This document shows, in pieces, positions 1-64,000 of a stretch of DNA of 64,000 bases (position 1 is the first letter of the stretch; the number at the start of each line of letters is the position of its first letter). This DNA is from Acetobacterium malicum subsp. dehalogenans DSM 11527. GTDB lineage: Bacteria > Bacillota > Clostridia > Eubacteriales > Eubacteriaceae. Where the stretch lies: the NCBI RefSeq assembly GCF_000472665.1, contig NZ_AXAC01000006.1:62479-126478 (forward strand), written 5' to 3'. The notes beneath the pieces were generated by a model, which was not told where the DNA came from, did no database searches, and was given only the letters and a program-made list of their open reading frames with translations. Both the position numbers and the translations under genes were made by a program.

Positions 1-893
1 GCATCAATAACCTGCTGATCGCCGGATTCAATGCCGATTTGTAAGCGGATCAGCCCGGCCGCAATCATCGTCGGCAGGATATCCATCCAGTTTTTGATTC
101 TGCCCACATGGCATTCGCAATACCAGACCAGATCCCGGTCTTTTCTAATTTCTTTCATGCCGAGGCAAAATTCTTCAATTCGCTCCCGATTGAGGGTAAA
201 GGCATCGTCCATGATAATAATGTAATTCAAGTCCGGATTATTTTGCAAGTTGAGTTTGATTTCCGCCAGTACGAGCGGAATGCTTCGCAACCGGACCTGC
301 TGTTTGCCCGGGCTGGGGGCGCAATAGGCACATTGGTAGGGACAGCCCCGGCCGGTAAAAATCAATTTACCATAGGAGTGATCTGTTTGCAACGATGCGT
401 GGTAAGCCGGCAGCGGCAGAGCATCGAGATTTGCGATTATTTCTGGTGGAGTTTCGGTAAAAATCCCGTCTTTGATCATCGCCAGCCCGTTGATCTCACT
501 TAAATCGCCATCTTCTTTTAACACGGCCTTTAAAAGCAGTGGCAGCGATACTTCGCCCTCACCTCTTAGAATGAAATCGGCCTGACTGTCTTCCAGAAAT
601 TTCTGTTTCAGTCCAATACTCTGAGGACCACCAACAATAATGGGAATATTCCAATCTGCTTTGATTTTTTTAGACAAAGCTTCAATCAACTGAACATTAT
701 CAAAATCACAGGAAAAGCCCACGGCGACCGGTTCATTCTGTTTTACCTGTTCCAGCAGATGTTCCGGCTTGCCATGAAAAACCAGCGGCTCAAAGCCGGC
801 TTCTTCTAGCGCTCCGGCCAGATAAAAGAGCCCGACATAATCATGGGAACTGGTTTCGTATTTTTTTGACACATTGCAAAGAAGTATCTTCAT
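1..893 (-). CDS. B12-binding/radical SAM protein, 3' end cut by window edge
   Basis: An open frame begins at an ATG whose complement is at 891-893 and runs off the left edge, giving at least 297 residues. The N-terminal part has the look of a cobalamin-binding Rossmann domain, with a VGGPQS-type turn and an RGEGE motif. It is followed by GRGCPYQCAYC, the CxxxCxxC cluster of radical SAM enzymes, which binds [4Fe-4S] and SAM. No DxHxxG motif is present, as is usual in class B (B12-dependent) radical SAM proteins. The gene lies 15 bases downstream of the double-module gene at 909-4511 and resembles each half of it, so the two are likely co-transcribed. The substrate is unknown; methylation or ring chemistry is typical of the class. 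Confidence 0.85.
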   Translation of the reverse strand, partial: MKILLCNVSKKYETSSHDYVGLFYLAGALEEAGFEPLVFHGKPEHLLEQVKQNEPVAVGFSCDFDNVQLIEALSKKIKADWNIPIIVGGPQSIGLKQKFLEDSQADFILRGEGEVSLPLLLKAVLKEDGDLSEINGLAMIKDGIFTETPPEIIANLDALPLPAYHASLQTDHSYGKLIFTGRGCPYQCAYCAPSPGKQQVRLRSIPLVLAEIKLNLQNNPDLNYIIIMDDAFTLNRERIEEFCLGMKEIRKDRDLVWYCECHVGRIKNWMDILPTMIAAGLIRLQIGIESGDQQVID

Positions 894-908
894 TTTATTA
901 CCCTTTTT

Positions 909-3900
909 CTAGAACGGAACAACAAGAAGCCAGTATTTTTTATCAAAAACTTTCAGCGTCGCAATGATCCGCTCCATTAATTCATTGGAACTTTCGTTAA
1001 ATGGTTTTCCGAATCGCTCGTATAGGATGTCAGTAATGGCAGCGATGGTGCTTTTGCCGGTGCAGTATTTCATGATTTCGTATTCAAAGGGTGACAGTGC
1101 CTCGCCCCATAACAGCGGATAACCCTGGGAAAAATCGACATCCCGCCACATTTCAATCATCCGCTGGGGCCGCCAGTTGGGCAGTTCGGCCGGATTCACA
1201 TCGATAACCCGACTGGCGGATTCCCGGGCCAGCATGGTGTAATAGGCGGTCAAGGTCGGGCGATGATGAGAAATAATATTAATCCAGTATTTGGGCCCGT
1301 TGGAGGCCATCGATGTTTGGTAGCATCTTAAAATATCTTCGTGACCCAATTCCCCGTCGTTTAACATGATTTTTACCTCATCCACAAAACTCTGGAGATA
1401 TTCCTGATAGGCCCCCATGATCTCCCGGCGATCCATGGTTTCACTATCCATAATCGGATAGTCGGAAATACTGCCGAGACCCTGCTTGTCGTAAATCGTC
1501 AGCCCATATTTTTCGGGGTGCAGGCCAATATCGGTCATCGGATAAGGCATCACAATGCTGGGGGCAATTTCCATCATTCCCGGGCCCAACCGCAGCAGCT
1601 TGGCCCCAAAAGCCTTATTCTTTTCAATATGTTCCCGATTTTCAAAGGGACCACCCACCAGCAGCGCGCCAAAGACCTGCTGAACCCCGGCATCATAGGC
1701 CGCTTTCACGACGATTTCCACCATTTCCGGAGAAATATTTTTGCGGTAAATTTTAAGCATCTCCTTATCGACGGTTTCAATGCCGATTTGAAGCCGGTTA
1801 AGGCCGGCATCCACCATCGCCTGCAATACTTCTGGTCGGCGGCTTAAGGACACCACATCGGCCTCACAATAGAACTGAAAGGGCTTGACAGCCTGAAGGG
1901 CTTTAGCCTCCCGGCAAAACTGATCCAGCCATTTAGGATCCGTAACCAGGGTGTCGTCACAAAACTTAAAATAATTGAGCTCCGGATATTTAAGCAGAAA
2001 ATGTTTCATTTCAGCGATGACGTTGGCCACACTCCGCTGCCGCATCGGCCGTTTCAAAGCACCTTCATGGCAGAAAACGCAGTGATAGGGACAACCCCGG
2101 CTGCTCATCAGATAGAGGCTGGAAAAATCAATCGGGGTGATGCTTTTATCATAGGCCGGAAAGGGCAGATCATCGAGATTTTCCACCACCGGACCTTCGC
2201 CCCTATCGATGCAGTCACCATTTTCGTTGAGATAAAAGATGCCGGCAATCCCATCCAGGTTTTGCTGTTCTTTTAAGGCATTAAGAACCGCTACCATCGC
2301 CAGTTCGCCTTCGCCCCTGACAATCGCTGCCGCTTGGGACTGGCGCAGATAATCTTCATCCAGAGAAATCGCTTCCGGTCCGCCAATCAATATCGGAATC
2401 TGATAGGTTTCGGTAATTGCCGCACTGACTTTTTTAACCACGTGCTTATTTTCAAAATCGACCGAAAAGCCAATCCCGCAAATTTCATTAAAAGGATAGC
2501 GTTTCAGATAATCGATGGCCTGATCCGGCCGGCATTCACAGACAATGGCGTCATAACCGTTAGCGTCCAGATAACTGGCCAGGCCATAAATGCCCAGAAA
2601 AGCGCCGTTTCTACTGAAGCCGGCAATTTCCATCCCGATGGTTGATAATTTAAAAAGAATGAACTTATTTTTCACGACATCCTCAACTTCTTTTCCCTCT
2701 GCTTTGCCCTGCTGCTTCCATTCCTGATCTGCCGCTGTGGCAGTCAGCGCTCCTGACAAGACACACATCCCCACGGCTTCCAGTTTCTTGATGGTTTCCA
2801 GTAGATGCTGTTTAAACGCTTCAAAGTTCTCAAAGCTATTCTGGTATGCCGGGAAAAGTATTTTTGCCATCTCGTTCATGGTCAGTTTTCCGGAGCTGTA
2901 TTTTAATACTTCAAATTCAAAGGGTGAGTAAACAAATCCGTTTAACACCGGAATTTCGGCCGCTAGCTCGGGGGTCAGGGAAAGCAGGGCAATCCGTTGG
3001 GGGTACGTCGCAAAAACCGCTTCACCTTGATAATCTCTGGTCAGCTTATCGCCCCGAATCCGGGCCTTGTACTGGGCATCAAAATAGGGGTACCGGGAAT
3101 AGGCCAGTCCCTGCCACATCCCACTGAGGCCATATTTTTCACTGAGGTTATAACTTTCCAGAATTACCGCATCGGGAATTTCGCCATCACTGAGCATTTT
3201 TCGCATCAATTTGATATTCATTTCAAAAAACTCATTCCGGGCGGCGCAGATTTCTTCGATGCTCAGGGTTGCGGTTTCAATCACCGGAAAATCTCCCACC
3301 GAGGTCAGTGCTTGTTCATCCTTCACAAAAATCCCGAAGGCTTCCGGATCTTTTGACATCGCCGTTTCCGGGAACGGCATGTAGAAAGTGCTGACCACTT
3401 CCACCATGCCCCGACCAGCCTTGATCATTTGATTGACGGTATCAAAGGTATAGTCCAGGCTTTCCCGGGTTTCCAGGGCTCCGCCAATAATGATGTTGCC
3501 GACCAGCTGGGGCAGACCAGCGGCCTGACAGATCTCAATGACTTCGAAGAGACCTTCCCGTTTGATCTTCTTGTTATAGATATCAATAATGTGCTGATTA
3601 CAGCTTTCAATCCCGATCTGCATCCGGACCAGCCCGGCGTCCACCATCATTTTTACAATTTCCGGATATTTGATGACAATATTGACATGGGCATCGGCAA
3701 ACCAGACAAAATCGTGTTCTTTTCGCAGCTCTTTAAGTTGTTCACAAAAGGTTCGCACCCGTTCCTTATCCAGGGTAAAGGTATCATCTCCGAAAAAGAT
3801 ATACTTCACATTGGGGTTTTGTTTTAGCCGACAGCGGATTTCTTTCATCACGCTTTCAACACTGCGGCGCCGGACATTCTTGCTGTTTCCACCCTCATAA

Positions 3901-4511
3901 CAAAAAGAGCAGTGGAAAGGACACCCTCGTCCTGACATGACTGCCATATGATTTATGCCCTGATGCTGGGCGGATTTAATTGTACCCGTGATTATCGGTA
4001 AGTCATCCAGATTCTCAATGGCTGGATAAATGCCATTATCATAATAGCTGCCATCTTTGCGGTATGAACACATCCCGAAAATGCTTTCCCATCGCTCGAT
4101 TGCTTCATCTTGAATGGCCTGGATGGCTTCGTACAGAGAATATTCCCCTTCACCTCGCATGATCGCATCGGCCTGGCTGGCGCGCAAAAATTCTTCACCC
4201 AACCCCACGGTCTGGGGTCCGCCCACAAAAACGGTGGCGCCATAGCGCTTTTTTATTTCTTTGGAAAAACTCTCAACTGCTGACTGATTCTCATAATCAC
4301 AATATAAACCCACCACCGTGTTTTCGTCCGATCCAGTCGCTTCGAGAAATTCCAGCCCTCTTAACAGCTCGCCTGAAAAAACAGCCACATCGATCCCTTT
4401 ACTGGCCATCATTTCCGCCAGCGACATATGGCCAATTGGCTCAATTTGGGTGATTGAATGCGTCCGGGTTCCGCGATGAATAAGCATCAGTTTCAAGTTG
4501 ATCGTTTTCAC
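909..4511 (-). CDS. Tandem double B12-binding/radical SAM protein
   Basis: This 1200-residue protein is two copies of one architecture in a single chain. Module A has a cobalamin-binding-like domain (about 1-150) and a radical SAM domain with Cys197, Cys201 and Cys204. It ends in a short helical segment near 525-585. Module B repeats this with a B12-like domain (about 615-750), Cys807, Cys811 and Cys814, and a similar C-terminal segment. Both modules carry the GGP and RGEGE motifs. The start is GTG, placed by GGAGG six bases upstream. Single-module family members are about 500-600 residues, so this is a fused duplication rather than a long single enzyme. The two clusters differ after the last Cys (YEGG against HEGA), hinting at separate tasks. 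The product is unknown. Confidence 0.85.
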   Translation of the reverse strand: MKTINLKLMLIHRGTRTHSITQIEPIGHMSLAEMMASKGIDVAVFSGELLRGLEFLEATGSDENTVVGLYCDYENQSAVESFSKEIKKRYGATVFVGGPQTVGLGEEFLRASQADAIMRGEGEYSLYEAIQAIQDEAIERWESIFGMCSYRKDGSYYDNGIYPAIENLDDLPIITGTIKSAQHQGINHMAVMSGRGCPFHCSFCYEGGNSKNVRRRSVESVMKEIRCRLKQNPNVKYIFFGDDTFTLDKERVRTFCEQLKELRKEHDFVWFADAHVNIVIKYPEIVKMMVDAGLVRMQIGIESCNQHIIDIYNKKIKREGLFEVIEICQAAGLPQLVGNIIIGGALETRESLDYTFDTVNQMIKAGRGMVEVVSTFYMPFPETAMSKDPEAFGIFVKDEQALTSVGDFPVIETATLSIEEICAARNEFFEMNIKLMRKMLSDGEIPDAVILESYNLSEKYGLSGMWQGLAYSRYPYFDAQYKARIRGDKLTRDYQGEAVFATYPQRIALLSLTPELAAEIPVLNGFVYSPFEFEVLKYSSGKLTMNEMAKILFPAYQNSFENFEAFKQHLLETIKKLEAVGMCVLSGALTATAADQEWKQQGKAEGKEVEDVVKNKFILFKLSTIGMEIAGFSRNGAFLGIYGLASYLDANGYDAIVCECRPDQAIDYLKRYPFNEICGIGFSVDFENKHVVKKVSAAITETYQIPILIGGPEAISLDEDYLRQSQAAAIVRGEGELAMVAVLNALKEQQNLDGIAGIFYLNENGDCIDRGEGPVVENLDDLPFPAYDKSITPIDFSSLYLMSSRGCPYHCVFCHEGALKRPMRQRSVANVIAEMKHFLLKYPELNYFKFCDDTLVTDPKWLDQFCREAKALQAVKPFQFYCEADVVSLSRRPEVLQAMVDAGLNRLQIGIETVDKEMLKIYRKNISPEMVEIVVKAAYDAGVQQVFGALLVGGPFENREHIEKNKAFGAKLLRLGPGMMEIAPSIVMPYPMTDIGLHPEKYGLTIYDKQGLGSISDYPIMDSETMDRREIMGAYQEYLQSFVDEVKIMLNDGELGHEDILRCYQTSMASNGPKYWINIISHHRPTLTAYYTMLARESASRVIDVNPAELPNWRPQRMIEMWRDVDFSQGYPLLWGEALSPFEYEIMKYCTGKSTIAAITDILYERFGKPFNESSNELMERIIATLKVFDKKYWLLVVPF

Positions 4512-4722
4512 TATGTGCCTCCAAGTTCAATTTATATTCAGTTTATCTATATCTTATCAACATTTTTCGTGATTTTTATACAGTGTATTCTTTTTTAACT
4601 GTTTTGTCTATTGCTTTTTTGTTAAAACAGCTGCACTTTCTTTATACCAATTGAACGCGCTTTTATTCATCCTCTGTGAATCTATTCCAAAAAAATCCAA
4701 ACAGAATTTATGCTCCAGAAGA

Positions 4723-6099
4723 TCACATCTCATTGATATATTTATTTATTAAAAGATTAGCCGTAGATTGACTGAGCCCCATTTTTTTAGCAATAATCCG
4801 GCTCGACTTGTATTTCGCATAAAGCTTAATGACCGTGCGCTTTTTAAATTCTTCAACATTAAAACATTCCTCATCGAACTCTTCGATGTCTTCCTCCTGA
4901 TCCAGGTACTGTAGAAAAAGACTTTCATTAACAATGATCTTGTCTGACAATATGCACATGCGTTCAACTGCATTTTTTAATTGCCGCACATTTCCCGGCC
5001 AGTCGTAACTGATAAAATAAGAAAGAATTGCTTTGCCGAATATTTTTTTGGTATTATAGCGTCTATTAAAATCATTTAAAAAATGGGTTACCAGCAGCAG
5101 AATATCATCTTTTCGCTGACGCAACGGCGGCAGAATAATTTTCGCCGTATTGAGCCGCCAGTAAAGATCACTCCGGAATTTCTTTTCTTTGATGGCCTGA
5201 ATCAATTTTTGATTGGTGGCGGCAATGATCCGGATATTGACATGTTCCGGTTTGTTACTGCCCACTGGAATAAAGCGCTGGTTTTCCAGCACATCCAGAA
5301 TTTTCACCTGCATTTTAGGCGATAAGTCCCCGATTTCATCCAGGAAAATGGTACCGCCATCGGCATCTTTCAGTAAACCGGTTTTACCTTTTACATTGGC
5401 ACCGGTGAAGGCTCCAGGCATATAACCAAAAAGTTCACTCTCAAACAAGCCATCAGGAATCGCGGCACAATTAATGGCAATAAACGGTTTATGACTCCGG
5501 CGGCTCTCATTATGAACAGTTTGGGCGATATAGCTTTTGCCGGTTCCGCTTTCCCCTAAAATCAGCAGATTACAGTCGGATTTGGCAATTTTTTCCAGAT
5601 CGCTGAGGCATTGTTTGAATAATTTACTCTTTCCGATAATTTGATCTGAAAACTCCAGATCGATGGTTTCAATGGGATTGCGGACGTCACGATAACTTAA
5701 ATCGACTGACCGGATATTATCCAGTGAGGTTGAAACCATAAATTCAAACTCATTATTATCATCGTAAACCGGCACATTGATACAGATAATGGTGCGATTG
5801 GTTTTGTAATATATATTTTCCGTGACGATGGCCTGGTGGGAGACCTTGGTCAGATCAAAACTATAGGGATCCCAGAGCCCTTCTTTTATTTTTTTGCTGT
5901 CTTTTTGGACAATGTCTTCCGGTTTGATGCCATAAAGCCGGGTAACCGCGGGATTGGCATAGACCACCTTGCCATCTTTGTCGAGGACATAGATTTCGGT
6001 AAATGAATTTTCGAGAATCTTTAACAGCGTTTCATGGGGGATTGACTTTAAATAGTCATCATACGCAGGGGTGTTGACAGTTATGGATAGATCGATCAT
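4723..6099 (-). CDS. PAS-domain sigma-54-dependent activator (AAA+)
   Basis: This 458-residue protein is an enhancer-binding protein that remodels sigma-54 RNA polymerase. It has an N-terminal PAS-like sensor domain (about 25-135) and an AAA+ domain with Walker A GESGTGKS at 182-189. The sigma-54 contact loop GAFTGA is at 229-234 and Walker B at 250-255. A C-terminal helix-turn-helix lies near 425-455. No receiver domain is present, so the signal is probably a small molecule or redox state read by PAS. It sits just downstream of mttB, and the mttB/BCCT gap holds two sigma-54 promoters with inverted repeats. The likely role is therefore control of that methyltransferase regulon. The call is firm; the target is inferred from position. 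Confidence 0.93.
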   Translation of the reverse strand: MIDLSITVNTPAYDDYLKSIPHETLLKILENSFTEIYVLDKDGKVVYANPAVTRLYGIKPEDIVQKDSKKIKEGLWDPYSFDLTKVSHQAIVTENIYYKTNRTIICINVPVYDDNNEFEFMVSTSLDNIRSVDLSYRDVRNPIETIDLEFSDQIIGKSKLFKQCLSDLEKIAKSDCNLLILGESGTGKSYIAQTVHNESRRSHKPFIAINCAAIPDGLFESELFGYMPGAFTGANVKGKTGLLKDADGGTIFLDEIGDLSPKMQVKILDVLENQRFIPVGSNKPEHVNIRIIAATNQKLIQAIKEKKFRSDLYWRLNTAKIILPPLRQRKDDILLLVTHFLNDFNRRYNTKKIFGKAILSYFISYDWPGNVRQLKNAVERMCILSDKIIVNESLFLQYLDQEEDIEEFDEECFNVEEFKKRTVIKLYAKYKSSRIIAKKMGLSQSTANLLINKYINEM

Positions 6100-6282
6100 A
6101 AGTTTCTCTTCTCTTTTTTTATATTTGTTAACGATATCATTCCCGGCCCAACAAAAGCATCAACTTAAAAAGATCTTTGATAGTGTCGTGTCTCAATGCT
6201 GCTGTTGCCGCTCAAATGACTGATGGAGTCATTATAACATTTTTTTTTATTTTTACAAATCGCACCACTGGCAAAACAAAAA

Positions 6283-6308
6283 AATCCACAGGCCAAAACC
6301 TGTGGATT
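6283..6308 (-). terminator. Intrinsic terminator of mttB
   Basis: Perfect 10-bp stem (AATCCACAGG at 6283-6292 with CCTGTGGATT at 6299-6308) around a six-base loop. On the minus strand it is followed by a run of T from 6284 leftward. It should end the mttB transcript before the activator gene. Confidence 0.85.
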
Positions 6309-6334
6309 ACAGACTATCAAAAAAGATACCCCAG

Positions 6335-6430
6335 TACCGACAATTGTTACATCATGTTGTACGCATCGGAGCGGACACGGCAAAGCCTGTCCGATTCCGC
6401 GGCGAACAACAGATTAACAATTGGTCGGTA
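6335..6430. repeat. 96-base imperfect palindrome after mttB
   Basis: The outer arms 6335-6349 and 6415-6430 pair except for one bulged base. Inner arms 6351-6364 with 6402-6414, and roughly 6366-6380 with 6386-6400, continue the pairing nearly to the centre. The resulting long hairpin starts 20 bases past the mttB stop codon. It could protect the 3' end, act as an extra terminator, or be a palindromic mobile-type repeat. I found no second copy in the window. The rest of 6100-6450 holds only this hairpin and the terminator at 6283-6308. Confidence 0.75.
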
Positions 6431-6450
6431 CGGTAGTTTAGCGACAACCT

Positions 6451-7866
6451 TTATTTAAGTCTTAATTCTGGGGGTAGCAGTTCTTCGATCATTTTTATTT
6501 GCGCCTTATCCAGTTCTAATGGAACATAGTCAGCGATTCTCTTTTTCCAGGCCTGGGTGGCTCGGTCCCGGATACTGATGGAATGCTCCTCTTTTTCCCA
6601 ATTGGAATAAGCTTTGCGGTTGGCAAATTCCGGGAAAATGAAATCATGTTTGTAGGTTTTTGTGGTTCTGGCAATATAATTGGCGGAATGTTCGATCTTT
6701 TCCATTTTGTCCATACACAGGAATTCGTCACTGAAATCAACACTTTTTAAAAAGCGTCCGGATATTCTATAGGTATCCTCATCAAGCATGAATTTTTCAT
6801 AGCCCAGGGTATTAAAGGAATCCATGATGCCTGCCAGCATATAGGATACTTCCGGTTCACACATTAAAGCCGAGAGACCAACCATGGTTGATTCCCGTCC
6901 CGACTGGTAATCATCATCCTTAGCATCGGAGAGGCAGCCGTGGGATCGTTTGGGTAAGCCATAGAAATTGGCCAGTTCACTTTCAACAAACCATTCAACG
7001 CTGGTTTCGGCCCCGCCGCAGACACAGAGACTATAGCGCAGATCGGTTTGCAGGGCGCTGAACTGGTAAATGACTGGGGCTCCCGGATTGACCAGCTGCG
7101 TAGCCACAATGCCGGCCAGCCGCTCGGTATTGTTCTGAATGATATTGCCCGCTAAAGCCGGCGGTCCGGTCAGTCCCGCCAGACCCACTCCGGCGATACA
7201 GCAAACTTGCCCATTTCTGGCATATTCGATCAGGGTTTCGCACATATGACGATCCCAGGCAAAAGGTGGGGCACTGGTAACTAGGGTTGACATCAACACC
7301 TGGTCATGAATATCATTAAATTCTTGGGCCAGTTTTATCGTCCGGCGGCAAACTTCCGCACTGCCGTTTAAACCGGCCAAAGGTTTGTCGCTATACATCA
7401 TCGGCGCCAGGGTCATAAAATCGGTCCGGTAAGGCACCGGAACATCGTGGGGGTAAAGCAGCTCACAATCAATGATGTCAATCACATCGCTGGTATGAAA
7501 GAGTTTTATGAAATTGACAAAGTCATCAGCCGTGGCCGGTCGGTGGATGCCTTCCTGCAGGACATTGATGGGACCCAACGATGATTGTCCGACAGTTTTC
7601 TGCTGGACGGTGCCAATCGGAATTTTTTTACCCCGGGAAACATGCACAAAATTACGGGGACAGGACGCCAGCGCTTCATTGACCAGCTCCTCGGTGATAT
7701 AGACGATCTCGCCGTCAACTTTTAATCCTCGCGCTTTAAATAGCTCCAGCAATTCAGCTGAACAGAAACGAATCCCTTTAGTCTTTAATAAATGTAAGGA
7801 TTTTTCGTGAATTAATTCGACTGACTCTTTTGTAACAAAGTTTCTCGTGTAGTGTTTCTTATACAT
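6451..7866 (-). CDS. mttB: MttB-family (trimethylamine/betaine) corrinoid methyltransferase, non-pyrrolysine
   Basis: This 471-residue protein belongs to the MttB superfamily, whose members move a methyl group from a quaternary or tertiary amine to a corrinoid protein. Archaeal MttB needs pyrrolysine at an in-frame UAG. This frame is open throughout, so it belongs to the non-Pyl group, which includes the glycine betaine, proline betaine and carnitine enzymes. Diagnostic stretches include the N-terminal region with GIRFCSAELLELF and the Gly-rich GVGLAGLTGPPALAG. Its partners, two BCCT transporters, a corrinoid protein and a methyl-THF methyltransferase, lie on the opposite strand. AGGAGG sits nine bases before the ATG, and a -24/-12 promoter precedes it. 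Glycine betaine is the most likely substrate, but sequence alone cannot separate it from other betaines. Confidence 0.93.
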   Translation of the reverse strand: MYKKHYTRNFVTKESVELIHEKSLHLLKTKGIRFCSAELLELFKARGLKVDGEIVYITEELVNEALASCPRNFVHVSRGKKIPIGTVQQKTVGQSSLGPINVLQEGIHRPATADDFVNFIKLFHTSDVIDIIDCELLYPHDVPVPYRTDFMTLAPMMYSDKPLAGLNGSAEVCRRTIKLAQEFNDIHDQVLMSTLVTSAPPFAWDRHMCETLIEYARNGQVCCIAGVGLAGLTGPPALAGNIIQNNTERLAGIVATQLVNPGAPVIYQFSALQTDLRYSLCVCGGAETSVEWFVESELANFYGLPKRSHGCLSDAKDDDYQSGRESTMVGLSALMCEPEVSYMLAGIMDSFNTLGYEKFMLDEDTYRISGRFLKSVDFSDEFLCMDKMEKIEHSANYIARTTKTYKHDFIFPEFANRKAYSNWEKEEHSISIRDRATQAWKKRIADYVPLELDKAQIKMIEELLPPELRLK

Positions 7867-7905
7867 AATAGTATACCTCCTGAGTATTTCTAATCAGTAT
7901 CCTAC

Positions 7906-7921
7906 GCATAATTCGTGCCAA
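7906..7921 (-). promoter_or_regulatory. Sigma-54 (-24/-12) promoter of mttB
   Basis: The minus strand reads TTGGCACGAATTATGC. The GG at 7919-7918 and GC at 7907-7906 are exactly 12 bases apart, matching the sigma-54 consensus TGGCAC-N5-TTGC with one mismatch. It lies 40 bases before the mttB start codon. Confidence 0.85.
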
Positions 7922-7995
7922 CATGTCAGAATCCAATATTTTTGGGATTTTTATGATAAACCCTCCAAATCGACATGTTTTTTTAATTGCTCAGT

Positions 7996-8030
7996 GAATG
8001 AAATTCGTTCGTTTGAGTGATTTTCACTCA
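7996..8030. promoter_or_regulatory. Probable upstream activator sites between the two sigma-54 promoters
   Basis: There are two adjacent inverted repeats: GAATGAA-A-TTCGTTC at 7996-8010 (6 of 7 pairs) and TGAGTGA-TTT-TCACTCA at 8014-8030 (7 of 7). They lie about 65-90 bases from each sigma-54 promoter, the position expected for an enhancer shared by both. The PAS/AAA+ protein at 4723-6099 is the obvious candidate to bind. The rest of 7867-8176 is AT-rich promoter DNA without a gene. Confidence 0.6.
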
Positions 8031-8092
8031 GGAATCATCTGAAACCATAACCGTCGCATTCGTAAAAGCCTTGAAATTCGCCATTCTATACT

Positions 8093-8109
8093 TTGGCATG
8101 TTTATTGCT
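8093..8109 (+). promoter_or_regulatory. Sigma-54 (-24/-12) promoter of the BCCT operon
   Basis: TTGGCATGTTTATTGCT has GG at 8095-8096 and GC at 8107-8108, 12 bases apart. It is a near-consensus sigma-54 element facing away from the mttB promoter. Confidence 0.85.
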
Positions 8110-8144
8110 TATTTAAATATTCAAATAGTACTTTGAAAGGAGAA

Positions 8145-8167
8145 GATATATTAAATTCTAATATATC
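8145..8167 (+). promoter_or_regulatory. Leader hairpin between a strong Shine-Dalgarno and the BCCT start
   Basis: GATATATTA (8145-8153) and TAATATATC (8159-8167) form a perfect 9-bp stem with a five-base loop. A strong AAAGGAGAA (8136-8144) lies before it and the ATG at 8177 after it. Linear spacing from AGGAG to ATG is about 35 bases, too long for initiation. The folded hairpin shortens it to a workable distance. A weaker GAAGAA directly before the ATG is the alternative ribosome site. Confidence 0.5.
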
Positions 8168-8176
8168 AAAGAAGAA

Positions 8177-9769
8177 ATGAAAAAAGAAATGCAGAAGCCC
8201 GCTAAGGCTTCGATTTTTTCAACGGTTAATGGCTGGACTTTTTTTCCGCCACTGATTTTCACCGTCGTTTTGAGCGCCGTGGTTATGACCAATCCCGAAG
8301 CCTTTGGAAAGATTCTACAAGCTGCCTTTGCCTTTACCACTGACAGTTTTGCCTGGATGTTCAGCTGGTACTTTATGGCCTTATCAGCAGTCGTTCTGTT
8401 TCTGGCCTTTGGTCCGCTGGGAAAAAAACGGTTTGGTAATGAAAAACCGGAATATTCCACCGCTTCCTGGCTGGGAATGATGTTTACCGGTGCGGCCGGT
8501 CTGGGGGTCCTCACCTGGACCACGGTTGAATGGTTCTATTCCTATCAGACCCCGATGTGGGGTGTGGAAACCGCTACTCCGCAGGCCCTTGCCCAGGCGG
8601 CAATGCTGCCGTTATTCCACTGGGGCCCAGTATTTTACATGGGTTATGCCCTGATTGCCGTCGTTTTTGCCTACCAGTTCTATTGTAAAAAATCAGCGGA
8701 TTCGCTGCCCAGTACCGCCTGTACCACACTGATTGGCAGCAAACGATCCAACGGTGGTTTCGGAAAAATAATTGACATCATTTTTGTAATTTCCATGCTC
8801 TCTTCCGTTGTTACCTGTGTGGGTGTCAATATTCCGACGCTGGTGGCGATTATTGCCAATATGACCGGCAGCCAGCCGCCCTTTATCATATCCGTGGTAT
8901 TAATCCTATTATGGAGTTTAATCATGGCAGTGTTGCTCTTTGCCGGACTTAAAAAAGGTCTGGGCCTGCTCAGTAATATCCGGGTTTATATGGGCTTCGG
9001 GATTCTCGTTTTTGTTTTACTTTTTGGCCCGACTTTCTTTATGCTCAATTCATTTACTGACGGACTGGGCATGGTAATGAATAATACCCTACACCTGATC
9101 TCCAATACCGACCCTTATGCAAAATCCTTAATGCCGCAGGGCTGGACCGTTTTCTATTTTGCCTGGTATATAACCATGTCGATTCAAAATGGCGCTTTCT
9201 ATGGACGAATTTCCCGGGGCCGGACCGTGCGCGAACTGATTTTCGGTTTGATCGGTTCAACCGTCATTGGTACCTACATGTTTTTCGCCGTCTTCCAGGG
9301 CTTTTCAATTCATACCTTCTTGAATGAGGGCTTGGATCTGGGTGCTGTTATGGCTACTGGCGGACAGGGCGCTGCCATTGCGGCAGTCTGGAAATTTTTA
9401 CCCTTTGCCGTTGTAATGATGCCAGTTTTATTCGTTTTTGCCAACATTTGCATGCAGACCTTATTAAATGCCAATGCTTACAGTATGGCCATGGCAACCA
9501 CCAAGGTATTAAAAGCCGGTCAGGAACCACCGATCTGGATTCGTATTTTCTGGTCAATCTGTATTGGTGTGATCAGTATTGCCTTACTGATGATTGGCGG
9601 GATCCGACCTTTCCAAACCATTACGGTTATTTGCGGTATCCCGGCACTGTTGATTATTGCGTTGATGACCTTGTCATTTTTAAAAGATATCCGCACCAAT
9701 GGCTGGGTAAATTCACCAGACAGCACTGACGTGGAAACCGCCGCAATAGAAGAACCACAAATAATTTAA
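8177..9769 (+). CDS. BCCT-family betaine/carnitine/choline transporter 1
   Basis: This 530-residue polytopic membrane protein has about 12 hydrophobic segments and the BCCT landmark ISRGRTVREL after transmembrane segment 8. BCCT carriers move quaternary ammonium compounds by Na+ or H+ symport or by exchange. The usual FYWAWW signature reads FYFAWY here, so aromatic residues of the segment-8 tryptophan box are altered, which suggests a different ligand or coupling mode from classical betaine symporters. It is the first gene of a sigma-54-driven run followed by a second BCCT gene, the corrinoid protein and the methyltransferase. The likely role is uptake of the methyl donor or exchange of the demethylated product. 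Confidence 0.93.
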   Translation: MKKEMQKPAKASIFSTVNGWTFFPPLIFTVVLSAVVMTNPEAFGKILQAAFAFTTDSFAWMFSWYFMALSAVVLFLAFGPLGKKRFGNEKPEYSTASWLGMMFTGAAGLGVLTWTTVEWFYSYQTPMWGVETATPQALAQAAMLPLFHWGPVFYMGYALIAVVFAYQFYCKKSADSLPSTACTTLIGSKRSNGGFGKIIDIIFVISMLSSVVTCVGVNIPTLVAIIANMTGSQPPFIISVVLILLWSLIMAVLLFAGLKKGLGLLSNIRVYMGFGILVFVLLFGPTFFMLNSFTDGLGMVMNNTLHLISNTDPYAKSLMPQGWTVFYFAWYITMSIQNGAFYGRISRGRTVRELIFGLIGSTVIGTYMFFAVFQGFSIHTFLNEGLDLGAVMATGGQGAAIAAVWKFLPFAVVMMPVLFVFANICMQTLLNANAYSMAMATTKVLKAGQEPPIWIRIFWSICIGVISIALLMIGGIRPFQTITVICGIPALLIIALMTLSFLKDIRTNGWVNSPDSTDVETAAIEEPQII

Positions 9770-9984
9770 CAACGATCCTCATAATCAATCAAAATATTCG
9801 GCAACAAAGCTGGAGCAATAAAGACAATCAGGCGCTAATTCAATGAAACGCTACCGGCTGATCTCAGGGTAATCATAAACGGGAGCTAAAGGTGTCGAAG
9901 AAGTTGTATTCATATGATATACTGAAAAAATTATTCGATATGATAACGGTTAACTTATTGAAAAATCCTGATAGAAGGAAATGA

Positions 9985-11502
9985 ATGGATATGAAATCAT
10001 CTAAATCAAATACAAATTACAGTATGATTATTACCGTGCTGGCCTTTGTATTCATTGTAATTGCCTATTTCTTTATCGCTCCGGATCAATCCAAGCGTGT
10101 GATTGACTCGCTGAACAATTATATCCTGACTAATTTCGGCTTTGTCTATGTCTGGATTGTGCTGATCTCATTATTTTTGTGTATCTACATTGGTGCCGGC
10201 CGATTTGGCCCGATTCGATTGGGCCAGGAAAAAAAAGAATACAGTGAATTTTCCTGGGCGGCGATGATGTTCTGCTCATCCATGGCCGCCGGTTTTATCT
10301 ATTGGGGCAGCATTGAATGGGTGTTTCATTATATCAAACCACCTTTTGGAATCAATCCATTGAGTCCTGAAGCGGCCGAGTATGCGGCCACCTTACCGAT
10401 CTTTTATTGGGGCATCTCAGCCTGGGGTGTTTATCTGATTCCCGCCGTGGCGTTTGCTTTCCTGCGTTATAATTTAAAAAATGAACGCTTTGATGTCGCC
10501 ATTGCCTGTAAACCCCTATTGGGAAAATATGCCGATGGGGTCGGTGGAAAAATGATCAACATTCTTTTCCTCTTTGGTATTTTAGGTGGGATTGGCACCG
10601 CTCTGGGGATTGGATCGCCGCTGGTTTCAGCCAGCCTGAATCAACTTTTTGGCTGGGAAGATACCCCGATGTTGCGTTTTTCGGTCATTGTCGTGGTCAC
10701 TGCTATTTTTACCGTATCCGCCTATAATGGCGTAAAAAAAGGGATTCGGATCTTAAGCAACATCAATATTATCCTGATGTTACTGATGATTATTTATGTA
10801 TTCCTGGTTGGCAATCAGAGTTTCATTGTCAATATGCAAACAACGTCGCTGGGGCTGCTGCTGGATAATTATTTTAAAATGAGCACCTATCTGGACCCCA
10901 TCAGCAACAGTGGCGATTCCCAATCCTGGCTGGTCTTTTATTGGGCCTGGTGGCTGTCCTATTCGATTTTCATGGGACTGTTCATTGCCAAAATTTCCCG
11001 GGGCCGGACCATCCGGCAGGTCATTTTCGGCGGCTTGTTTTATGGCTTTTTAGGCTCGTTTTCAATGTTTTCGGTGCTTGGCAATTACAGCCTGGATCTG
11101 CACTTACGCGGCCTTGTCGATATTGTCAAGGGTGTGACTGAAAATGGCGGACCGACAACAGTCGTTGATCTGTTTACTAAAATGCCATTTGGCAGCGTCT
11201 TCGTATTCGTGCTGTTGATTACATCAATTCTCTCCATGGCCACCAGTTTTGACTCTGCTGCCTACACCATGGCCATGGTTTCATCAAAATACGTTCCCTT
11301 AGATGGACGGCCCAGAAAAAAACTGACAATATTCTGGGCCGTGACATTGGCAGCAATACCGATGGTATTAATGATGTTCAATGGCTCATTAGTTCAGGTT
11401 CAGGCCCTTTCGGTGATCCTGGCATTACCAACCTGTCTGATCTACAGCATCATTGTCATCAGCTGTTTAAAAATGTTGTCAGAAGCAGCAATGAAAGAGT
11501 AA
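9985..11502 (+). CDS. BCCT-family betaine/carnitine/choline transporter 2
   Basis: This 505-residue BCCT carrier keeps the classical FYWAWW signature followed by ISRGRTIRQV. It is clearly diverged from the preceding BCCT protein, so it is not a recent duplicate. AGAAGGAA lies just before the ATG at 9985. No separate sigma-54 promoter was found in 9770-9984, so transcription probably continues from 8093-8109. Two carriers in one catabolic operon suggest a split between substrate uptake and product (for example dimethylglycine) export, which is inference. Confidence 0.93.
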   Translation: MDMKSSKSNTNYSMIITVLAFVFIVIAYFFIAPDQSKRVIDSLNNYILTNFGFVYVWIVLISLFLCIYIGAGRFGPIRLGQEKKEYSEFSWAAMMFCSSMAAGFIYWGSIEWVFHYIKPPFGINPLSPEAAEYAATLPIFYWGISAWGVYLIPAVAFAFLRYNLKNERFDVAIACKPLLGKYADGVGGKMINILFLFGILGGIGTALGIGSPLVSASLNQLFGWEDTPMLRFSVIVVVTAIFTVSAYNGVKKGIRILSNINIILMLLMIIYVFLVGNQSFIVNMQTTSLGLLLDNYFKMSTYLDPISNSGDSQSWLVFYWAWWLSYSIFMGLFIAKISRGRTIRQVIFGGLFYGFLGSFSMFSVLGNYSLDLHLRGLVDIVKGVTENGGPTTVVDLFTKMPFGSVFVFVLLITSILSMATSFDSAAYTMAMVSSKYVPLDGRPRKKLTIFWAVTLAAIPMVLMMFNGSLVQVQALSVILALPTCLIYSIIVISCLKMLSEAAMKE

Positions 11503-11504
11503 CG

Positions 11505-11534
11505 GGTTAACTTAACCGATCGTAAAATTACGAT
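11505..11534 (+). promoter_or_regulatory. Two short inverted repeats before the corrinoid protein gene
   Basis: GGTTAA-C-TTAACC at 11505-11517 and ATCGTAA-AA-TTACGAT at 11519-11534 follow the BCCT stop codon directly. Neither is followed by a T run, so a processing or stabilising element is more likely than a terminator. Confidence 0.4.
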
Positions 11535-11602
11535 AGCTTTAAAAAAACATTTGTGTATTGTTACGTAAAACAAATTATTATTAATAGAAGAGGTAAATAA
11601 AT

Positions 11603-12232
11603 ATGTTAGATTTAAAAGTATTAACTCAGGCGTTGGGTGATTTAGAAGAAGAACTGGTACTGGAGATGTTAAAAGACTTTGCCGCGACGAATCCCTCTAA
11701 AACCGAGGCTTTAGAAGCAGTTGCGGCCTGTCAAGGTGGTATGGCAATTGTCGGCGATCTTTTCGAGAGCGGCGATTATTTTGTTGGCGATCTGATTTTT
11801 GCCGGAGAACTACTAACCGAAGCCATTGATGTTTTAAAGCCCGTTCTGGGCAGTGGCGCCACTGAAATCAAGGGCACCATTTTATTGGGAACCGTCCACG
11901 GGGATTTACATGATATCGGCAAAAATATTTTTAAAAGCATGTCTGAAGCGGCCGGTTTTGAAGTCGTAGATATCGGCATTGACGTGGCTGTTGAAGAGTT
12001 TGTTGCCAAAGCAACCGAACTAAAACCCCAGATTATTGGGATGAGCGGCGTCTTGACCCTGGCGATTGACTCCATGAAAGAAACGGTAGAAAGTTTGAAA
12101 ACAGCCGGAGTTGACACCAAAATAATTATTGGCGGTAACCCAACCACCAAAGAGACCTGTGAATTTGTCGGTGCTGATGCTTTCACCACCAATGCGGCTG
12201 AAGGCGTGAAGATTTGCCAGAGTTGGGTATAG
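11603..12232 (+). CDS. mttC: Corrinoid methyl-carrier protein (MttC-like)
   Basis: This 209-residue soluble protein has the two-domain form of methyltransferase corrinoid proteins. A four-helix cap (about 1-88) is followed by a Rossmann B12 domain. The cobalt-ligand motif DxHxxG is at Asp101-His103-Gly106, and GMSGVLTLAIDSM supplies the SxL element. It accepts a methyl group from MttB as methyl-Co(III) and passes it to the pterin methyltransferase encoded nine bases downstream. Length and motifs are typical for MttC/MtbC. A reductive activator (RamA-like) is not encoded in this window. Confidence 0.95.
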   Translation: MLDLKVLTQALGDLEEELVLEMLKDFAATNPSKTEALEAVAACQGGMAIVGDLFESGDYFVGDLIFAGELLTEAIDVLKPVLGSGATEIKGTILLGTVHGDLHDIGKNIFKSMSEAAGFEVVDIGIDVAVEEFVAKATELKPQIIGMSGVLTLAIDSMKETVESLKTAGVDTKIIIGGNPTTKETCEFVGADAFTTNAAEGVKICQSWV

Positions 12233-12241
12233 GAGGTTATC

Positions 12242-13048
12242 ATGATTATTATTGGAGAAAAAATTAATGGTTCGATCCCTGCTGTCAAAGAAGCGATCGA
12301 AAAAAGAGATGCTGCTTTTATCGCTGACCGGGCTGTAAAGCAGACCGTTGCCGGCGCCCATTTCATTGATGTCTGTGCCAGTACCGCTCCGGAATTTGAA
12401 ATTGAAACCCTGAAATGGCTGATGAAAGTGGTTCAGGATGCCACCGATACGCCACTTTGTATTGACAGTCCCAATCCGCGGGTCATTGAAGCCGTCTTTA
12501 AGTATGCCAATAAACCGGGAATGCTGAATTCAATATCCGAAGAAGGCGATAAATGCGAGATTTTATTACCACTGATGGAAGGCAATACCTGGGAGGTTGT
12601 CGGACTTACCTGCGATAACAATGGGATCCCCAATGATGTTGAAACCAAGGTTGCGATCACCCGAACAATGGTCGAAAAAGCCGCTCACTATGGGATCACC
12701 CCGGATCGTATTCATATCGACCCCTGTGTGATGGCATTATCAACGGAAAACAATTCCCTGCTTAATTTCACTCAGGAAATCAGAGCGATCAAGGAAATGT
12801 ATCCAACCATCCATGTAACCGGCGCGATCAGCAATATCTCCTTTGGCTTGCCAGTCCGGTCACTGCTGAATAAAACCGGCATGGCTTTCGCCATTCAGGC
12901 CGGTATGGATTCGGCGGTGCTGGATCCGCTGAACCGGGAAATGATGGGCACCATTTTTGCCACCTATGCCCTGATGGGCCAGGACCGGCACTGCCGAAAA
13001 TACAGCAAGGCTTATCGAGCCGGACAAATCGGGCCCGCGGCAAAATAA
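12242..13048 (+). CDS. Methyltetrahydrofolate:corrinoid methyltransferase
   Basis: This 268-residue protein is a pterin-binding TIM-barrel of the MtgA/AcsE/MtvA type. CIDSPNPRVIEA and LNSISEEGDK match the folate-binding strands of AcsE-like enzymes. It moves the methyl group from the corrinoid protein to tetrahydrofolate, feeding the methyl branch of the Wood-Ljungdahl pathway. TAGGAGGTTATC gives an ideal ribosome site. Linkage to mttC points to betaine demethylation rather than to the CO dehydrogenase/acetyl-CoA synthase complex. It is the last gene of the run. Confidence 0.92.
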   Translation: MIIIGEKINGSIPAVKEAIEKRDAAFIADRAVKQTVAGAHFIDVCASTAPEFEIETLKWLMKVVQDATDTPLCIDSPNPRVIEAVFKYANKPGMLNSISEEGDKCEILLPLMEGNTWEVVGLTCDNNGIPNDVETKVAITRTMVEKAAHYGITPDRIHIDPCVMALSTENNSLLNFTQEIRAIKEMYPTIHVTGAISNISFGLPVRSLLNKTGMAFAIQAGMDSAVLDPLNREMMGTIFATYALMGQDRHCRKYSKAYRAGQIGPAAK

Positions 13049-13082
13049 GCATTACAACAACCTGACAAAAATACCCGTTAAT

Positions 13083-13116
13083 AAAAATCGCCGAACATTA
13101 AATGTCCGGCGATTTT
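13083..13116. terminator. Bidirectional terminator between convergent genes
   Basis: AAAAATCGCCG-type arms at 13083-13099 and 13102-13116 form a long stem with A/T runs at both ends. It can serve the methyltransferase operon and the GNAT gene coming from the right. Confidence 0.85.
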
Positions 13117-13151
13117 TATTTGCGCGTTGCGCTGGTCCAAACCAATAAACA

Positions 13152-13727
13152 CTAACAATTTTCCAGCAGTGCCTCCCACTCTCGCAGTTCGGTAATCGGT
13201 TTAAACGGTTCGGGATAGAGATCATGTTCTGAAATCATTTTTTCCATCCAGATCATATCATACCAGGTTTCAAATTTATAACCGCATTTTGAAAAATGGC
13301 CAATGGTCTGATAGCCCAGGTGTTCATGAAAACCGATACTACCGGGGTTGGGATAGGCAATACAGGCGTAAAGATTACAGATGTGCTGTTGTTTTAAAAC
13401 TTCCTCCAGGGCCTGGTAGAGTTTTTTACCGACCCCGCTTTTGCGGCTGTCCTGTTTGACATAGATGGTGGTTTCGACCGCCCAGTCATAAGCGGCCCGG
13501 TTTTTAAATTCTGAAGCATAGGCATAGCCGAGGATTTTCTGATCCTGTACGGCCACCAGATAAGGGTATTTCGTCAATGTTTTTCTCATTCGTTCACTGA
13601 ATTCTTCAATGGTCGGCACCGTATATTCAAAGGTAATGGCGGTTTCGCTAACATAGGGGGCGTAAATAGCCAGTAATTCTTCCGTGTCTGATTCTCGGGC
13701 GATCCGAATCGTTATGTCTGATTGCAT
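13152..13727 (-). CDS. GNAT N-acetyltransferase, phosphinothricin acetyltransferase-like
   Basis: This 191-residue protein has the acetyl-CoA-binding signature RKSGVGKKLYQALE and a terminal YPNPGSIGFHEHLGY, typical of the Pat/Bar/MnaT group that acetylates amino acid analogues. The N-terminal IRIARESDTEELLAIYAPYV also fits that group. GAAGGAAATAAA precedes the ATG. A strong promoter at 13766-13793 overlaps one arm of an 18-bp inverted repeat. It is flanked by a terminator on its 3' side and so is probably monocistronic. The substrate is not determined. Confidence 0.88.
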   Translation of the reverse strand: MQSDITIRIARESDTEELLAIYAPYVSETAITFEYTVPTIEEFSERMRKTLTKYPYLVAVQDQKILGYAYASEFKNRAAYDWAVETTIYVKQDSRKSGVGKKLYQALEEVLKQQHICNLYACIAYPNPGSIGFHEHLGYQTIGHFSKCGYKFETWYDMIWMEKMISEHDLYPEPFKPITELREWEALLENC

Positions 13728-13765
13728 TTTATTTCCTTCTTTTCTTTAATTTCATCTTATTTTTG

Positions 13766-13793
13766 ATTATATCATTTTTAAGACTAACGTCAA
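13766..13793 (-). promoter_or_regulatory. Sigma-A promoter of the GNAT gene
   Basis: On the minus strand, TTGACG (complement 13788-13793) is followed by 16 bases and then a perfect TATAAT (complement 13766-13771). The -35 box lies inside the left arm of the inverted repeat at 13784-13833. Confidence 0.75.
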
Positions 13794-13833
13794 AGAATCC
13801 CCTCATTTTTTTGAAGGGATTCTTTGACGTTAG
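13784..13833. repeat. 18-bp perfect inverted repeat overlapping a promoter
   Basis: The arms 13784-13801 and 13816-13833 are exact reverse complements, separated by 14 bases with a T7 tract. It lies between two minus-strand genes (VOC protein and GNAT), so it can terminate the first. Its left arm also supplies the TTGACG -35 box of the second. Confidence 0.85.
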
Positions 13834-13850
13834 ATAAAATTCAGCTTTAT

Positions 13851-14315
13851 TTATAGAAAACTCTTAACTAGTTCTGCCGGAAACATGGTTCGTTCGACTA
13901 TTTCATCGACAGTCATGCCCTGGGCATGAAAGCGCTGGCAAACTACAGCCATACTTTCGCCCACTTCGATGATATGATAATCCGGATCATAAAAGCGAAT
14001 GACCCGCTGGCCCCAAGGGTATTCTTTCACCCCGTGTAAGTATCTAATATCTTCAAAGGTTTTTAATTTTTTTATAAAATCATCAAGCTGCTCTTCTTCA
14101 AAATACATCTCCATATCGTTGCCCCGATAAACAATTGCCGTTTCTTCGGCGTCGATGAATTTTGCCCAAAGAGCCTTATCCTGAAGTGAAAACCCCGCAT
14201 CAAAGGTAATGTTCTCACCAAAATCCATCACCACGTCTAAACCAAAAACATCGCAATAAAAAGCCCGGGACCGATTGATATCATCCACCACCAGCATGGC
14301 TGCCTCAAATTTCAT
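13851..14315 (-). CDS. VOC/glyoxalase-fold protein
   Basis: This 154-residue protein starts KFEAAMLVVDDINRSRAFYCDVFG and ends with RFYDPDYHIIEVGE, the beta-alpha-beta-beta-beta pattern of the vicinal oxygen chelate fold. Members include glyoxalases, dioxygenases and bleomycin-binding proteins. The start at 14315 is chosen because GAGGAGGAAAAG lies directly before it; the longer frame to 14390 would overlap the WYL regulator. The regulator gene lies just upstream on the same strand. The specific reaction is unknown. Confidence 0.85.
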   Translation of the reverse strand: MKFEAAMLVVDDINRSRAFYCDVFGLDVVMDFGENITFDAGFSLQDKALWAKFIDAEETAIVYRGNDMEMYFEEEQLDDFIKKLKTFEDIRYLHGVKEYPWGQRVIRFYDPDYHIIEVGESMAVVCQRFHAQGMTVDEIVERTMFPAELVKSFL

Positions 14316-14386
14316 TTCTTTTCCTCCTCGTTTTTGACTTATTGTACCGCAGTAATCACGACACCTGTCTGTCATGTTTGAATTGA

Positions 14387-15289
14387 TCATTGGTATTTTT
14401 CACTGATACTTTTTGCCATCATTAATAACTCTTTTCTCAGTGCTTCGGGTTCAATTAATTCCACCCCATCACCAAAGCTCAACAACCAACTGAAAAGATT
14501 TTCCCGGCTGGAAAAATAAAACTCAAAACGAAGTTTTCCCGCTTGGGTGATGGTAAAACAGTCAATGCCATATTCATCAATCAGCCGCCATTTCATCATC
14601 GGGTCAAATTCTGCCACCAGCTGAATCTGGCTGGGCATTGCCAATTGCTCTTGGCTATTGTATTCCGGCAGCTCCCGGGGCTCGTAGGTCTCATCCCACA
14701 CCTGCAAATCCCAGAGGCGGTTAAGTTTAAAGTGACGATAATCAGACCGCTCCCGACAATAGCCCCAGACATACCAGGATGACCATTGATAGACCATTAA
14801 ATACGGTTCAATCTGGCGACTGCTTTCACCTTTAGGTGCGTAGTAATAAAAAGTGATCAGCCGCCGCTGGTCAATGGCCTGTTTAATGGTTTCGAATTTG
14901 GGCGCCAATGAATTTTTATAGTGCGAGGACAGATCAATGACAATATGGTTATCGGGTTGGGTTGGTCCCCCATTCACGGCCAGTTTATCGATTAATTGCC
15001 GATACTGATTGGTCCCGGCGATACTATCCAGACTTTTCAGTCCGGCCAGAATCGACTGCAGTTCCGCCGAAGACAACAGTGTTTTATCGATCTTGTAGCC
15101 TTCCATAATGGCGATGCCACCATTTGCACCCTGAGTTGTCGTCAGCGGAATTCCGGCCTTGCAGATGTCTTCAATATCCCGGTTAATGGTTCGGCGAGAG
15201 ACTTCGAACATGTCTGCCAGATAAGGCGCCGTCACTTTTTTTTGCTGCAGAAGGATGGATAATATTCCGATGAGTCGATCTATCTTCAT
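14387..15289 (-). CDS. WYL-domain transcriptional regulator (DeoR-type HTH)
   Basis: This 300-residue protein has an N-terminal winged helix (about 1-60, with SRRTINRDIEDICKAGIPL). It is followed by a WYL domain (about 140-225) containing LITFYYYAPKGESSRQIEPY and a C-terminal WCX extension. WYL regulators sense ligands, often nucleotide-like, and control nearby genes. It lies just upstream of the VOC gene and may be co-expressed with it. AAAGGATTAGCAA precedes the ATG. Confidence 0.92.
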   Translation of the reverse strand: MKIDRLIGILSILLQQKKVTAPYLADMFEVSRRTINRDIEDICKAGIPLTTTQGANGGIAIMEGYKIDKTLLSSAELQSILAGLKSLDSIAGTNQYRQLIDKLAVNGGPTQPDNHIVIDLSSHYKNSLAPKFETIKQAIDQRRLITFYYYAPKGESSRQIEPYLMVYQWSSWYVWGYCRERSDYRHFKLNRLWDLQVWDETYEPRELPEYNSQEQLAMPSQIQLVAEFDPMMKWRLIDEYGIDCFTITQAGKLRFEFYFSSRENLFSWLLSFGDGVELIEPEALRKELLMMAKSISEKYQ

Positions 15290-15350
15290 TTGCTAATCCT
15301 TTGACCTTGATTTTAAACTTGGATTGAATCCGCTGTTATTGTCTATTATT

Positions 15351-16160
15351 TTATCGGCTCGTCATTTTGACTTCCTTCCGGGATTTACCGGAACCGCCAT
15401 TTTTGATCATTAATATTTCTGCCAGGATCGAAAATCCCACCTCTTCTGGTGACATGTCGCAGATATCCAGCCCAACCGGGGTGTGCACCTGTTCCAGAAG
15501 ACTTTTGCTGATCCCTTCTTCTTCCAGCTGTCGGTACATTTCAACCGTTTTTTTGACACTGCCCAACATCCCAATATAGGCAAATTTTTTCTGCAAGGCT
15601 CCCTTCAGTGCCGACTTATCTTGAGTATGGGTCGATGCACAGCAGAGGTAATAAGCCCCGTCAGGAATGTCACCTTCAAGAATGCCATGTTCAAAAACAT
15701 CACAGGGAATGAACCTTTCAGCCATCTCAATCTGCTCTTTGATAACTTCCGGATCTCTGGTGTCCAGCAGAATGGTGTCAAAATTGAGATGCTTTGCCAA
15801 ACGCAAAACCGCCGTACCCACATGGCCACCGTTGCAGATCACTAATTGCAGCCGCGGAAAAACAACATCTACAAAAAGCGTCACCTTAAAACTGCAGCCT
15901 AAACCTTCAGCCTCATAAGTTGGGATATGTTCATAAGCTTTTAAATAGCTTTGCTTGTTTTTCATGGCCTGTTTGGCTTCTTCCAGGGCTTCCCGTTCAA
16001 ACTCGCCGCCCCCCACCGTGCCATAAAAGGTGCCATCGTCCAACAGCAACATCTTTTTTCCCACCTTGCACGGGGATGTTCCGGCTGTTTCGACAACCGT
16101 CAGAACGGCATAAGCCTGCCCGGCTTTTTGGGCCTTTAATTGTTCTTGTAAAAATTCCAT
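15351..16160 (-). CDS. XdhC/CoxI-family protein
   Basis: This 269-residue protein has the N-terminal XdhC_CoxI domain (VVETAGTSPCKVGKKMLLL, TVGGGEFE) and a C-terminal Rossmann domain (ICNGGHVGTAVLRLAKHL and the closing GLDICDMSPEEVGFSILAEI). XdhC proteins deliver or mature the molybdenum cofactor of xanthine dehydrogenase-type hydroxylases. No such hydroxylase is in the window, so it acts on an enzyme encoded elsewhere. GGGAGGAACGAG precedes the ATG. Confidence 0.9.
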   Translation of the reverse strand: MEFLQEQLKAQKAGQAYAVLTVVETAGTSPCKVGKKMLLLDDGTFYGTVGGGEFEREALEEAKQAMKNKQSYLKAYEHIPTYEAEGLGCSFKVTLFVDVVFPRLQLVICNGGHVGTAVLRLAKHLNFDTILLDTRDPEVIKEQIEMAERFIPCDVFEHGILEGDIPDGAYYLCCASTHTQDKSALKGALQKKFAYIGMLGSVKKTVEMYRQLEEEGISKSLLEQVHTPVGLDICDMSPEEVGFSILAEILMIKNGGSGKSRKEVKMTSR

Positions 16161-16180
16161 CTCGTTCCTCCCTTAACCTG

Positions 16181-16222
16181 GAAAAAGGCCCAGCATATCG
16201 CCTTGATATGCTATGACCTTTT
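16181..16222. terminator. Terminator-like hairpin between GDPD 1 and XdhC genes
   Basis: AGCATATC (16192-16199) and GATATGCT (16205-16212) pair perfectly around GCCTT. The flanking AAAAGG and CCTTTT extend the stem. On the minus strand T-rich sequence follows, so it likely ends the upstream GDPD transcript. Confidence 0.55.
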
Positions 16223-16230
16223 ACTAAAAC

Positions 16231-17046
16231 TCATGGTTCAAAATATTCAAAAATGATCGCATCAAATTTTTTCTTGCAATACTCAATATCATCGGTATCC
16301 TGGACCGTCCATCCGACCAGTCTTCCGGTCAGCAGATGGAACAGGCTGAGACCCAGTTTTCTTCGGGCATCACCATGATAGAATGCCATAAAATGAGGAC
16401 GGCAGATAAAATTGGTGGCAAATGAAATGATTAACAACCATTGCCACAATTTGACATCCAGTCCCTTGAGACTTTTACGACCGACTGAAAGCTGCCCTCT
16501 GACCACATCCGGCCGGTTTTTATAAAACCACCTGACAATCAACGGCTGAAAGGATTCGACGCAATACAGCCCCTCATAATGATCAAGATGCTCGGCTGTT
16601 TTTGAACACAACTCGTTGAGGTGTTTGGTGTTTTTGAGTTCGACGATCAGGGGAACCTGACCATCCACCATGCTCAGCACATCTTCAAACAAAGGGATTT
16701 TTTCCCCGGTATTTTCCAGGTTATAAGTCAATAATTCCTCATAGGTACAATCCGTTATTAATTTATCGGCCCCACACAAACGCAATAAATTATCATCATG
16801 AAAGACAATGATTCTACCATCGGCGGTAAGATTTAAATCCATTTCGATTCCATAGCCGGCATCTACCGCTTTTCTAAAAGCAGTCATCGAATTTTCCGGT
16901 ATCGACTTATCCTTTTCGTGCAATCCCCGATGGGCATAGTAACTGGTCCAAAGTCGGTCATCAACCTCCTTTGGCATTCTGCCCGGGAGCAGCAACAAAA
17001 TATAAATTATAAATATGGCTATTCCTGCCACGATATATAGTGTCAT
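16231..17046 (-). CDS. Glycerophosphodiester phosphodiesterase family protein 1
   Basis: This 271-residue protein has one N-terminal membrane anchor (about 2-22) followed by a GDPD TIM barrel. Visible catalytic elements are AHRGLHE, PENS, the acidic EMDLNLTADG and FHDD with its catalytic His. GDPD enzymes split glycerophosphodiesters to glycerol 3-phosphate and an alcohol. In a betaine-using organism, glycerophosphocholine would be a relevant substrate, though that is inference. It is a paralogue of the next gene with the same length and anchor. Confidence 0.9.
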   Translation of the reverse strand: MTLYIVAGIAIFIIYILLLLPGRMPKEVDDRLWTSYYAHRGLHEKDKSIPENSMTAFRKAVDAGYGIEMDLNLTADGRIIVFHDDNLLRLCGADKLITDCTYEELLTYNLENTGEKIPLFEDVLSMVDGQVPLIVELKNTKHLNELCSKTAEHLDHYEGLYCVESFQPLIVRWFYKNRPDVVRGQLSVGRKSLKGLDVKLWQWLLIISFATNFICRPHFMAFYHGDARRKLGLSLFHLLTGRLVGWTVQDTDDIEYCKKKFDAIIFEYFEP

Positions 17047-17283
17047 GTACCCTCACCCTCTTCTGTTAATCTAATATCAAATCAGTTCCTTTCTCTTGAA
17101 ATTTTAGCGGCCATTGCGAAAACGCTACGCTGCTTACCTGTTTCGCAATAACTTAACCGTTGCTTTTTTTATTAGTGTCTATTTTTGTCGTGTATTTCTT
17201 TATTTACCCCTTTATTTTCTCAATCAATCATTAAAACTAGATTAGTATTTAGACTATTTTCTGTTAAATCTTATTTTGCATAG

Positions 17284-18093
17284 CTAAGGTCTGAAAAATT
17301 CAAAGATAATCACATCAAAAAAATTTATACACCCGACGATATCATCGCTATCCCTGACCGTCCAACCAACCAGTTTCCCTCCCAATTGTCGAAACAGCTG
17401 GAGACGGAGGCGATGATGGGCATCCTGGTGCTTATAGGCGATAAAATGCGGCCGGGAAATCACATTTGTCATAATCGAAGCGATCAAAACGCTTTGCCAC
17501 CGGGGGGTACCCTCAAAACTTTGATGTCCCGCTGAAAGCTGACCTCTTACTACCGTCGGTTTATTCTTGTAAAACCAGCTGACAATCCCGGGATGGAAGG
17601 ACTCGATGCAATAAGGTCCTGCATAATCAGCCAGCTGTTCGGCGGCTTTGACACAGAGTTGCGGCCAATTTTTGGTGTTTTTCAATTCGACAATGAGCGG
17701 AACCTGCCCATCCACAAGTTTCAGCACATCTGCTAATAAGGGAATGGTTTGTTCGGTGTTTTCCAGCCGAAAATCCACTAGCTCTGCTGACAGACATTGG
17801 GTGATCAATTTATCCACCCCACATACCCGAAGCAGACTGTCATCGTGAAAAACCACTACCTTTCCATCGGCGGTCAGGTTTATATCCAACTCGATGCCAT
17901 ATCCTGCTTCAATTGCTTTTCCAAAGGCCATCAGCGAATTTTCCGGAACGGTCTTGTCTTTTTGATGGAGGCCCCGATGGGCATAACTGATTTCCCACAG
18001 CACCGGATCAGAATGGTCCGGCCATGCTCCTGGCGAAATGATAAAAAGATAGAGTAAAAAGAATGCGATCAGTGCCAGAATCAGATAAATCAT
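17284..18093 (-). CDS. Glycerophosphodiester phosphodiesterase family protein 2
   Basis: This 269-residue protein is co-linear with its neighbour at 16231-17046 over the whole length, including the N-terminal membrane segment, AHRGLHQKDKTVPENS, ELDINLTADG and FHDD. The two are a tandem duplication with substantial divergence. It is 33 bases downstream of the MFS gene, so the MFS carrier and this enzyme may form one transcript. The 237-base gap before the second copy shows no clear promoter. Confidence 0.9.
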   Translation of the reverse strand: MIYLILALIAFFLLYLFIISPGAWPDHSDPVLWEISYAHRGLHQKDKTVPENSLMAFGKAIEAGYGIELDINLTADGKVVVFHDDSLLRVCGVDKLITQCLSAELVDFRLENTEQTIPLLADVLKLVDGQVPLIVELKNTKNWPQLCVKAAEQLADYAGPYCIESFHPGIVSWFYKNKPTVVRGQLSAGHQSFEGTPRWQSVLIASIMTNVISRPHFIAYKHQDAHHRLRLQLFRQLGGKLVGWTVRDSDDIVGCINFFDVIIFEFFRP

Positions 18094-18126
18094 CGTCGGC
18101 CTTCCTGTCTAAACCAATTTGTCATC

Positions 18127-19422
18127 TCAATCTGCCACATCAAAAACCTCCAGCTTGGACCGCGGGGCGATGGGCTTTGAATCGCCATGTTGAACCATCA
18201 TCATCGTTACAAAGGCCAACGCGACAAACAAGGCACCATAGGGCATCAGGGTATGATAGCCAAGATGCTCTAACAGTGCGCCGGAAACAATCGGCGTAAC
18301 CACCTGGGCAGCCATCGAGGCCGTATAATAATAACCGGTATAGCGGCCCACGTTGGCACCCTTGGACATTTCCAGCACCATCGGCAGCGAATTGACATTT
18401 ATCGCCGCCCAGGCGATTCCGGCCAACGCAAAGGATATAAACAGCATCGGGTTAAAGGCCCTATAAAAAGTCGCGGTGGCAAAAACAACGGCCAGCACGA
18501 CCACACCCATCAGGATGATCTTTTTGCGTCCCAACTTCGAGGAAATAATCCCCACCGGAATAAATGAGATAATGGCGGCGATACTGGCGACCATCAAAAT
18601 GAGTGCCGATTGGGATTCTTGCATCCCCAAGGAAACCATGGCATATTTTGAGAAAGCCGAGGTAACGGCATTATAGCCCATAAACCACAAGGATACTGAT
18701 AAGAGAATAAAGATCAGACTCTTCTTATACTCTTTAGGCAGCTTTTCATGGGTCACCAGCGTCGCATCATGTTCCGCCTCTTCGACGTCAATGCCCAGAG
18801 CCGCACTGTTATGACGCATTTTTATTACCGCATCCGGTTCGTTAACTGTCAGTTTGAGAATAATGACACCCGCCACCATCACTGCGGCGGTACCCAGAAA
18901 AAGGGGCCAATAATTGATATTGTCTTTATCCGGGGCCAGTAGCGCCACCATTCCCAAGACCATAATCCCGCCAACTGCCCCCATCAGATTAATTACCGCA
19001 TTCCCTTTTGATCGTAGTGGTTTAGGGGTAACATCGGGCATCAGGGCCACCGCCGGTGAGCGATAAAAAGACATCGACAATAACGCCAAAGCCAGAGCCA
19101 CAATAAACAAAATCAGCTTATTGGCCATCACTGCGTAGGGTATCAAGAGCATGGAAACTACCGCCATTGCGGTTCCGCCTAAAATATAGGGCATTCGTCG
19201 CCCCATTCTGGTGCTGGTATTATCAGAAAGCATCCCAAACAAAGGCAACATAAACAAGGCCAACACATTGTCAAAGGACATGATCACCCCAGCCATGGTG
19301 TCCCCAAATTCGAAGGCTTTCAACATAATCATGGGAATCACAAAATCATACAGGCTCCAAAATGCACTAATGGTCATAAACCCAAGACCGACCAAAACCG
19401 TGAGGCGGTAATCCAGCTTCAT
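18127..19422 (-). CDS. MFS transporter, SLC45/GPH-like
   Basis: This 431-residue protein has about 12 membrane segments and the MFS loop motif LFGMLSDNTSTRMGRRMPYI after segment 2, which resembles sugar:cation symporters of the SLC45/GPH type. AGGAG precedes the ATG at 19422; the longer frame to 19461 lacks a ribosome site. It is followed by two GDPD genes on the same strand. A glycoside or glycerophosphodiester cargo is possible but not shown. Confidence 0.88.
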   Translation of the reverse strand: MKLDYRLTVLVGLGFMTISAFWSLYDFVIPMIMLKAFEFGDTMAGVIMSFDNVLALFMLPLFGMLSDNTSTRMGRRMPYILGGTAMAVVSMLLIPYAVMANKLILFIVALALALLSMSFYRSPAVALMPDVTPKPLRSKGNAVINLMGAVGGIMVLGMVALLAPDKDNINYWPLFLGTAAVMVAGVIILKLTVNEPDAVIKMRHNSAALGIDVEEAEHDATLVTHEKLPKEYKKSLIFILLSVSLWFMGYNAVTSAFSKYAMVSLGMQESQSALILMVASIAAIISFIPVGIISSKLGRKKIILMGVVVLAVVFATATFYRAFNPMLFISFALAGIAWAAINVNSLPMVLEMSKGANVGRYTGYYYTASMAAQVVTPIVSGALLEHLGYHTLMPYGALFVALAFVTMMMVQHGDSKPIAPRSKLEVFDVAD

Positions 19423-19642
19423 CAACACGCTCCTTTTTTCTTCATGAAAAAAGTATAGCATCCGGCGTGTATTTTATCAACGCTCTTCGTGAATCTTAAC
19501 CAAATCTTCATAATTAACGAGCCACGTTCCCAGTTATTGTTCATTGATCAGAACACTCATATTTTCCGCTTTTTCTATTTGCTCTTTAATTTGAAAGGTT
19601 TACGACAATTCTTAAGCAAAGGGCTAAAATGACCGATCCTGC

Positions 19643-19671
19643 TTGTCAAACCGGTCACTGCTTGATATAAT
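19643..19671 (+). promoter_or_regulatory. Sigma-A promoter of the LOG gene with flanking dyad
   Basis: TTGTCA (19643-19648) is followed by 17 bases and TATAAT (19666-19671). TGACCG at 19631-19636 and CGGTCA at 19652-19657 form an inverted repeat around the -35 box and may be an operator. Confidence 0.8.
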
Positions 19672-19699
19672 ATAGAATCTTAATAGAACTTATGATTTT

Positions 19700-19723
19700 G
19701 GGTGCATCTCTCCTGATGCATCC
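19700..19723 (+). promoter_or_regulatory. Leader hairpin with trailing T run before the LOG gene
   Basis: GGGTGCATC (19700-19708) pairs with GATGCATCC (19715-19723). ATTAAATTTTTT follows. It lies between the promoter and the start codon at 19760, so it could be an attenuator or a stabilising leader. The rest of 19423-19759 has no gene. Confidence 0.45.
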
Positions 19724-19759
19724 ATTAAATTTTTTATAAGATCCTGGGAGGAAGCAGCA

Positions 19760-20356
19760 ATGAAAAGAATATGCGTATATTCCGGTTCCAATCTGGGTGT
19801 TCGTCCAGAATACCAAGAAATTACTAAAAAACTGGGTCTGGTCCTTGTCGAGAATAATATTGAATTGGTATATGGCGGATCGAAAACCGGTTTAATGGGC
19901 GAAATAGCCAACTATATGCTGGATAATAACGGCCGCGTCACCGGCGTTATGCCCGGTGGTCTCTTCCCCAAGGAAGTAATTAATGATCGTCTGACCCGAT
20001 TTATTGAAGTAAAAAATATGCACGAGCGCAAACAGACCATGGCCGACTTATCTGATGGTTTTATTGCCATTCCCGGCGGCGTGGGGACCTTTGAAGAATT
20101 ATTTGAAACCCTCAGCTGGGCGCAACTGGGCATTCACAAGAAACCGATTGGAGTTCTCAACATTTCCAACTTTTTCGATTCCTTCATGGCGATGATGCAG
20201 AATATTGTCAACGAAGGCTTTATGAACCCATCCAATACCAAACTGGTGCTACTCTCATCGGATCCCGGGGAGCTGGTCGATCAGATGATTCACTATACCC
20301 CGCCGGTTCTGGGCAACAAATGGCAACAGTTGGAGCCGGCATTAAAAAAAATCTGA
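19760..20356 (+). CDS. LOG-family protein (nucleoside 5'-monophosphate phosphoribohydrolase type)
   Basis: This 198-residue protein has SGSNLG at 8-13 and the family signature PGGVGTFEE at 105-113. LOG proteins release the base from cytokinin-type nucleoside monophosphates or more general purine nucleotides; they were once mislabelled lysine decarboxylases. GGGAGGAAGC precedes the ATG. It is a single-gene unit with its own promoter and terminator. Confidence 0.93.
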   Translation: MKRICVYSGSNLGVRPEYQEITKKLGLVLVENNIELVYGGSKTGLMGEIANYMLDNNGRVTGVMPGGLFPKEVINDRLTRFIEVKNMHERKQTMADLSDGFIAIPGGVGTFEELFETLSWAQLGIHKKPIGVLNISNFFDSFMAMMQNIVNEGFMNPSNTKLVLLSSDPGELVDQMIHYTPPVLGNKWQQLEPALKKI

Positions 20357-20384
20357 CCGCAGCTCCGCAATCAGACTTGTCAAT

Positions 20385-20422
20385 AACGTCATTCGAGTGA
20401 AAATTCGAATGGCGTTTTTTTA
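20385..20422 (+). terminator. Terminator of the LOG gene
   Basis: AACGTCATTCGA (20385-20396) pairs with TCGAATGGCGTT (20405-20416) with one mismatch, and is followed by a T7 run. Confidence 0.9.
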
Positions 20423-20437
20423 TTTCCCCGTTCTTGC

Positions 20438-21067
20438 TTATCGTCTGCCGGTTAAATAATAAATGGCCATTTGGGTCCGATGAGACAGATTGCCTTTGTC
20501 CAGGATCACACTAATATAGTTTTTAACGGTTCCTTCACTCAAAAAGAGTTTTTCGGCGATTTCCTTATTCGATAAGCCATCGGCTACCGCTTCGATGATC
20601 CCCAGTTCTCTGGCCGTAAACAAACTGCCGTCAAAACCAGTGCTGCATTTTGTTTGCGGTTCGGTAAATTTATCAAGCACCTGACTGTCGAGAAAATGAA
20701 CCCCATGATAAACAGATTTAATGCTTTGTTTAAGTTGTTCCGGGGTATGATTTTTGATCAGGTATCCATCGGCACCATTTTTCATGGCCTGTTCCACCAG
20801 CTCGCGGTCATCAAAGGTAGTTAGAATCAGCACCTTTCCCAGACCTTGGGCAACAATCTCTTTGGTCGCAGCAATGCCGTCCATCTCCGGCATCTGGATA
20901 TCCATCAAAAAAACATCCGGCTTTTCTTTTTGGGCAAATTCCAGCGCCTCTCTGCCATTTTTGGCACAGCCGACGACGTGGAACTCATCATCGACACCGA
21001 GGATGATGCCCATGCCATCGCGTACAAAATCAGAGTCATCAACAATGATTACCTTTATTTTATTCAT
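20438..21067 (-). CDS. NarL/LuxR-family response regulator
   Basis: This 209-residue protein has a receiver domain (about 3-120, phospho-acceptor Asp in FLMDIQMPEMDG). The C-terminal LuxR helix-turn-helix (about 145-205) includes LSNKEIAEKLFLSEGTVKNY. It overlaps the kinase gene by four bases. With the three ABC-2 genes directly upstream on the same strand, it likely controls that exporter, as similar kinase/regulator/ABC sets do in Firmicutes. Confidence 0.95.
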   Translation of the reverse strand: MNKIKVIIVDDSDFVRDGMGIILGVDDEFHVVGCAKNGREALEFAQKEKPDVFLMDIQMPEMDGIAATKEIVAQGLGKVLILTTFDDRELVEQAMKNGADGYLIKNHTPEQLKQSIKSVYHGVHFLDSQVLDKFTEPQTKCSTGFDGSLFTARELGIIEAVADGLSNKEIAEKLFLSEGTVKNYISVILDKGNLSHRTQMAIYYLTGRR

Positions 21068-22221
21068 ACCGGTCCCCTTTCCGAAACGGACGTTAACGGA
21101 AAAATCATATTAATCCGAAATCCGTTCTGGCCATCAATATCAATCAGCCCATTCACTTTCCGGGTCCGGTCTTTCATGCCCTGAATCCCCATTCCCTCGA
21201 CAATTGTTTCACAGCTTGTGCCATTATTAAAAATACTGCAGCGGACGATTTTGTTCATCACTACCAATTCAATGGCTAGTCTGGAACATTCAGCATATTT
21301 AAGGGCATTAGAAACCGCTTCAATGGCATTATCCAGGATCACTTCCCAAATTTGATCGGGGATCTCTTTATCTTCACCCTCTAACAGCAAGGTCGCCTGA
21401 ATGCCGTATTTTTCCCGACATTCTTCACATAATCCATGCAGCTGTAGCAGTGCTGCCTTTTTCCGCTCTGGTTTTTCCTTGCGTAAGATAAAACGGATTT
21501 CATCCATGCTTTCCCTTAAGGTGTCGATCACGGCCTGAATAATCCGGCTGCTTTCTTCCGGTTTATTATGAATCAGCACCTTACTGGCTTCCAGTTGATA
21601 AACAGAACCGTTAATGCTATGTCCCAGCTTATCATGCAAGGCCTGATAGTTTCCGGCCCGCTCTTCAAGGATTTGATTTTTATAATGCAGGCTGTTCTGT
21701 TCCAGTTTCTTTTTAAACATCAGGTCTTTGTCCGAAATGGAATCCTTTAGTTTAAACTCTTCCTGCTCATAGTTTTCAAGCTTATCCTGATAGCGCTTAA
21801 TCATCACATGATTCTGAAAATAAATAACACTGATAAAGATACAGAAAATCATATATACAGTTAAATCCGGCGGATTGAAAAAGATACCGGCAGCGGCCAT
21901 CAAACCGACGACGAGGGGCAATTTAAAATATGCCACCGTATCCAGTACCACCACCGGAATTAAATAAAAACCGACGCTGCTTTCCCCAAATAAAAACAGG
22001 ATCCCGATCGCGAGGATAATTTCAACAACCAGGCAGCCCATTTTTTCCTTGTCCAGCAACTCATAAAGGGTCGCTACCGCCAGAAACAATCCCAGCCAAA
22101 AAACCTCCTGGCTGATCGCTTGAAAGGATTTCGCACCGCCAACGATCACATATGCCAGCATGACCGCCAGACAGCTGAATTTCATCATCGAGAAATAGTT
22201 TTCCTTCATCTTTTCAACCAT
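21064..22221 (-). CDS. Membrane sensor histidine kinase (HisKA_3/NarX-like)
   Basis: This 385-residue protein has several N-terminal membrane segments (about 10-150), a coiled-coil linker, and the phospho-acceptor box with HDKLGHSINGS. The ATPase domain shows DNAIEAVSNAL (N box) and GMGIQGMKDR. It has no large extracellular sensor, like kinases that sense through their membrane part or through an ABC partner. The cognate regulator overlaps its 3' end. Confidence 0.9.
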   Translation of the reverse strand: MVEKMKENYFSMMKFSCLAVMLAYVIVGGAKSFQAISQEVFWLGLFLAVATLYELLDKEKMGCLVVEIILAIGILFLFGESSVGFYLIPVVVLDTVAYFKLPLVVGLMAAAGIFFNPPDLTVYMIFCIFISVIYFQNHVMIKRYQDKLENYEQEEFKLKDSISDKDLMFKKKLEQNSLHYKNQILEERAGNYQALHDKLGHSINGSVYQLEASKVLIHNKPEESSRIIQAVIDTLRESMDEIRFILRKEKPERKKAALLQLHGLCEECREKYGIQATLLLEGEDKEIPDQIWEVILDNAIEAVSNALKYAECSRLAIELVVMNKIVRCSIFNNGTSCETIVEGMGIQGMKDRTRKVNGLIDIDGQNGFRINMIFPLTSVSERGPV

Positions 22222-22295
22222 CTGCCTGACTTCCTTCCCCTGTTCGTTTTATGGACATTTTATCACATATTCAATTTTTACTTCAACGTAATTGT

Positions 22296-23555
22296 TTAAT
22301 AATCCTTTTTGCCAACCATAACGCCAATGGAGGTACCAGCCATCAGGACCAGCAGGTAACAGCCGACAATCATCCCGTACATTGCATAAACCCCCGTTTC
22401 TCCAGTCATCAGCATTTCAGAGGCGACGATCACCCAGCGCTGGGGAATCAATAGCGATGCTTTTACCCACCACTGGGCGGCACTGGTAATCGGAAAGTAC
22501 AGCCCGGCCATAATGTTGGAGACAATCCAGATGGCAAAGACAGCGTAGGTTGCATTCATGGTATTGCTGACCAGGGTGCCGATAACCACTGACAGAGTAC
22601 TGATGCATAAGCCCAGACCAAAAACCAGGAACAGATAGCTGCTAAAAGAGATACCAAAATCAGTACTCACCATGAGCGGCGTGACCAAGGCTAAAATACC
22701 GGTCTGTATCGCAACGGTCAACAAAATCATGGCCATTTTTGCTACGACATAATTGAGGATACTGGCTTTTGACAAAAATATCCGGTTATAGACCTTGTTG
22801 TTTTTTTCCTTGACGATGATGTCGGCGATAAAGACCCCGCAGAACAGAAAACCCATTGTCAGCGCCGCAATTGAATAACCGATGCGGGTGCTTTGGTGGT
22901 TCTGCTGACTGGTTAATGCCAGGCTATTGCCGACCTCCACTGCTTCAATTTTTTTGTTGAGCCGACTTTCTTTCAGTTCACCCAGCATCGAAGCCAGTGC
23001 TGTTTTATCATAATTCGTGCTGTCGGCGGCTTGCATCATAAAGCTGATGTAAGTATTGACCTGGCTGGCCAACAAGTCATTTCGTCCGTCATCGGTGATC
23101 TCCATGATCGATAAATTTCCACTGCCACCGGATAAGATGTCGGTCTCAAAATTCTCAGGAATATAGACCACCGCGCCAATATTACTCTTCCCGGCGCTGT
23201 CGATACTGGCTGCTCTGGCAGTGGCCAAATCAACCACTTCCTGATTATAGCGGAAGATTCGAAAAATTCCTGAACCCGCCAGTTCCTGAGCCAGATCGTC
23301 GGATAATTGACTGTTACTGTTGTCATAGATTTTAACCAAAAGCTTGGTATTTTCAATACTGGTGATATTATCATCCCGGTCTTCAATGTTTTGAACAACA
23401 TAAGAGCTGTCATCTTTCATCGTCACGGTTTCGTCTAATTGCAAAGATAATAGGCCGGCTGATAGAATCGGCAGTAGTATCACCAGACACAGATAGCCTT
23501 TATTTCGAAGCAGCAGCTTCAGATTTGTTTTTACCAAGGTAACAAAGCCATTCAT
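22296..23555 (-). CDS. ABC-2 type permease subunit B
   Basis: This 419-residue protein has one N-terminal membrane segment, a large extracytoplasmic domain (about 40-225) and five to six C-terminal segments, the YhgE/ABC-2 pattern. GGAGG lies in the end of the preceding permease, whose stop is one base upstream (TAATATG). It forms an exporter with the other permease and the ATPase. Confidence 0.88.
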   Translation of the reverse strand: MNGFVTLVKTNLKLLLRNKGYLCLVILLPILSAGLLSLQLDETVTMKDDSSYVVQNIEDRDDNITSIENTKLLVKIYDNSNSQLSDDLAQELAGSGIFRIFRYNQEVVDLATARAASIDSAGKSNIGAVVYIPENFETDILSGGSGNLSIMEITDDGRNDLLASQVNTYISFMMQAADSTNYDKTALASMLGELKESRLNKKIEAVEVGNSLALTSQQNHQSTRIGYSIAALTMGFLFCGVFIADIIVKEKNNKVYNRIFLSKASILNYVVAKMAMILLTVAIQTGILALVTPLMVSTDFGISFSSYLFLVFGLGLCISTLSVVIGTLVSNTMNATYAVFAIWIVSNIMAGLYFPITSAAQWWVKASLLIPQRWVIVASEMLMTGETGVYAMYGMIVGCYLLVLMAGTSIGVMVGKKDY

Positions 23556-23556
23556 A

Positions 23557-24669
23557 TTATTCCTCCACTTTCCGGTTCATCAGCATGCTGCCTAATATTC
23601 CAAAAACAAAAATCAGACCAATCAGATAAATCAGACAGGTGCCAGTATAGTCGCTGTATCCTTTGGTGGAAAATTCCACCAGCGTCCGGTTAACATAATA
23701 AATCGGTGATGCTTTCATCAGCATGATCGGGAAATCTTCATAGAAGTACGGATCAAAGGAACCACCGAAAAAGCCCAGCACCCAGGTCAAAAAAAAGCCC
23801 ACGACCACGCTGACAACCACCTTACTAAAGAGCTGATAAAGAAAAACGCCGATCGCTGCTGCTGCCATAGTAGCAAGCAAAATGATTCCGACTGAAGCCG
23901 GAAGCTGTCCCCAATGGACGTTAAAGAGCAAGGCTGAGATTGTCCAGGCCAAGCCCATTTCAATAAAGGTTACCAGAAAACAGGGCACGAATTTGGCCAG
24001 ATAAAACTGCGTCTTTGTCATTTGTGACACCCGCATCCGCTGGGGAATCGCATTCTTACGCTCACTTGAAATGACCGCCGCCAATGGCATCATCCCGCAA
24101 AAGCTCCAGAAGACAATATAGATAATGCCATAATAATCGGTGGATGTGGGCATTGGTTCCACTTCCAATACCTCCCGGGTTGCTGTTTTACGATCCGGTT
24201 CCAGCAATTTTAGATCAATAATTCCCTGCTCCATCTGGGCTTTTACCAGGGCAGAATTGGCGTCCACTTGATAAAAGAAACGGTCAAAAATACTTTCTGT
24301 GATCAATGCCTCGGCCTTTTTTTCGCTTGACTGATACAGGATATAATCATCATCCTGGATGTCTACAAAGGCTGTGACGGTACCATTCTTAATCAGGTTT
24401 TCGATCTCGCCCTCCGGATATTCGGTGAGGGTTACATCGTTCTCGGCACTTGCTTTTTTCAGTTCCGATAAATACGTCCGATAAGGGCTGTCCTCCGTGA
24501 TTCGGTAGCCCACCGTAAACGGATCGATTTCCCGGGCCGACGCCATCATGTCCTTAAAAGCACTGGACAACAGGGCGATAACAATGATCGGCATAATGAC
24601 CATCATCAACAGAAACGCCTTACTCCGAAACATCAGTTTCATGTTGTTTTTGATCAATATCAGTGGCAT
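23557..24669 (-). CDS. ABC-2 type permease subunit A
   Basis: This 370-residue protein has the same topology as its neighbour, an N-terminal segment, a large extracellular loop and a C-terminal membrane bundle. The start at 24669 is chosen because GGGAGAAC lies in the 3' end of the ATPase gene eight bases upstream. Paired non-identical permeases suggest a heterodimeric exporter, typically for antimicrobial compounds or lipids. Confidence 0.88.
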   Translation of the reverse strand: MPLILIKNNMKLMFRSKAFLLMMVIMPIIVIALLSSAFKDMMASAREIDPFTVGYRITEDSPYRTYLSELKKASAENDVTLTEYPEGEIENLIKNGTVTAFVDIQDDDYILYQSSEKKAEALITESIFDRFFYQVDANSALVKAQMEQGIIDLKLLEPDRKTATREVLEVEPMPTSTDYYGIIYIVFWSFCGMMPLAAVISSERKNAIPQRMRVSQMTKTQFYLAKFVPCFLVTFIEMGLAWTISALLFNVHWGQLPASVGIILLATMAAAAIGVFLYQLFSKVVVSVVVGFFLTWVLGFFGGSFDPYFYEDFPIMLMKASPIYYVNRTLVEFSTKGYSDYTGTCLIYLIGLIFVFGILGSMLMNRKVEE

Positions 24670-24670
24670 C

Positions 24671-25444
24671 TCACAGTTCTCCCTCGGCATAATCGCGCAG
24701 CTTCTTGCCGGTTAAAGTCAGGAAAACTTCTTCCAGGCTCATTGTCGAGTCTGCTTCTGCCGTGACCAGTTCGGTCAGTTCTTTTTTTGTGCCCATGGCA
24801 ATAATCTTGCCATTATCCATGATCGCAATCCGGGAACAGATCGCTTCAATTTCTTCCATATAGTGGCTGGTATAAATAATGGTGGCACCCTGCTCATTGG
24901 CAACTTTTATCTTTTCCAGAATAAAATTTCGGGATTGGGGATCAATGCCCACCGTTGGTTCATCAAAAATTAACAGCTCCGGATGATGGCCAATGGCACA
25001 GGCAATGTTCAACCGGCGTTTCATTCCGCCTGAAAAGTTTTTACTGAAGACATTGCGTTGATCTTTTAATCCAACAAATTCCAATGAATCATCAATTGCT
25101 CTTTTTAATTCCTTGCCCTTTATTCCATAAAGCGATGTAAACAGCTCGACATTTTCCCAGGCTTTCAAATTGCCATGAATGGCCAGCTCCTGGGGAATGT
25201 AACCGAGTCTGGCTTTGGCCTCCTTCATATCGGTTTGGACATCTTTGCCAAATAGACTGATTTTGCCAGCGGTTGGCTTCACCAACGAACAGATCATATT
25301 CATCGTGGTACTTTTACCAGCGCCATTAGGCCCCAACAGTCCAAAAACCTCCCCCGGTCGAATTTCCAGTGAAACATGATCGACGACGGCCTTGCCATCA
25401 TATTTTTTTGTCAAGCCTTCCAGTTTTACAATTGCAGTTTCCAT
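24671..25444 (-). CDS. ABC exporter ATPase
   Basis: This 257-residue ATPase has Walker A GPNGAGKST at 38-46, signature FSGGM at 137-141 and Walker B LLIFDEP at 157-163, typical of the drug/antibiotic exporter ATPases (CcmA-like). The start at 25444 follows AAAGGA; the longer frame to 25489 has none. It is the first gene of a five-gene minus-strand run ending in the two-component system. Confidence 0.93.
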   Translation of the reverse strand: METAIVKLEGLTKKYDGKAVVDHVSLEIRPGEVFGLLGPNGAGKSTTMNMICSLVKPTAGKISLFGKDVQTDMKEAKARLGYIPQELAIHGNLKAWENVELFTSLYGIKGKELKRAIDDSLEFVGLKDQRNVFSKNFSGGMKRRLNIACAIGHHPELLIFDEPTVGIDPQSRNFILEKIKVANEQGATIIYTSHYMEEIEAICSRIAIMDNGKIIAMGTKKELTELVTAEADSTMSLEEVFLTLTGKKLRDYAEGEL

Positions 25445-25579
25445 TCTTAACGTCCTTTCTTTATCACACTTTTTATCTATCATACGCAATAATCTGCCCG
25501 ATTCATTGGTCAGTCACAGATTGTTCATACTTAAGATATCATTTTAAGAACGCCTTACACAGTGCAAAAAGAAATAAAA

Positions 25580-25601
25580 GGCTATGACTTTCGTCATAAC
25601 C
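25580..25601 (-). terminator. Terminator overlapping the 3' end of the CAT-like gene
   Basis: On the minus strand GGTTATGAC-GAAA-GTCATAGCC is a 9-bp stem with a GNRA tetraloop, followed by TTTTATTTC. It overlaps the stop codon at 25594. Confidence 0.8.
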
Positions 25602-26255
25602 TGATCCATTGGTCGGGATGATTCATGGCCGCCTGAAATTTTTCCAGGAATAAACCGACATGGTAACCATCGGCTACAGCGTGGTGAACGGTGATCGAAA
25701 AGGGCATCATTTTTCGGCCGTTTTTTTCAAAAAATCTACCCGCCTGGAGGATCGGAAAATAATAATCCGCCTTGCCATAAGGTATCGGTGAGTAACTGCT
25801 AAACTGTGTCCACGGCAGCATCCCAACCATAAAGCTATTGGGAGGTGGCAGCTCCGGTTTTGCCAGAATCCCGTGATTCCCGGAATAGTGTTCCTGATCA
25901 TTCAGGTAGTTCTGGTAAAAGCTCTCAAAATGCGAGTCATATTCTGTCCACAGATGCGACATGGTTTTATCGTCCTCGTGAAAACAGGCATAGGAGGGAT
26001 GTAATACCTCGTAATAACCCAACGTATCAGCTGTTTTTGCTACTCGAAATTCCGACTGCTCGGTTATCAACTTTGCTACCAGATAAAGATAGCCGGAAAG
26101 AACTTCATACCCGCTTCTTTAATCTGATGATAAGTCTCCGTAATATCGATCTCTACGTTCAGGTTAAACCCGGTGGGCAGCATTTCGGTAAAGTAGTAAA
26201 AGTACGGTCTCCGCTCCCAGGCTTCAAAGTCAATGGGATGTAATTGTGTGTTCAT
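25594..26255 (-). pseudogene. Chloramphenicol acetyltransferase-like gene with a -1 base frameshift
   Basis: The C-terminal 158 codons (25594-26070) match type A CAT, including the catalytic HHAVADGYH. The missing N-terminus is in another frame from an ATG at 26255. Its residues (HPIDFEAWERRPYFYYF, then VEIDIT and KEAGMKFFPA) continue the CAT alignment up to about 26090. There the expected PAYLYLVAKL is broken by one missing base within CCGGCTAT (complement near 26088-26095), giving an early TAG. The frame is otherwise intact on both sides. Either the gene is recently inactivated or this is a sequencing error. An alternative is a start at 26070 giving a truncated protein, which would lack conserved N-terminal strands. 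The ATG lies within the GIY-YIG gene's end, so the two are coupled. Confidence 0.8.
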
Positions 26256-26595
26256 TCTTTAGTTCTTCCTTCTGTTTATCAATCCATATTTCAAGCAACG
26301 TTGCAACGTCATCACTAAACTCTCCCTCAGTCTGGGTTTCACCTTTTTCGATTTCTTCCAAAACAACAAAGGAAAACGACTTGGCACCGTATTGTTTCCA
26401 TGCTCCCAGCATGCCGGGCTCCGGACAGGAATTGGTTGCCACCGCAAACCCAAAGCGGTTTTTTTGACCGGTCATATCCTTGGTTGATTTTATCCAGATC
26501 CGGTCATTGCCGTGACATTTTATACCAAAGATTCCCCCAACAACGGTCCGGTTTTTATAGTTTTCTTTTAATGCTTTTTTTGATCGCGTTTCCAT
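26230..26595 (-). CDS. GIY-YIG-like domain protein
   Basis: This 121-residue protein matches the small Firmicute GIY-YIG family in overall pattern. A strand with GGIFGIKC, then DRIWIKST, is followed by a helix near GMLGAWKQYGAKSFSFVVLEEIEKG. The second half-motif (YIG in nucleases) reads WIKS, so nuclease activity is doubtful. Its 3' end overlaps the start of the CAT-like gene by 26 bases. The role of this family is not established. Confidence 0.65.
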   Translation of the reverse strand: METRSKKALKENYKNRTVVGGIFGIKCHGNDRIWIKSTKDMTGQKNRFGFAVATNSCPEPGMLGAWKQYGAKSFSFVVLEEIEKGETQTEGEFSDDVATLLEIWIDKQKEELKNEHTITSH

Positions 26596-26629
26596 CTATC
26601 TAAATCACCTTAATCAATGCTGCCTATTT

Positions 26630-27232
26630 TTACAATACCCAAAGCCCCTCTTTGCTGCAATAATAATACAGTTTACTGCCAAACTTTTTGCCCAGCTTGC
26701 CGCCGCTCATTTTAGGCAGCCGCACTGCCGCGGTTTGCTCGGGATACAGCCGGATAAACAAGGACCGATCAGTCGACACATAAGCCACAAAGGAAATAAA
26801 ATGAGCTTTGCTCATTTCATGATCGAAGGTAATGTAGTATTCCCCATCGTCATCCGTTACTACCGCGGTGTGTTTTTCATCAGCTGGTTTGGCCACCAGT
26901 GGAGCCAGTTTGCGTCCACAACAGGAAAGCTCCGCATCGCCAGTGGTGCTGATCACATTTCCGCAGTTTGGACAAACATAAAATTTTATTCGTTTCAAGT
27001 TTCCAGTTTCCATATCATTCAGTTCCAGATCTCCTAAAAGTATTTTTTCAATATTTACCTCAAATAGTTCCGACAGCTCCCCTAACAGGGATACATCCGG
27101 ACAACCCAGGCCGCGTTCCCATTTGGAGATGGTTTTATCACTGATGTGCATCCGATCGGCAACCTGTTTTTGAGTCATTTCTTTTTCTTTTCGTAACGCC
27201 TTCAGTAGTATGCCTACCTTCGTGCAATCCAT
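26630..27232 (-). CDS. XRE regulator fused to a desulfoferrodoxin-like domain
   Basis: Residues 1-65 of this 200-residue protein are an XRE helix-turn-helix (TQKQVADRMHISDKTISKWERG). The rest reads like desulfoferrodoxin. A desulforedoxin-type metal centre is formed by Cys87, Cys90, Cys104 and Cys105. It is followed by a superoxide-reductase-like domain with His121, His138, His144 and Cys192. The usual final iron ligand, the His of CxxH before GLW, is Glu195. The centre is thus nearly complete but altered, which favours redox or superoxide sensing over enzyme turnover. GGAGG precedes the ATG. Confidence 0.85.
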   Translation of the reverse strand: MDCTKVGILLKALRKEKEMTQKQVADRMHISDKTISKWERGLGCPDVSLLGELSELFEVNIEKILLGDLELNDMETGNLKRIKFYVCPNCGNVISTTGDAELSCCGRKLAPLVAKPADEKHTAVVTDDDGEYYITFDHEMSKAHFISFVAYVSTDRSLFIRLYPEQTAAVRLPKMSGGKLGKKFGSKLYYYCSKEGLWVL

Positions 27233-27333
27233 AAAATTACCTCCATATGAACTATAATAATGGATCGATGGAACTTATTCAATCAACGCTCCGTAGAGTT
27301 TCGACAGATTATGCCGTTCTTGTTCTACTCTTC

Positions 27334-28536
27334 CTACTCCCCCGACAAAAAATCCACAATATTCACATGTTTAATCCCATTTCGACTTCGATCAAAGGCA
27401 TCCATAGTCAGCACATATTTGGGAAAATTATCGGTAATCGCTTCAAGTGGAGAGAACTCTCTTTCAATGGTGGTTTCTTCTGCAAGAATATAGGAAACTT
27501 GGTAATATTCACGTTGATTGCCTTTTATTGCAATGAAGTCGACCTCTCTGGTCGATACTTTTCCAATTCTTACCTCATAGCCTCTTCGTAATAGTTCCAA
27601 ATAAACGATGTTTTCCAGAATCTGCTGAATATCCCGTTCGTTGTTGCCATAAACCACTTCTCTGAATCCGTGGTCAGTGAGGTAAATTTTTTCCTGAAAT
27701 TTCAGAATTTGTTTACCAACAATATCTTCTCTTGCAACCAAATAAGCAAAACATGCGGCTTCGCAATAATTAATATAATTATAGATGGTTTCCTGCGAAA
27801 TACTTCGTTTTTCATTTTTCAAAAATTTGATCACAGCTGATGATGAGAATGGATTTCCGATATTAGCCATCAAAAATAGCAGAATCCGCTGGAGTAAGTC
27901 GATGTTTCTGACATTATTTCTGCCCACGATATCTTTTAGCACCACCGAATCATAAATATCTGATAGATACTTTTTCTGTGAACTTTCATCAATGTCGGAT
28001 TCATAAATAAAAGGCATCCCGCCCATTCGTAGATAGGTTTGAAAAACCTTCTGTATATCGATATCCAACTCTTTATCCCTTTTGATTTCGCAGACTTCCG
28101 CAAACGAAAAAGGATAAATGCTAAATTCCACGTATCGGCCTCCCAGGTGGGTCGCCAATTCTCCCGAGAGTAATTTTGCATTTGACCCGGTTATATAGAT
28201 ATCAATGTCGAAATCGACCAAAAATGCATTAACAGCTCTCTCCCATCCATTAATTTCCTGAATTTCATCAAGAAACAGGTAGTTCTTTTTTGTTTGATTG
28301 ATGCGTACCTTCACATAATCGTAAAGCAGTTCAACCTGATTTTTCAACAACCATTCCCCGGACTCCAGATTAATCGCAATAATCTGATTGCTTTCAATAC
28401 CTAAATCCATCAATTCAGTTTTAATCTGATCCAGCATTACGGATTTTCCACATCTTCTGATTCCGGTTAATACCTTTATAATGTTTTGATTAAAAAAAGG
28501 TCTGATTTTCTGTAAATATCTTTCTCTTTTTATCAT
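27334..28536 (-). CDS. AAA ATPase with DUF4143 domain
   Basis: This 400-residue protein has Walker A GIRRCGKS at 25-32 and Walker B NYLFLDEIQEI near 90-100. A C-terminal DUF4143 region (about 195-370) holds a nuclease-like REVDFIAIKGNQREYYQV segment. Such ATPases are common and scattered in bacteria and archaea, often in mobile or defence-like settings, with no settled function. Its promoter lies next to a perfect 12-bp inverted repeat, suggesting autoregulation. Confidence 0.88.
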   Translation of the reverse strand: MIKRERYLQKIRPFFNQNIIKVLTGIRRCGKSVMLDQIKTELMDLGIESNQIIAINLESGEWLLKNQVELLYDYVKVRINQTKKNYLFLDEIQEINGWERAVNAFLVDFDIDIYITGSNAKLLSGELATHLGGRYVEFSIYPFSFAEVCEIKRDKELDIDIQKVFQTYLRMGGMPFIYESDIDESSQKKYLSDIYDSVVLKDIVGRNNVRNIDLLQRILLFLMANIGNPFSSSAVIKFLKNEKRSISQETIYNYINYCEAACFAYLVAREDIVGKQILKFQEKIYLTDHGFREVVYGNNERDIQQILENIVYLELLRRGYEVRIGKVSTREVDFIAIKGNQREYYQVSYILAEETTIEREFSPLEAITDNFPKYVLTMDAFDRSRNGIKHVNIVDFLSGE

Positions 28537-28565
28537 CAGTTACCACCACCTGTCTTTTTATCTTA

Positions 28566-28594
28566 ATTATATCCTATAAATAATCGGTTTTCAA
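28566..28594 (-). promoter_or_regulatory. Sigma-A promoter of the DUF4143 ATPase gene
   Basis: On the minus strand TTGAAA (complement 28589-28594) is followed by 17 bases and TATAAT (complement 28566-28571), 30 bases from the start codon. Confidence 0.8.
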
Positions 28595-28624
28595 CGATAG
28601 TTTTCGACATAACGAAAACTATCG
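28595..28624. promoter_or_regulatory. Perfect 12-bp inverted repeat abutting the -35 box
   Basis: CGATAGTTTTCG (28595-28606) and CGAAAACTATCG (28613-28624) are exact reverse complements around ACATAA. The position directly upstream of the -35 box suggests a dimeric regulator's operator. Confidence 0.7.
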
Positions 28625-28686
28625 CATTATTTCACATTTGTTTTCATTATAACGTAATCTATTATTTAATTTAACCCTGGTCTTAG

Positions 28687-28757
28687 ATCTCACCAATCTC
28701 ATAATTCCCCTTGTAAATATTCCCCAGCCCGCCGTCAATGGAGATGGGATCCCCGGG
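28687..28757 (-). pseudogene. Remnant of the 3' end of a PPDK-like gene
   Basis: This stretch matches 31525-31595 at all but four of 71 positions. It encodes GDPISIDGGLGNIYKG and then NYEIGEI plus a stop, the C-terminus of the 1362-residue protein at 31521-35609. No further homology to that gene continues upstream. Together with the intact copy it brackets the azlCD/MocR block as direct repeats. The rest of 28537-28927 has no gene; an 8-bp inverted repeat (AAGTGAAT/ATTCACTT) lies near 28880-28917. Confidence 0.85.
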
Positions 28758-28927
28758 ATGACATGATCTTATAATTTTACCTAAACCCAGCCTGGATTTT
28801 CTTTATCGCTCCTTGGATTTCTGGGTCGATTGTTCTGTCAGTCGACCTACATACCGTTTCTTTCTATGGCTACGCCAAGATAAGTGAATCGTGACCATTA
28901 CGACTGCTATTCACTTCAGCGCATAGC

Positions 28928-29257
28928 TTAAAAAACTGTCCGAATCAGAATCATGTAGCATACTGTTCCAACAATAATCGCAAGGTACATGTTTTTCCTC
29001 CACATTTGTGTCAGGATAACTGCTATGGAAGAAATTATTTCTGCCATTCCATATGGGTACTGTGTCAGATTGATATTTCTGACACAATAAAAAACCAATA
29101 TCACCATAATTGCAGAAGGCAGTACTTTACCGAGATACTCGATTGTTTGCGGCAACCGCCGTTTTCCAAAAATTAGAAAAGGTAGTGCCCGCGTCAACCA
29201 TGTCACTAGCGCAGTAATGGCGATTACCCCGGTCATGTAAGCCAAATTATTTACCAT
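28928..29257 (-). CDS. azlD: AzlD-family branched-chain amino acid exporter subunit
   Basis: This 109-residue protein has three to four membrane segments. TRALPFLIFGKRRLP and YLGKVLPSAIMVILV are AzlD hallmarks. AzlD works with AzlC, the larger subunit, encoded two bases upstream, in export of branched-chain or related amino acids. GGAAGGTG at the end of azlC gives the ribosome site. Confidence 0.93.
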   Translation of the reverse strand: MVNNLAYMTGVIAITALVTWLTRALPFLIFGKRRLPQTIEYLGKVLPSAIMVILVFYCVRNINLTQYPYGMAEIISSIAVILTQMWRKNMYLAIIVGTVCYMILIRTVF

Positions 29258-29259
29258 TT

Positions 29260-29949
29260 TTACGCACCTTCCATTCGCAACGCAACCCGATCGCGCAGTA
29301 CCAATAAAACAATCAGACTGACAGACAATGACGGGATCAGGAAATTGTCTGCTCCCAGCAGACAGTAGAAAATGACAGAACTGATTATTCCAGTGAAAAA
29401 GGGGATCTTAGATGGATATTGCTGCCATTGATTGATGACGACCACCAGGAAAAATGCGGTCGCAGAAAACTCAATACCAGCGGTATTCCAAGGCAGAAAC
29501 TGTCCCATACAACCACCAAGGAAGCAGCCCAACATCCAATAACAATGATCAATGAGCGCGATAAAAAAATCTGTTTTTTCTCTGTCAAGTCCCACCTCAT
29601 AGTCTACCGAACAAAGAACCGAATATGTCTCATCTGTGAGAGTAAGAACCATATATGGATATTTCCAACCCATTTTCCGAAAACGATCGATAAATCCAAC
29701 TCCATAAAATATATGTCTGGCATTGATAAAAAATGTCATTACCGCAACTGCCAAAACCGGTGCACCAGCCGTTAGCAGAGAAACCATAACAATCTGCATC
29801 GACCCTGCATAAATGAACAACGCCGCAATCACTGACCAAAATACAGAATATCCCGCTTCATTCATTAAGACCCCGAATGCCATCCCAATAAAAAGATATG
29901 TAAAGAAGATAGCAATTGTCTGTTTTACAGCAAACCTGAATTCTCTCAT
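29260..29949 (-). CDS. azlC: AzlC-family amino acid exporter
   Basis: This 229-residue protein has the AzlC pattern GMAFGVLMNEAGYS near the N-terminus, then FINARHIFYGVGF and LTDETYSVL. It forms an efflux carrier with AzlD. The gene is divergent from a MocR regulator, and its -35 box (TTGTAT, complement 30008-30013; TATAAT at 29985-29990) lies within that regulator's likely operator. Confidence 0.93.
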   Translation of the reverse strand: MREFRFAVKQTIAIFFTYLFIGMAFGVLMNEAGYSVFWSVIAALFIYAGSMQIVMVSLLTAGAPVLAVAVMTFFINARHIFYGVGFIDRFRKMGWKYPYMVLTLTDETYSVLCSVDYEVGLDREKTDFFIALIDHCYWMLGCFLGGCMGQFLPWNTAGIEFSATAFFLVVVINQWQQYPSKIPFFTGIISSVIFYCLLGADNFLIPSLSVSLIVLLVLRDRVALRMEGA

Positions 29950-29984
29950 CGCAATTTCCTTTCCTCATTAAAATTACTGGCTAA

Positions 29985-30037
29985 ATTATAGCATTGCGCC
30001 CATATCCATACAATGATACAATTGTATGGATACAATA
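29985..30037. promoter_or_regulatory. azlC promoter and MocR operator with ATACAAT repeats
   Basis: ATCCATACAAT (30004-30014) and ATTGTATGGAT (30021-30031) form a perfect 11-bp inverted repeat. ATACAAT also recurs three times directly at 30008-30014, 30017-30023 and 30031-30037. MocR proteins commonly bind spaced direct repeats. The azlC promoter is TTGTAT-N17-TATAAT on the minus strand. Confidence 0.75.
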
Positions 30038-30055
30038 ATTTATGAGGTGCTTAGT

Positions 30056-31456
30056 ATGCCCATCAACTCTTATGATAATTATCATTTGTCATGGAAGCCG
30101 GAAAAATCCCATTTGAAACAGCCCTATTATCTTTCTCTGGCTTCTGCTTTGGCTGCGGATATCTCTGCGGGAAAATTAAAACCAGGAACAAGGCTTCCTC
30201 CACAACGAGAACTGGCTGATTATTTGGATATCAATTTTACGACAGTTACACGCAGTTACAATTTGTGCAAACAAAAAGGTCTTATTTATGGCGTCACTGG
30301 ACGCGGTACTTTTGTTGCGCCACATGCGTCTGAATACATTTCCATCCATGAATTTCCTTTACAGTCCGGCATTATTGAGATGGGTTATATCAGCAGCTTT
30401 GAACAATGCAATGCAATTGTTGCAAAAGCTGTCCAGAAAGTCGCACAAAAACAGTATCTGACCGATTTATTAGATTATAACTATATGCTGGGGCACCCGC
30501 ATCACCTTGCTGCAGGTCTTAGTTCGCTGGAACAATATGGGATTCATGCTGATATCGATCACATCGCAATTGTGTCTGGTGTTATGAATGGCCTGTCGAT
30601 CATTCTGGCAACCCTTTTTTCACCCGGCGACGCAATTGCAGTTGATTATTATACCTACCCCAATTTTATCGAACTCGCCAGAATCATGCACATTCGTCTG
30701 ATCCCAGTCTTCTCTGACTGGGAAGGTATGCTGGCAACAGAACTGGATCTAGCATGCAGGCTAAACTCAGTCCGCGGGATTTATCTTATGCCCCCCTGCA
30801 ACAACCCTACAACAATCAGCATTTCTGCAAAACGCAGAAGTCAGTTGGTAAATGTTGTTCGTAAACACCATCTGATCATCATTGAAGATGATGTTTTTGC
30901 TGGATTACCATCCGCCGAACCACCAACATTCTACACCTTACTGCCAGAGCAGACCTGTTATCTTAGCGATATTCCAAAAGCTTTATGTACAGGATTACGA
31001 GTCTCATTTTTAGTTTTCGGAGAACAATTCCGAGAAAAATTGCAAAATGGAATATATAACATGAACATGAAAACCAGCAGCCTTGATGCCGAGATCATTA
31101 CCGAATTGATTCATAGCGGAGATGCAGTTGAACTGATTCAGAGAAAATACGAACTGGCGTTGCAGGCAAATAAGATTTTTGATACCTGTTTCCCACTGGT
31201 TGGCCACAAGTCCCCAGCCAATAGCAGCTTTTTCCGCTGGCTTCCCTTTCCATGCGATAAGCCGGGAAAGGAGGTAGAGCATGAGCTTATGAAATTAGGT
31301 GTTGAAATTGTTCATTCTTATCGTTTTACTGTTATCCCAAATGAAGACGAACACTACTTAAGAGTTACGTTATCTAAAGCCGGCAATAGTAAAAAACTCC
31401 TAAAAGGATTGGAAATTATTCGCCAGTATATTCAAAAAAATAGAATCGTTCGCTAA
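30056..31456 (+). CDS. MocR-type regulator (GntR HTH plus PLP aminotransferase domain)
   Basis: The N-terminal winged helix of this 466-residue protein (LKPGTRLPPQRELADYLDIN) is joined to a class I aminotransferase fold. The PLP-lysine region reads SDIPKALCTGLRVSF. MocR proteins sense PLP or amino-acid adducts of PLP. The start at 30056 is chosen because GAGGTG lies seven bases upstream; the frame is also open from 30026. Divergence from azlCD and the shared operator indicate control of amino acid export. Confidence 0.92.
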   Translation: MPINSYDNYHLSWKPEKSHLKQPYYLSLASALAADISAGKLKPGTRLPPQRELADYLDINFTTVTRSYNLCKQKGLIYGVTGRGTFVAPHASEYISIHEFPLQSGIIEMGYISSFEQCNAIVAKAVQKVAQKQYLTDLLDYNYMLGHPHHLAAGLSSLEQYGIHADIDHIAIVSGVMNGLSIILATLFSPGDAIAVDYYTYPNFIELARIMHIRLIPVFSDWEGMLATELDLACRLNSVRGIYLMPPCNNPTTISISAKRRSQLVNVVRKHHLIIIEDDVFAGLPSAEPPTFYTLLPEQTCYLSDIPKALCTGLRVSFLVFGEQFREKLQNGIYNMNMKTSSLDAEIITELIHSGDAVELIQRKYELALQANKIFDTCFPLVGHKSPANSSFFRWLPFPCDKPGKEVEHELMKLGVEIVHSYRFTVIPNEDEHYLRVTLSKAGNSKKLLKGLEIIRQYIQKNRIVR

Positions 31457-31520
31457 ATACTCGCTATGACAAACGGTTATTCATAGTATTATTGTATTCA
31501 TTCAGAAACAATGATCTTTT

Positions 31521-34500
31521 TTAAATCTCACCAATCTCATAATTCCCCTTGTAAATATTCCCCAACCCGCCGTCGATGGCGATGGGATCGCCGGATTTAA
31601 AACGATGCCCGTTGATAGTACATTCTTTGGTTGAATCATTCACTACCAGACCCTTACATTTAACGACACAAACCTTGCCCACGCTGGCGGCTGCTACTGC
31701 CGCATGGGAGGTGACCCCACCCTTGGCCGTAATCAGACCATCGCAGACAAAGATCAGGGGAATATCATCCGGAACCGTATCCGGCCGGACCAGAATAATT
31801 TTGGCCTCGGGACAGTTTCGTTTTAAACCCTCCATATCCGCCATATCAAAGGCCAGCAGTCCTGACAGCACCGCGCTACTCATGCCGATGCCGTGACCGA
31901 CCAGTTCCATTTCGTGGGGTGCTGGCAGAAAGCTGGAAAAGGAGGTCTGTTTTTTCAGGTTCTGATTCCGGGTCTGGAGAATATACAAATCTTCCGGATT
32001 ATCAGATTCAAAGGTGAATTCAATTTCCTGGTGGACAAAGCCATATTCTTCAATCAGTCTTCCGGCATAATGGATCAGGGCCTGGTAGATCTTAGGAAAT
32101 CCCGACTCCAGCGACAAACTACTGTCCCGATAATCCCGTTTCCTTTGCAACTCGCTGATAGGCAGGGTATTGACCAGTCCGGAAACCACATCTTCGCCCT
32201 GACTGCAGAGGGCAAAATCGCCATAGAGATTAATCCCGGCGCAGCCGTTAAAGGGGCTGCTGGTAAAAATCACCCCGGTGCCGGAGCGGGCTGAACGGTT
32301 CCCCAGCACCATTTTTTGGACCACCACGGCGGTGCCCCAGTCCTCGGCAATCTGCAGATGATCGCGATAGTAAACCGCACTTTCGGAGAACCAGGAGTCC
32401 AAAACCGAGCGAATGGCCTGCTTCAGTTGTTGAAAGGGATCCATTTCGATTTCGATGCCGTAGTCATTTAAGACCATTTTGTAGCTGCAGGCGATGGTCT
32501 TCATCTGATCGGGAGTAAAGTTAATTTTCAGGTCCACATCCCATTGTTGTTTATATTCCAGCATCACCCGGTCAAAAACATCCCGGTCAATGCCAAAAGC
32601 CATCCCCCAACTCTGCAGAAAGCGCCGGTAACAATCCCAGGCGGTCCAGCCATAACCCTGCCGCTTACTATAAGCTTCGGCGATTTCGTCATTCATCCCG
32701 ACGTTTAAAAAAGTCTTCATCGCGCCGGGCAGCGAAATCGATGAGCCCGAGCGGATCGAAAAGAATAGCGGCTTTTCTGCTTTTCCGTAATACTGGCCGG
32801 TAATTGCTTCAATAAAAGCAATATGCTTTTCAATCAGCAGATCCAGATCCCGCAGCATATCCGGGTGACCTTCGATGGTTTCCTTATGTCTGAACACTTC
32901 GGTGGTAATCACAAATCCTGGCGGCACATGAAATCCATAGGTGATCAGTTTCTTCAGAAAATAAGCCTTGGCCCCCAAAAAAACCGGGTTATCAATTTCC
33001 GGGGTGCTTTCGGTCAGCAGGCTGAAGGTAATATCCGGGTCATAGGTCATCATGCTTTCGATAAAGGTGCTGGAATAATTTTTCATCATGCTGCGCAATC
33101 CACTAATGGTATCGGTGATAAAGTTATCCAGATCCTGAACCAGAAAGGCCGTGGACAGGTTGTCCCGCAGGAATTTCTCTGATTCGATATGATAGAATTT
33201 GCGGCTGTCCCCAGCCATTTCGACCTGCTTTGTCGCGAGCACCTGGGGAATAATGACCTTCATCGGGACCTCAAAAAGATCAAAAAAGTATTCGCTGATA
33301 ATCTGTTTGATATCGTTGGCCATAAACTGAAAAATATTGATGTACTGGTGGATCGAAAAGCTGGGCGAAGCCAGCCCAAATTTAAGCATATCCAGATGGG
33401 AGTTCAGCCCCTGATTATAAATGCCATCCAGCTCCAGGCCATCCTTAAAAAGCAGCAGAATATGATAAATCTGCCTGAAGGTTTTGGCGGTAATATACTC
33501 CGCATTAAAGGGCTGGGTGACCTGGGTCATCAGCTTGGCCACGGTTCGTTCCAACCGGTACATCAGACCCAGGGCATCAAACTTAGGCTCCACATACTCG
33601 CCGTACATCGAGGGAATATCCGCCGCAATGTGCCGTTTGTAATAAATATTTTCGGTGGCTTCACTGGGATGAGGATCTTGAATAATCGCTTTGAGATGGT
33701 TCATGTGTTGATAAATCTGGCGGATCGATGCTTCTTTATCGTCACTTTTTAGAATGTGTTTCAGTTGGCTCAAGTCCCCGGTCAGGTTGGGGCTGTAACC
33801 TCTGAGCATGGCCAGAACATCATCAAATTCAAAGGAATACTTTTCCAACAGCAGGAAATAAACCCTGAATAGATGAAGTACTCGTTTGATATCCAGGCTT
33901 GGATCGGGTTCCAACTCCTGGAGGGCCCCCCGGATCACATCAAGATCCAGACGGAGCAGCCCGGCAGGAGACGTTTGTAATTCTTCACAAAGTCGGATCA
34001 TTGTTTGATGGGGCCGAATAAACCATTTACTGTCCTGATCAAGATCAGCGTAGATTTCCTGGGGGATCATCTCTTTCAGTGGCTCCTTATTACCGTCATA
34101 CCAGTAGGTGATGATTTTCCGGGCCAGCTCAATATGGGTATTGTTGCTTTCGATATGAATCTGTTTGCGCATAAAGTGGATCAGCCGGTCCTTGCGCCGG
34201 GAGGCCTCGTCAATGGCAGTTGTCACATCCCGGAGCTCACCCTCGGCCCCGATTTCCCGAAAATAGACTGGAAAGATCCGCGCCAGCTGTTTGATTTCCC
34301 GGTAAACCGGCGTGATCTCACCGTTAAGCAGCCGGGTAATATCCCGCTGAAAGAGATCGGTATCGGAAATAAAGATCCCACCCAACTTGAGGTTGACAAT
34401 CAGAGCGGCCAAGAGCTCCCGCATGACGCGGGGATTTTCTTCAATTAACTCCAGCCACACCCGAATATTTTTGACGTGATTGGAATCGATCAGAATCTGC

Positions 34501-35609
34501 CAGTCGGTATTAAGACTCAATTTCCCCGGGTAGTTAAAGCCCAGACTAATCAGGGCTTTGGTGAAATAATCAATATTGGCGACATCTCCAGTGGCAATAA
34601 TTTCTTTACCCATAGTGAGTATGCAATCCAGTACCGTGTCCCCGTGTTCCCGATTAAGTTCCTGAAACTCAGCCATAATGGTGTTAATAAATTCGGTGAT
34701 ATCCTGGGAATCCAGTTCATCAAAGATATTGCGCAGATTGCGGTTGATGTCATAAATTAAATGGTCGTTCAGGGTGGCCATTCCGGGCAAATGCAATAGA
34801 TAATACAAGTAGTAAATGGTTTCCAGATGGGTGGGGAATTTTTCTGAGAAGCTGCGGAAATAATTGGCGATGTCATTGAAAAAAGGTTGCTGCTGAAGCG
34901 CATCCCAATCGGTGGCCTGCTGACGCTGAACTCTGAGATCCTCAAAAAAATCATGGCCGATGGCCTGGATGTCAGCTGCCTTCAGATGGGGAAAAAGTTT
35001 CTGTCGGGAAGCAAACCACGCATCGGCCAACGAGGTCTGATCCCAATAATCAATGCACTGATCCAGTAATTTTGCGGTAATTTCGACCAGCATTGCGGTA
35101 AATTCTGGTTCTGCCACCACCTTATTTAAATATATTTTAAAAACGCCGGAATTTTTGACATAAAGAAGTTCGTGCTCCGCCATGTCCTCTTTGAGAACAT
35201 CGATGCACAAAAAAATAATTGCTTTGGGAAAATCGTCTAGATTGGCGAGGCGGTCCATAAAGCGGATCAATACCTGGCTGAGCAGCGTCCGCTGGCTGTC
35301 TTTGAGTTTAGACCGCAACACTGACCGGATCATCTCCACCAGAACGGTGAAGGCTTTTTCGGAGTCTTCCAGATCATGGTACAGCCAGATATCGCCAAGA
35401 CAAATCGTCTGCAGCGATTCAATAACATAGCGGTTGTTGCGATACTTATGATTGAGCTCAATTAAAAATTCCTGGGTGCGTTTATGAATCCCCCAGTACT
35501 CTTTTGATAATTCACCGAACCATAGCTGTATTTCCGGGATCTCCGTGACGCTTTCCCGGGTCTGATTAAGATTGGCCTCTAAGGCCTTGGAAGAAAACAC
35601 GTTAGCCAT
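31521..35609 (-). CDS. Giant PPDK-like phosphotransferase lacking the PEP-binding barrel
   Basis: The last 500 residues or so of this 1362-residue protein resemble pyruvate phosphate dikinase. They include an ATP-binding start (GAKAYFLKKLITYGFHVPPG), FSIRSGSSISLPGAMKTFLN and GEDVVSGLVNT. The phosphohistidine domain contains GGVTSHAAVAA, with the swivelling His. The protein stops about 75 residues later, so the C-terminal PEP/pyruvate TIM barrel is missing. The first 850 residues or so are mostly helical with no motif I recognise. The shape recalls ATP-dependent phosphotransferases such as rifampicin phosphotransferase, where the acceptor domain is different. CAGGGGGAT precedes the ATG. A terminator upstream separates it from the ABC/GHKL operon. 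Confidence 0.85.
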   Translation of the reverse strand: MANVFSSKALEANLNQTRESVTEIPEIQLWFGELSKEYWGIHKRTQEFLIELNHKYRNNRYVIESLQTICLGDIWLYHDLEDSEKAFTVLVEMIRSVLRSKLKDSQRTLLSQVLIRFMDRLANLDDFPKAIIFLCIDVLKEDMAEHELLYVKNSGVFKIYLNKVVAEPEFTAMLVEITAKLLDQCIDYWDQTSLADAWFASRQKLFPHLKAADIQAIGHDFFEDLRVQRQQATDWDALQQQPFFNDIANYFRSFSEKFPTHLETIYYLYYLLHLPGMATLNDHLIYDINRNLRNIFDELDSQDITEFINTIMAEFQELNREHGDTVLDCILTMGKEIIATGDVANIDYFTKALISLGFNYPGKLSLNTDWQILIDSNHVKNIRVWLELIEENPRVMRELLAALIVNLKLGGIFISDTDLFQRDITRLLNGEITPVYREIKQLARIFPVYFREIGAEGELRDVTTAIDEASRRKDRLIHFMRKQIHIESNNTHIELARKIITYWYDGNKEPLKEMIPQEIYADLDQDSKWFIRPHQTMIRLCEELQTSPAGLLRLDLDVIRGALQELEPDPSLDIKRVLHLFRVYFLLLEKYSFEFDDVLAMLRGYSPNLTGDLSQLKHILKSDDKEASIRQIYQHMNHLKAIIQDPHPSEATENIYYKRHIAADIPSMYGEYVEPKFDALGLMYRLERTVAKLMTQVTQPFNAEYITAKTFRQIYHILLLFKDGLELDGIYNQGLNSHLDMLKFGLASPSFSIHQYINIFQFMANDIKQIISEYFFDLFEVPMKVIIPQVLATKQVEMAGDSRKFYHIESEKFLRDNLSTAFLVQDLDNFITDTISGLRSMMKNYSSTFIESMMTYDPDITFSLLTESTPEIDNPVFLGAKAYFLKKLITYGFHVPPGFVITTEVFRHKETIEGHPDMLRDLDLLIEKHIAFIEAITGQYYGKAEKPLFFSIRSGSSISLPGAMKTFLNVGMNDEIAEAYSKRQGYGWTAWDCYRRFLQSWGMAFGIDRDVFDRVMLEYKQQWDVDLKINFTPDQMKTIACSYKMVLNDYGIEIEMDPFQQLKQAIRSVLDSWFSESAVYYRDHLQIAEDWGTAVVVQKMVLGNRSARSGTGVIFTSSPFNGCAGINLYGDFALCSQGEDVVSGLVNTLPISELQRKRDYRDSSLSLESGFPKIYQALIHYAGRLIEEYGFVHQEIEFTFESDNPEDLYILQTRNQNLKKQTSFSSFLPAPHEMELVGHGIGMSSAVLSGLLAFDMADMEGLKRNCPEAKIILVRPDTVPDDIPLIFVCDGLITAKGGVTSHAAVAAASVGKVCVVKCKGLVVNDSTKECTINGHRFKSGDPIAIDGGLGNIYKGNYEIGEI

Positions 35610-35646
35610 TTTATTATCCCCCTGATTACAGTCGATTTGGGTAAAT

Positions 35647-35682
35647 GTCGGCTTTACTTTTTAAGTCGGCTTTACTTTTTAA
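35647..35682. repeat. 18-base perfect tandem duplication in the PPDK-like gene leader
   Basis: GTCGGCTTTACTTTTTAA occurs at 35647-35664 and again at 35665-35682 with no gap. It lies 38 bases upstream of the start codon. Confidence 0.9.
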
Positions 35683-35760
35683 TCAGTATATCATAATCGC
35701 TGGATCAAATGAATACGATTTCTTCTCGTTAAGCCATTTGATCTATTATTGTTCAAACAG

Positions 35761-35800
35761 CAAACGCCTCTGGATCAACAAGTTGACCCGGAGGCGTTTG
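35761..35800 (-). terminator. Terminator after the ABC-ATPase/GHKL gene
   Basis: CAAACGCCTC (35761-35770) and GAGGCGTTTG (35791-35800) pair perfectly, and the inner nine bases pair with two G-U wobbles. On the minus strand a short T-rich stretch follows. Confidence 0.7.
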
Positions 35801-35840
35801 GTAAAAGCGTTACAGTACAGTGAATTTATCAATGGTTCGC

Positions 35841-36920
35841 TTAAATAATTATCTTCACCGTATTTCGGCCCGCTTCATTGGTAACGGTTAAGGATTTGGC
35901 ATAATTATGAATAATCGCCAGGGACAGTTCATTTTCCGCTGCTTTTTCCAGTTCATAGGTGTCGCCGTCAAAGCTGACCTGGATGGTGACCTCACCACTT
36001 AAATCCGAATACTCCACCAGAAGTGCGACGGTGGCCTTGGGAAACTCCCGCAGCAGGATTGCCAGGATCAACTCCTCACAAACCAGTTGGACATTCATAA
36101 TCTGGCGATCGGTAAACATCTGCTTTTTGAGGAAGGTTTCGATTTTGGCATTGAGTTCATAGAGATCAAAACCGCTGCCCGCTGCAATATATTCAAAGGA
36201 TGAAATTTTTCGGATGAACGCCCGCGTCTTGGCCTTCTGGGGATGATCAAAAATCTCTGCCGGCGATCCGTCTTCGTAGATCCCCTTTTCATCCATATAA
36301 AACACCCGACTGGAGACATCCCGGGCAAACTTCATCTCATGGGTCACAATCATCATTGTCATCCCGGTTGATGCCAGCTTGCGGATAACCCCCAGTACCT
36401 CACTGACCATGGTGGGATCCAGGGCCGAAGTGGGTTCGTCAAACAAAACAATCTCCGGCTTCATCGCCAGGGTTCGGGCGATCGCCGCCCGCTGTTTCTG
36501 GCCGCCGGATAATTCATCGGGAAAGGCCAGGGCTTTTGATCGGAGCCCGACCATTTCCAGATAGGCCAACCCTTCATCATAGGCCTGTTGCCGGGGCACC
36601 TTCAATAAATTAACAGGTCCCAGCATCAGGTTTTCAATGATCATCAGATGGGAAAAGAGATTGAAAGACTGAAACACCATTCCCATTTTCTGGCGCAGGG
36701 CGGAGACATCGGCATTTTTAGCCAAGATATTCTGGCCATCAATGACGATCTCACCACTTGTCGGGGTTTCCAGCAAATTGATGCAGCGTAGAAAGGTTGA
36801 CTTCCCACAGCCCGATGGCCCGATGATCGAGATGACTTCGCCTTCTTTTATCTCGGTGCTGATATTTTCCAGCACCTGTAACGGGCCAAAACTTTTGGAT
36901 AGACCGTTGATCGTTATCAT
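35841..36920 (-). CDS. Polar amino acid ABC ATPase fused to a degenerate GHKL domain
   Basis: Residues 1-240 of this 359-residue protein are a GlnQ-type ATPase (Walker A GPSGCGKS 34-41, LSGGQ 137-141, Walker B 157-163). Residues 250-359 resemble an RsbW/SpoIIAB-like ATPase, with [14 protein letters not shown] as the N box, SFDGD as G1 and [14 protein letters not shown] as G2. The metal-binding Asn expected four residues after Glu283 is Ala287, so this GHKL domain probably lacks kinase activity and may only bind a partner. GlnQ proteins normally end near residue 245. The gene overlaps the upstream permease fusion by four bases. It belongs with the phosphatase and the other GHKL proteins up to 43847. 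Confidence 0.85.
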
Positions 36921-39223
36921 TTCGTCACCTCCAGCGGATTCACTTCCGGATCGACAATCCCTTTGACCACCCGTTTCCGGCGTTTAGGATCGATCTGAAC
37001 TTCGATTTTTCCCAACACGATAATAAACAGGTAGGTGATCACAAAGTAGATAAAAGCGGTCACAAACAGCGGGAAAAAAGCATCAAAGGTCCGGCTCCGG
37101 ATAATGTCTGTCATTTTCGTCAAATCCTGAATGGCAATATAACCGACCACCGAAGTCATCTTTACCATACTGATAAATTCACCCTTGAAAATCGGCAGAA
37201 TGTGACGCAGTGCCTGGGGCAAGGTTACCTTGAAAAAGCTGGATACCCTGGTAAATCCCAGCGCATAGGCCGCCTCCAGCTGTCCTTTGTCAGTGGCATC
37301 GATGGCGGTTCTAAAGATCTCCGCCGAATAGGCGGCAAAGTTAATCGAGAAACCCACCACGGCAATGAGGATCGGGTGAATATCCACTGATGCAAACAAA
37401 ATGTAATAGAGGATCATCAGGGTTAAGACAATTGGCACCCCCTGAATCAGTCGAATATAAACAATCGCCAGTCCGGATACGATCTTTAACCGGGACTTGC
37501 GCATGGCACAGATTACGGCGCCCAGGAAGCTGCCAAAGAATAGCGACAGCATCGAAATAACAATAGTTGTCCAAAGCCCTTCTAACACCAGCTTGTAGCG
37601 GTCTTCGACAATAAATGTTTTGTTAAAGCTGTCCTGAAGCGAGGCAAAAAAACTGCCCGTACCAGTCTGGCTTTGATTGGTCACAACCGTTCCCTCAACA
37701 TTCTCGCTATTTCCGGAATACATGCTTTTTCGCACCAGGACACTGTTATGCAGCACCACGTAGGCATCACTGTAGAGAACTTCCTGGCCGCGTTCGTCGG
37801 TTTTGAAAAAGTCCGAAATGATCACATCGCCCTTGCCGCTTTGGAGCGCCGGGATCATTGCCGCATAATCCATGGTGATGATTTCAAAATCCAGATTAGC
37901 ATAGCTGGCGAAACGCTTCATAAATTCAATATCATAACCGGTTAGTTGGCCATTTTCATAATAGTTCATCGGTTCGGTTAATCCGTTGGTAATAATGGTG
38001 ATCTTTTTCTCCGGGTTTAGCGGTTTGGGAATATCTGGCATTACCCCACCAGTATTACTTATCCACCGCTCAACCATCGCTGCAGCGGTGCCATCCGCCT
38101 GAAATTGACCGATAAAGGTATTAAGCTGGTCATTTAGCTTTGCATCCTCCAAACTCACCACGGCGGCAATCTCGATGTTTCCCAGTTCTTCCTCCAGCTT
38201 AACCAGATCCGGATTGCTTAATAGAATCCGATCAACCCCGGAGCTGTCATAGATCACCGCTGTGACCTTACCGCTTTTTAATGCTGCCACGCCATCCATA
38301 AACTGAGTGAAATAGGAAATATCAGCGTTGGGCATGAATTCTTTGGCGACCTCTTCCGGTGGGGTTCCTTCCGGTACGCCAATGATGTAGCCAGCCTTGT
38401 TCAGATCACTGCTACTGCTTATCGTCTGCTGACTTGTCTGGCCCCCTTCAGTTGCCTCGATCCGATCTTCCATAACAACAAAAACCTGAGGATTGGGAAA
38501 ATAGCCAGCTGTAAAATCGACTTTTTGAGACCGTTCCGGGGTATTATACATGGCTGCAATCACATCGCTCGTTCCCGATTGGAGACTATCAATCATTGCT
38601 TTGAAGTCCATGTCCTGAAATTCAACTTGCATCCCCAATTCATAAGCAATACGGCTCATCAATTCGACATTCATGCCGGTCAGCTCCCCATCCTTGACAA
38701 AACATCGGGGCTCGGTCAGGGATGTTACGGCAACCCTCAACACCGGGCCGCTGGCATTTTTGGGTACGTCAACGATTTCATATGCCCCGCCTTCTTCCGG
38801 AAACCAGTGCGCTTTAATTTCATCTACGGTACCATCACTTAAATATCTGTTCAACACCCCATTAATCTTTTGATTAAGCTCAGTATTCTCTTTTTTAAGA
38901 GCCATCGCGGTTACTTCATCGGTCAATGGCTCTGACCAAATCGTCGTTCCTTCGTTATTTTTAATAAAATTTTGGGCCGTTGCATAATCCATGATGGCAT
39001 AGTCAATTTTTCCCGCCATCATCGCGGCCGACTCATCGACATAATTGTTGAAACGGCTGATTTCTGCCTCAGGGTATTTTTCGGGGGCCAGTGATTCACT
39101 CAATGTTCCAATCATCGTTCCGATTTTTGCCGTTTCCACCGGCGGAAGGGGTGCTACCGTCTGACTGCATCCGGCTAGCAATAATGTCATCAATACGCAC
39201 AAGCCTACAAAAATGCGTTTCAT
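36917..39223 (-). CDS. Lipoprotein with split substrate-binding domains fused to an ABC permease
   Basis: This 768-residue protein starts with a lipoprotein signal (LLLAGC, Cys19). Three binding-protein segments follow. The first (about 25-145) is only the C-terminal half of an SBP_bac_3 fold. The second (about 155-395) is complete. The third (about 405-535) is mainly the N-terminal half. A HisM/GlnP-type permease (about 550-750, with the EAA loop [14 protein letters not shown]) ends the chain. GlnP-like fusions of binding domains and permease are known, but the half/complete/half order is odd. The first and third pieces could together form one fold. GGAGG precedes the ATG at 39223. Confidence 0.85.
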
Positions 39224-39346
39224 CAATCGCCTCCATTATATTTATTGTTAATTTTTGAAGAAATCCAAATGCTTTCTAACCAGTGTTAATCAAACAACTC
39301 CAGCCCTCGTTTTTTTATTCGATACGATAAAACGACCTATCTTAAT

Positions 39347-39757
39347 TTAGGATACCAATTTTTTAATGGTCAATATGTTCTCGTTCTCTTCAAAACGATA
39401 ATCTACCTCATCCATGCTTTTTTTGACCATCAACACACCCAACCCGCCGATTTGACGCTCTTCAGCCGTCAAGGTGATGTCCGGATCCGGGTTATCCAGA
39501 GGATTAAAGGGATTCCCCTGGTCAATAAACTGAATTTCGACCAGCGGGGGTTCACCATAGGAATCAAATTGAATGATCACGTTGCCGTCATCCGGGGCAT
39601 AGGCATAGTGGGCAATGTTTACATAAATTTCTTCCACAGCAAGATCAATTTGAAATATCATTTTCATACTGGCCCCCGCTGTCTCCAATTCGCTATCGAT
39701 AAATTCGAGTACCTTTGGCAGGTTATCTGTCGATGCATTAACAGTCAATCTTTTCAT
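39347..39757 (-). CDS. RsbW/SpoIIAB-like serine kinase domain (HATPase_c_2)
   Basis: This 136-residue stand-alone GHKL protein has an intact N box (VEEIYVNIAHYAY, Glu43 and Asn47), G1 (DQGNPF, Asp79 and Gly81) and G2 (GGLGVLMVKK). Relatives bind and phosphorylate STAS-domain partners and sequester sigma factors. Neither a STAS protein nor a sigma factor is in this block. Its ATG overlaps the stop codon of the 57-codon ORF (ATGA). It is the only canonical GHKL protein here, the other two being fused to transporters. Confidence 0.92.
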   Translation of the reverse strand: MKRLTVNASTDNLPKVLEFIDSELETAGASMKMIFQIDLAVEEIYVNIAHYAYAPDDGNVIIQFDSYGEPPLVEIQFIDQGNPFNPLDNPDPDITLTAEERQIGGLGVLMVKKSMDEVDYRFEENENILTIKKLVS

Positions 39758-39927
39758 CTTATCTGATCTCCTTTACTGTTGGTTAACAAATCCACTGAAA
39801 CTCCCATCACATCAATCGTTTTGATCGAGTGAAATCCTAGTCTCTGGCAAAAAATCTGATTGTCTTTAACATTACTGTTCACAAGATAAATGGGGCCGTC
39901 ACTGAACTCTTCAATAACATATTTCAT
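39754..39927 (-). CDS. 57-residue mini-protein resembling a GNAT C-terminal tail
   Basis: This short frame (MKYVIEEF ... GDQIR) is sealed on both sides by overlapping codons. Its ATG shares one base with the stop of the GNAT gene (TGATG), and its stop TGA overlaps the ATG of the RsbW-like gene. Such double coupling strongly suggests it is translated. NVKDNQIFCQRLGFHSIK resembles the last strand-helix element of GNAT acetyltransferases (N..A...Y...GF). It may be a detached GNAT tail that pairs with the neighbour at 39927-40478, or a small regulator. Confidence 0.7.
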   Translation of the reverse strand: MKYVIEEFSDGPIYLVNSNVKDNQIFCQRLGFHSIKTIDVMGVSVDLLTNSKGDQIR

Positions 39928-40478
39928 CAGTGCTCCAGGAATACTTCATTTCCCAGTTCAAAAAGGGTCACATTATCTTTTGACCAGATCGCTCTGGCAC
40001 CAAGAAATTTCATACTTTGACATCCTTCGGCTGTAATTGCAAAACAAAATACCCGCTCAATCAGATAGCCTTGGTTATGTTTATGCCTTAAATAATTCCA
40101 GAGTATTTCATGTAATCGCTTTGAGATGCCCTGATGTCGGAAGGATTCATCAACTGCCAAATCCAGGATCAGGATATTGTTTGGCCGTCCTTTTTCCAGT
40201 GGCAAAACTTCACGTACATCAAGGTTATCGTCAATGTACTCCTGTTCGAAAACAGCCCGCTGATAAACTGAAGCAGCGACACCAAAAAAACTGATAAAGC
40301 CCATCAGCGTATTCTCGGCATAAGCGGCAATAAGTCCTTCCTTAAACTTCAAAAACCGTTTTAACGCCATACCCTGGTTGGTCAAAATTTCATTTCCAAA
40401 AATCTTGCGGTCAAGGTCTAACGTCGCCTCAAAATCCTCGACCGTCAATTCCTGCCCAGCTCTGATGATTATATCCAT
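39927..40478 (-). CDS. GNAT acetyltransferase-like protein in the phosphatase/transporter block
   Basis: This 183-residue protein has the acetyl-CoA-binding element LAVDESFRHQGISKRLHEIL near residues 115-135. The start at 40478 follows GAGGAG four bases after the phosphatase stop; the longer frame to 40556 would overlap that gene. The final GNAT strand is weak in this protein, and the next ORF looks like that missing tail. The target is unknown; a phosphatase/kinase component or a transported amine would fit the setting. Confidence 0.8.
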   Translation of the reverse strand: MDIIIRAGQELTVEDFEATLDLDRKIFGNEILTNQGMALKRFLKFKEGLIAAYAENTLMGFISFFGVAASVYQRAVFEQEYIDDNLDVREVLPLEKGRPNNILILDLAVDESFRHQGISKRLHEILWNYLRHKHNQGYLIERVFCFAITAEGCQSMKFLGARAIWSKDNVTLFELGNEVFLEH

Positions 40479-40482
40479 CCTG

Positions 40483-42105
40483 CTACTCCTCAAGCTTAAA
40501 TCCGAGCATGGTGATATCATCAAACTGCGGTTCCGTGTCCGCAAACTCATCCACATCCGCTAAGATATCGGCGCACAGTGATTTTATATCATGCTCATCT
40601 TTTGAAGCAACCAATGTTTTCAGGCGTTCCAGTCCATAAAATTCATTTTTGGTATTATTCGCCTCGGGAATCCCATCGGTATACAAATAGATGATATCCC
40701 CTTTTTCAATTTGCGATTCATTCATCTTGTATTTGGCGGTCTCCATGCCAGCGCAGACAAAACCTTTTTTGCCGGTTAGCATTTCAACGGTGCCATCTTT
40801 TTTCCAGATAATCGCTGGATCATGTCCGGCATCGCACCACTGAAACACGCCTGTCTTGACATTAATAATGGCAATCAGCAAGGTGACAAACATGCCCTGT
40901 TCATTGTTGTTACACAAATTAATGTTGGCTTCGGTCATAACCTCATCGACTGGCAAACGTCTGAGCACCAGATCTTTAACCGTCGCTTTGGTCATCGCCA
41001 TAAATAACGCCGCCGGAACCCCTTTTCCGGATACATCACCGATGGTAATACAGAAGTGATCATCATCGACAAAAAAGAAATCGTAGAAATCGCCGCCCAC
41101 ATCTTTGGCGGCTCGCATCGATGCGTAAAGGGTAAATTCATGCCTGTCCGGATATTCAAAGTTCCGGGGCAACATGCCTTCCTGAATCAGGGTAGCAATC
41201 CGCAGCTCAGTTTCAATCCGCTCGCGCTCGGAGGTAACGCTGGTCAGCTCTTTAATGTAGCGGCTGATGTCGCTGGTCATTTTGTTGAAGGCTTCGGCCA
41301 GAATTTCGATTTCATCACCGGTTTTCACATCGATGTTCAAGGCGACAATCTCGCCTAGATTTTCGTCCAGGTTGATATTGACAAAATCGCTTGCGTTATC
41401 CACAATAACCTGTAGGGGATTGATGATTGATTTGTTTAAGAACAGCAGGTAAATCGTGATAAACAAAACAAATATCAGCAACGCAATGGACGATACTAAA
41501 ATGATATAGGCATTGAGGGTCGAATTAATATCCTTCATCGACATATCTGCCCCGACCACCAGGATCGGATTTCCCTGGGCATCCCGCATCACTTCAAAGG
41601 CACTGATCAGATAACCAAACTCACTATCATTTGAGATAATGGTCTTCGGCGCATCGGGATTGGTAAAGAGATTATTTGCCGCATCAATATCGGCTTGCGG
41701 ATAATAGTCGGTGCCCAAAAAATCACCCAGCACAAAATGACCTTCCATCCCTGGTTTGGTTCCCTGACCAAAAACTTTGAACCCATCCGCGGTAGGAACA
41801 TAGGCGTACAGATATTCAAGATGGTTCTGTTCCTGAATGATTTGAAATTGTTCAATCAATCGATCATAATCCGCATCCGTTTGCTGAGTTTCATAGTACT
41901 GATTCACCTTATCTGCCGGCACTAAAGCCGCCGCCGTGTGAACAAGTGATGAAATGTTCTCATCATACCGTTTAAACATTTCATCACGGTAACTGAAGTA
42001 GGAGATCAGAACAATAATCACACAAAGAAAAATGGCCAGAATCATACTAGCTGAGGCAAATTTTGTTTTAAGACTTATTCGACGAATAATTTTTGGTTCT
42101 TTCAT
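40483..42105 (-). CDS. SpoIIE-type PP2C phosphatase with extracellular sensor and HAMP
   Basis: This 540-residue protein has two membrane segments (about 15-40 and 190-215) enclosing an extracytoplasmic Cache-like sensor. A HAMP-type linker follows, then a PPM/SpoIIE phosphatase domain (about 290-540) with GGDFYDFF, TIGDVSGKGVPAALFM and the C-terminal LYTDGIPEA. Such phosphatases reverse RsbW-type phosphorylation. The start at 42105 follows AAGGTGG; the longer frame begins with GTG. It lies 14 bases downstream of the MATE/GHKL fusion gene. The sensor implies that an external signal sets the phosphorylation state of this block. Confidence 0.93.
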   Translation of the reverse strand: MKEPKIIRRISLKTKFASASMILAIFLCVIIVLISYFSYRDEMFKRYDENISSLVHTAAALVPADKVNQYYETQQTDADYDRLIEQFQIIQEQNHLEYLYAYVPTADGFKVFGQGTKPGMEGHFVLGDFLGTDYYPQADIDAANNLFTNPDAPKTIISNDSEFGYLISAFEVMRDAQGNPILVVGADMSMKDINSTLNAYIILVSSIALLIFVLFITIYLLFLNKSIINPLQVIVDNASDFVNINLDENLGEIVALNIDVKTGDEIEILAEAFNKMTSDISRYIKELTSVTSERERIETELRIATLIQEGMLPRNFEYPDRHEFTLYASMRAAKDVGGDFYDFFFVDDDHFCITIGDVSGKGVPAALFMAMTKATVKDLVLRRLPVDEVMTEANINLCNNNEQGMFVTLLIAIINVKTGVFQWCDAGHDPAIIWKKDGTVEMLTGKKGFVCAGMETAKYKMNESQIEKGDIIYLYTDGIPEANNTKNEFYGLERLKTLVASKDEHDIKSLCADILADVDEFADTEPQFDDITMLGFKLEE

Positions 42106-42119
42106 TGGTACCACCTTTT

Positions 42120-43847
42120 TTACAGAATAATAAGCAGATTATTGAATACCAGCGTTCGATTATAAGCAAAGGATTTTGCTTTCTTGCGAACAATCGATAC
42201 GCCCAGATAATCCAGGGCTTCATCGGGTTTTTCCGATTCTTCAAAGGGGTTATAGCTGGTGCTGTCGTCCCTGAGCCGAATGTAGATATCTTCTTCAAAT
42301 AGAGCAATTTTTATATGGATAAAATGGGATTTCCCATCATTAAAGCCGAAATTAATAATATTGGCCGCCAATTCTTCAATGGTCAAATTAATAAAATAAG
42401 CATTCTTACTGTCAATATCCAGCCGTTCGCAAAAAGCTTCGATCTCTTCGACACATTTCTCCAGCTCTTTAATGTCAGAAGAAAGGGTCGTTTCATATAT
42501 TTTATCCTTTGCTATAATGGGTTCCTTGAACAATAGTACGTTTCGGTACCCGCCCTGTTTCTTAAGCACCAGCGCTGCGACGAGCAGGATCACCATCGTT
42601 ACTGTTTCCGCTGACACAATCGCAAAAGCCGTTCCCATGACGCCAAAAACCGGAATAAACCAGGCCGAAAAGGCAATCAACAGTAAGAAGCCCCGCATAA
42701 AGTAAATAATCCCCGCCAGGGTTGGTCGCTTAATCGTCTGATAAAAATGCGCCATCACACAGTTAAAGCAGGTTTGTACCACCGCGAAAGCAAAGATTCG
42801 GATGGTCTGAGCCACCAGAGTTAGATTATCGGCTACCCCAAACATGGCCGCGATCGGTTCGGCGAAGATAAGTAACACCAATGCACATAAGGCACTGAGT
42901 AAAGCGGCCGTCTTCAACGACAAGCCCATGGTGTTATAAACCCCTTCAGTATCCTTTTCTCCGGCGAAAGTTGCCACCAGCGGCGCTAAGGCCAATGAAA
43001 TCCCATCAAATATGGCATAGGCAAACAACGAGACATTAAAAAGGATATTATAGACGGCCAGTCCTCCAACCCCCACTGTCACACTTAGCAGATTATTAAT
43101 AATGACAAGGGTGATCCCCTGATAAATAAAGGCCGATGCAATCCCGAAGCCGCCGTGAAAAAGTTGATAGCCAGCTTTGAGACTAAGGGAAGTCTGACAC
43201 AATTTGAGGTGATTATGCTTTTTAAAAAAGTGAAGGGAGTAAACGGCAATCGCACCCAATTGTCCAATAACCATGGCCAGAGCCCCGCCGAACACCCCCA
43301 TGTTTAGTCCAAAGATGAAGATCAGGTCCAACCCCAGATTTACGACCACTGAAACGCTGATACCCAAAGTCGATAGAAACGGATCGGCGTCACTGCGAAT
43401 CATCAGCGACATCACTGGAGCTAGAATGAATATTGGGGCGGTTATTACAATCGGCCACATATAATCCCCGGCGGCAGCAATACCTGCCCCCCCGGTGAGA
43501 CCTATAATTTCTGGTAAAAAAAACATTCCCAATACTGCAATAATCAATCCCACTGCCGCCGCAAAAAACATCGCCTGGGTAAAATTGATCCTGACCCCAT
43601 CTTTATCCTCGGCACCGATGGACTCCGATACTTTCAGGGATCCGCCGACCCCGAAGGCGTAACCGAACAGGTTGTAAACCATATATACCGGCATTGAAAC
43701 TGCCAGTACCGACAAACCAACCTCACCAAAGGCATTTCCCAGAATGATGGCATCCACAAAGGTTCCCAGAACCACCCCGGCTGAGGAAAGGATGCTGTTG
43801 ATGACAAATACCCGAAAAGCCTTGTTAACAAAATGTTGATTATTCAT
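42120..43847 (-). CDS. MATE efflux transporter fused to an RsbW-like GHKL domain
   Basis: The first 440 residues or so of this 575-residue protein form a 12-segment MATE pump. Residues 453-575 form a GHKL domain with N box EELAANIINFGF (Glu492, Asn496), a G1-like RDDSTSYNPF in which Gly is Ser, and a G2-like YLGVSIVRK. MATE proteins normally end at 440-460 residues, so the domain is an addition. The fusion is continuous without a stop. It is the first gene of the block, followed by the SpoIIE-type phosphatase. A link between efflux activity and a phospho-switch is implied but unproven. GAGGG precedes the ATG at 43847. Confidence 0.9.
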   Translation of the reverse strand: MNNQHFVNKAFRVFVINSILSSAGVVLGTFVDAIILGNAFGEVGLSVLAVSMPVYMVYNLFGYAFGVGGSLKVSESIGAEDKDGVRINFTQAMFFAAAVGLIIAVLGMFFLPEIIGLTGGAGIAAAGDYMWPIVITAPIFILAPVMSLMIRSDADPFLSTLGISVSVVVNLGLDLIFIFGLNMGVFGGALAMVIGQLGAIAVYSLHFFKKHNHLKLCQTSLSLKAGYQLFHGGFGIASAFIYQGITLVIINNLLSVTVGVGGLAVYNILFNVSLFAYAIFDGISLALAPLVATFAGEKDTEGVYNTMGLSLKTAALLSALCALVLLIFAEPIAAMFGVADNLTLVAQTIRIFAFAVVQTCFNCVMAHFYQTIKRPTLAGIIYFMRGFLLLIAFSAWFIPVFGVMGTAFAIVSAETVTMVILLVAALVLKKQGGYRNVLLFKEPIIAKDKIYETTLSSDIKELEKCVEEIEAFCERLDIDSKNAYFINLTIEELAANIINFGFNDGKSHFIHIKIALFEEDIYIRLRDDSTSYNPFEESEKPDEALDYLGVSIVRKKAKSFAYNRTLVFNNLLIIL

Positions 43848-44199
43848 TATGCCCTCTCTCATTGCCTCTTTCTTAACGATAATAAACTGAATCCAAAGGT
43901 GCGGTAAAACGATCTATACTAAATTTTTTGGTTATCAAACAATTCTTCCGCTGATCATTAGATAATGATTAGTCGCAAACAAAATTGCTTAAGCAGAATA
44001 AAGTTATACGAAGCTATTATAGCATATAAAGGACTTTGATTGTCGAACATTTCTTGAATATGTTACCAGTATTTTTGAAAAAAACTCCATTATTTTAAAA
44101 AAATAAATCAACATCTATATTAGAATTTCTTAATAAATTCTTAATCAAGAATCATTTCAAGATGTACTTAAGTATTCCCATGTATATTATAAACAAGCA

Positions 44200-44275
44200 A
44201 AGCATCATCAAACACTTAAACTATTCTAACCTTTCATGAAAGCAACGGACTCGTCGAAGAGCCGTTGTTTTTATT
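44200..44275 (+). ncRNA. Candidate small RNA ending in an orphan terminator
   Basis: CAACGGACTC-GTCGAA-GAGCCGTTG (44243-44267), followed by TTTTTATTTTTT, is a good plus-strand terminator, but no plus-strand gene lies upstream: mttA-like genes are absent and 43848-44482 has no ORF worth calling. An AT-rich -10-like sequence (TATATTATAA near 44191-44200) could start a transcript of about 75 bases. A perfect CTTTCATGAAAG palindrome precedes the stem. Confidence 0.3.
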
Positions 44276-44279
44276 TTTT
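44243..44279 (+). terminator. Orphan plus-strand terminator
   Basis: The 9-bp GC-rich stem at 44243-44267 with one bulge is followed directly by a T5 run and more T. It is not preceded by any plus-strand coding region for more than 30 kb of that strand except genes with their own ends. Confidence 0.75.
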
Positions 44280-44482
44280 GTCTCTTTTCCCTTCCCGGCT
44301 TTTGTCCTGCTAATTCTTCTTACCTTCCCTACTAACTGTTCTTTCTTCTTAAATTCCTTTGACAAAAACAATTCATGGCGATAAACTGAAAATAACAGAT
44401 TAATTTATGGTGCTAAATCAGCATTTATATGCGACATTGAATCCAAAAAATCGATTAATAAAATTTGTTAAAGGAGCATTCC

Positions 44483-45076
44483 ATGGGAAAATTATTTTAT
44501 CAAGGTCACGGCAGTTATCGGATTATTTCAGACAAAGAGATTGTGATATACGTCGATCCATTTGCCGGGGAGGGTTACGATCTGCCAGCCGATATTGTCC
44601 TGATCACTCATGAGCATCCCGACCACAACAACTTGGCACGACTTCATCAAAAACAGGACTGTGTGGTGATCCGGCCGGAAACCATCCTGATCAATGGGGT
44701 TTATGGGAGTCAGTCGATTGATCGGATTACCATCCAGGCCGTTCCTGCCTATAATTCCGGCCATGACAAAAACAAGTGTGTGGGCTATGTGATTGAGCTT
44801 GATGGGATTAAAATCTATGCATCCGGGGATACATCCACCACCGACTATATGAAAGATGTTTTATCCAAAGAAGTAATTAACTATGCCTTGCTACCGATTG
44901 ATGGCTTTTATAATATGGATCCTCAGGAAGCTGCGAACTGCGCGAAAGTCATCGGTGCCGTCCATAGCATCCCCATCCATATGAAACCGGGCGCTTTGTT
45001 TGATCGTAAGCTTGCCGAAACCTTTGTGGCTGAAGGACGCCTGATTTTAGAACCCAATGAAGAAATAAAACTGTAA
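44483..45076 (+). CDS. MBL-fold metal-dependent hydrolase (UPF0173-like)
   Basis: This 197-residue protein has the metallo-beta-lactamase motif THEHPDHNN plus ASGDTSTTDYM and a late IPIHMKPG, as in UPF0173/UlaG-like hydrolases. AAAGGAG precedes the ATG at 44483; a TTG-initiated longer frame is less likely. The substrate is unknown. It is 18 bases upstream of the MATE gene and likely shares a transcript with it. Confidence 0.9.
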   Translation: MGKLFYQGHGSYRIISDKEIVIYVDPFAGEGYDLPADIVLITHEHPDHNNLARLHQKQDCVVIRPETILINGVYGSQSIDRITIQAVPAYNSGHDKNKCVGYVIELDGIKIYASGDTSTTDYMKDVLSKEVINYALLPIDGFYNMDPQEAANCAKVIGAVHSIPIHMKPGALFDRKLAETFVAEGRLILEPNEEIKL

Positions 45077-45094
45077 TTTTAGGGAGGTAGACCA

Positions 45095-46471
45095 ATCAAT
45101 CAAATCATTAAAGAACCATCCTTTTATAAACTGGTAGCTGCCATTGCCATTCCCATCACTTTACAAAGCCTGATTACCATTGGTATCAACATGACCGATA
45201 CCATGATGGTAGGCGCTCTGGGCGAGGTACCTTTGTCTGGTGCCTCACTGGCCAATCAGTTCATTATGGTTTTTCAGATCTGTTGCATGGGGATTGGCAT
45301 GGGCGCTTCCGTGCTTACCTCCCGGTTCTGGGGAATGAAAAACCATCTTGCCTTAAAAAAAACCATTACCATTATGTTACGGATCTGTCTGGGTTTCGCG
45401 CTGTTCTTTTCGCTGGTGACCTTGTTTGCCCCTGAAGCGATCATGCGCATTTATACAACTGATCCGGAAATTATCCGGGAAGGCACGCGCTATTTTAAAT
45501 GGGCAGTTCCCTGTTACCTGCTTTTAGGTCTTTCGCTGACATCCACCATTGTCCTGCGCAGTGTCGGGCAGGTGCGGCTCCCTTTAGTTTCGTCTATTTT
45601 TGCATTTATTATCAATCTTTTCTTCAACTATTTGTTTATCTTCGGGAATTTCGGAGCCCCACGGATGGGCATAGAGGGTTCTGCCCTGTCCACCCTAATT
45701 GCCCGAATTGTCGAATTCTCATTTATTTGCGGTTATTTATTTTTTGTTGATAAAAAAATAAATTATCGGCTAAGGCACCTCTTTATGCGCTGCCGGGATA
45801 TCTTGAAGGAATACATTGACATAGCGCTTCCGGTTCTGATCAGTGATATTTTACTCGCCCTTGGCAACAATGCTGTGGCGATGGTAATCGGACGACTGGG
45901 TGTCAGTTTCGTCTCGGCCAATGCCATCACCCTGGTTCTTCAGCAACTCAGCACCGTATTTATCCAGGGCATAGCCAACGCCAGTGCCATTATAACCGGC
46001 CACACCCTGGGTCGGGGTGATGAGGAAACCGCCCAGCAACAAGGGATCACTTTTTTATATCTGGGCATTGCCGTTGGCATCTGTGGTGCCATGATCATCT
46101 GGATCACCAGCAAACCGATGATCAGTCTCTACAATCTGACGTCAGAAACCCAACAAATTGCAGCTCAACTGATGTTTGCCATCGGTTTTATTGTTATCTT
46201 TCAATCTGCCAACAGCATCCTGACCAAGGGTGTCCTGCGCGGTGGCGGAGACACCCGGTTTTTAATGGTGGCAGATATTATTTTCTTATGGGTGGCCTCG
46301 GTTCCGCTTGGCGCATTGGCTGGTTTAGTCTGGCATCTACCTGCATTTTGGATCTATACGCTACTTAAAATTGATCAGATTATCAAAGCTATCTGGTGTA
46401 TTTATCGATTGAAAAGTCGAAAATGGATTAAAAAAATTGCTGTTGCTCCTATAAATCAAAATCAGAAATAA
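45095..46471 (+). CDS. MATE-family efflux transporter with apparent ATC start
   Basis: The MATE alignment needs the residues NQIIKEPSFYKLVAAIAIPI, encoded in frame from 45098 but preceded by ATC at 45095-45097, not ATG. GGGAGG at 45082-45087 is seven bases before that codon, ideal spacing. An in-frame stop lies at 45080, and the first ATG is at 45191, which would delete the first membrane segment. The protein from ATC is 458 residues, normal for MATE. Either ATC serves as a rare start, or the ATG was lost. It has no GHKL tail, unlike the MATE fusion at 42120-43847. Confidence 0.85.
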   Translation: MNQIIKEPSFYKLVAAIAIPITLQSLITIGINMTDTMMVGALGEVPLSGASLANQFIMVFQICCMGIGMGASVLTSRFWGMKNHLALKKTITIMLRICLGFALFFSLVTLFAPEAIMRIYTTDPEIIREGTRYFKWAVPCYLLLGLSLTSTIVLRSVGQVRLPLVSSIFAFIINLFFNYLFIFGNFGAPRMGIEGSALSTLIARIVEFSFICGYLFFVDKKINYRLRHLFMRCRDILKEYIDIALPVLISDILLALGNNAVAMVIGRLGVSFVSANAITLVLQQLSTVFIQGIANASAIITGHTLGRGDEETAQQQGITFLYLGIAVGICGAMIIWITSKPMISLYNLTSETQQIAAQLMFAIGFIVIFQSANSILTKGVLRGGGDTRFLMVADIIFLWVASVPLGALAGLVWHLPAFWIYTLLKIDQIIKAIWCIYRLKSRKWIKKIAVAPINQNQK

Positions 46472-46626
46472 GCCTTTTCCGTTTCTTTTTGTAACAGATA
46501 AGGTCTTACTGAATTTAATAATAGTCATTTCACAGAAAAAGTGGTAAAATAAAGGAATTCTCAAATCGAATTTTAAACATCAATTTTTGAACAAACCCAT
46601 TCCTAAACTTAATGGAGGTAACCATC

Positions 46627-47070
46627 TTGCGAATCACAAGAGACGAATATCATGGACGTACGAAATTAACAAAAAAAGATAAAAAAGAATCCGTTGCCAA
46701 CGCGCCCTCAGAGTCCTCGGCACCGTTAGAAGCCCCGACTCCTTCAGAATCGCCTTTAAGCACTGCAACAAATCTCCCTCAAAAGAGTAAAAACAAGGCT
46801 GATTTATCCGTACGGTTATCAGATTCTGAAATAAAAAAACAATTATCGATTTTAGCTGAAGAAACAATCAATCAATTATCAGATCCCAACAAAGTGCTGA
46901 AAGATGTGGAAGATATTTATCTCATTTTTAAAGGGCAGATGATGGTAATCAATAAGTGCCGCTTACTTACTGTCAGCGAACAGCAGGAGCAGAACGCCCA
47001 GGTTTATGCTTGTTACTACAAGAAGAAATTTGAGCTGAAAAAATTGGAAATGCAAAAAAAGAACGACTGA
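46627..47070 (+). CDS. Small charged protein of unknown function
   Basis: This 147-residue protein has a Lys-rich N-terminus, a Ser/Pro/Ala-rich low-complexity linker (about 25-60) and a helical C-terminal part with many Lys and Glu. No signal peptide or known domain was recognised. The start is TTG at 46627, placed by GGAGGT seven bases upstream; an ATG at 46612 overlaps that site and is less likely. It is single-gene, with its own terminator. Confidence 0.7.
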   Translation: MRITRDEYHGRTKLTKKDKKESVANAPSESSAPLEAPTPSESPLSTATNLPQKSKNKADLSVRLSDSEIKKQLSILAEETINQLSDPNKVLKDVEDIYLIFKGQMMVINKCRLLTVSEQQEQNAQVYACYYKKKFELKKLEMQKKND

Positions 47071-47120
47071 TTTTTTCAGTTCTGCTAACTTATCTTATCA
47101 AAACCCTTGTGTCAAAGAAA

Positions 47121-47153
47121 AAAACCATGGAGATAAACACACGCCATGGTTTT
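47121..47153. terminator. Bidirectional terminator between convergent genes
   Basis: AAAACCATGG (47121-47130) pairs with CCATGGTTTT (47144-47153), with A runs on the left and T runs on the right. It serves the small charged protein gene and the dioxygenase gene. Confidence 0.9.
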
Positions 47154-47174
47154 TTCTGATTGTAAATCTTTCGA

Positions 47175-47963
47175 TTACTGGTCCGTATTTTTTTCAGCGA
47201 TCAAATAGCTTGTCATCGATATGGAGCCCAGTGTGCGTGAATCATTGAAAATGGTGATCGCGTCATCTCCATCTGATGCACCCAAAACGTATAACAGCGG
47301 ATAGAAATGTTCGGGGGTAATAAAGGCTACTTTGGAAGACTCGCCAGCCAAATGGTAATCTATGATTGCCCCATGTTCCACGTTTAAAATCTTCTGTCGA
47401 ATGTAGTTATCAAAGGTATCTGCCCATGGATAACCACCTTCCAGCGCCCAGTTTACCCGGGACAGATTATGAACAATATTACCACTTCCCAAGATCAACA
47501 CCCCCTGTTCCCTAAGTGAAGTCAGCTCCTGTCCAATTTTATAGTGGATTTCCGCTGCTGCTCGCATATCAATACTCAACTGATAGACTGGAATTTCTGC
47601 CGCAGGATACATGCGATGCAGCACCGACCAGGTTCCATGATCAATCCCCCAGGTGTTATCGACTTTGACTGTCCGACTGATCCGGTTTCTGGTAATTTCT
47701 GCCAGCTCCGGTGCACCAGGAGCCGGGTAGACAACCCGGTATAGTTCATCGGGAAACCCGTACATATCATAGACCATCGCTGGTTTTTCCGAGTTGTTGA
47801 TTCTGGTTTCAGCGGTGTACCAGTGGGCTGAAATAGACAAAATTGCTTTAGGCTTGGGAATTTTTTTCGCAATTTCTTCCCAGCCGCGGGTAAGTTCATT
47901 ATTTTCAACTGCATTCATGGGCGAACCATGACCAACAAACAAAACCGGCATTTTTACATTCAT
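47175..47963 (-). CDS. LigB-like class III extradiol dioxygenase (YgiD/DODA type)
   Basis: This 262-residue protein has the metal-site pattern FVGHGSPMNAVE, SAHWYTAE, DHGTWSVL and a late EHFYPLLYVLGA, as in bacterial 4,5-DOPA dioxygenase-like enzymes. The start at 47963 follows GGAGG; the longer frame lacks a site. An oxygenase in an anaerobe may act in oxygen defence or have an altered reaction. Single gene. Confidence 0.9.
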   Translation of the reverse strand: MNVKMPVLFVGHGSPMNAVENNELTRGWEEIAKKIPKPKAILSISAHWYTAETRINNSEKPAMVYDMYGFPDELYRVVYPAPGAPELAEITRNRISRTVKVDNTWGIDHGTWSVLHRMYPAAEIPVYQLSIDMRAAAEIHYKIGQELTSLREQGVLILGSGNIVHNLSRVNWALEGGYPWADTFDNYIRQKILNVEHGAIIDYHLAGESSKVAFITPEHFYPLLYVLGASDGDDAITIFNDSRTLGSISMTSYLIAEKNTDQ

Positions 47964-48186
47964 TTTATTTTCCTCCAACACGCTCAAACTAGTCAAACCT
48001 AAACAGAACCGAGTCGATAGTCTCAATTATATCACTATTTAGTGTTTTCTTCGGTAATTTAAAATTAAAAAAAGTTTTTCTCCCCAGTGTTTGTTATCGA
48101 AAATATTGAGTATCCCAGAAATTTATATCCCATCGCAACTTATGATTAAACTTCAACTAATCCCCTGTTTTGTCTTTATTTCAACA

Positions 48187-48236
48187 AAAAAAATCGCAGC
48201 AAATAAGGACGTATGTCCTATTGCCGCGAGATTTTA
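48187..48236 (-). terminator. Terminator of the flavodoxin gene
   Basis: A stem with arms near TCGCAGCAAATAAGGAC and GTCCTATTGCCGCGA is followed on the minus strand by a T7 run. Confidence 0.75.
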
Positions 48237-48247
48237 AACTATTTTAC

Positions 48248-48685
48248 TCAGATACTGCTTGAAGTCAGGCGTTTACCTAAATCTCGGCAGGCTTCCAGGC
48301 CTTCTTCATCCGGTGTATCATTGATTTTCAAACCATCATCCACCAGATTAGCTCCCGTTTTCTTCATTCGCTCTTCCCATTCATCCATCCATTGCCCATC
48401 GCCCCAATCGTAGGAGCCAAACAGCGCTAACGGTTTTCCTTCAAGGTTTTCTTTTTCCAATTCAGTAACAAAGGGTTCCATTTCCTGTTCTTCCAGTTCT
48501 TCGGCCCCCATGGAAGGGCAACCCAGCGCAATGGCATCACTACTTAACAATTCTTCGATACTGGCTTTGTCGACGCTGACAACCTTAACCTCAGCACCGC
48601 CTACCTCTGCTCCGGCGGCAACTGCTTCGGCCATTTCCTGAGTATTTCCGGTTCCACTCCAATAAATAATTGATACTTTTTTCAT
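48248..48685 (-). CDS. Flavodoxin
   Basis: This 145-residue protein has the FMN phosphate loop SGTGNT at 10-15 and the later GSYDWGDGQWMDEW that packs on the isoalloxazine ring. Flavodoxins replace ferredoxin as low-potential electron carriers. AGGAGAATTTATA precedes the ATG. Confidence 0.95.
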   Translation of the reverse strand: MKKVSIIYWSGTGNTQEMAEAVAAGAEVGGAEVKVVSVDKASIEELLSSDAIALGCPSMGAEELEEQEMEPFVTELEKENLEGKPLALFGSYDWGDGQWMDEWEERMKKTGANLVDDGLKINDTPDEEGLEACRDLGKRLTSSSI

Positions 48686-48959
48686 TATAAATTCTCCTGA
48701 TCTGAATAATTTTTGTTAAATCATCTTTAATTTAACAGACATCATTTGTGATCATTTCCAGGGTTTCTTTCCATTTTAGCGTCATACCGTCCTCCACTTT
48801 TTATGTCAGAGATCATCAATCCGCAAAGCAAGATGGCCTCTTTTGTTAGTTTTTTCTAACATATTAGCAAGGGTTTTGGTTTTTGTCAATCCTTTTTAGC
48901 ATTTATTTTTAAACATTTCGAATCCGTTTCTCTGTTATCAAAACTTTGACCTGTCCAAC

Positions 48960-49460
48960 TCAGCTGTTGTCAACTTCAAGCCTCCTATCTTTTAGCTGAT
49001 GCAGTTTTAACATCACCAGTCGGGCAATGGGCTGGGCAATCAACGCTTCCACAGCCAATGAAATGGCAAAGTTTCGCGGCCATTTATAGAAAAACAGTAC
49101 TATCGGCTCCATACTCACTTGACGGTTGCCAATCCAGGGGCCGATGACGGTCAAAAATATCGACATTAACAAAACATTGCATAAAATATTCACCACCATA
49201 TGAGCCGCAAAGCTATCATCCTTTTCTATAATCTTACCAGTCATCCAGCCTGCTGGTTTGTAGGTGATTAAAACCAGAGCAATCACGATCACCCAAATAA
49301 AGGGAATTATTTTAAGTGCATCTCCCCAGACGTCCATTCTAAAGCCAACCTCAAAGCAGCTAATCAGGGGGGCAATAATGTTCACCGAGATGATTGAAAT
49401 CACCATCATAAACAGTGTAAATTCTTTCTTGTTGCGGGGTAGTTTCATGTAAAATTCCAT
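48960..49460 (-). CDS. DUF2798 membrane protein
   Basis: This 166-residue protein has four membrane segments arranged as two related halves: PRNKKEFTLFMMVISIISVN begins the first and PRNFAISLAVEALIAQPIAR the second. This is the DUF2798 pattern, of unknown function. The start at 49460 follows GAGG; a start at 49475 is possible but its site is poor. Confidence 0.85.
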   Translation of the reverse strand: MEFYMKLPRNKKEFTLFMMVISIISVNIIAPLISCFEVGFRMDVWGDALKIIPFIWVIVIALVLITYKPAGWMTGKIIEKDDSFAAHMVVNILCNVLLMSIFLTVIGPWIGNRQVSMEPIVLFFYKWPRNFAISLAVEALIAQPIARLVMLKLHQLKDRRLEVDNS

Positions 49461-49509
49461 TATCCATTTCCTCATCTTCTTATTATTTTAAAATTTTAGG
49501 CAAAAAATA

Positions 49510-49537
49510 AGCGTGAGACCTAGATTGGTCTCACGCT
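49510..49537 (-). terminator. Terminator of the aldo/keto reductase end of the MerR operon
   Basis: AGCGTGAGACC (49510-49520) and GGTCTCACGCT (49527-49537) form a perfect 11-bp stem. The minus strand continues TATTTTTTG. Confidence 0.9.
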
Positions 49538-49700
49538 GAACAATTATACGCGCTAAAAATTTCAATGATTGTATTATATACGAACTGCAAAAATTTTGTA
49601 AGTGTTTTTTCCTTCTTTCTACCACTTTTTAATTTTTCAGTTTTCGATATTCTCCATCCATCAACTTCATCAGCTGCGCTTTTGTCAATCTAAAAAAGCA

Positions 49701-50843
49701 TCAACCCCAAGCCGACCCTTCATCCAGCATCTTCTGGAAATCTTTCAAAGCCGTGGGGATATCAATATTCTGCGGACAGACCTGTTTGCACTGACCGCAT
49801 TCAATGCAGGCACCCGGTCGCTTTTCCTCATCCATTCCGGCAATCGCCATCGGGGCGATGAAGCCCGGTTGGAATTTGTGATCATTATAATGATGCAGCA
49901 GCGTCGGAATATCCAATTCTTGGGGACACTCGGAACAGCAATATTTACAAGCCGTACAGGGCAGCATCGCGAGCATACTGTCTCTGATTTCCGCAACCAC
50001 TGATTGTTCCTGCACGGTTAGCGGTTTAATCGATTCATAGGTTTTGATGTTTTCCTCCACCTGTTCCAGCGTTGACATCCCCGATAAGGTCACTACCACA
50101 CCGGGTAATCCCTGCAGAAAGCGGAAGGCCCAGGCTGCTGTGCTTTCATCTGGTCGCAGTTCCCGAAGTTTCGCCGTTTTTTCATCGTCAAAACTAGCCA
50201 GGGCCCCACCCCGAACCGGTTCCATCACCCAAATGGGTAGATTCTTTTCGATCAGCATCTCATAGATTTCATTGGCTTTCTGTAATTTCCAGTCGAGATA
50301 GTTCAACTGAATCTGACAAAATTCCATGTGTTCGCCGTAGCGTTCAATAAAGCGCTCAATGGTTGGCTTCAGCCCATGGGTCGAAAAACCCAGATGCTTA
50401 ATTCGCCCGTTTTTCTTCTGCTCAATCAGGTACTCAACAATTCCCCAACGTTCGTCAAAATAGACATCAATATTTCGCTCATAGACATTGTGAATCAGAT
50501 AAAAGTCAAAATAATCGACGCCGCATTTTTTCAACTGTTCCTCAAACTGGGCTTTCGCATCCCAGCTTTCTCTGACTTCATAGCCGGGAAATTTGCTGGC
50601 CAGATAATAGCTGTCCCGGGGATAATTTTTAAGCGTTTTTCCCAACACAGTTTCGGATGCTCCGCCATGGTAAGCGTAAGCCGTATCAAAGTAATTCACT
50701 CCATTCTTAATGGCAACATCCACCATCTTTGCTGTTTCTTCCTCATTGACCGGAGCATTAAAGCCTTCGCCAATAGTTGGCAGACGCATGCCTCCAAAAC
50801 CCAATGCCGATAGTTTTTTGTCCTGAAAATTCTGATAAATCAT
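49701..50843 (-). CDS. Aldo/keto reductase with C-terminal 4Fe-4S domain 1
   Basis: This 380-residue protein is an AKR barrel (FDTAYAYHGG, SKFPGY, YLIHNV carry the Asp/Tyr/Lys/His tetrad region). A ferredoxin-like tail with CTACKYCCSECPQ and CIECGQCKQVCPQN can hold two 4Fe-4S clusters. Such fused reductases are typical of anaerobes; the physiological substrate is unknown. The start at 50843 follows GGAGGAAAAA. It is last in a likely operon beginning with larB. Confidence 0.93.
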   Translation of the reverse strand: MIYQNFQDKKLSALGFGGMRLPTIGEGFNAPVNEEETAKMVDVAIKNGVNYFDTAYAYHGGASETVLGKTLKNYPRDSYYLASKFPGYEVRESWDAKAQFEEQLKKCGVDYFDFYLIHNVYERNIDVYFDERWGIVEYLIEQKKNGRIKHLGFSTHGLKPTIERFIERYGEHMEFCQIQLNYLDWKLQKANEIYEMLIEKNLPIWVMEPVRGGALASFDDEKTAKLRELRPDESTAAWAFRFLQGLPGVVVTLSGMSTLEQVEENIKTYESIKPLTVQEQSVVAEIRDSMLAMLPCTACKYCCSECPQELDIPTLLHHYNDHKFQPGFIAPMAIAGMDEEKRPGACIECGQCKQVCPQNIDIPTALKDFQKMLDEGSAWG

Positions 50844-50961
50844 TTTTTCCTCCAATATTTTAATTGTTATTTTTGTTTATTAGGCCACTTCATTTTCGGG
50901 ATCACTTTCGATCTTTTAATGATTCGAGCCAGGAATGCCACCGCAATTGATGGTTCTGTTT

Positions 50962-51378
50962 TTACTGTACTTTTAGTTTGTTATACGCTTCATCCGTCAC
51001 CGGTTCAAGCCATTCATGGCTGGCACCTTCCGTCGGAACGGTCAATGATAGATGGGCAAAGGCATCGTTCTTTGCCGCACCATGCCAATGCTTAACTTCC
51101 GCTGCGATGTACACCACATCGCCACTTTTCAGCGACCGAACTTCTTGTCCGGCTTCCTGATACCAGCCATGGCCACCAACACAGATTAATATCTGCCCAC
51201 ATCCATGATGGATATGCCAGTTATTACGGCAACCCGGTTCAAAAGTAACATTGTAAATGTCAACCTCCTGATCATTCAAAAGACTTAAGTAACTCTTTCC
51301 AATAAAGTACGGGGCCAATCCCAGGTTTTCCGGACCTAACGCAAAATCAGATACCTTCTCCAATTCTTGTTTTTTCAT
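50962..51378 (-). CDS. Cupin-domain protein
   Basis: This 138-residue protein has motif 1 NWHIHHGCGQILICVGG and motif 2 GDVVYIAAEVKHWHG. The first is the metal-binding HxH pattern, but the usual Glu is Gln. Close relatives travel with aldo/keto reductases and MerR regulators. Function unknown; a small-molecule isomerase or oxygenase is possible. AAGGAGTAAAAATT precedes the ATG. Confidence 0.9.
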   Translation of the reverse strand: MKKQELEKVSDFALGPENLGLAPYFIGKSYLSLLNDQEVDIYNVTFEPGCRNNWHIHHGCGQILICVGGHGWYQEAGQEVRSLKSGDVVYIAAEVKHWHGAAKNDAFAHLSLTVPTEGASHEWLEPVTDEAYNKLKVQ

Positions 51379-51409
51379 AATTTTTACTCCTTATCTATTT
51401 TTCTGATGA

Positions 51410-51937
51410 TTAAACTCCAGATAAGCTGAACGAAATTCTCACCGCTCCATTGCCAACCGCTTCGGCTAACCCTTCAGCATTTTCGATCGCTGCGATTCGG
51501 GTATAACGATAAGAGCTTGAGAAATTTTCATAGAATAATACAAGACAATCATCACCATACAGCATGAGATCACCCGCCCGGATTTCTCCAATCTGCTCAG
51601 CTGCTACAGGTAAAGCTTTCTCAAAATAATAGAGCTTTTCATTACCATTAAGTTCACTCATGTCAATGGTCAACGGCAGTTTTTCGACGAATTTCAGTGT
51701 TGTCTCATTTTCATAAAGATTCGCTAAAAATTCCTGGCCATCTACTGTTATCTTTACATTTTTCATCACCGATGTATTTTCAACCACTTCTTTAGTTATT
51801 TCCGGTTCATTAACTATCGCTGTATTTTCTTGCTTTACTGGCTCGTTTCTCTGGGTTTGGCCACTGTCGCAAGCCACCAAACACAAACATAAGGTCAGTA
51901 AAGCCAAAATTAAATACACCTTTTTCATCTTGCGCAT
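51410..51937 (-). CDS. Cyclophilin-like-fold lipoprotein
   Basis: This 175-residue protein has a lipoprotein signal (LCLVAC, Cys about 23), a short linker, then a cyclophilin-like beta-barrel (KITVDGQEFLANLYENETT, LPLTIDMSELNGNEKLYYF). Members of this family are often linked to aldo/keto reductases and cupins, as here. It acts outside the membrane; no enzyme activity is established. GGAGGAAACCGG precedes the ATG. Confidence 0.88.
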   Translation of the reverse strand: MRKMKKVYLILALLTLCLCLVACDSGQTQRNEPVKQENTAIVNEPEITKEVVENTSVMKNVKITVDGQEFLANLYENETTLKFVEKLPLTIDMSELNGNEKLYYFEKALPVAAEQIGEIRAGDLMLYGDDCLVLFYENFSSSYRYTRIAAIENAEGLAEAVGNGAVRISFSLSGV

Positions 51938-51976
51938 CCGGTTTCCTCCTTCTTTTTATTCCGGATATTTCACTAT

Positions 51977-52555
51977 TTATTTCTGATTTATTTCAATTTT
52001 TTTGATGATCTTGGCCGGGACTCCGCCGACAATCACATTAGCCGGTACATCTCTGGTAACCACCGCTCCGGCAGCAACAATGGCGCCGTCATCAATGGTA
52101 ACCCCGGGAAGCACCGTAGCCTGGGCACCAATCCAGACATTATTCCCAATTCGGATTGGTGCCGGAAACATGTCGCTGCGTTTTTGTGGATCGACAGCGT
52201 GGTTGAGGGTGGCCAGCACCACATTGTGGCCAATGAGAACCCCATCCCCAATAAAGATGCCACCCTGATCCTGAAAACAGCAACCTGAATTGATAAACAC
52301 ATTTTTGCCGACGTGAATATTTTTACCACAATCGGTAGAAAATGGCGGAAATAATCCAAAATTTTCATCTACTGGTTTGCCCGTCAAGCGGGAAAAAATT
52401 TCCCGGATTTCTTCCGGCGGATGATAGCCGCCATTGAGCTCCGTCGTCAGTTTCAGTGCTTCCTGAGAGATGGCATGCATCATCCGATGGACTTCCGAGC
52501 CACCTTCAACCACCGTTCCCCGATTCAACTGTTCCATAAAATTATTAATATCCAT
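51977..52555 (-). CDS. Sugar O-acetyltransferase (LacA/Maa-like hexapeptide repeat)
   Basis: This 192-residue protein has left-handed beta-helix repeats ([48 protein letters not shown]) with a catalytic His in [10 protein letters not shown]. It transfers acetyl from acetyl-CoA to sugar or thiogalactoside-type acceptors. It lies 57 bases after larC and is probably co-transcribed. Confidence 0.92.
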
Positions 52556-52612
52556 TTTTTCTCTTTAATCCTCCCAAACTTTGTTATTTGATCATCCCGA
52601 TTATTTTCTCAG

Positions 52613-53965
52613 TCACGAGGATAGTGGCAACTCAAAACGATTGAGTTCAACGAGTTCAACGCCTCTTATGCCTTCAGCCGCTTCGCACTCTTTTTTGATG
52701 ATGTGGTAAACATCCTGATAAGCCAACCGATGTTTTTCACATAGCTCCACCACACTGGTGTATTCCGGATAAATCCGTTTCCCGGATGCCAGTTCACAAA
52801 CCTTGACCTGAGCTTCTCCCAGACTGGTTTTGATTTTTTTAACAGTCCGCTTTAAGCCGGTACTTTCCATCTGAATCCGCCTGATCCCGATGGTGGTGGT
52901 TTCCTCGAATATAATCTGTTCTATTGTTGTGATATCCGCTTTGGTGCAGATTACATTGAGCAAATAGGCGGGCCGATTCTTTTTCATATAAACCGGGCTA
53001 TAATGGACATCTCGGGCACCGGCCTCAAACAGCCGCTCCATGACAAAACCCAGAATTTCACCGCCACAGTCATCAATGTTGGTTTCCAGTTTATAAATGC
53101 AGTCCTGTTTTTGGGTTTTATCGGTGATCAGCATCGCCCGCAGCAAGCTGGGCTGGTCGTAGGTTCGTTTGCCGGCGCCGATACCGGTTTTTTCAATGGT
53201 AAACTGCTTGGGCAACTGGTCACTAGTTTTGATAGCTGCCACAATGGCCGCCCCGGTTGGGGTAATCAACTCCCCTTCGGCGCTGATAATATGCAGATTC
53301 AACTGGTGACTGGCAGCGATATGGGTCACGGCCGGCACGGGAATGGGGATGGTTCCATGTTGACAGCGGACAAAGCCCCGGCCTTCATAAACTTCCGGCA
53401 CAATCACCTCCCGGATGTCCAGATTGTCCAGACAAACGGCCACCGCTACAATATCGACAATCGAATCCACCGCGCCCACCTCGTGAAAATCAACCCGCTC
53501 CCGGTCCACCCCATGGGCTTTGGCTTCGGCATCGGCAATAATCGAAAAGATCTGGATGGCCAATGCCTTGGCATGATTGGTGATCTGAGCCTGGTTGATG
53601 ATTCCGACAATATCGGGCAGACACCGATGATCATGGGCATGAGTCTTTTTAACTTGATGTGGATGATGATGTACCGTCTTCGAATCATGGGCGTGACCAT
53701 GTCCATCGCTGTGAGGAAGGTGATGCTCACCATGCAGATAGGCCATATCGTGATCATGGTTGTCGTGATCCAGAATAACCTGAAAATCACAGACATCCAG
53801 CCCAGCCTTTTTCACCCGGCTGATAGCAATATCAAAGCCACTAATGGGTAGGCTTTTAAGAGCACTTTCCAGCACTTGCTGATCAGCGCCCAGATCGAGC
53901 AGCGCCGCCACCGTCATATCACCACTGATGCCGGAATAACATTCCAGGTATAAGGTCCGGCTCAT
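52613..53965 (-). CDS. larC: LarC, nickel-pincer cofactor nickel insertase
   Basis: This 450-residue protein begins LYLECYSGISGDM and contains a His-rich stretch (about 70-125) that may hold Ni2+. The later KLETNIDDCGGEILGFVMERLFEAGARD is a LarC hallmark. LarC inserts nickel into the pyridinium-dithiocarboxylate pincer nucleotide with CTP. In Lactobacillus it is made by programmed frameshift as LarC1/LarC2; here one frame covers both parts. Its ATG overlaps the larB stop. LarE and LarA are not in the window. Confidence 0.95.
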   Translation of the reverse strand: MSRTLYLECYSGISGDMTVAALLDLGADQQVLESALKSLPISGFDIAISRVKKAGLDVCDFQVILDHDNHDHDMAYLHGEHHLPHSDGHGHAHDSKTVHHHPHQVKKTHAHDHRCLPDIVGIINQAQITNHAKALAIQIFSIIADAEAKAHGVDRERVDFHEVGAVDSIVDIVAVAVCLDNLDIREVIVPEVYEGRGFVRCQHGTIPIPVPAVTHIAASHQLNLHIISAEGELITPTGAAIVAAIKTSDQLPKQFTIEKTGIGAGKRTYDQPSLLRAMLITDKTQKQDCIYKLETNIDDCGGEILGFVMERLFEAGARDVHYSPVYMKKNRPAYLLNVICTKADITTIEQIIFEETTTIGIRRIQMESTGLKRTVKKIKTSLGEAQVKVCELASGKRIYPEYTSVVELCEKHRLAYQDVYHIIKKECEAAEGIRGVELVELNRFELPLSS

Positions 53966-54708
53966 GATCGCACCCCCAAGCGGTTAATCTGGGTGGCGGT
54001 ATAACCAGCGCCATAGCCATTGTCGATGTTAACCACCGAGATCCCATTGGCACAGGAGTTGATCATTGTCAGTAGCGCCGAAATACCACCCAGGCTGGCA
54101 CCATAGCCAACAGAGGTGGGCACCCCGATTACCGGCTTGTCCACCAGCCCGCCAATAACGCTGGCCAGAGCACCTTCCATCCCGGCCACCGCAATCACGC
54201 AATTGGCACTCTGGATCACATCCAATTGGGAAAGAATCCGGTGAATCCCGGCAACACCGACATCGTAAAGTCGTTCCACATGAGAGCCAAAATACTCAGC
54301 CGTCTGGGCAGCCTCTTCGGCCACCGGGATATCGGCAGTTCCGGCCGAACAGACGGCAATTTTTCCGACCCGTTGTTTGCCCGGTTTTTCGATTTTGATA
54401 ATCCGGGAAATCTCGTCGTAAACAACTTCCGGATAGGCTGCTTTGATCATTTCATATTGATGGTGTGAGGCCCGAGTTCCCATCACCTCTCCATCTTGTT
54501 CATAAAGCTTTCCAAATATATTCAGCAAATGGGCATCTGCCTTGCCGCTACAGAAGATCACCTCGGCAAAACCGGATCGCATCTTTCGATGAGTATCCAG
54601 TTTGGCATAGCCCATTTCTTCAAAAGGCTGCCGACGAAAAAAAAGCTCTGCTTCCTCCACAGAGATCTCTCCCGTTTTTACTTTTTTTAATATTTCCTGT
54701 GTTTCCAT
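53962..54708 (-). CDS. larB: LarB, nickel-pincer cofactor pathway carboxylase/hydrolase
   Basis: This 248-residue protein has an N-terminal helical part and a C-terminal PurE-like Rossmann domain (AVCSAGTADIPVAEEAAQTAEY, GVAGIHRIL, GVPTSVGYGASLGG). LarB carboxylates nicotinic acid adenine dinucleotide at C5 and releases AMP. AGAGGTG precedes the ATG at 54708. It is the first gene behind a MerR-type promoter and overlaps larC by four bases. Confidence 0.95.
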   Translation of the reverse strand: METQEILKKVKTGEISVEEAELFFRRQPFEEMGYAKLDTHRKMRSGFAEVIFCSGKADAHLLNIFGKLYEQDGEVMGTRASHHQYEMIKAAYPEVVYDEISRIIKIEKPGKQRVGKIAVCSAGTADIPVAEEAAQTAEYFGSHVERLYDVGVAGIHRILSQLDVIQSANCVIAVAGMEGALASVIGGLVDKPVIGVPTSVGYGASLGGISALLTMINSCANGISVVNIDNGYGAGYTATQINRLGVRS

Positions 54709-54750
54709 TTTCACCTCTGGTTTTACGCGTGTATCGCATTGATATTACTA

Positions 54751-54781
54751 ACTGTATCATCTGGAGTTCACTCCAAGTCAA
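54751..54781 (-). promoter_or_regulatory. MerR-type promoter of the larB operon
   Basis: On the minus strand TTGACT (complement 54776-54781) and TACAGT (complement 54751-54756) are separated by exactly 19 bases holding TGGAGTGAACTCCA. The over-long spacer with a dyad is the signature of MerR-activated promoters. Two similar sites precede the AKR and merR genes. Confidence 0.88.
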
Positions 54782-54803
54782 TCCCCTTTATTCTTTTCTT
54801 AAA

Positions 54804-54836
54804 AAAATCTCCGCACCTTTAAGGTACGGAGATTTT
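54804..54836 (-). terminator. Terminator of aldo/keto reductase 2
   Basis: AAAATCTCCG and CGGAGATTTT arms pair around ACC/GGT, with a T7 run on the minus strand. It is near-identical to the terminator at 56143-56175. Confidence 0.88.
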
Positions 54837-54848
54837 ATAGCGTCAACT

Positions 54849-56000
54849 TTATTCCAAGGCAGCTCTGACATTTTTCAATTCCTCGATAATGGCAATATTC
54901 TGCGGACAATGTTCTTCACATTTTCCACATTCAACGCAATTGGAGGCTTTGGCATCTTGCGGAAACATCGTCACATATAGACCTTTGGCTCTTGGTAGTG
55001 CATCGAATAAAAAAGCATTATTATAAAGAGCAAAATGTCCGGGGATATCAACCCCGGATGGACATGGCATACAATACCGGCAGTTTGTACAGTTGACCTT
55101 CATCTTAGCGGTTATTGTTTTCTTGGCAAAATCCACTAACGCCAGTTCTTCATTGGTTAATGAATTGGCGGCCCCTGCATTGGCGGTATTGATATTATCG
55201 ACCACCTGCTCCATCGTCGTCATGCCACTAAGCACCACGGAAACCTCAGGATGATTCATAACCCATCGCAGTGCCCATTGTGCCGGGGTTCTTTTGATTG
55301 GTGCATTCTCCCAAGCGGCTAAAACTTCCTGGGGTAACTTATCAACCAGAGACCCGCCTCTGATGGGTTCCATAATGGTGATTCCCATTCCTTTGGCGGC
55401 CGCATATTCCAGACCTTTTTTACCGGCCTGATAGTTTTCGTCCAGATAATTGTATTGGATTTGACAAAAAGACCAATCATAAGCATCGACAATTTCGACA
55501 AATAAATCAAAGTCATCATGAAACGAAAAACCGGCATGTTTGATTTTACCGTCTTTGATCGCCTGATCCAGAAATTCAAGCGCTCCCAGATTTTTCAGAT
55601 TTTGCCAGAAACCTCGGTTAAGTCCATGCAGCAGGTAAAAATCGATCGTATCGGTTTCCAGCCGTTTCAACTGTTCATCCAATAATCGCTCCATATCTGC
55701 TCGTGACTGAATCAGCCATGACGGAAGCTTGGTCGCGATTTTAACTTTCTCGCGATAGCCACCTTTTAAGGCCCGGGCCACGAAAAGTTCGCTCTCGCCA
55801 CCTTTATCAAAACCGGTGCCATGATAAGGATAGGCGGTATCGATATAATTCACCCCATGGTCAATGGCATATCGTAACATCTCAATAGCTTTCTCATCAT
55901 CGATATTGTTTTGAACCCCGTCGATAACTGGCAAGCGCATGCAACCAAACCCCAGAACCGAAACCTCTTCATTTGTTTTTCCGAATTTTCGATACAACAT
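54849..56000 (-). CDS. Aldo/keto reductase with C-terminal 4Fe-4S domain 2
   Basis: This 383-residue protein has the same architecture as the one at 49701-50843: an AKR barrel (IDTAYPYHG, ATKLPSW, YLLHGL) plus a tail with CTNCRYCMPCPSG and CVECGKCEEHCPQN. The two are diverged paralogues. The start at 56000 follows GGGAG; the longer frame to 56054 would begin inside promoter DNA. It has its own MerR-type promoter and terminator. Confidence 0.93.
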   Translation of the reverse strand: MLYRKFGKTNEEVSVLGFGCMRLPVIDGVQNNIDDEKAIEMLRYAIDHGVNYIDTAYPYHGTGFDKGGESELFVARALKGGYREKVKIATKLPSWLIQSRADMERLLDEQLKRLETDTIDFYLLHGLNRGFWQNLKNLGALEFLDQAIKDGKIKHAGFSFHDDFDLFVEIVDAYDWSFCQIQYNYLDENYQAGKKGLEYAAAKGMGITIMEPIRGGSLVDKLPQEVLAAWENAPIKRTPAQWALRWVMNHPEVSVVLSGMTTMEQVVDNINTANAGAANSLTNEELALVDFAKKTITAKMKVNCTNCRYCMPCPSGVDIPGHFALYNNAFLFDALPRAKGLYVTMFPQDAKASNCVECGKCEEHCPQNIAIIEELKNVRAALE

Positions 56001-56089
56001 CTTTAGTCTCCCTAATTTTAAATTTAAACAATCGGTGACCGACTGTTTAGTCAAATTAATTTATAATGGATTATTTATCTACTCTTACT

Positions 56090-56120
56090 ATACTACCATC
56101 TGGACTTGACTCCAAGTCAA
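56090..56120 (-). promoter_or_regulatory. MerR-type promoter of aldo/keto reductase 2
   Basis: TTGACT (complement 56115-56120) and TAGTAT (complement 56090-56095), with a 19-base spacer containing TGGAGTCAAGTCCA. It is one of three matching sites. Confidence 0.88.
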
Positions 56121-56142
56121 TACTTTTATTTAATTTTTCAAA

Positions 56143-56175
56143 AAAATCTCCGCCCATTTAAGGTACGGAGATTTT
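56143..56175 (-). terminator. Terminator of merR
   Basis: AAAATCTCCG and CGGAGATTTT form the stem, with a T run on the minus strand. It is a near copy of 54804-54836. Confidence 0.88.
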
Positions 56176-56194
56176 AAACTGCTCATTTACTTAG

Positions 56195-56581
56195 TCAAGC
56201 ATTCGGTTTTTCCCAGGATAAAACCCCGGAAACTTCAGCCTTTTCATAGATGTCGATTTTATAGTTGAGCTTGTCGAGGGTCTTTTTCATGTCTTCCATT
56301 TTTTCCAGAAGTTTTGTCCGTTCCTCAACCAGCAGCTCTTTTCTGGCGGTGATGGTCTGATCCCCCTGCTGGGCCAGAGCACAGTATTCAATCAAGGCTT
56401 CGATGGGAATCCCGGCCGAACGCATGCATTTTGCCAGCTCAATCCAACCGCAGGATTCTTCGCTATAGTCGCGCATCCCGCCCTTGGTTCGATTGACTGC
56501 CGGGATTAAGCCGATCCGCTCATAATAACGCAGGGTATCCTGTGAAATATCATATTTTTTACTGACTTCGGTAATGGTCAT
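56195..56581 (-). CDS. MerR-family regulator
   Basis: This 128-residue protein has the N-terminal MerR winged helix (TITEVSKKYDISQDTLRYYERIGLI) and a C-terminal coiled coil of dimerisation. No Cys ligands of metal-sensing MerR proteins are seen, so an organic or redox effector is likely. The TTGACT-N19-TAAAGT promoter with a dyad upstream indicates autoregulation, and matching sites precede larB and aldo/keto reductase 2. Confidence 0.95.
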   Translation of the reverse strand: MTITEVSKKYDISQDTLRYYERIGLIPAVNRTKGGMRDYSEESCGWIELAKCMRSAGIPIEALIEYCALAQQGDQTITARKELLVEERTKLLEKMEDMKKTLDKLNYKIDIYEKAEVSGVLSWEKPNA

Positions 56582-56651
56582 GGAATTTCACCTCGGTTAA
56601 CTTAATATTTTCTTTCGCTGTGATTTTATTCATCATTTACTGGTTCTATCC

Positions 56652-56682
56652 ACTTTAACATATGGAGTGCACTCCAAGTCAA
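56652..56682 (-). promoter_or_regulatory. MerR-type promoter of merR
   Basis: TTGACT (complement 56677-56682) and TAAAGT (complement 56652-56657), with a 19-base spacer holding the perfect dyad TGGAGTGCACTCCA. Confidence 0.88.
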
Positions 56683-56726
56683 GATTTTTCGAGTTTTCTT
56701 AATGATCGTTATTTTTTAAAAAACAG

Positions 56727-56758
56727 CCCACTGGTTTTCTGCTATGAAAATCAGTGGG
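56727..56758 (-). terminator. Terminator of the PhnA-like gene
   Basis: CCCACTGGTTTT (56727-56738) pairs with AAAATCAGTGGG (56747-56758) with one mismatch; the minus strand continues TGTTTTTT. Confidence 0.82.
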
Positions 56759-56836
56759 GTATTCGTTTATTTATGATTGAGTTTTCTATGTTCTTAGCGA
56801 ATCAGTCCGTTTTCTACCGCTAATAAATTCAGGCCA

Positions 56837-57178
56837 CTACGCCTTTTTAACAAACTCCGATTTTAAGGACATCGCTCCAAAACCATCAATTTTACAGTCA
56901 ATGTTATGATCGCCATCAACCAGACGGATATTTTTGACTTTGGTTCCCTTTTTCAGATCCTGAGAACTGCCTTTAACTTTCAGGTCTTTGATTAAAATAA
57001 CCGTATCACCACTAGCCAAAACATTTCCGTTTGAATCTTTGACAATCTTCTCATCGCCGCCGTTTTCGTTTGTTGCATCAACGGTCCACTCATGAGCGCA
57101 TTCTGGGCAGATCAGCAGTTCTCCGTCTTCATAGGTATATTCTGAATTGCATTTCGGGCAATTAGGCAATTGTTCCAT
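56837..57178 (-). CDS. PhnA/YjdM-like zinc-ribbon protein
   Basis: This 113-residue protein has an N-terminal zinc ribbon (CPKC, CPEC) followed by a beta-barrel with [27 protein letters not shown]. PhnA/YjdM proteins are small conserved proteins whose phosphonate role is doubtful. The start at 57178 follows GGAG; an ATG 15 bases upstream is less well placed. Confidence 0.93.
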
Positions 57179-57257
57179 TTTATTATTCTCCATTCATAAT
57201 TGGTTTTTACTGAAGTACGAGCTATTCATATTATCATAATACTTCCCCGTTGACAAG

Positions 57258-58631
57258 TCATCCCGATGGCTGCTCCGATCGATTTTCTGTTTGCTTCATT
57301 TTCTGTTTCCTTTTATCCGCGTACATTTCTTCGTCAGCAATCTGTAGCAAGGCATCAATATTATTGCCATCTTCCGGAAACAATGCTGTACCAATACTCA
57401 CCGCAATTTTAGCGGGATAGTCGGCCAGATGAAATTCACTTTTAAAACTGTCTGCAAGCCGTTCCCGGGCCTCCAAAAGCGCAATTCGGTCTTCTATATC
57501 CGGCATGATGATCAAAAATTCATCGCCGCCCAGTCGAAATACCGCCTCGCCGATCCTGGTACTTTCAAATAAAACCCGGCCTGTTTCAGCAAGGACCAAA
57601 TCCCCAACGTTATGTCCATAGGTGTCATTGATATTCTTGAAATGATTCAAGTCCATACTCATAAACCCGACCTGCCGATTATTTCTTTTGGCTGAGGCCA
57701 GAACCATGTTCTGGTATTCATTTAAATAATGGCGGTTAAAAAGGCCCGTTAGGGAATCGTGACTGGACATAATCCGTAATTGATAATTTGTTTTCAGGGC
57801 TCTGAATGTTAACAGACCCGCTCCGGCGGCAATTAAAACGGCTAAAATAGTGGCACCCCAAAAAATAAACTGATTATTTTCGCACCCTTCTTTGGGAGAT
57901 ACTGCCACCTTCCAGTCAATAAAGTCCGGATCGACATCAAAAGTTAATGGTGATTCGCCAACTACACTCATGGAACCAAAAAAAGGAACCGTTTTGTTCT
58001 GATCATTGAAGATGGCGACATTTAATCCGGCGGCTTCAGCATAGGCATTAATCTCTTCAATAATATTATCCCCTTTAAGAACAATGCTGATCTGTCCCCA
58101 ATAACCAGTATCCTTTCTGACGATGGGAAGACGGATAATAAAACCGGTCCCGCCCTGAACCAGCTCTACCGGCCCCTGGAAGATTGGCACCTGTTCATTC
58201 TTAACCTTAAGCACCAGCTCTTTCTGACTGTCAACCTTCGCCAGGTCAACTCCGATTGCCTCGGTATTTCCTTCTTTGGGATAATTCCAGATGATGGTTG
58301 TATCCTGACAGACGCCAATGTTCCTGATTTGATTTTCATTTTTAGATAAGAGATTATTTAGATAAGAGTAGGCTTCTGATTCATCCAGCGCGGGATTCAT
58401 CAGGACATAAGCCTCAAATCCCTGAACTAGGGTTTTGTTTGTGAAAACTAAATGTTCTACCTGACTTTTAAAATTTATGAATTTATCGGTGGTTTTTAAC
58501 ATCTCCTGCTGTTTCAGGTTATTCATAAACATACCAATGATCAGCAAAAAAACCGTCAGGAGAAAAAGGGATACTGCTATTGAAATGATGATTGCAAGTT
58601 TCTTTTTAAAAAGACTTTTGTTCTGATCCAT
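57258..58631 (-). CDS. CHASE-domain diguanylate cyclase
   Basis: This 457-residue protein has an N-terminal membrane segment (about 10-32), an extracytoplasmic CHASE-type sensor (about 50-240), a second membrane segment (about 258-278) and a GGDEF domain with intact RLGGDEF. It makes cyclic di-GMP from two GTP. The inhibitory RxxD site before GGDEF is RIGE, so product inhibition is probably weak. GGAGAAAAA precedes the ATG. Confidence 0.93.
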   Translation of the reverse strand: MDQNKSLFKKKLAIIISIAVSLFLLTVFLLIIGMFMNNLKQQEMLKTTDKFINFKSQVEHLVFTNKTLVQGFEAYVLMNPALDESEAYSYLNNLLSKNENQIRNIGVCQDTTIIWNYPKEGNTEAIGVDLAKVDSQKELVLKVKNEQVPIFQGPVELVQGGTGFIIRLPIVRKDTGYWGQISIVLKGDNIIEEINAYAEAAGLNVAIFNDQNKTVPFFGSMSVVGESPLTFDVDPDFIDWKVAVSPKEGCENNQFIFWGATILAVLIAAGAGLLTFRALKTNYQLRIMSSHDSLTGLFNRHYLNEYQNMVLASAKRNNRQVGFMSMDLNHFKNINDTYGHNVGDLVLAETGRVLFESTRIGEAVFRLGGDEFLIIMPDIEDRIALLEARERLADSFKSEFHLADYPAKIAVSIGTALFPEDGNNIDALLQIADEEMYADKRKQKMKQTENRSEQPSG

Positions 58632-58798
58632 TTTTTCTCCTGTAAATCCTTCGCTATTTTTACCACCTCAGTTTATCATCAAAAATCAATAAACACCATT
58701 ATTTTAATATAATCTGCTGCTATAAATATCGGCAATCTTTACAAAAGCGTTAGGGCTCCCTGATCATCAAATCATTCCCGTGATTAGTGTGATGGTAT

Positions 58799-59596
58799 TT
58801 AATGAACATTTGCCGCCATCACGCGATTAATCATCCCCATTGCCAAACCCGAGCTGATCTTATAAAATACATTCATCAAGTTACAGTCTTTGCCGATATA
58901 GGATCGCAGCTTTTTCTTCTCCATGGTCTTGATAATCAATTCCGCTGCTTTTTCAGGCGTTAACACTTTGTTCGCTTTATTACTATCGCTAGCTGTCTGG
59001 TGGGAAATATTGGAATTCTTCTTGATATCGGTCGCAATACCACCGGGAATAACGACTGATACATTGACATTGGTGTCTTTTAATTCTGATGACAATCCTT
59101 CAGTCAACAGTTTAACGGCTGCTTTGGAAGCCCCATAAACACTTTGGCCCGGTACCGGTAAAAAGCCCCCCATACTGGAAACATTGACAATATGGGCTTC
59201 TGGCCGATTCAGTAAATGCGGCAAAAATGCTTTGACCATATAAAGCGTACCATAGAAATTGATATCCATTACCCGTTCAATCCGATCCATTTCCAATTCA
59301 TTCAGAGGTGCAAAAGGCTGGATGATGCCGGCATTGTTGATAATGCCATCAATCCTCCCATACTTTTCAATGGCGTTCCTGGCAAAGGCAAAGACCGCTT
59401 CTTTATTTGAAATATCGACCACTTCGGTAAACAGTTTGGGATTTTTTCCGGCAATTGTTACGGTTTCTTCCAATGCTTCTGGATTAATATCGACGGCTAC
59501 GACCATGGCGCCTTTGTTGAGCAACTGCAACACCAGCTCTCTGCCGATACCATTTCCACCACCGGTTACGATAATATTTTTCCCTAATACTTTCAT
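58799..59596 (-). CDS. Short-chain dehydrogenase/reductase
   Basis: This 265-residue protein has the NAD(P)-binding TGGGNGIG at 11-18, NNAG, and catalytic SSMGG plus YGASK. VAVDINPE after the second strand favours NAD(H). The substrate is not indicated; a C-terminal hydrophobic tail is present. AAGGAGAACATG precedes the chosen ATG. Confidence 0.93.
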   Translation of the reverse strand: MKVLGKNIIVTGGGNGIGRELVLQLLNKGAMVVAVDINPEALEETVTIAGKNPKLFTEVVDISNKEAVFAFARNAIEKYGRIDGIINNAGIIQPFAPLNELEMDRIERVMDINFYGTLYMVKAFLPHLLNRPEAHIVNVSSMGGFLPVPGQSVYGASKAAVKLLTEGLSSELKDTNVNVSVVIPGGIATDIKKNSNISHQTASDSNKANKVLTPEKAAELIIKTMEKKKLRSYIGKDCNLMNVFYKISSGLAMGMINRVMAANVH

Positions 59597-59752
59597 CATG
59601 TTCTCCTTCTTAATCTTAACAAATATTTTTTTGTATCAATGCTGTTGTTGATTTCTTTTGATAAGCATATAATACGCTGCAATTATTCCTTAACATTAAT
59701 ATTTTGTTAAGTTCGTGTTAAAGTGACTATTTCTAAATTTTTTTGCAAAAAA

Positions 59753-59772
59753 AACACCGAAAATTCGGTGTT
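59753..59772 (-). terminator. Terminator of the DUF2284/DUF3786 pair
   Basis: AACACCGAA (59753-59761) pairs with TTCGGTGTT (59764-59772); the minus strand continues with a T8 run. Confidence 0.88.
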
Positions 59773-59794
59773 AAGTTAAATGAACGGCGAGTTG

Positions 59795-60445
59795 TTATTC
59801 CCATCCATCTACAGTTCCATATTCCGCCGTTTTTATCAGTGCTCTGACAAGGCAGCCACATAAGAAAGCCAGACATTCAAACTCCAGAAATTTCGGAGCG
59901 CTTTCATCAAATTGAGTTTGAATCTCAACTGGGAAATCCTCATCAGCTTCCCGATAGATAATCTTAACCGGTATTTTGGGTAACACTTCCAATAACCAGC
60001 ATTGGCTATTCGGTTCTTTGGAAAGCTCTGATTTTCCGCCTAATTTTATAATCGTCTCCGCCAATTTCTTGATATCATCTCCAAAAGCTTTAATCAGCGG
60101 TGCATCCATCATGCTGGCTTTGCCGGTGTCGCCGCTTGAAAAGACCGTCGTCATCCGAAAAAGGGGCTTAAACAAATAAACCGGATCACCGGTGCCCTGG
60201 GACAACACATAATGGATCAAAATGGAGCGATTATTGATATTCACCGGTTTCCCATCAAGTGGCATCACCCCGGTATTGGTAATACGATAATCCCGTTTTA
60301 AAAAATTGATGATAATATCTCCATTTGGATTAATATTCAGGCCAAAACGAGCGGCACTTTCCGCCAGGTTACACTCAGCCAATTTGGGCAACAGCGCTTC
60401 GTAAATAACATCATATGAGCTGGTCATCGAGTATCGCTTATTCAT
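59795..60445 (-). CDS. DUF3786 protein
   Basis: This 216-residue soluble protein has the DUF3786 pattern of a small beta-region (IIINFLKRDYRITNTG), LIHYVLSQG and VEIQTQFDESAPKFLEFECLAFL. The family is found in anaerobes, often next to corrinoid or metal enzymes; no function is settled. The start at 60445 overlaps the upstream stop (ATGAATAA); 60427 is an alternative. Neither has a good ribosome site, suggesting translational coupling. Confidence 0.8.
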   Translation of the reverse strand: MNKRYSMTSSYDVIYEALLPKLAECNLAESAARFGLNINPNGDIIINFLKRDYRITNTGVMPLDGKPVNINNRSILIHYVLSQGTGDPVYLFKPLFRMTTVFSSGDTGKASMMDAPLIKAFGDDIKKLAETIIKLGGKSELSKEPNSQCWLLEVLPKIPVKIIYREADEDFPVEIQTQFDESAPKFLEFECLAFLCGCLVRALIKTAEYGTVDGWE

Positions 60446-60980
60446 TAAACAGTACCATGCTGAAATAGGTGACGGTATTGGCGCCATTATTGTAGCTGAT
60501 ATTTAAAGCCGGTGCCATCTGCATCACCATAATCCCATACCCTTCGGTGGCCGGATACATCCGATCGGGGAACCGGCAGGGCGCATCGGGGTAGGTGCAC
60601 TTTTTGCAAACTGTACATCCTTCAGTGGATAGAATTAAGGCATTCTCGTCAAAGCGCCGGAAAACATCGGCGACCTGATCGGTTAATGCCTCGTGCTCGA
60701 CCCGGGCGCGCATCCATCCTTTCATATCAAAACTGCTGGCTACCTCAGTGGCGGTGGTAAAAAGCATCGCTTTATCATAGGCCTGACATTTTTCTATACA
60801 GCTCTCGACACTACCCACTGCCGGGGGACAGGCCCAGGTGGTATTATACATGCCGCAGCTATTGCCTTGACAGAGATCCCGAACTTCTTTGGAAAAAATA
60901 ATCTCCTCAGGTTTAAAAAATACATATTCCAGAATCGGCAGTTGAGCCAACTCCTTTTCGATTTCCGTTTGTTTATTCAT
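60438..60980 (-). CDS. DUF2284 metal-binding protein
   Basis: This 180-residue protein has Cys clusters typical of DUF2284: CQGNSCGMYNTTWACPPAVG near residues 38-57 and CTVCKKCTYPDAPC near 122-135. It probably binds an iron-sulfur centre. It overlaps the DUF3786 gene. AAAGGTG precedes the ATG. Confidence 0.92.
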   Translation of the reverse strand: MNKQTEIEKELAQLPILEYVFFKPEEIIFSKEVRDLCQGNSCGMYNTTWACPPAVGSVESCIEKCQAYDKAMLFTTATEVASSFDMKGWMRARVEHEALTDQVADVFRRFDENALILSTEGCTVCKKCTYPDAPCRFPDRMYPATEGYGIMVMQMAPALNISYNNGANTVTYFSMVLFNE

Positions 60981-61114
60981 CGCTGTTCACCTTTTGACTG
61001 CAATTGCCACACGAATTTTCTCCGACATATCAAACCTCTTGTTCTAATCATCTCTTTCATATTATGCTTTTTCTCTCTTTCTTTTAGTGTAGCTACACGA
61101 TAACGCTAAAAAAA

Positions 61115-61552
61115 TTAAGGCGCTAAGACCTCAATTTTTAATAACAGGGCTTGGAGAGTTTTCGTATCTTCCAGACCCAACTGCGCTTCAATCCGCTTCT
61201 GGGCCAGTTCCCAGTAAGCATTGGCTTGTTCGATTCTTTCTCGGCCCGCTGCCGTTAAACAAAGCTGCCGGTTTCGCGTTCCCGACTGGGCAATATCATG
61301 TATCAATCCCTGCTGTTCAAGGGGCTTTAAATTACGAACCAAGGTGGTCCGATCCAGCCGGATTTCAGCGGCCAACTCGCTGACACTCACCGGTTCCATG
61401 GCAAAAATATGCTTTAAAATTGAAAATTGACTGACACTGAGCTGGCTGGGCGCCAGGTAATGGTCGTAGATTTCGGTTATCGCCAGGGAAGCCCGCCGCA
61501 AATTGAGGCAATTGCAGACTGACGATTTTCTATTTTGTTCTTCTATTTTCAT
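61115..61552 (-). CDS. MarR-family regulator
   Basis: This 145-residue winged-helix protein (LSVSQFSILKHIF, VSELAAEIRLDRTTLVRNLKPLEQQGLI) is of the MarR type. It starts with a Cys-containing SVCNCLNLRRASLAI, which suggests redox or metal sensing. AAAAAGGTG precedes the ATG. It may control the adjacent DUF2284/DUF3786 pair. Confidence 0.93.
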   Translation of the reverse strand: MKIEEQNRKSSVCNCLNLRRASLAITEIYDHYLAPSQLSVSQFSILKHIFAMEPVSVSELAAEIRLDRTTLVRNLKPLEQQGLIHDIAQSGTRNRQLCLTAAGRERIEQANAYWELAQKRIEAQLGLEDTKTLQALLLKIEVLAP

Positions 61553-61643
61553 GTGATCACCTTTTTCAGTGTATATACACGATTATTATATCCAACGTCT
61601 GGACTTTTGTAAAGTTGATTGCAGAATTTTATATTAATAGTCC

Positions 61644-62165
61644 TTATGCCAATAACTGGCTGGCCTTTTCACAGGCTTCATAAATCATATCGTAATTACT
61701 TTCAATCAGCGGGTTCACACGGTCTGCACTTTTCTTGACATTTTTTTTATAAAGAAAATAAGGCAAGCCCCAGCCGATAAATCCCGGGATGGCCAGGACA
61801 ACACACAGTGGAATCATGGCGGCCAGATAAGCAAAGGTTGCTCCGGCCATAAAAACTGTCCCGACAATCCCCGCCCCCAGGGCTAACGCCATTGCATTGG
61901 TATTTTTGGATCGTTCCAGCTTTTCAATGTTGATAAAGGCGTCTTCACACTTTCGTTGGAGATCGCAAAGTGCCACCCGATTTTTGATTTTCCGATCCCG
62001 CTGCAATTTCAATTTGACCGCATCAAGCCCGGAACTGGAATTGATGATTGTCCACCCCAGTGTATGGTAACAGTCGCTGCAAAGCTGCACCAGATCAGAT
62101 TTGACACTGACTTCCAAATACTCGTTCATCACCAGTTTGTTTTCATTTGTTCTCATTTCGCTCAT
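61644..62165 (-). CDS. Membrane protein of unknown function
   Basis: This 173-residue protein has a soluble N-terminal part with a Cys pair (CSDCYHTL) and two adjacent membrane segments (about 97-140), then a charged tail. No family was recognised. The start at 62165 follows AAAGGAG. Confidence 0.75.
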   Translation of the reverse strand: MSEMRTNENKLVMNEYLEVSVKSDLVQLCSDCYHTLGWTIINSSSGLDAVKLKLQRDRKIKNRVALCDLQRKCEDAFINIEKLERSKNTNAMALALGAGIVGTVFMAGATFAYLAAMIPLCVVLAIPGFIGWGLPYFLYKKNVKKSADRVNPLIESNYDMIYEACEKASQLLA

Positions 62166-62315
62166 CACACTTCTCCTTTAACCGTTTCTTGTTCGTTTCT
62201 GTTGATACCACCATATTACGCTGCAAATGTTCCCCAAAGTTAATGTTCGGTTAAACTTTTGTTAAACACATTTTTAATGAGCCTCTAAACTTTAATTCAT
62301 TATCTTTAAATAAAA

Positions 62316-62347
62316 AAATCCCTCGCATCGTTGATACGAGAGATTTA
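62316..62347 (-). terminator. Terminator of the histidine kinase gene
   Basis: AAATCCCTCG and CGAGAGATTT arms with ATC/GAT pairing; the minus strand continues with a T7 run. Confidence 0.85.
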
Positions 62348-62364
62348 TATAAGTTCTTCATTCT

Positions 62365-63426
62365 CTATAATTTCAAAATTACGGTAAACGTGGTACCCTG
62401 ACCCAGCTCACTTTCAGCCGTTATGGTTCCATCCACCAGATCCACTACCCGTTTAACCAGGGCCAGTCCCAATCCGTTGCCTTCTTCTGAGTGGGAGGTA
62501 TCGCCCTGATAAAAGCGGTCAAAGATGCGACGGCAGGTTTCGTCACTCATGCCGCAGCCGCTATCGCTGACCTTGACAATGGCCTGACTGCCATCTTTTC
62601 TGAGCTTAATTTTTACCAACCCGTCTTTTGGGGTAAACTTGATGGCGTTGGTCAACAGATTATTCCAGACAATTTCCATCAGACTTTCATCGCTGGTAAT
62701 GGTCACTTCGTCCAGGTCGGCGTCAAATTCGATGTTTTTTTCGTCAAATTTTTCTTCCAACGCCAGCATACAACAGCGCAGCTGTTCATCCAGCGAATAG
62801 GTCTCGGTCTGGATGATTTCCTGATTTTCCAGCTTGTTTAATTTCAGAATGTTGGTCACTAAGGTAGACAGTTTTTTTGATGCTTCGACAATAGTGTCAA
62901 TATATTCCTTTTTCTCATCCTGGGGCAGCTCTTCTTTTCTGAGTGCTGAGGCATAACTTTGGATAATCGCCAGCGGTGTTTTCATCTCGTGGGACACATT
63001 GGCGATGAAATCGCTTTTTAAGGTTTCAATGGTGGCCAGTTCCTCGACCATCTTGTTAAAATCATCGATTAGCACCTCCAGGTCATCCTTTTTATGGTCT
63101 TTTCGTTGGGAGTGCACGTGAACAGTGAAATCGCCAGCGGCCACTTTTCGGGCTGCCTGACCGATTTCCGTCAATGGCCTTTGAAATCCGGTATACATAA
63201 TAAAGCGGGTCCCAAGACTGACAATCAGTCCCATAAACAGCGCATAGGACATGCCCACCAGTGCCATGATCCAGGGATTGGTCTGATCCAGCATCTGCTG
63301 ATTGAAAATTAGCACTTCTCCGGCACTGCAGATTAATACCACCCCAAAGACAATTAAAAACTCTTTCCAGAAAGGGCGCTTGGCATTGATCCGCTTATCT
63401 TCCAGATTTTCATAGCGAAACTTCAT
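62365..63426 (-). CDS. Sensor histidine kinase (OmpR/EnvZ class)
   Basis: This 353-residue protein has two membrane segments (about 22-42 and 52-76) with almost no external loop. HAMP, HisKA (NVSHEMKTPLAIIQSYA) and HATPase (NNLLTNAIKFTP, SDSGCGMS, GNGLGLALVKR) follow. It overlaps the regulator gene by four bases (ATGA). The near absence of an external domain suggests membrane-level sensing of cell-envelope stress. Confidence 0.95.
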   Translation of the reverse strand: MKFRYENLEDKRINAKRPFWKEFLIVFGVVLICSAGEVLIFNQQMLDQTNPWIMALVGMSYALFMGLIVSLGTRFIMYTGFQRPLTEIGQAARKVAAGDFTVHVHSQRKDHKKDDLEVLIDDFNKMVEELATIETLKSDFIANVSHEMKTPLAIIQSYASALRKEELPQDEKKEYIDTIVEASKKLSTLVTNILKLNKLENQEIIQTETYSLDEQLRCCMLALEEKFDEKNIEFDADLDEVTITSDESLMEIVWNNLLTNAIKFTPKDGLVKIKLRKDGSQAIVKVSDSGCGMSDETCRRIFDRFYQGDTSHSEEGNGLGLALVKRVVDLVDGTITAESELGQGTTFTVILKL

Positions 63427-64000
63427 CCTTTAATCACCGCCTTGTATCCCAGGCCCCGGACTGTCACAATTTCCACATCGTCACAGTCTGAAAGTTTGTC
63501 ACGCAGTTTGGTGATCGAAACATCCACAGTTCGGGGCGTGCTTTCGGTATCATATCCCCAAAACTCATCCATCAGCTGAGCCCGAGTAAAGGTGCGTTTA
63601 GGATAGGATAACAGCTTAAATAGAATATTAAATTCCCTTACCGTCAGCGAAACTTCCTCTCCATTGAGATACGCGGTAGTTTCCTCTTCATTTAAGATCA
63701 GCGAACCCGCTTCCAGTTTTCGCTCATTGCGGATATTGGCCCGTCGTAATAAGGCCGACACCCGTAAGAGCAGTTCATCCATCTCGATCGGTTTTACCAT
63801 ATAATCGTCAATGCCCAGGCTGTAGCCTTTTTGTTTGGCAGACATGTCATCCCGGGCCGTCATGAACAGAATCGGGATGCTCTTATCCTGGCGGCGGATC
63901 TCTGCGGCCAGTTCAAATCCGTCCATCTCCGGCATCATAATATCCGAGATGATCAGATTCACCGGTTCTTCCAGGATCCGGTCAAAGGCTTCACTGCCAT
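63423..64000 (-). CDS. OmpR-family response regulator, 5' end cut by window edge
   Basis: The frame stays open to the right edge, so the visible 192 residues lack the true start. The receiver domain shows the phospho-acceptor in LIISDIMMPEMDG and the conserved Lys in MVKP. A winged helix (ELRLLYRV-type LTVREFNILFKLLSYPKRTF, VDVSITKLRDKL) completes it. GTG at 63962 is internal, not the start. Confidence 0.95.
   Translation of the reverse strand, partial: GSEAFDRILEEPVNLIISDIMMPEMDGFELAAEIRRQDKSIPILFMTARDDMSAKQKGYSLGIDDYMVKPIEMDELLLRVSALLRRANIRNERKLEAGSLILNEEETTAYLNGEEVSLTVREFNILFKLLSYPKRTFTRAQLMDEFWGYDTESTPRTVDVSITKLRDKLSDCDDVEIVTVRGLGYKAVIKG

Follow-up and report, generated by a model that had tools for sequence, protein, structure and literature searches.

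RsbW-like domains fused to MATE and ABC transporters in a candidate sigma-free partner-switching module of Acetobacterium

Introduction

Partner switching is taught as a means of freeing sigma factors, and its known exceptions act on signalling enzymes. The RsbU-RsbV-RsbW and SpoIIE-SpoIIAA-SpoIIAB systems of sigma-B and sigma-F are built from a SpoIIE-type PP2C phosphatase, a GHKL kinase whose motifs are intact, and a STAS protein bearing a conserved serine. Orphan STAS and SpoIIE genes are frequent in gut Clostridia. Among transporters, importers of the GlnPQ type pair tandem SBPs fused to a permease with a GlnQ-type ATPase, and the known GlnQ proteins stop after the nucleotide-binding domain. 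MetN, ModC and MalK are ABC ATPases with C-terminal cytosolic regulatory domains, and transporters of the SulP/SLC26 family carry a STAS tail. In Pseudomonas aeruginosa, the SiaABCD partner switch controls an enzyme, the diguanylate cyclase SiaD, by direct binding rather than through a sigma factor, and its SiaC protein is phosphorylated on Thr68 (PMC7647112). The ABC ATPase MlaF, which has a short C-terminal extension of its own and no GHKL domain, is bound and stabilised by the STAS protein MlaB, and it depends on MlaB for its assembly and activity (PMC7367683).

Here, we describe a gene block of Acetobacterium malicum subsp. dehalogenans DSM 11527 whose parts all belong to known families and which includes fusions of RsbW-like domains to transporters. 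The block shares with the sigma-B and sigma-F switches a SpoIIE-type PP2C phosphatase and a motif-intact GHKL kinase; a candidate STAS partner with the conserved serine is encoded in trans. The block differs from these switches in having no sigma factor, in carrying extra RsbW-fold domains on transporters, partly without ATP-site residues, and in the placing of the STAS gene at another locus in the genus. A membrane PP2C phosphatase, a kinase and a STAS-like target acting on a non-sigma protein are found in SiaABCD, as they would be in the module proposed here; the effector there is not a transporter and, to our knowledge, bears no RsbW-like domain. MlaFEDB offers the case of a STAS protein on an ABC ATPase, similar to the docking proposed below, and we know of no demonstration of a phospho-switch for MlaB. 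The SBP-SBP-permease and GlnQ make-up of GlnPQ is shared, but the GlnQ protein studied here adds a degenerate RsbW-fold domain, and the regulatory domains of MetN, ModC and MalK have different folds (ACT-like, TOBE). SulP/SLC26 transporters took their tail from the STAS side of the same switch, whereas the transporters described here carry the RsbW side. A literature search of open-licence papers found no description of RsbW/GHKL-transporter fusions, in keeping with a sequence-only reading of this DNA, which knew of no system of such make-up.

Results

Gene content of the block

The window, which is the whole stretch of 64,000 nucleotides that was analysed, lies on contig C35 of a 4.05 Mb genome in 76 contigs (G000). 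This genome also carries a hydrogenase operon. The seven open reading frames that had been read from the sequence were all recovered at the place given, on the minus strand, and their parts were identified by Pfam, with hhalign and AlphaFold/Foldseek for the weakest match; they are listed here in the order of transcription:

42120..43862, minus strand: MATE-family transporter with a C-terminal RsbW-like GHKL domain (Pfam MatE 3e-25, HATPase_c_2 1.3e-6)
40483..42114, minus strand: SpoIIE/PP2C serine phosphatase with an N-terminal transmembrane/extracellular sensor region and HAMP (Pfam SpoIIE 1.1e-46, HAMP 4e-6)
39927..40478, minus strand: GNAT-family acetyltransferase, GNAT1 (Pfam Acetyltransf_1 3.3e-5; position kept in relatives)
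39754..39927, minus strand: 57-codon ORF, the surviving C-terminal end of a second GNAT, GNAT2 (identity to the GNAT2 C-terminus)
39347..39757, minus strand: free RsbW-like serine kinase (Pfam HATPase_c_2 4.6e-21; alignments)
36917..39226, minus strand: lipoprotein with tandem family-3 SBP domains and a GlnP-like amino-acid-type ABC permease (Pfam SBP_bac_3 2.6e-59, BPD_transp_1 2.9e-19)
35841..36920, minus strand: GlnQ-type ABC ATPase with a degenerate C-terminal RsbW-like domain (ABC_tran 1e-35; AlphaFold, Foldseek, alignment)

The short gaps claimed for the block were confirmed, with spacings of -4 to +5 nt and the sole exception of 120 nt between RsbW and the SBP/permease gene. Predicted promoters and terminators did not rise sufficiently above shuffled sequence to delimit transcripts in the block. 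A role as a defence system was considered and rejected, as PADLOC matched nothing but the ABC subunit, and this as a generic ATPase.

The MatE match of the first protein falls into two stretches (Pfam 3.1e-25), as expected of the two MatE domains of MATE transporters, and its GHKL domain occupies about residues 445-580, with a HATPase_c_2 match that exceeds the Pfam cut-off. The true start of this gene may be an ATG at 43847, which gives 575 aa and is used in three relatives. In the SpoIIE protein, the metal-binding motifs DVGGD, GDVSGKG and DDITM are all intact, indicating a PP2C phosphatase of the partner-switching kind. The free RsbW has intact boxes (N-box EEIYVN, G1 DQGNPF, G2 GGLG), as found in GHKL kinases of the RsbW/SpoIIAB type. 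The SBP-permease fusion, whose SBP copy number differs among relatives, together with an ATPase retaining Walker A, signature and Walker B motifs (residues 1-240), represents a GlnPQ-type ABC importer, and residues 240-359 of the GlnQ protein form the RsbW-like domain.

The 57-codon ORF was identified from relatives. Seven species of the genus carry a complete second GNAT of about 200 aa between GNAT1 and RsbW, and the ORF is 68-80% identical to the last 55-57 residues of this protein (198-202 aa). Since GNAT2 is full-length in these relatives, what remains in the window's species and its nearest kin is a truncated GNAT2 rather than a novel small gene.

Conservation within the genus

Ten further species of the genus share the gene order of the block, and most of their proteins are 80-98% identical to those of the window, with GNAT down to 52%, indicating that the arrangement is not due to chance. 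One of the ten relatives (L049) has a 3.8-kb insert ahead of the SBP gene. GlnQ-GHKL was found in 14/19 genus genomes. Four genomes (G005, G008, G014 and G016) have the MATE cluster without GlnQ-GHKL, and two others (G013 and G017) have GlnQ-GHKL with the MATE cluster at another place; within the genus, the ABC part can thus occur apart from the MATE/SpoIIE/RsbW part, and the reverse.

Fold and motif loss in the fused domains

The tail of GlnQ was the sole weak Pfam assignment of the block, with a GHKL match of 12 bits, under the cut-off. When 14 diverse GlnQ tails were compared with 12 RsbW proteins by hhalign, the profiles matched at 98.8% (E 6e-17). Profile comparison gave just 6-47% with genus-only alignments and 98.8-99.7% when distant members were added, and the MATE tail matched the RsbW family at 99.7%. 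The AlphaFold model of the GlnQ tail (pLDDT 90) has the element order E-H-H-E-E-H-E-E, and its best PDB folds in Foldseek were SpoIIAB, RsbW and UsfX (E 8.7e-7, TM about 0.7). All fifteen matches with E <0.001 were chains of SpoIIAB, RsbW or SigF-type anti-sigma factors such as UsfX. At the level of sequence, the profile of the GlnQ tail had matched nothing meaningful in the PDB. Profile comparison, model and fold matches together show that the GlnQ tail is a real GHKL domain with the Bergerat fold.

The ATP site of this domain is a different matter. The N-box Asn is absent in 16/18 aligned GlnQ tails, a Glu-Glu pair alone being invariant, and G1 and G2 are unrecognisable in the window's protein, so that the ATP-binding motifs of a GHKL kinase are missing. 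Judged by this loss, the GlnQ domain is probably a docking or receiver domain rather than a kinase. In the SDF symporters described below, the GHKL domain is N-terminal and shows a pattern of degeneration like that of the GlnQ tail. The C-terminal domain of the MATE protein is almost invariant across the genus in our alignment; in the window its N-box (EELAANI) is intact, with altered G1 (DDSTSYNPF) and G2 (DYLG), and, this box being kept, the domain might be an active kinase. Distant MATE-GHKL proteins often lack the N-box Asn (EELGVVI in L120, EEILLLM in L125, EELLMIT in L128), and the boxes are fully intact in that of L119. The motifs point to a trend among the fused domains from kinase towards a non-catalytic binding domain.

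A candidate STAS partner in trans

It had been stated that STAS and sigma genes are both missing here. This holds for the block, but the genome as a whole has four STAS matches in Pfam. One belongs to a STAS-RsbW-sigma operon (L055), two lie on contig C31 and adjoin a SpoIIAB-like match, and the fourth is an orphan at C1:179772. The sigma operon was examined as a target of the block and rejected, having its own RsbW and its own STAS. No sigma gene was recognised beside the related STAS/SpoIIE/RsbW/transporter clusters that we examined either; as the module has no sigma gene, it does not qualify as sigma-factor partner switching of the RsbUVW type.

The orphan STAS is the first gene of an operon STAS-GH3-GH3-ABC exporter pair (L056), and the alignment shows a conserved Ser in its SSAGLR motif. 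The genus members that we examined retain this operon (L186, L187, L204, L205, L320, L322, L323 and L324), except around a more divergent STAS of G014 (L321). In two sister species (G013 and G017), rsbW lies immediately upstream of the orphan STAS (L186, L187), and their MATE-GHKL/SpoIIE/GNAT1/GNAT2 cluster (L194, L195) has no rsbW. A decayed rsbW start is readable at the expected place in L195 (KCVTGNDLADNFPAILKFIDAE, as against KKLTVNASTDNLPKVLEFIDtE in the start of an rsbW from relatives). The orphan STAS is also missing from those genus members that lack the RsbW/MATE cluster, namely G006 and G018, the latter an incomplete genome. In other families, STAS, GH3, MATE-GHKL and SpoIIE are clustered in L128, and are joined by RsbW in L209, L224, L237, L241 and L251. 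The relocation of rsbW, the joint absence and the clusters in other families tie the orphan STAS to the block, and by this comparison it is likely the block's partner.

Linkage beyond the genus

It was named as a refuting condition that the fusions be absent from all relatives or unlinked there; this did not prove to be the case, and besides the ten species described above, we found clusters beyond the genus. We sampled 398 genomes across the phylum, and each of the nine extra-genus MATE-GHKL loci among them had SpoIIE within 10 kb, for which the chance is about 1e-14 under an independence model. In the eight of these loci whose neighbourhoods were read, STAS was present in four and RsbW in four. 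Outside the genus, GlnQ-GHKL was present in nine genomes of the sample, accompanied in almost every case by SBP and permease. SpoIIE lay within 10 kb of 2/13 GlnQ-GHKL loci outside the genus (expected 0.4) and within 22 kb of 5/13 (expected 0.8), in a test that takes no account of clustering or contig ends. The linkage of GlnQ is therefore weaker than that of MATE, the ABC part being only sometimes linked to SpoIIE outside the genus.

We also scanned named genomes from the side of RsbW, using an RsbW alignment as the query, which gave 80 loci. A GHKL-fused transporter lay within 10 kb in 26/80 (MATE 20, GlnQ-type ABC 5, SDF 4, EamA 1), a count which may be inflated because the query alignment contained two proteins from MATE-GHKL clusters. 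MATE genes occurred at 23/80 loci, and in 20 of these 23 MATE was fused to GHKL. A 589-aa EamA protein by RsbW in L217 was left out of the count, as there is no GHKL tail at its end.

The clearest cluster, on a single strand, is that of Lachnospiraceae UBA7160 (DKWE01000127.1, L209), in the order STAS-APH, STAS, MATE-GHKL, GH3, SpoIIE, HD protein, RsbW, SBP-SBP-permease, GlnQ-GHKL, SDF-GHKL and a second MATE-GHKL. Its identity to the window is 53% for GlnQ-GHKL, 56% for RsbW and 34% for SpoIIE. In Synergistaceae, which belong to another phylum, SpoIIE/RsbW is followed by SBPs, permease and GlnQ-GHKL (L228, L246). A domain search for SDF-GHKL gave matches across the phylum, which adjoin STAS and/or SpoIIE in L311, L312, L313 and L317. 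The window's own genome has one (C2:153231, L306; SDF 1.3e-54, HATPase_c_2 0.026) and therefore holds at least three GHKL-tagged transporters from three superfamilies (MATE, GlnQ, SDF).

Discussion

We consider it probable that the block is a partner-switching module with transporters as effectors, in the full reading that includes docking of a STAS protein supplied in trans. The precedents of SiaABCD and MlaB make such a reading plausible. An outside signal would be sensed by the sensor part of SpoIIE and would set the rate of STAS dephosphorylation, while the free RsbW would rephosphorylate the small STAS protein, coming from the C1:179772 operon, at its conserved Ser. The dephosphorylated STAS is proposed to dock on the RsbW-like domains of the MATE pump, the GlnQ ATPase and the unlinked SDF symporter, and docking would gate transport allosterically with no sigma factor involved. 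A kept RsbW fold with lost ATP-site residues, as in GlnQ, SDF and many MATE proteins, is what would be expected of receivers that bind STAS and do not phosphorylate it. The cargo may be a small metabolite, probably amino-acid-derived or conjugated, as suggested by the GH3 and GNAT genes. Comparative genomics strongly favours the core of the sequence-only reading, a phospho-switch that acts on the transporters through their RsbW-like domains, but the GlnQ domain looks catalytically dead, which would make it a receiver and not a kinase.

The rival that survives best, although we hold it to be rather doubtful, divides the block into two unrelated neighbours, with MATE-GHKL/SpoIIE/GNAT/RsbW as one system and SBP-permease/GlnQ-GHKL as another with a different STAS or ligand. 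The 120-nt gap, the insertion in L049, the separate occurrence of the parts in the six genomes named above and the lack of SpoIIE within 10 kb of most extra-genus GlnQ-GHKL loci would all fit such a division. It accounts poorly, however, for L209, L228, L246 and L277, from other families and Synergistaceae, where GlnQ-GHKL lies by SpoIIE, RsbW and usually STAS, and for L114, where it lies near a SpoIIE-RsbW fusion.

It is unlikely, in our estimate, that the direction is reversed and the transporters are sensors, whose RsbW-like domains would capture or release STAS (or RsbW) according to transport state or substrate occupancy, so that the flux of nutrients or metabolites would feed a switch with its output elsewhere, for example in the GH3 operon. 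The same architecture would suit both directions, a kinase-like N-box is still present in the MATE domain, and candidate outputs (GH3, GNAT enzymes, STAS-APH proteins) sit in the clusters. Nevertheless, four families of opposite transport direction bear the tag, which is easier to understand as a shared command than as a shared report, and a sensor region is already available in the SpoIIE protein; the degenerate ATP sites of GlnQ and SDF speak against reporting by a kinase, not against capture. Classical remote control, in which the free RsbW and SpoIIE serve a distant STAS/sigma pair and the fused domains are structural leftovers for dimerisation or stability without signalling, seems very improbable: a STAS-RsbW-sigma operon does exist in the genome and degenerate GHKL domains could mediate dimerisation, but that operon supplies its own STAS and RsbW. 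In other genomes, moreover, it is the orphan STAS family rather than the sigma-linked one that accompanies the RsbW/SpoIIE/MATE set, and a dimerisation device hardly explains why four transporter superfamilies gained the domain independently and, time and again, in the vicinity of STAS/SpoIIE/RsbW.

Returning to transporters as effectors, at least four transporter families with no relation to one another carry the RsbW side of the switch as a fusion, near phosphatase, kinase and STAS genes, and this recurrence suggests that bacteria may switch transport itself through GHKL fusion. If the switch does act on transport, it would represent a fast, previously unrecognised post-translational control of efflux and uptake in bacteria, and the module would give a role to STAS and SpoIIE genes that are orphans. 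Its soluble, defined parts (STAS, RsbW, the PP2C domain and the fused domains) allow post-translational regulation of ABC importers and MATE pumps to be tested. More broadly, we see about an even chance that the RsbW-type GHKL domain is a recurrent receiver tag linking MATE, GlnQ-type ABC, SDF and EamA-type transporters to STAS phospho-switches. Such a general and previously undescribed regulatory class would provide post-translational, sigma-free control of metabolite uptake and export in Clostridia, Synergistaceae and relatives, often coupled to cargo-making GH3, GNAT or NRPS enzymes.

A phrase search of the literature for bacterial GH3 synthetases gave no paper. The frequent neighbours GH3, GNAT, STAS-APH and NRPS suggest modules through which small metabolites are made, exported and taken up again. 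As to NRPS, paralogues of MATE-GHKL adjoin its modules in L190 and L199, and a STAS-RsbW-NRPS set is present in L202.

Transporters joined to RsbW-like domains

A sodium:dicarboxylate (SDF) symporter with a degenerate RsbW-like domain, in which ATP-site residues are lost, is encoded in the window's own genome, distant from the block, and is a third GHKL-tagged transporter there. An EamA-type transporter with a similarly degenerate domain was found in a Synergistaceae genome, with a STAS gene on one side and a SpoIIE-RsbW fusion gene on the other (coordinates are local to each locus, L):

L306 7014-8621 (-), contig G000:C2, SDF symporter, N-terminal RsbW-like domain
L246 5678-7477 (+), EamA-type transporter, 599 aa, C-terminal RsbW-like domain

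Among species of the genus, the number of tandem solute-binding domains (SBP) before the permease varies (window gene 36917-39226 compared with relatives L041-L053), and these domains are either fused or encoded as separate genes. The differing domain number suggests that the importer's substrate range changes rapidly. Two fusions each comprise an entire ABC importer half as one chain:

L109 7986-10736, SBPs, permease, ATPase and GHKL tail, 916 aa
L115 5974-9393, same composition, 1139 aa

Neighbouring genes

Immediately upstream of the SBP-permease/GlnQ-GHKL pair, two loci each encode a small peptide that is rich in Cys and has a leader of the double-glycine type, and the L052 gene is preceded by peptidase-type ABC exporters:

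L049 6221-6409
L052 11279-11488

These peptides point to a possible tie of the importer to a RiPP or bacteriocin.

NRPS genes with condensation and AMP-binding domains directly adjoin a MATE-GHKL paralogue or a STAS-RsbW pair:

L190 7748-11829
L199 3959-13782
L202 6569-14001, two C-A-T modules, terminal reductase-like domain

Given this adjacency, natural-product synthesis and export may also be controlled by the proposed STAS/RsbW/SpoIIE switch.

Proteins joining STAS to an APH-like kinase domain are encoded next to MATE-GHKL or GlnQ-GHKL genes:

L188 5818-7026
L124 8436-10025, RsbW also joined
L117 3096-5462, top-scoring match of C-terminal part, TCAD9
L209 257-1447

Downstream of a MATE-GHKL paralogue, proteins of 463-474 aa begin with an RsbW-like domain:

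L196 7088-8479, followed by a weak GNAT-like match
L197 6683-8107

A recurring protein of about 200 aa, carrying an RsbW-like 'LLAEEL' helix motif, adjoins STAS/RsbW genes:

L124 4216-4800, without Pfam match
L212 9024-9620
L228 6636-7259
L246 3723-4370
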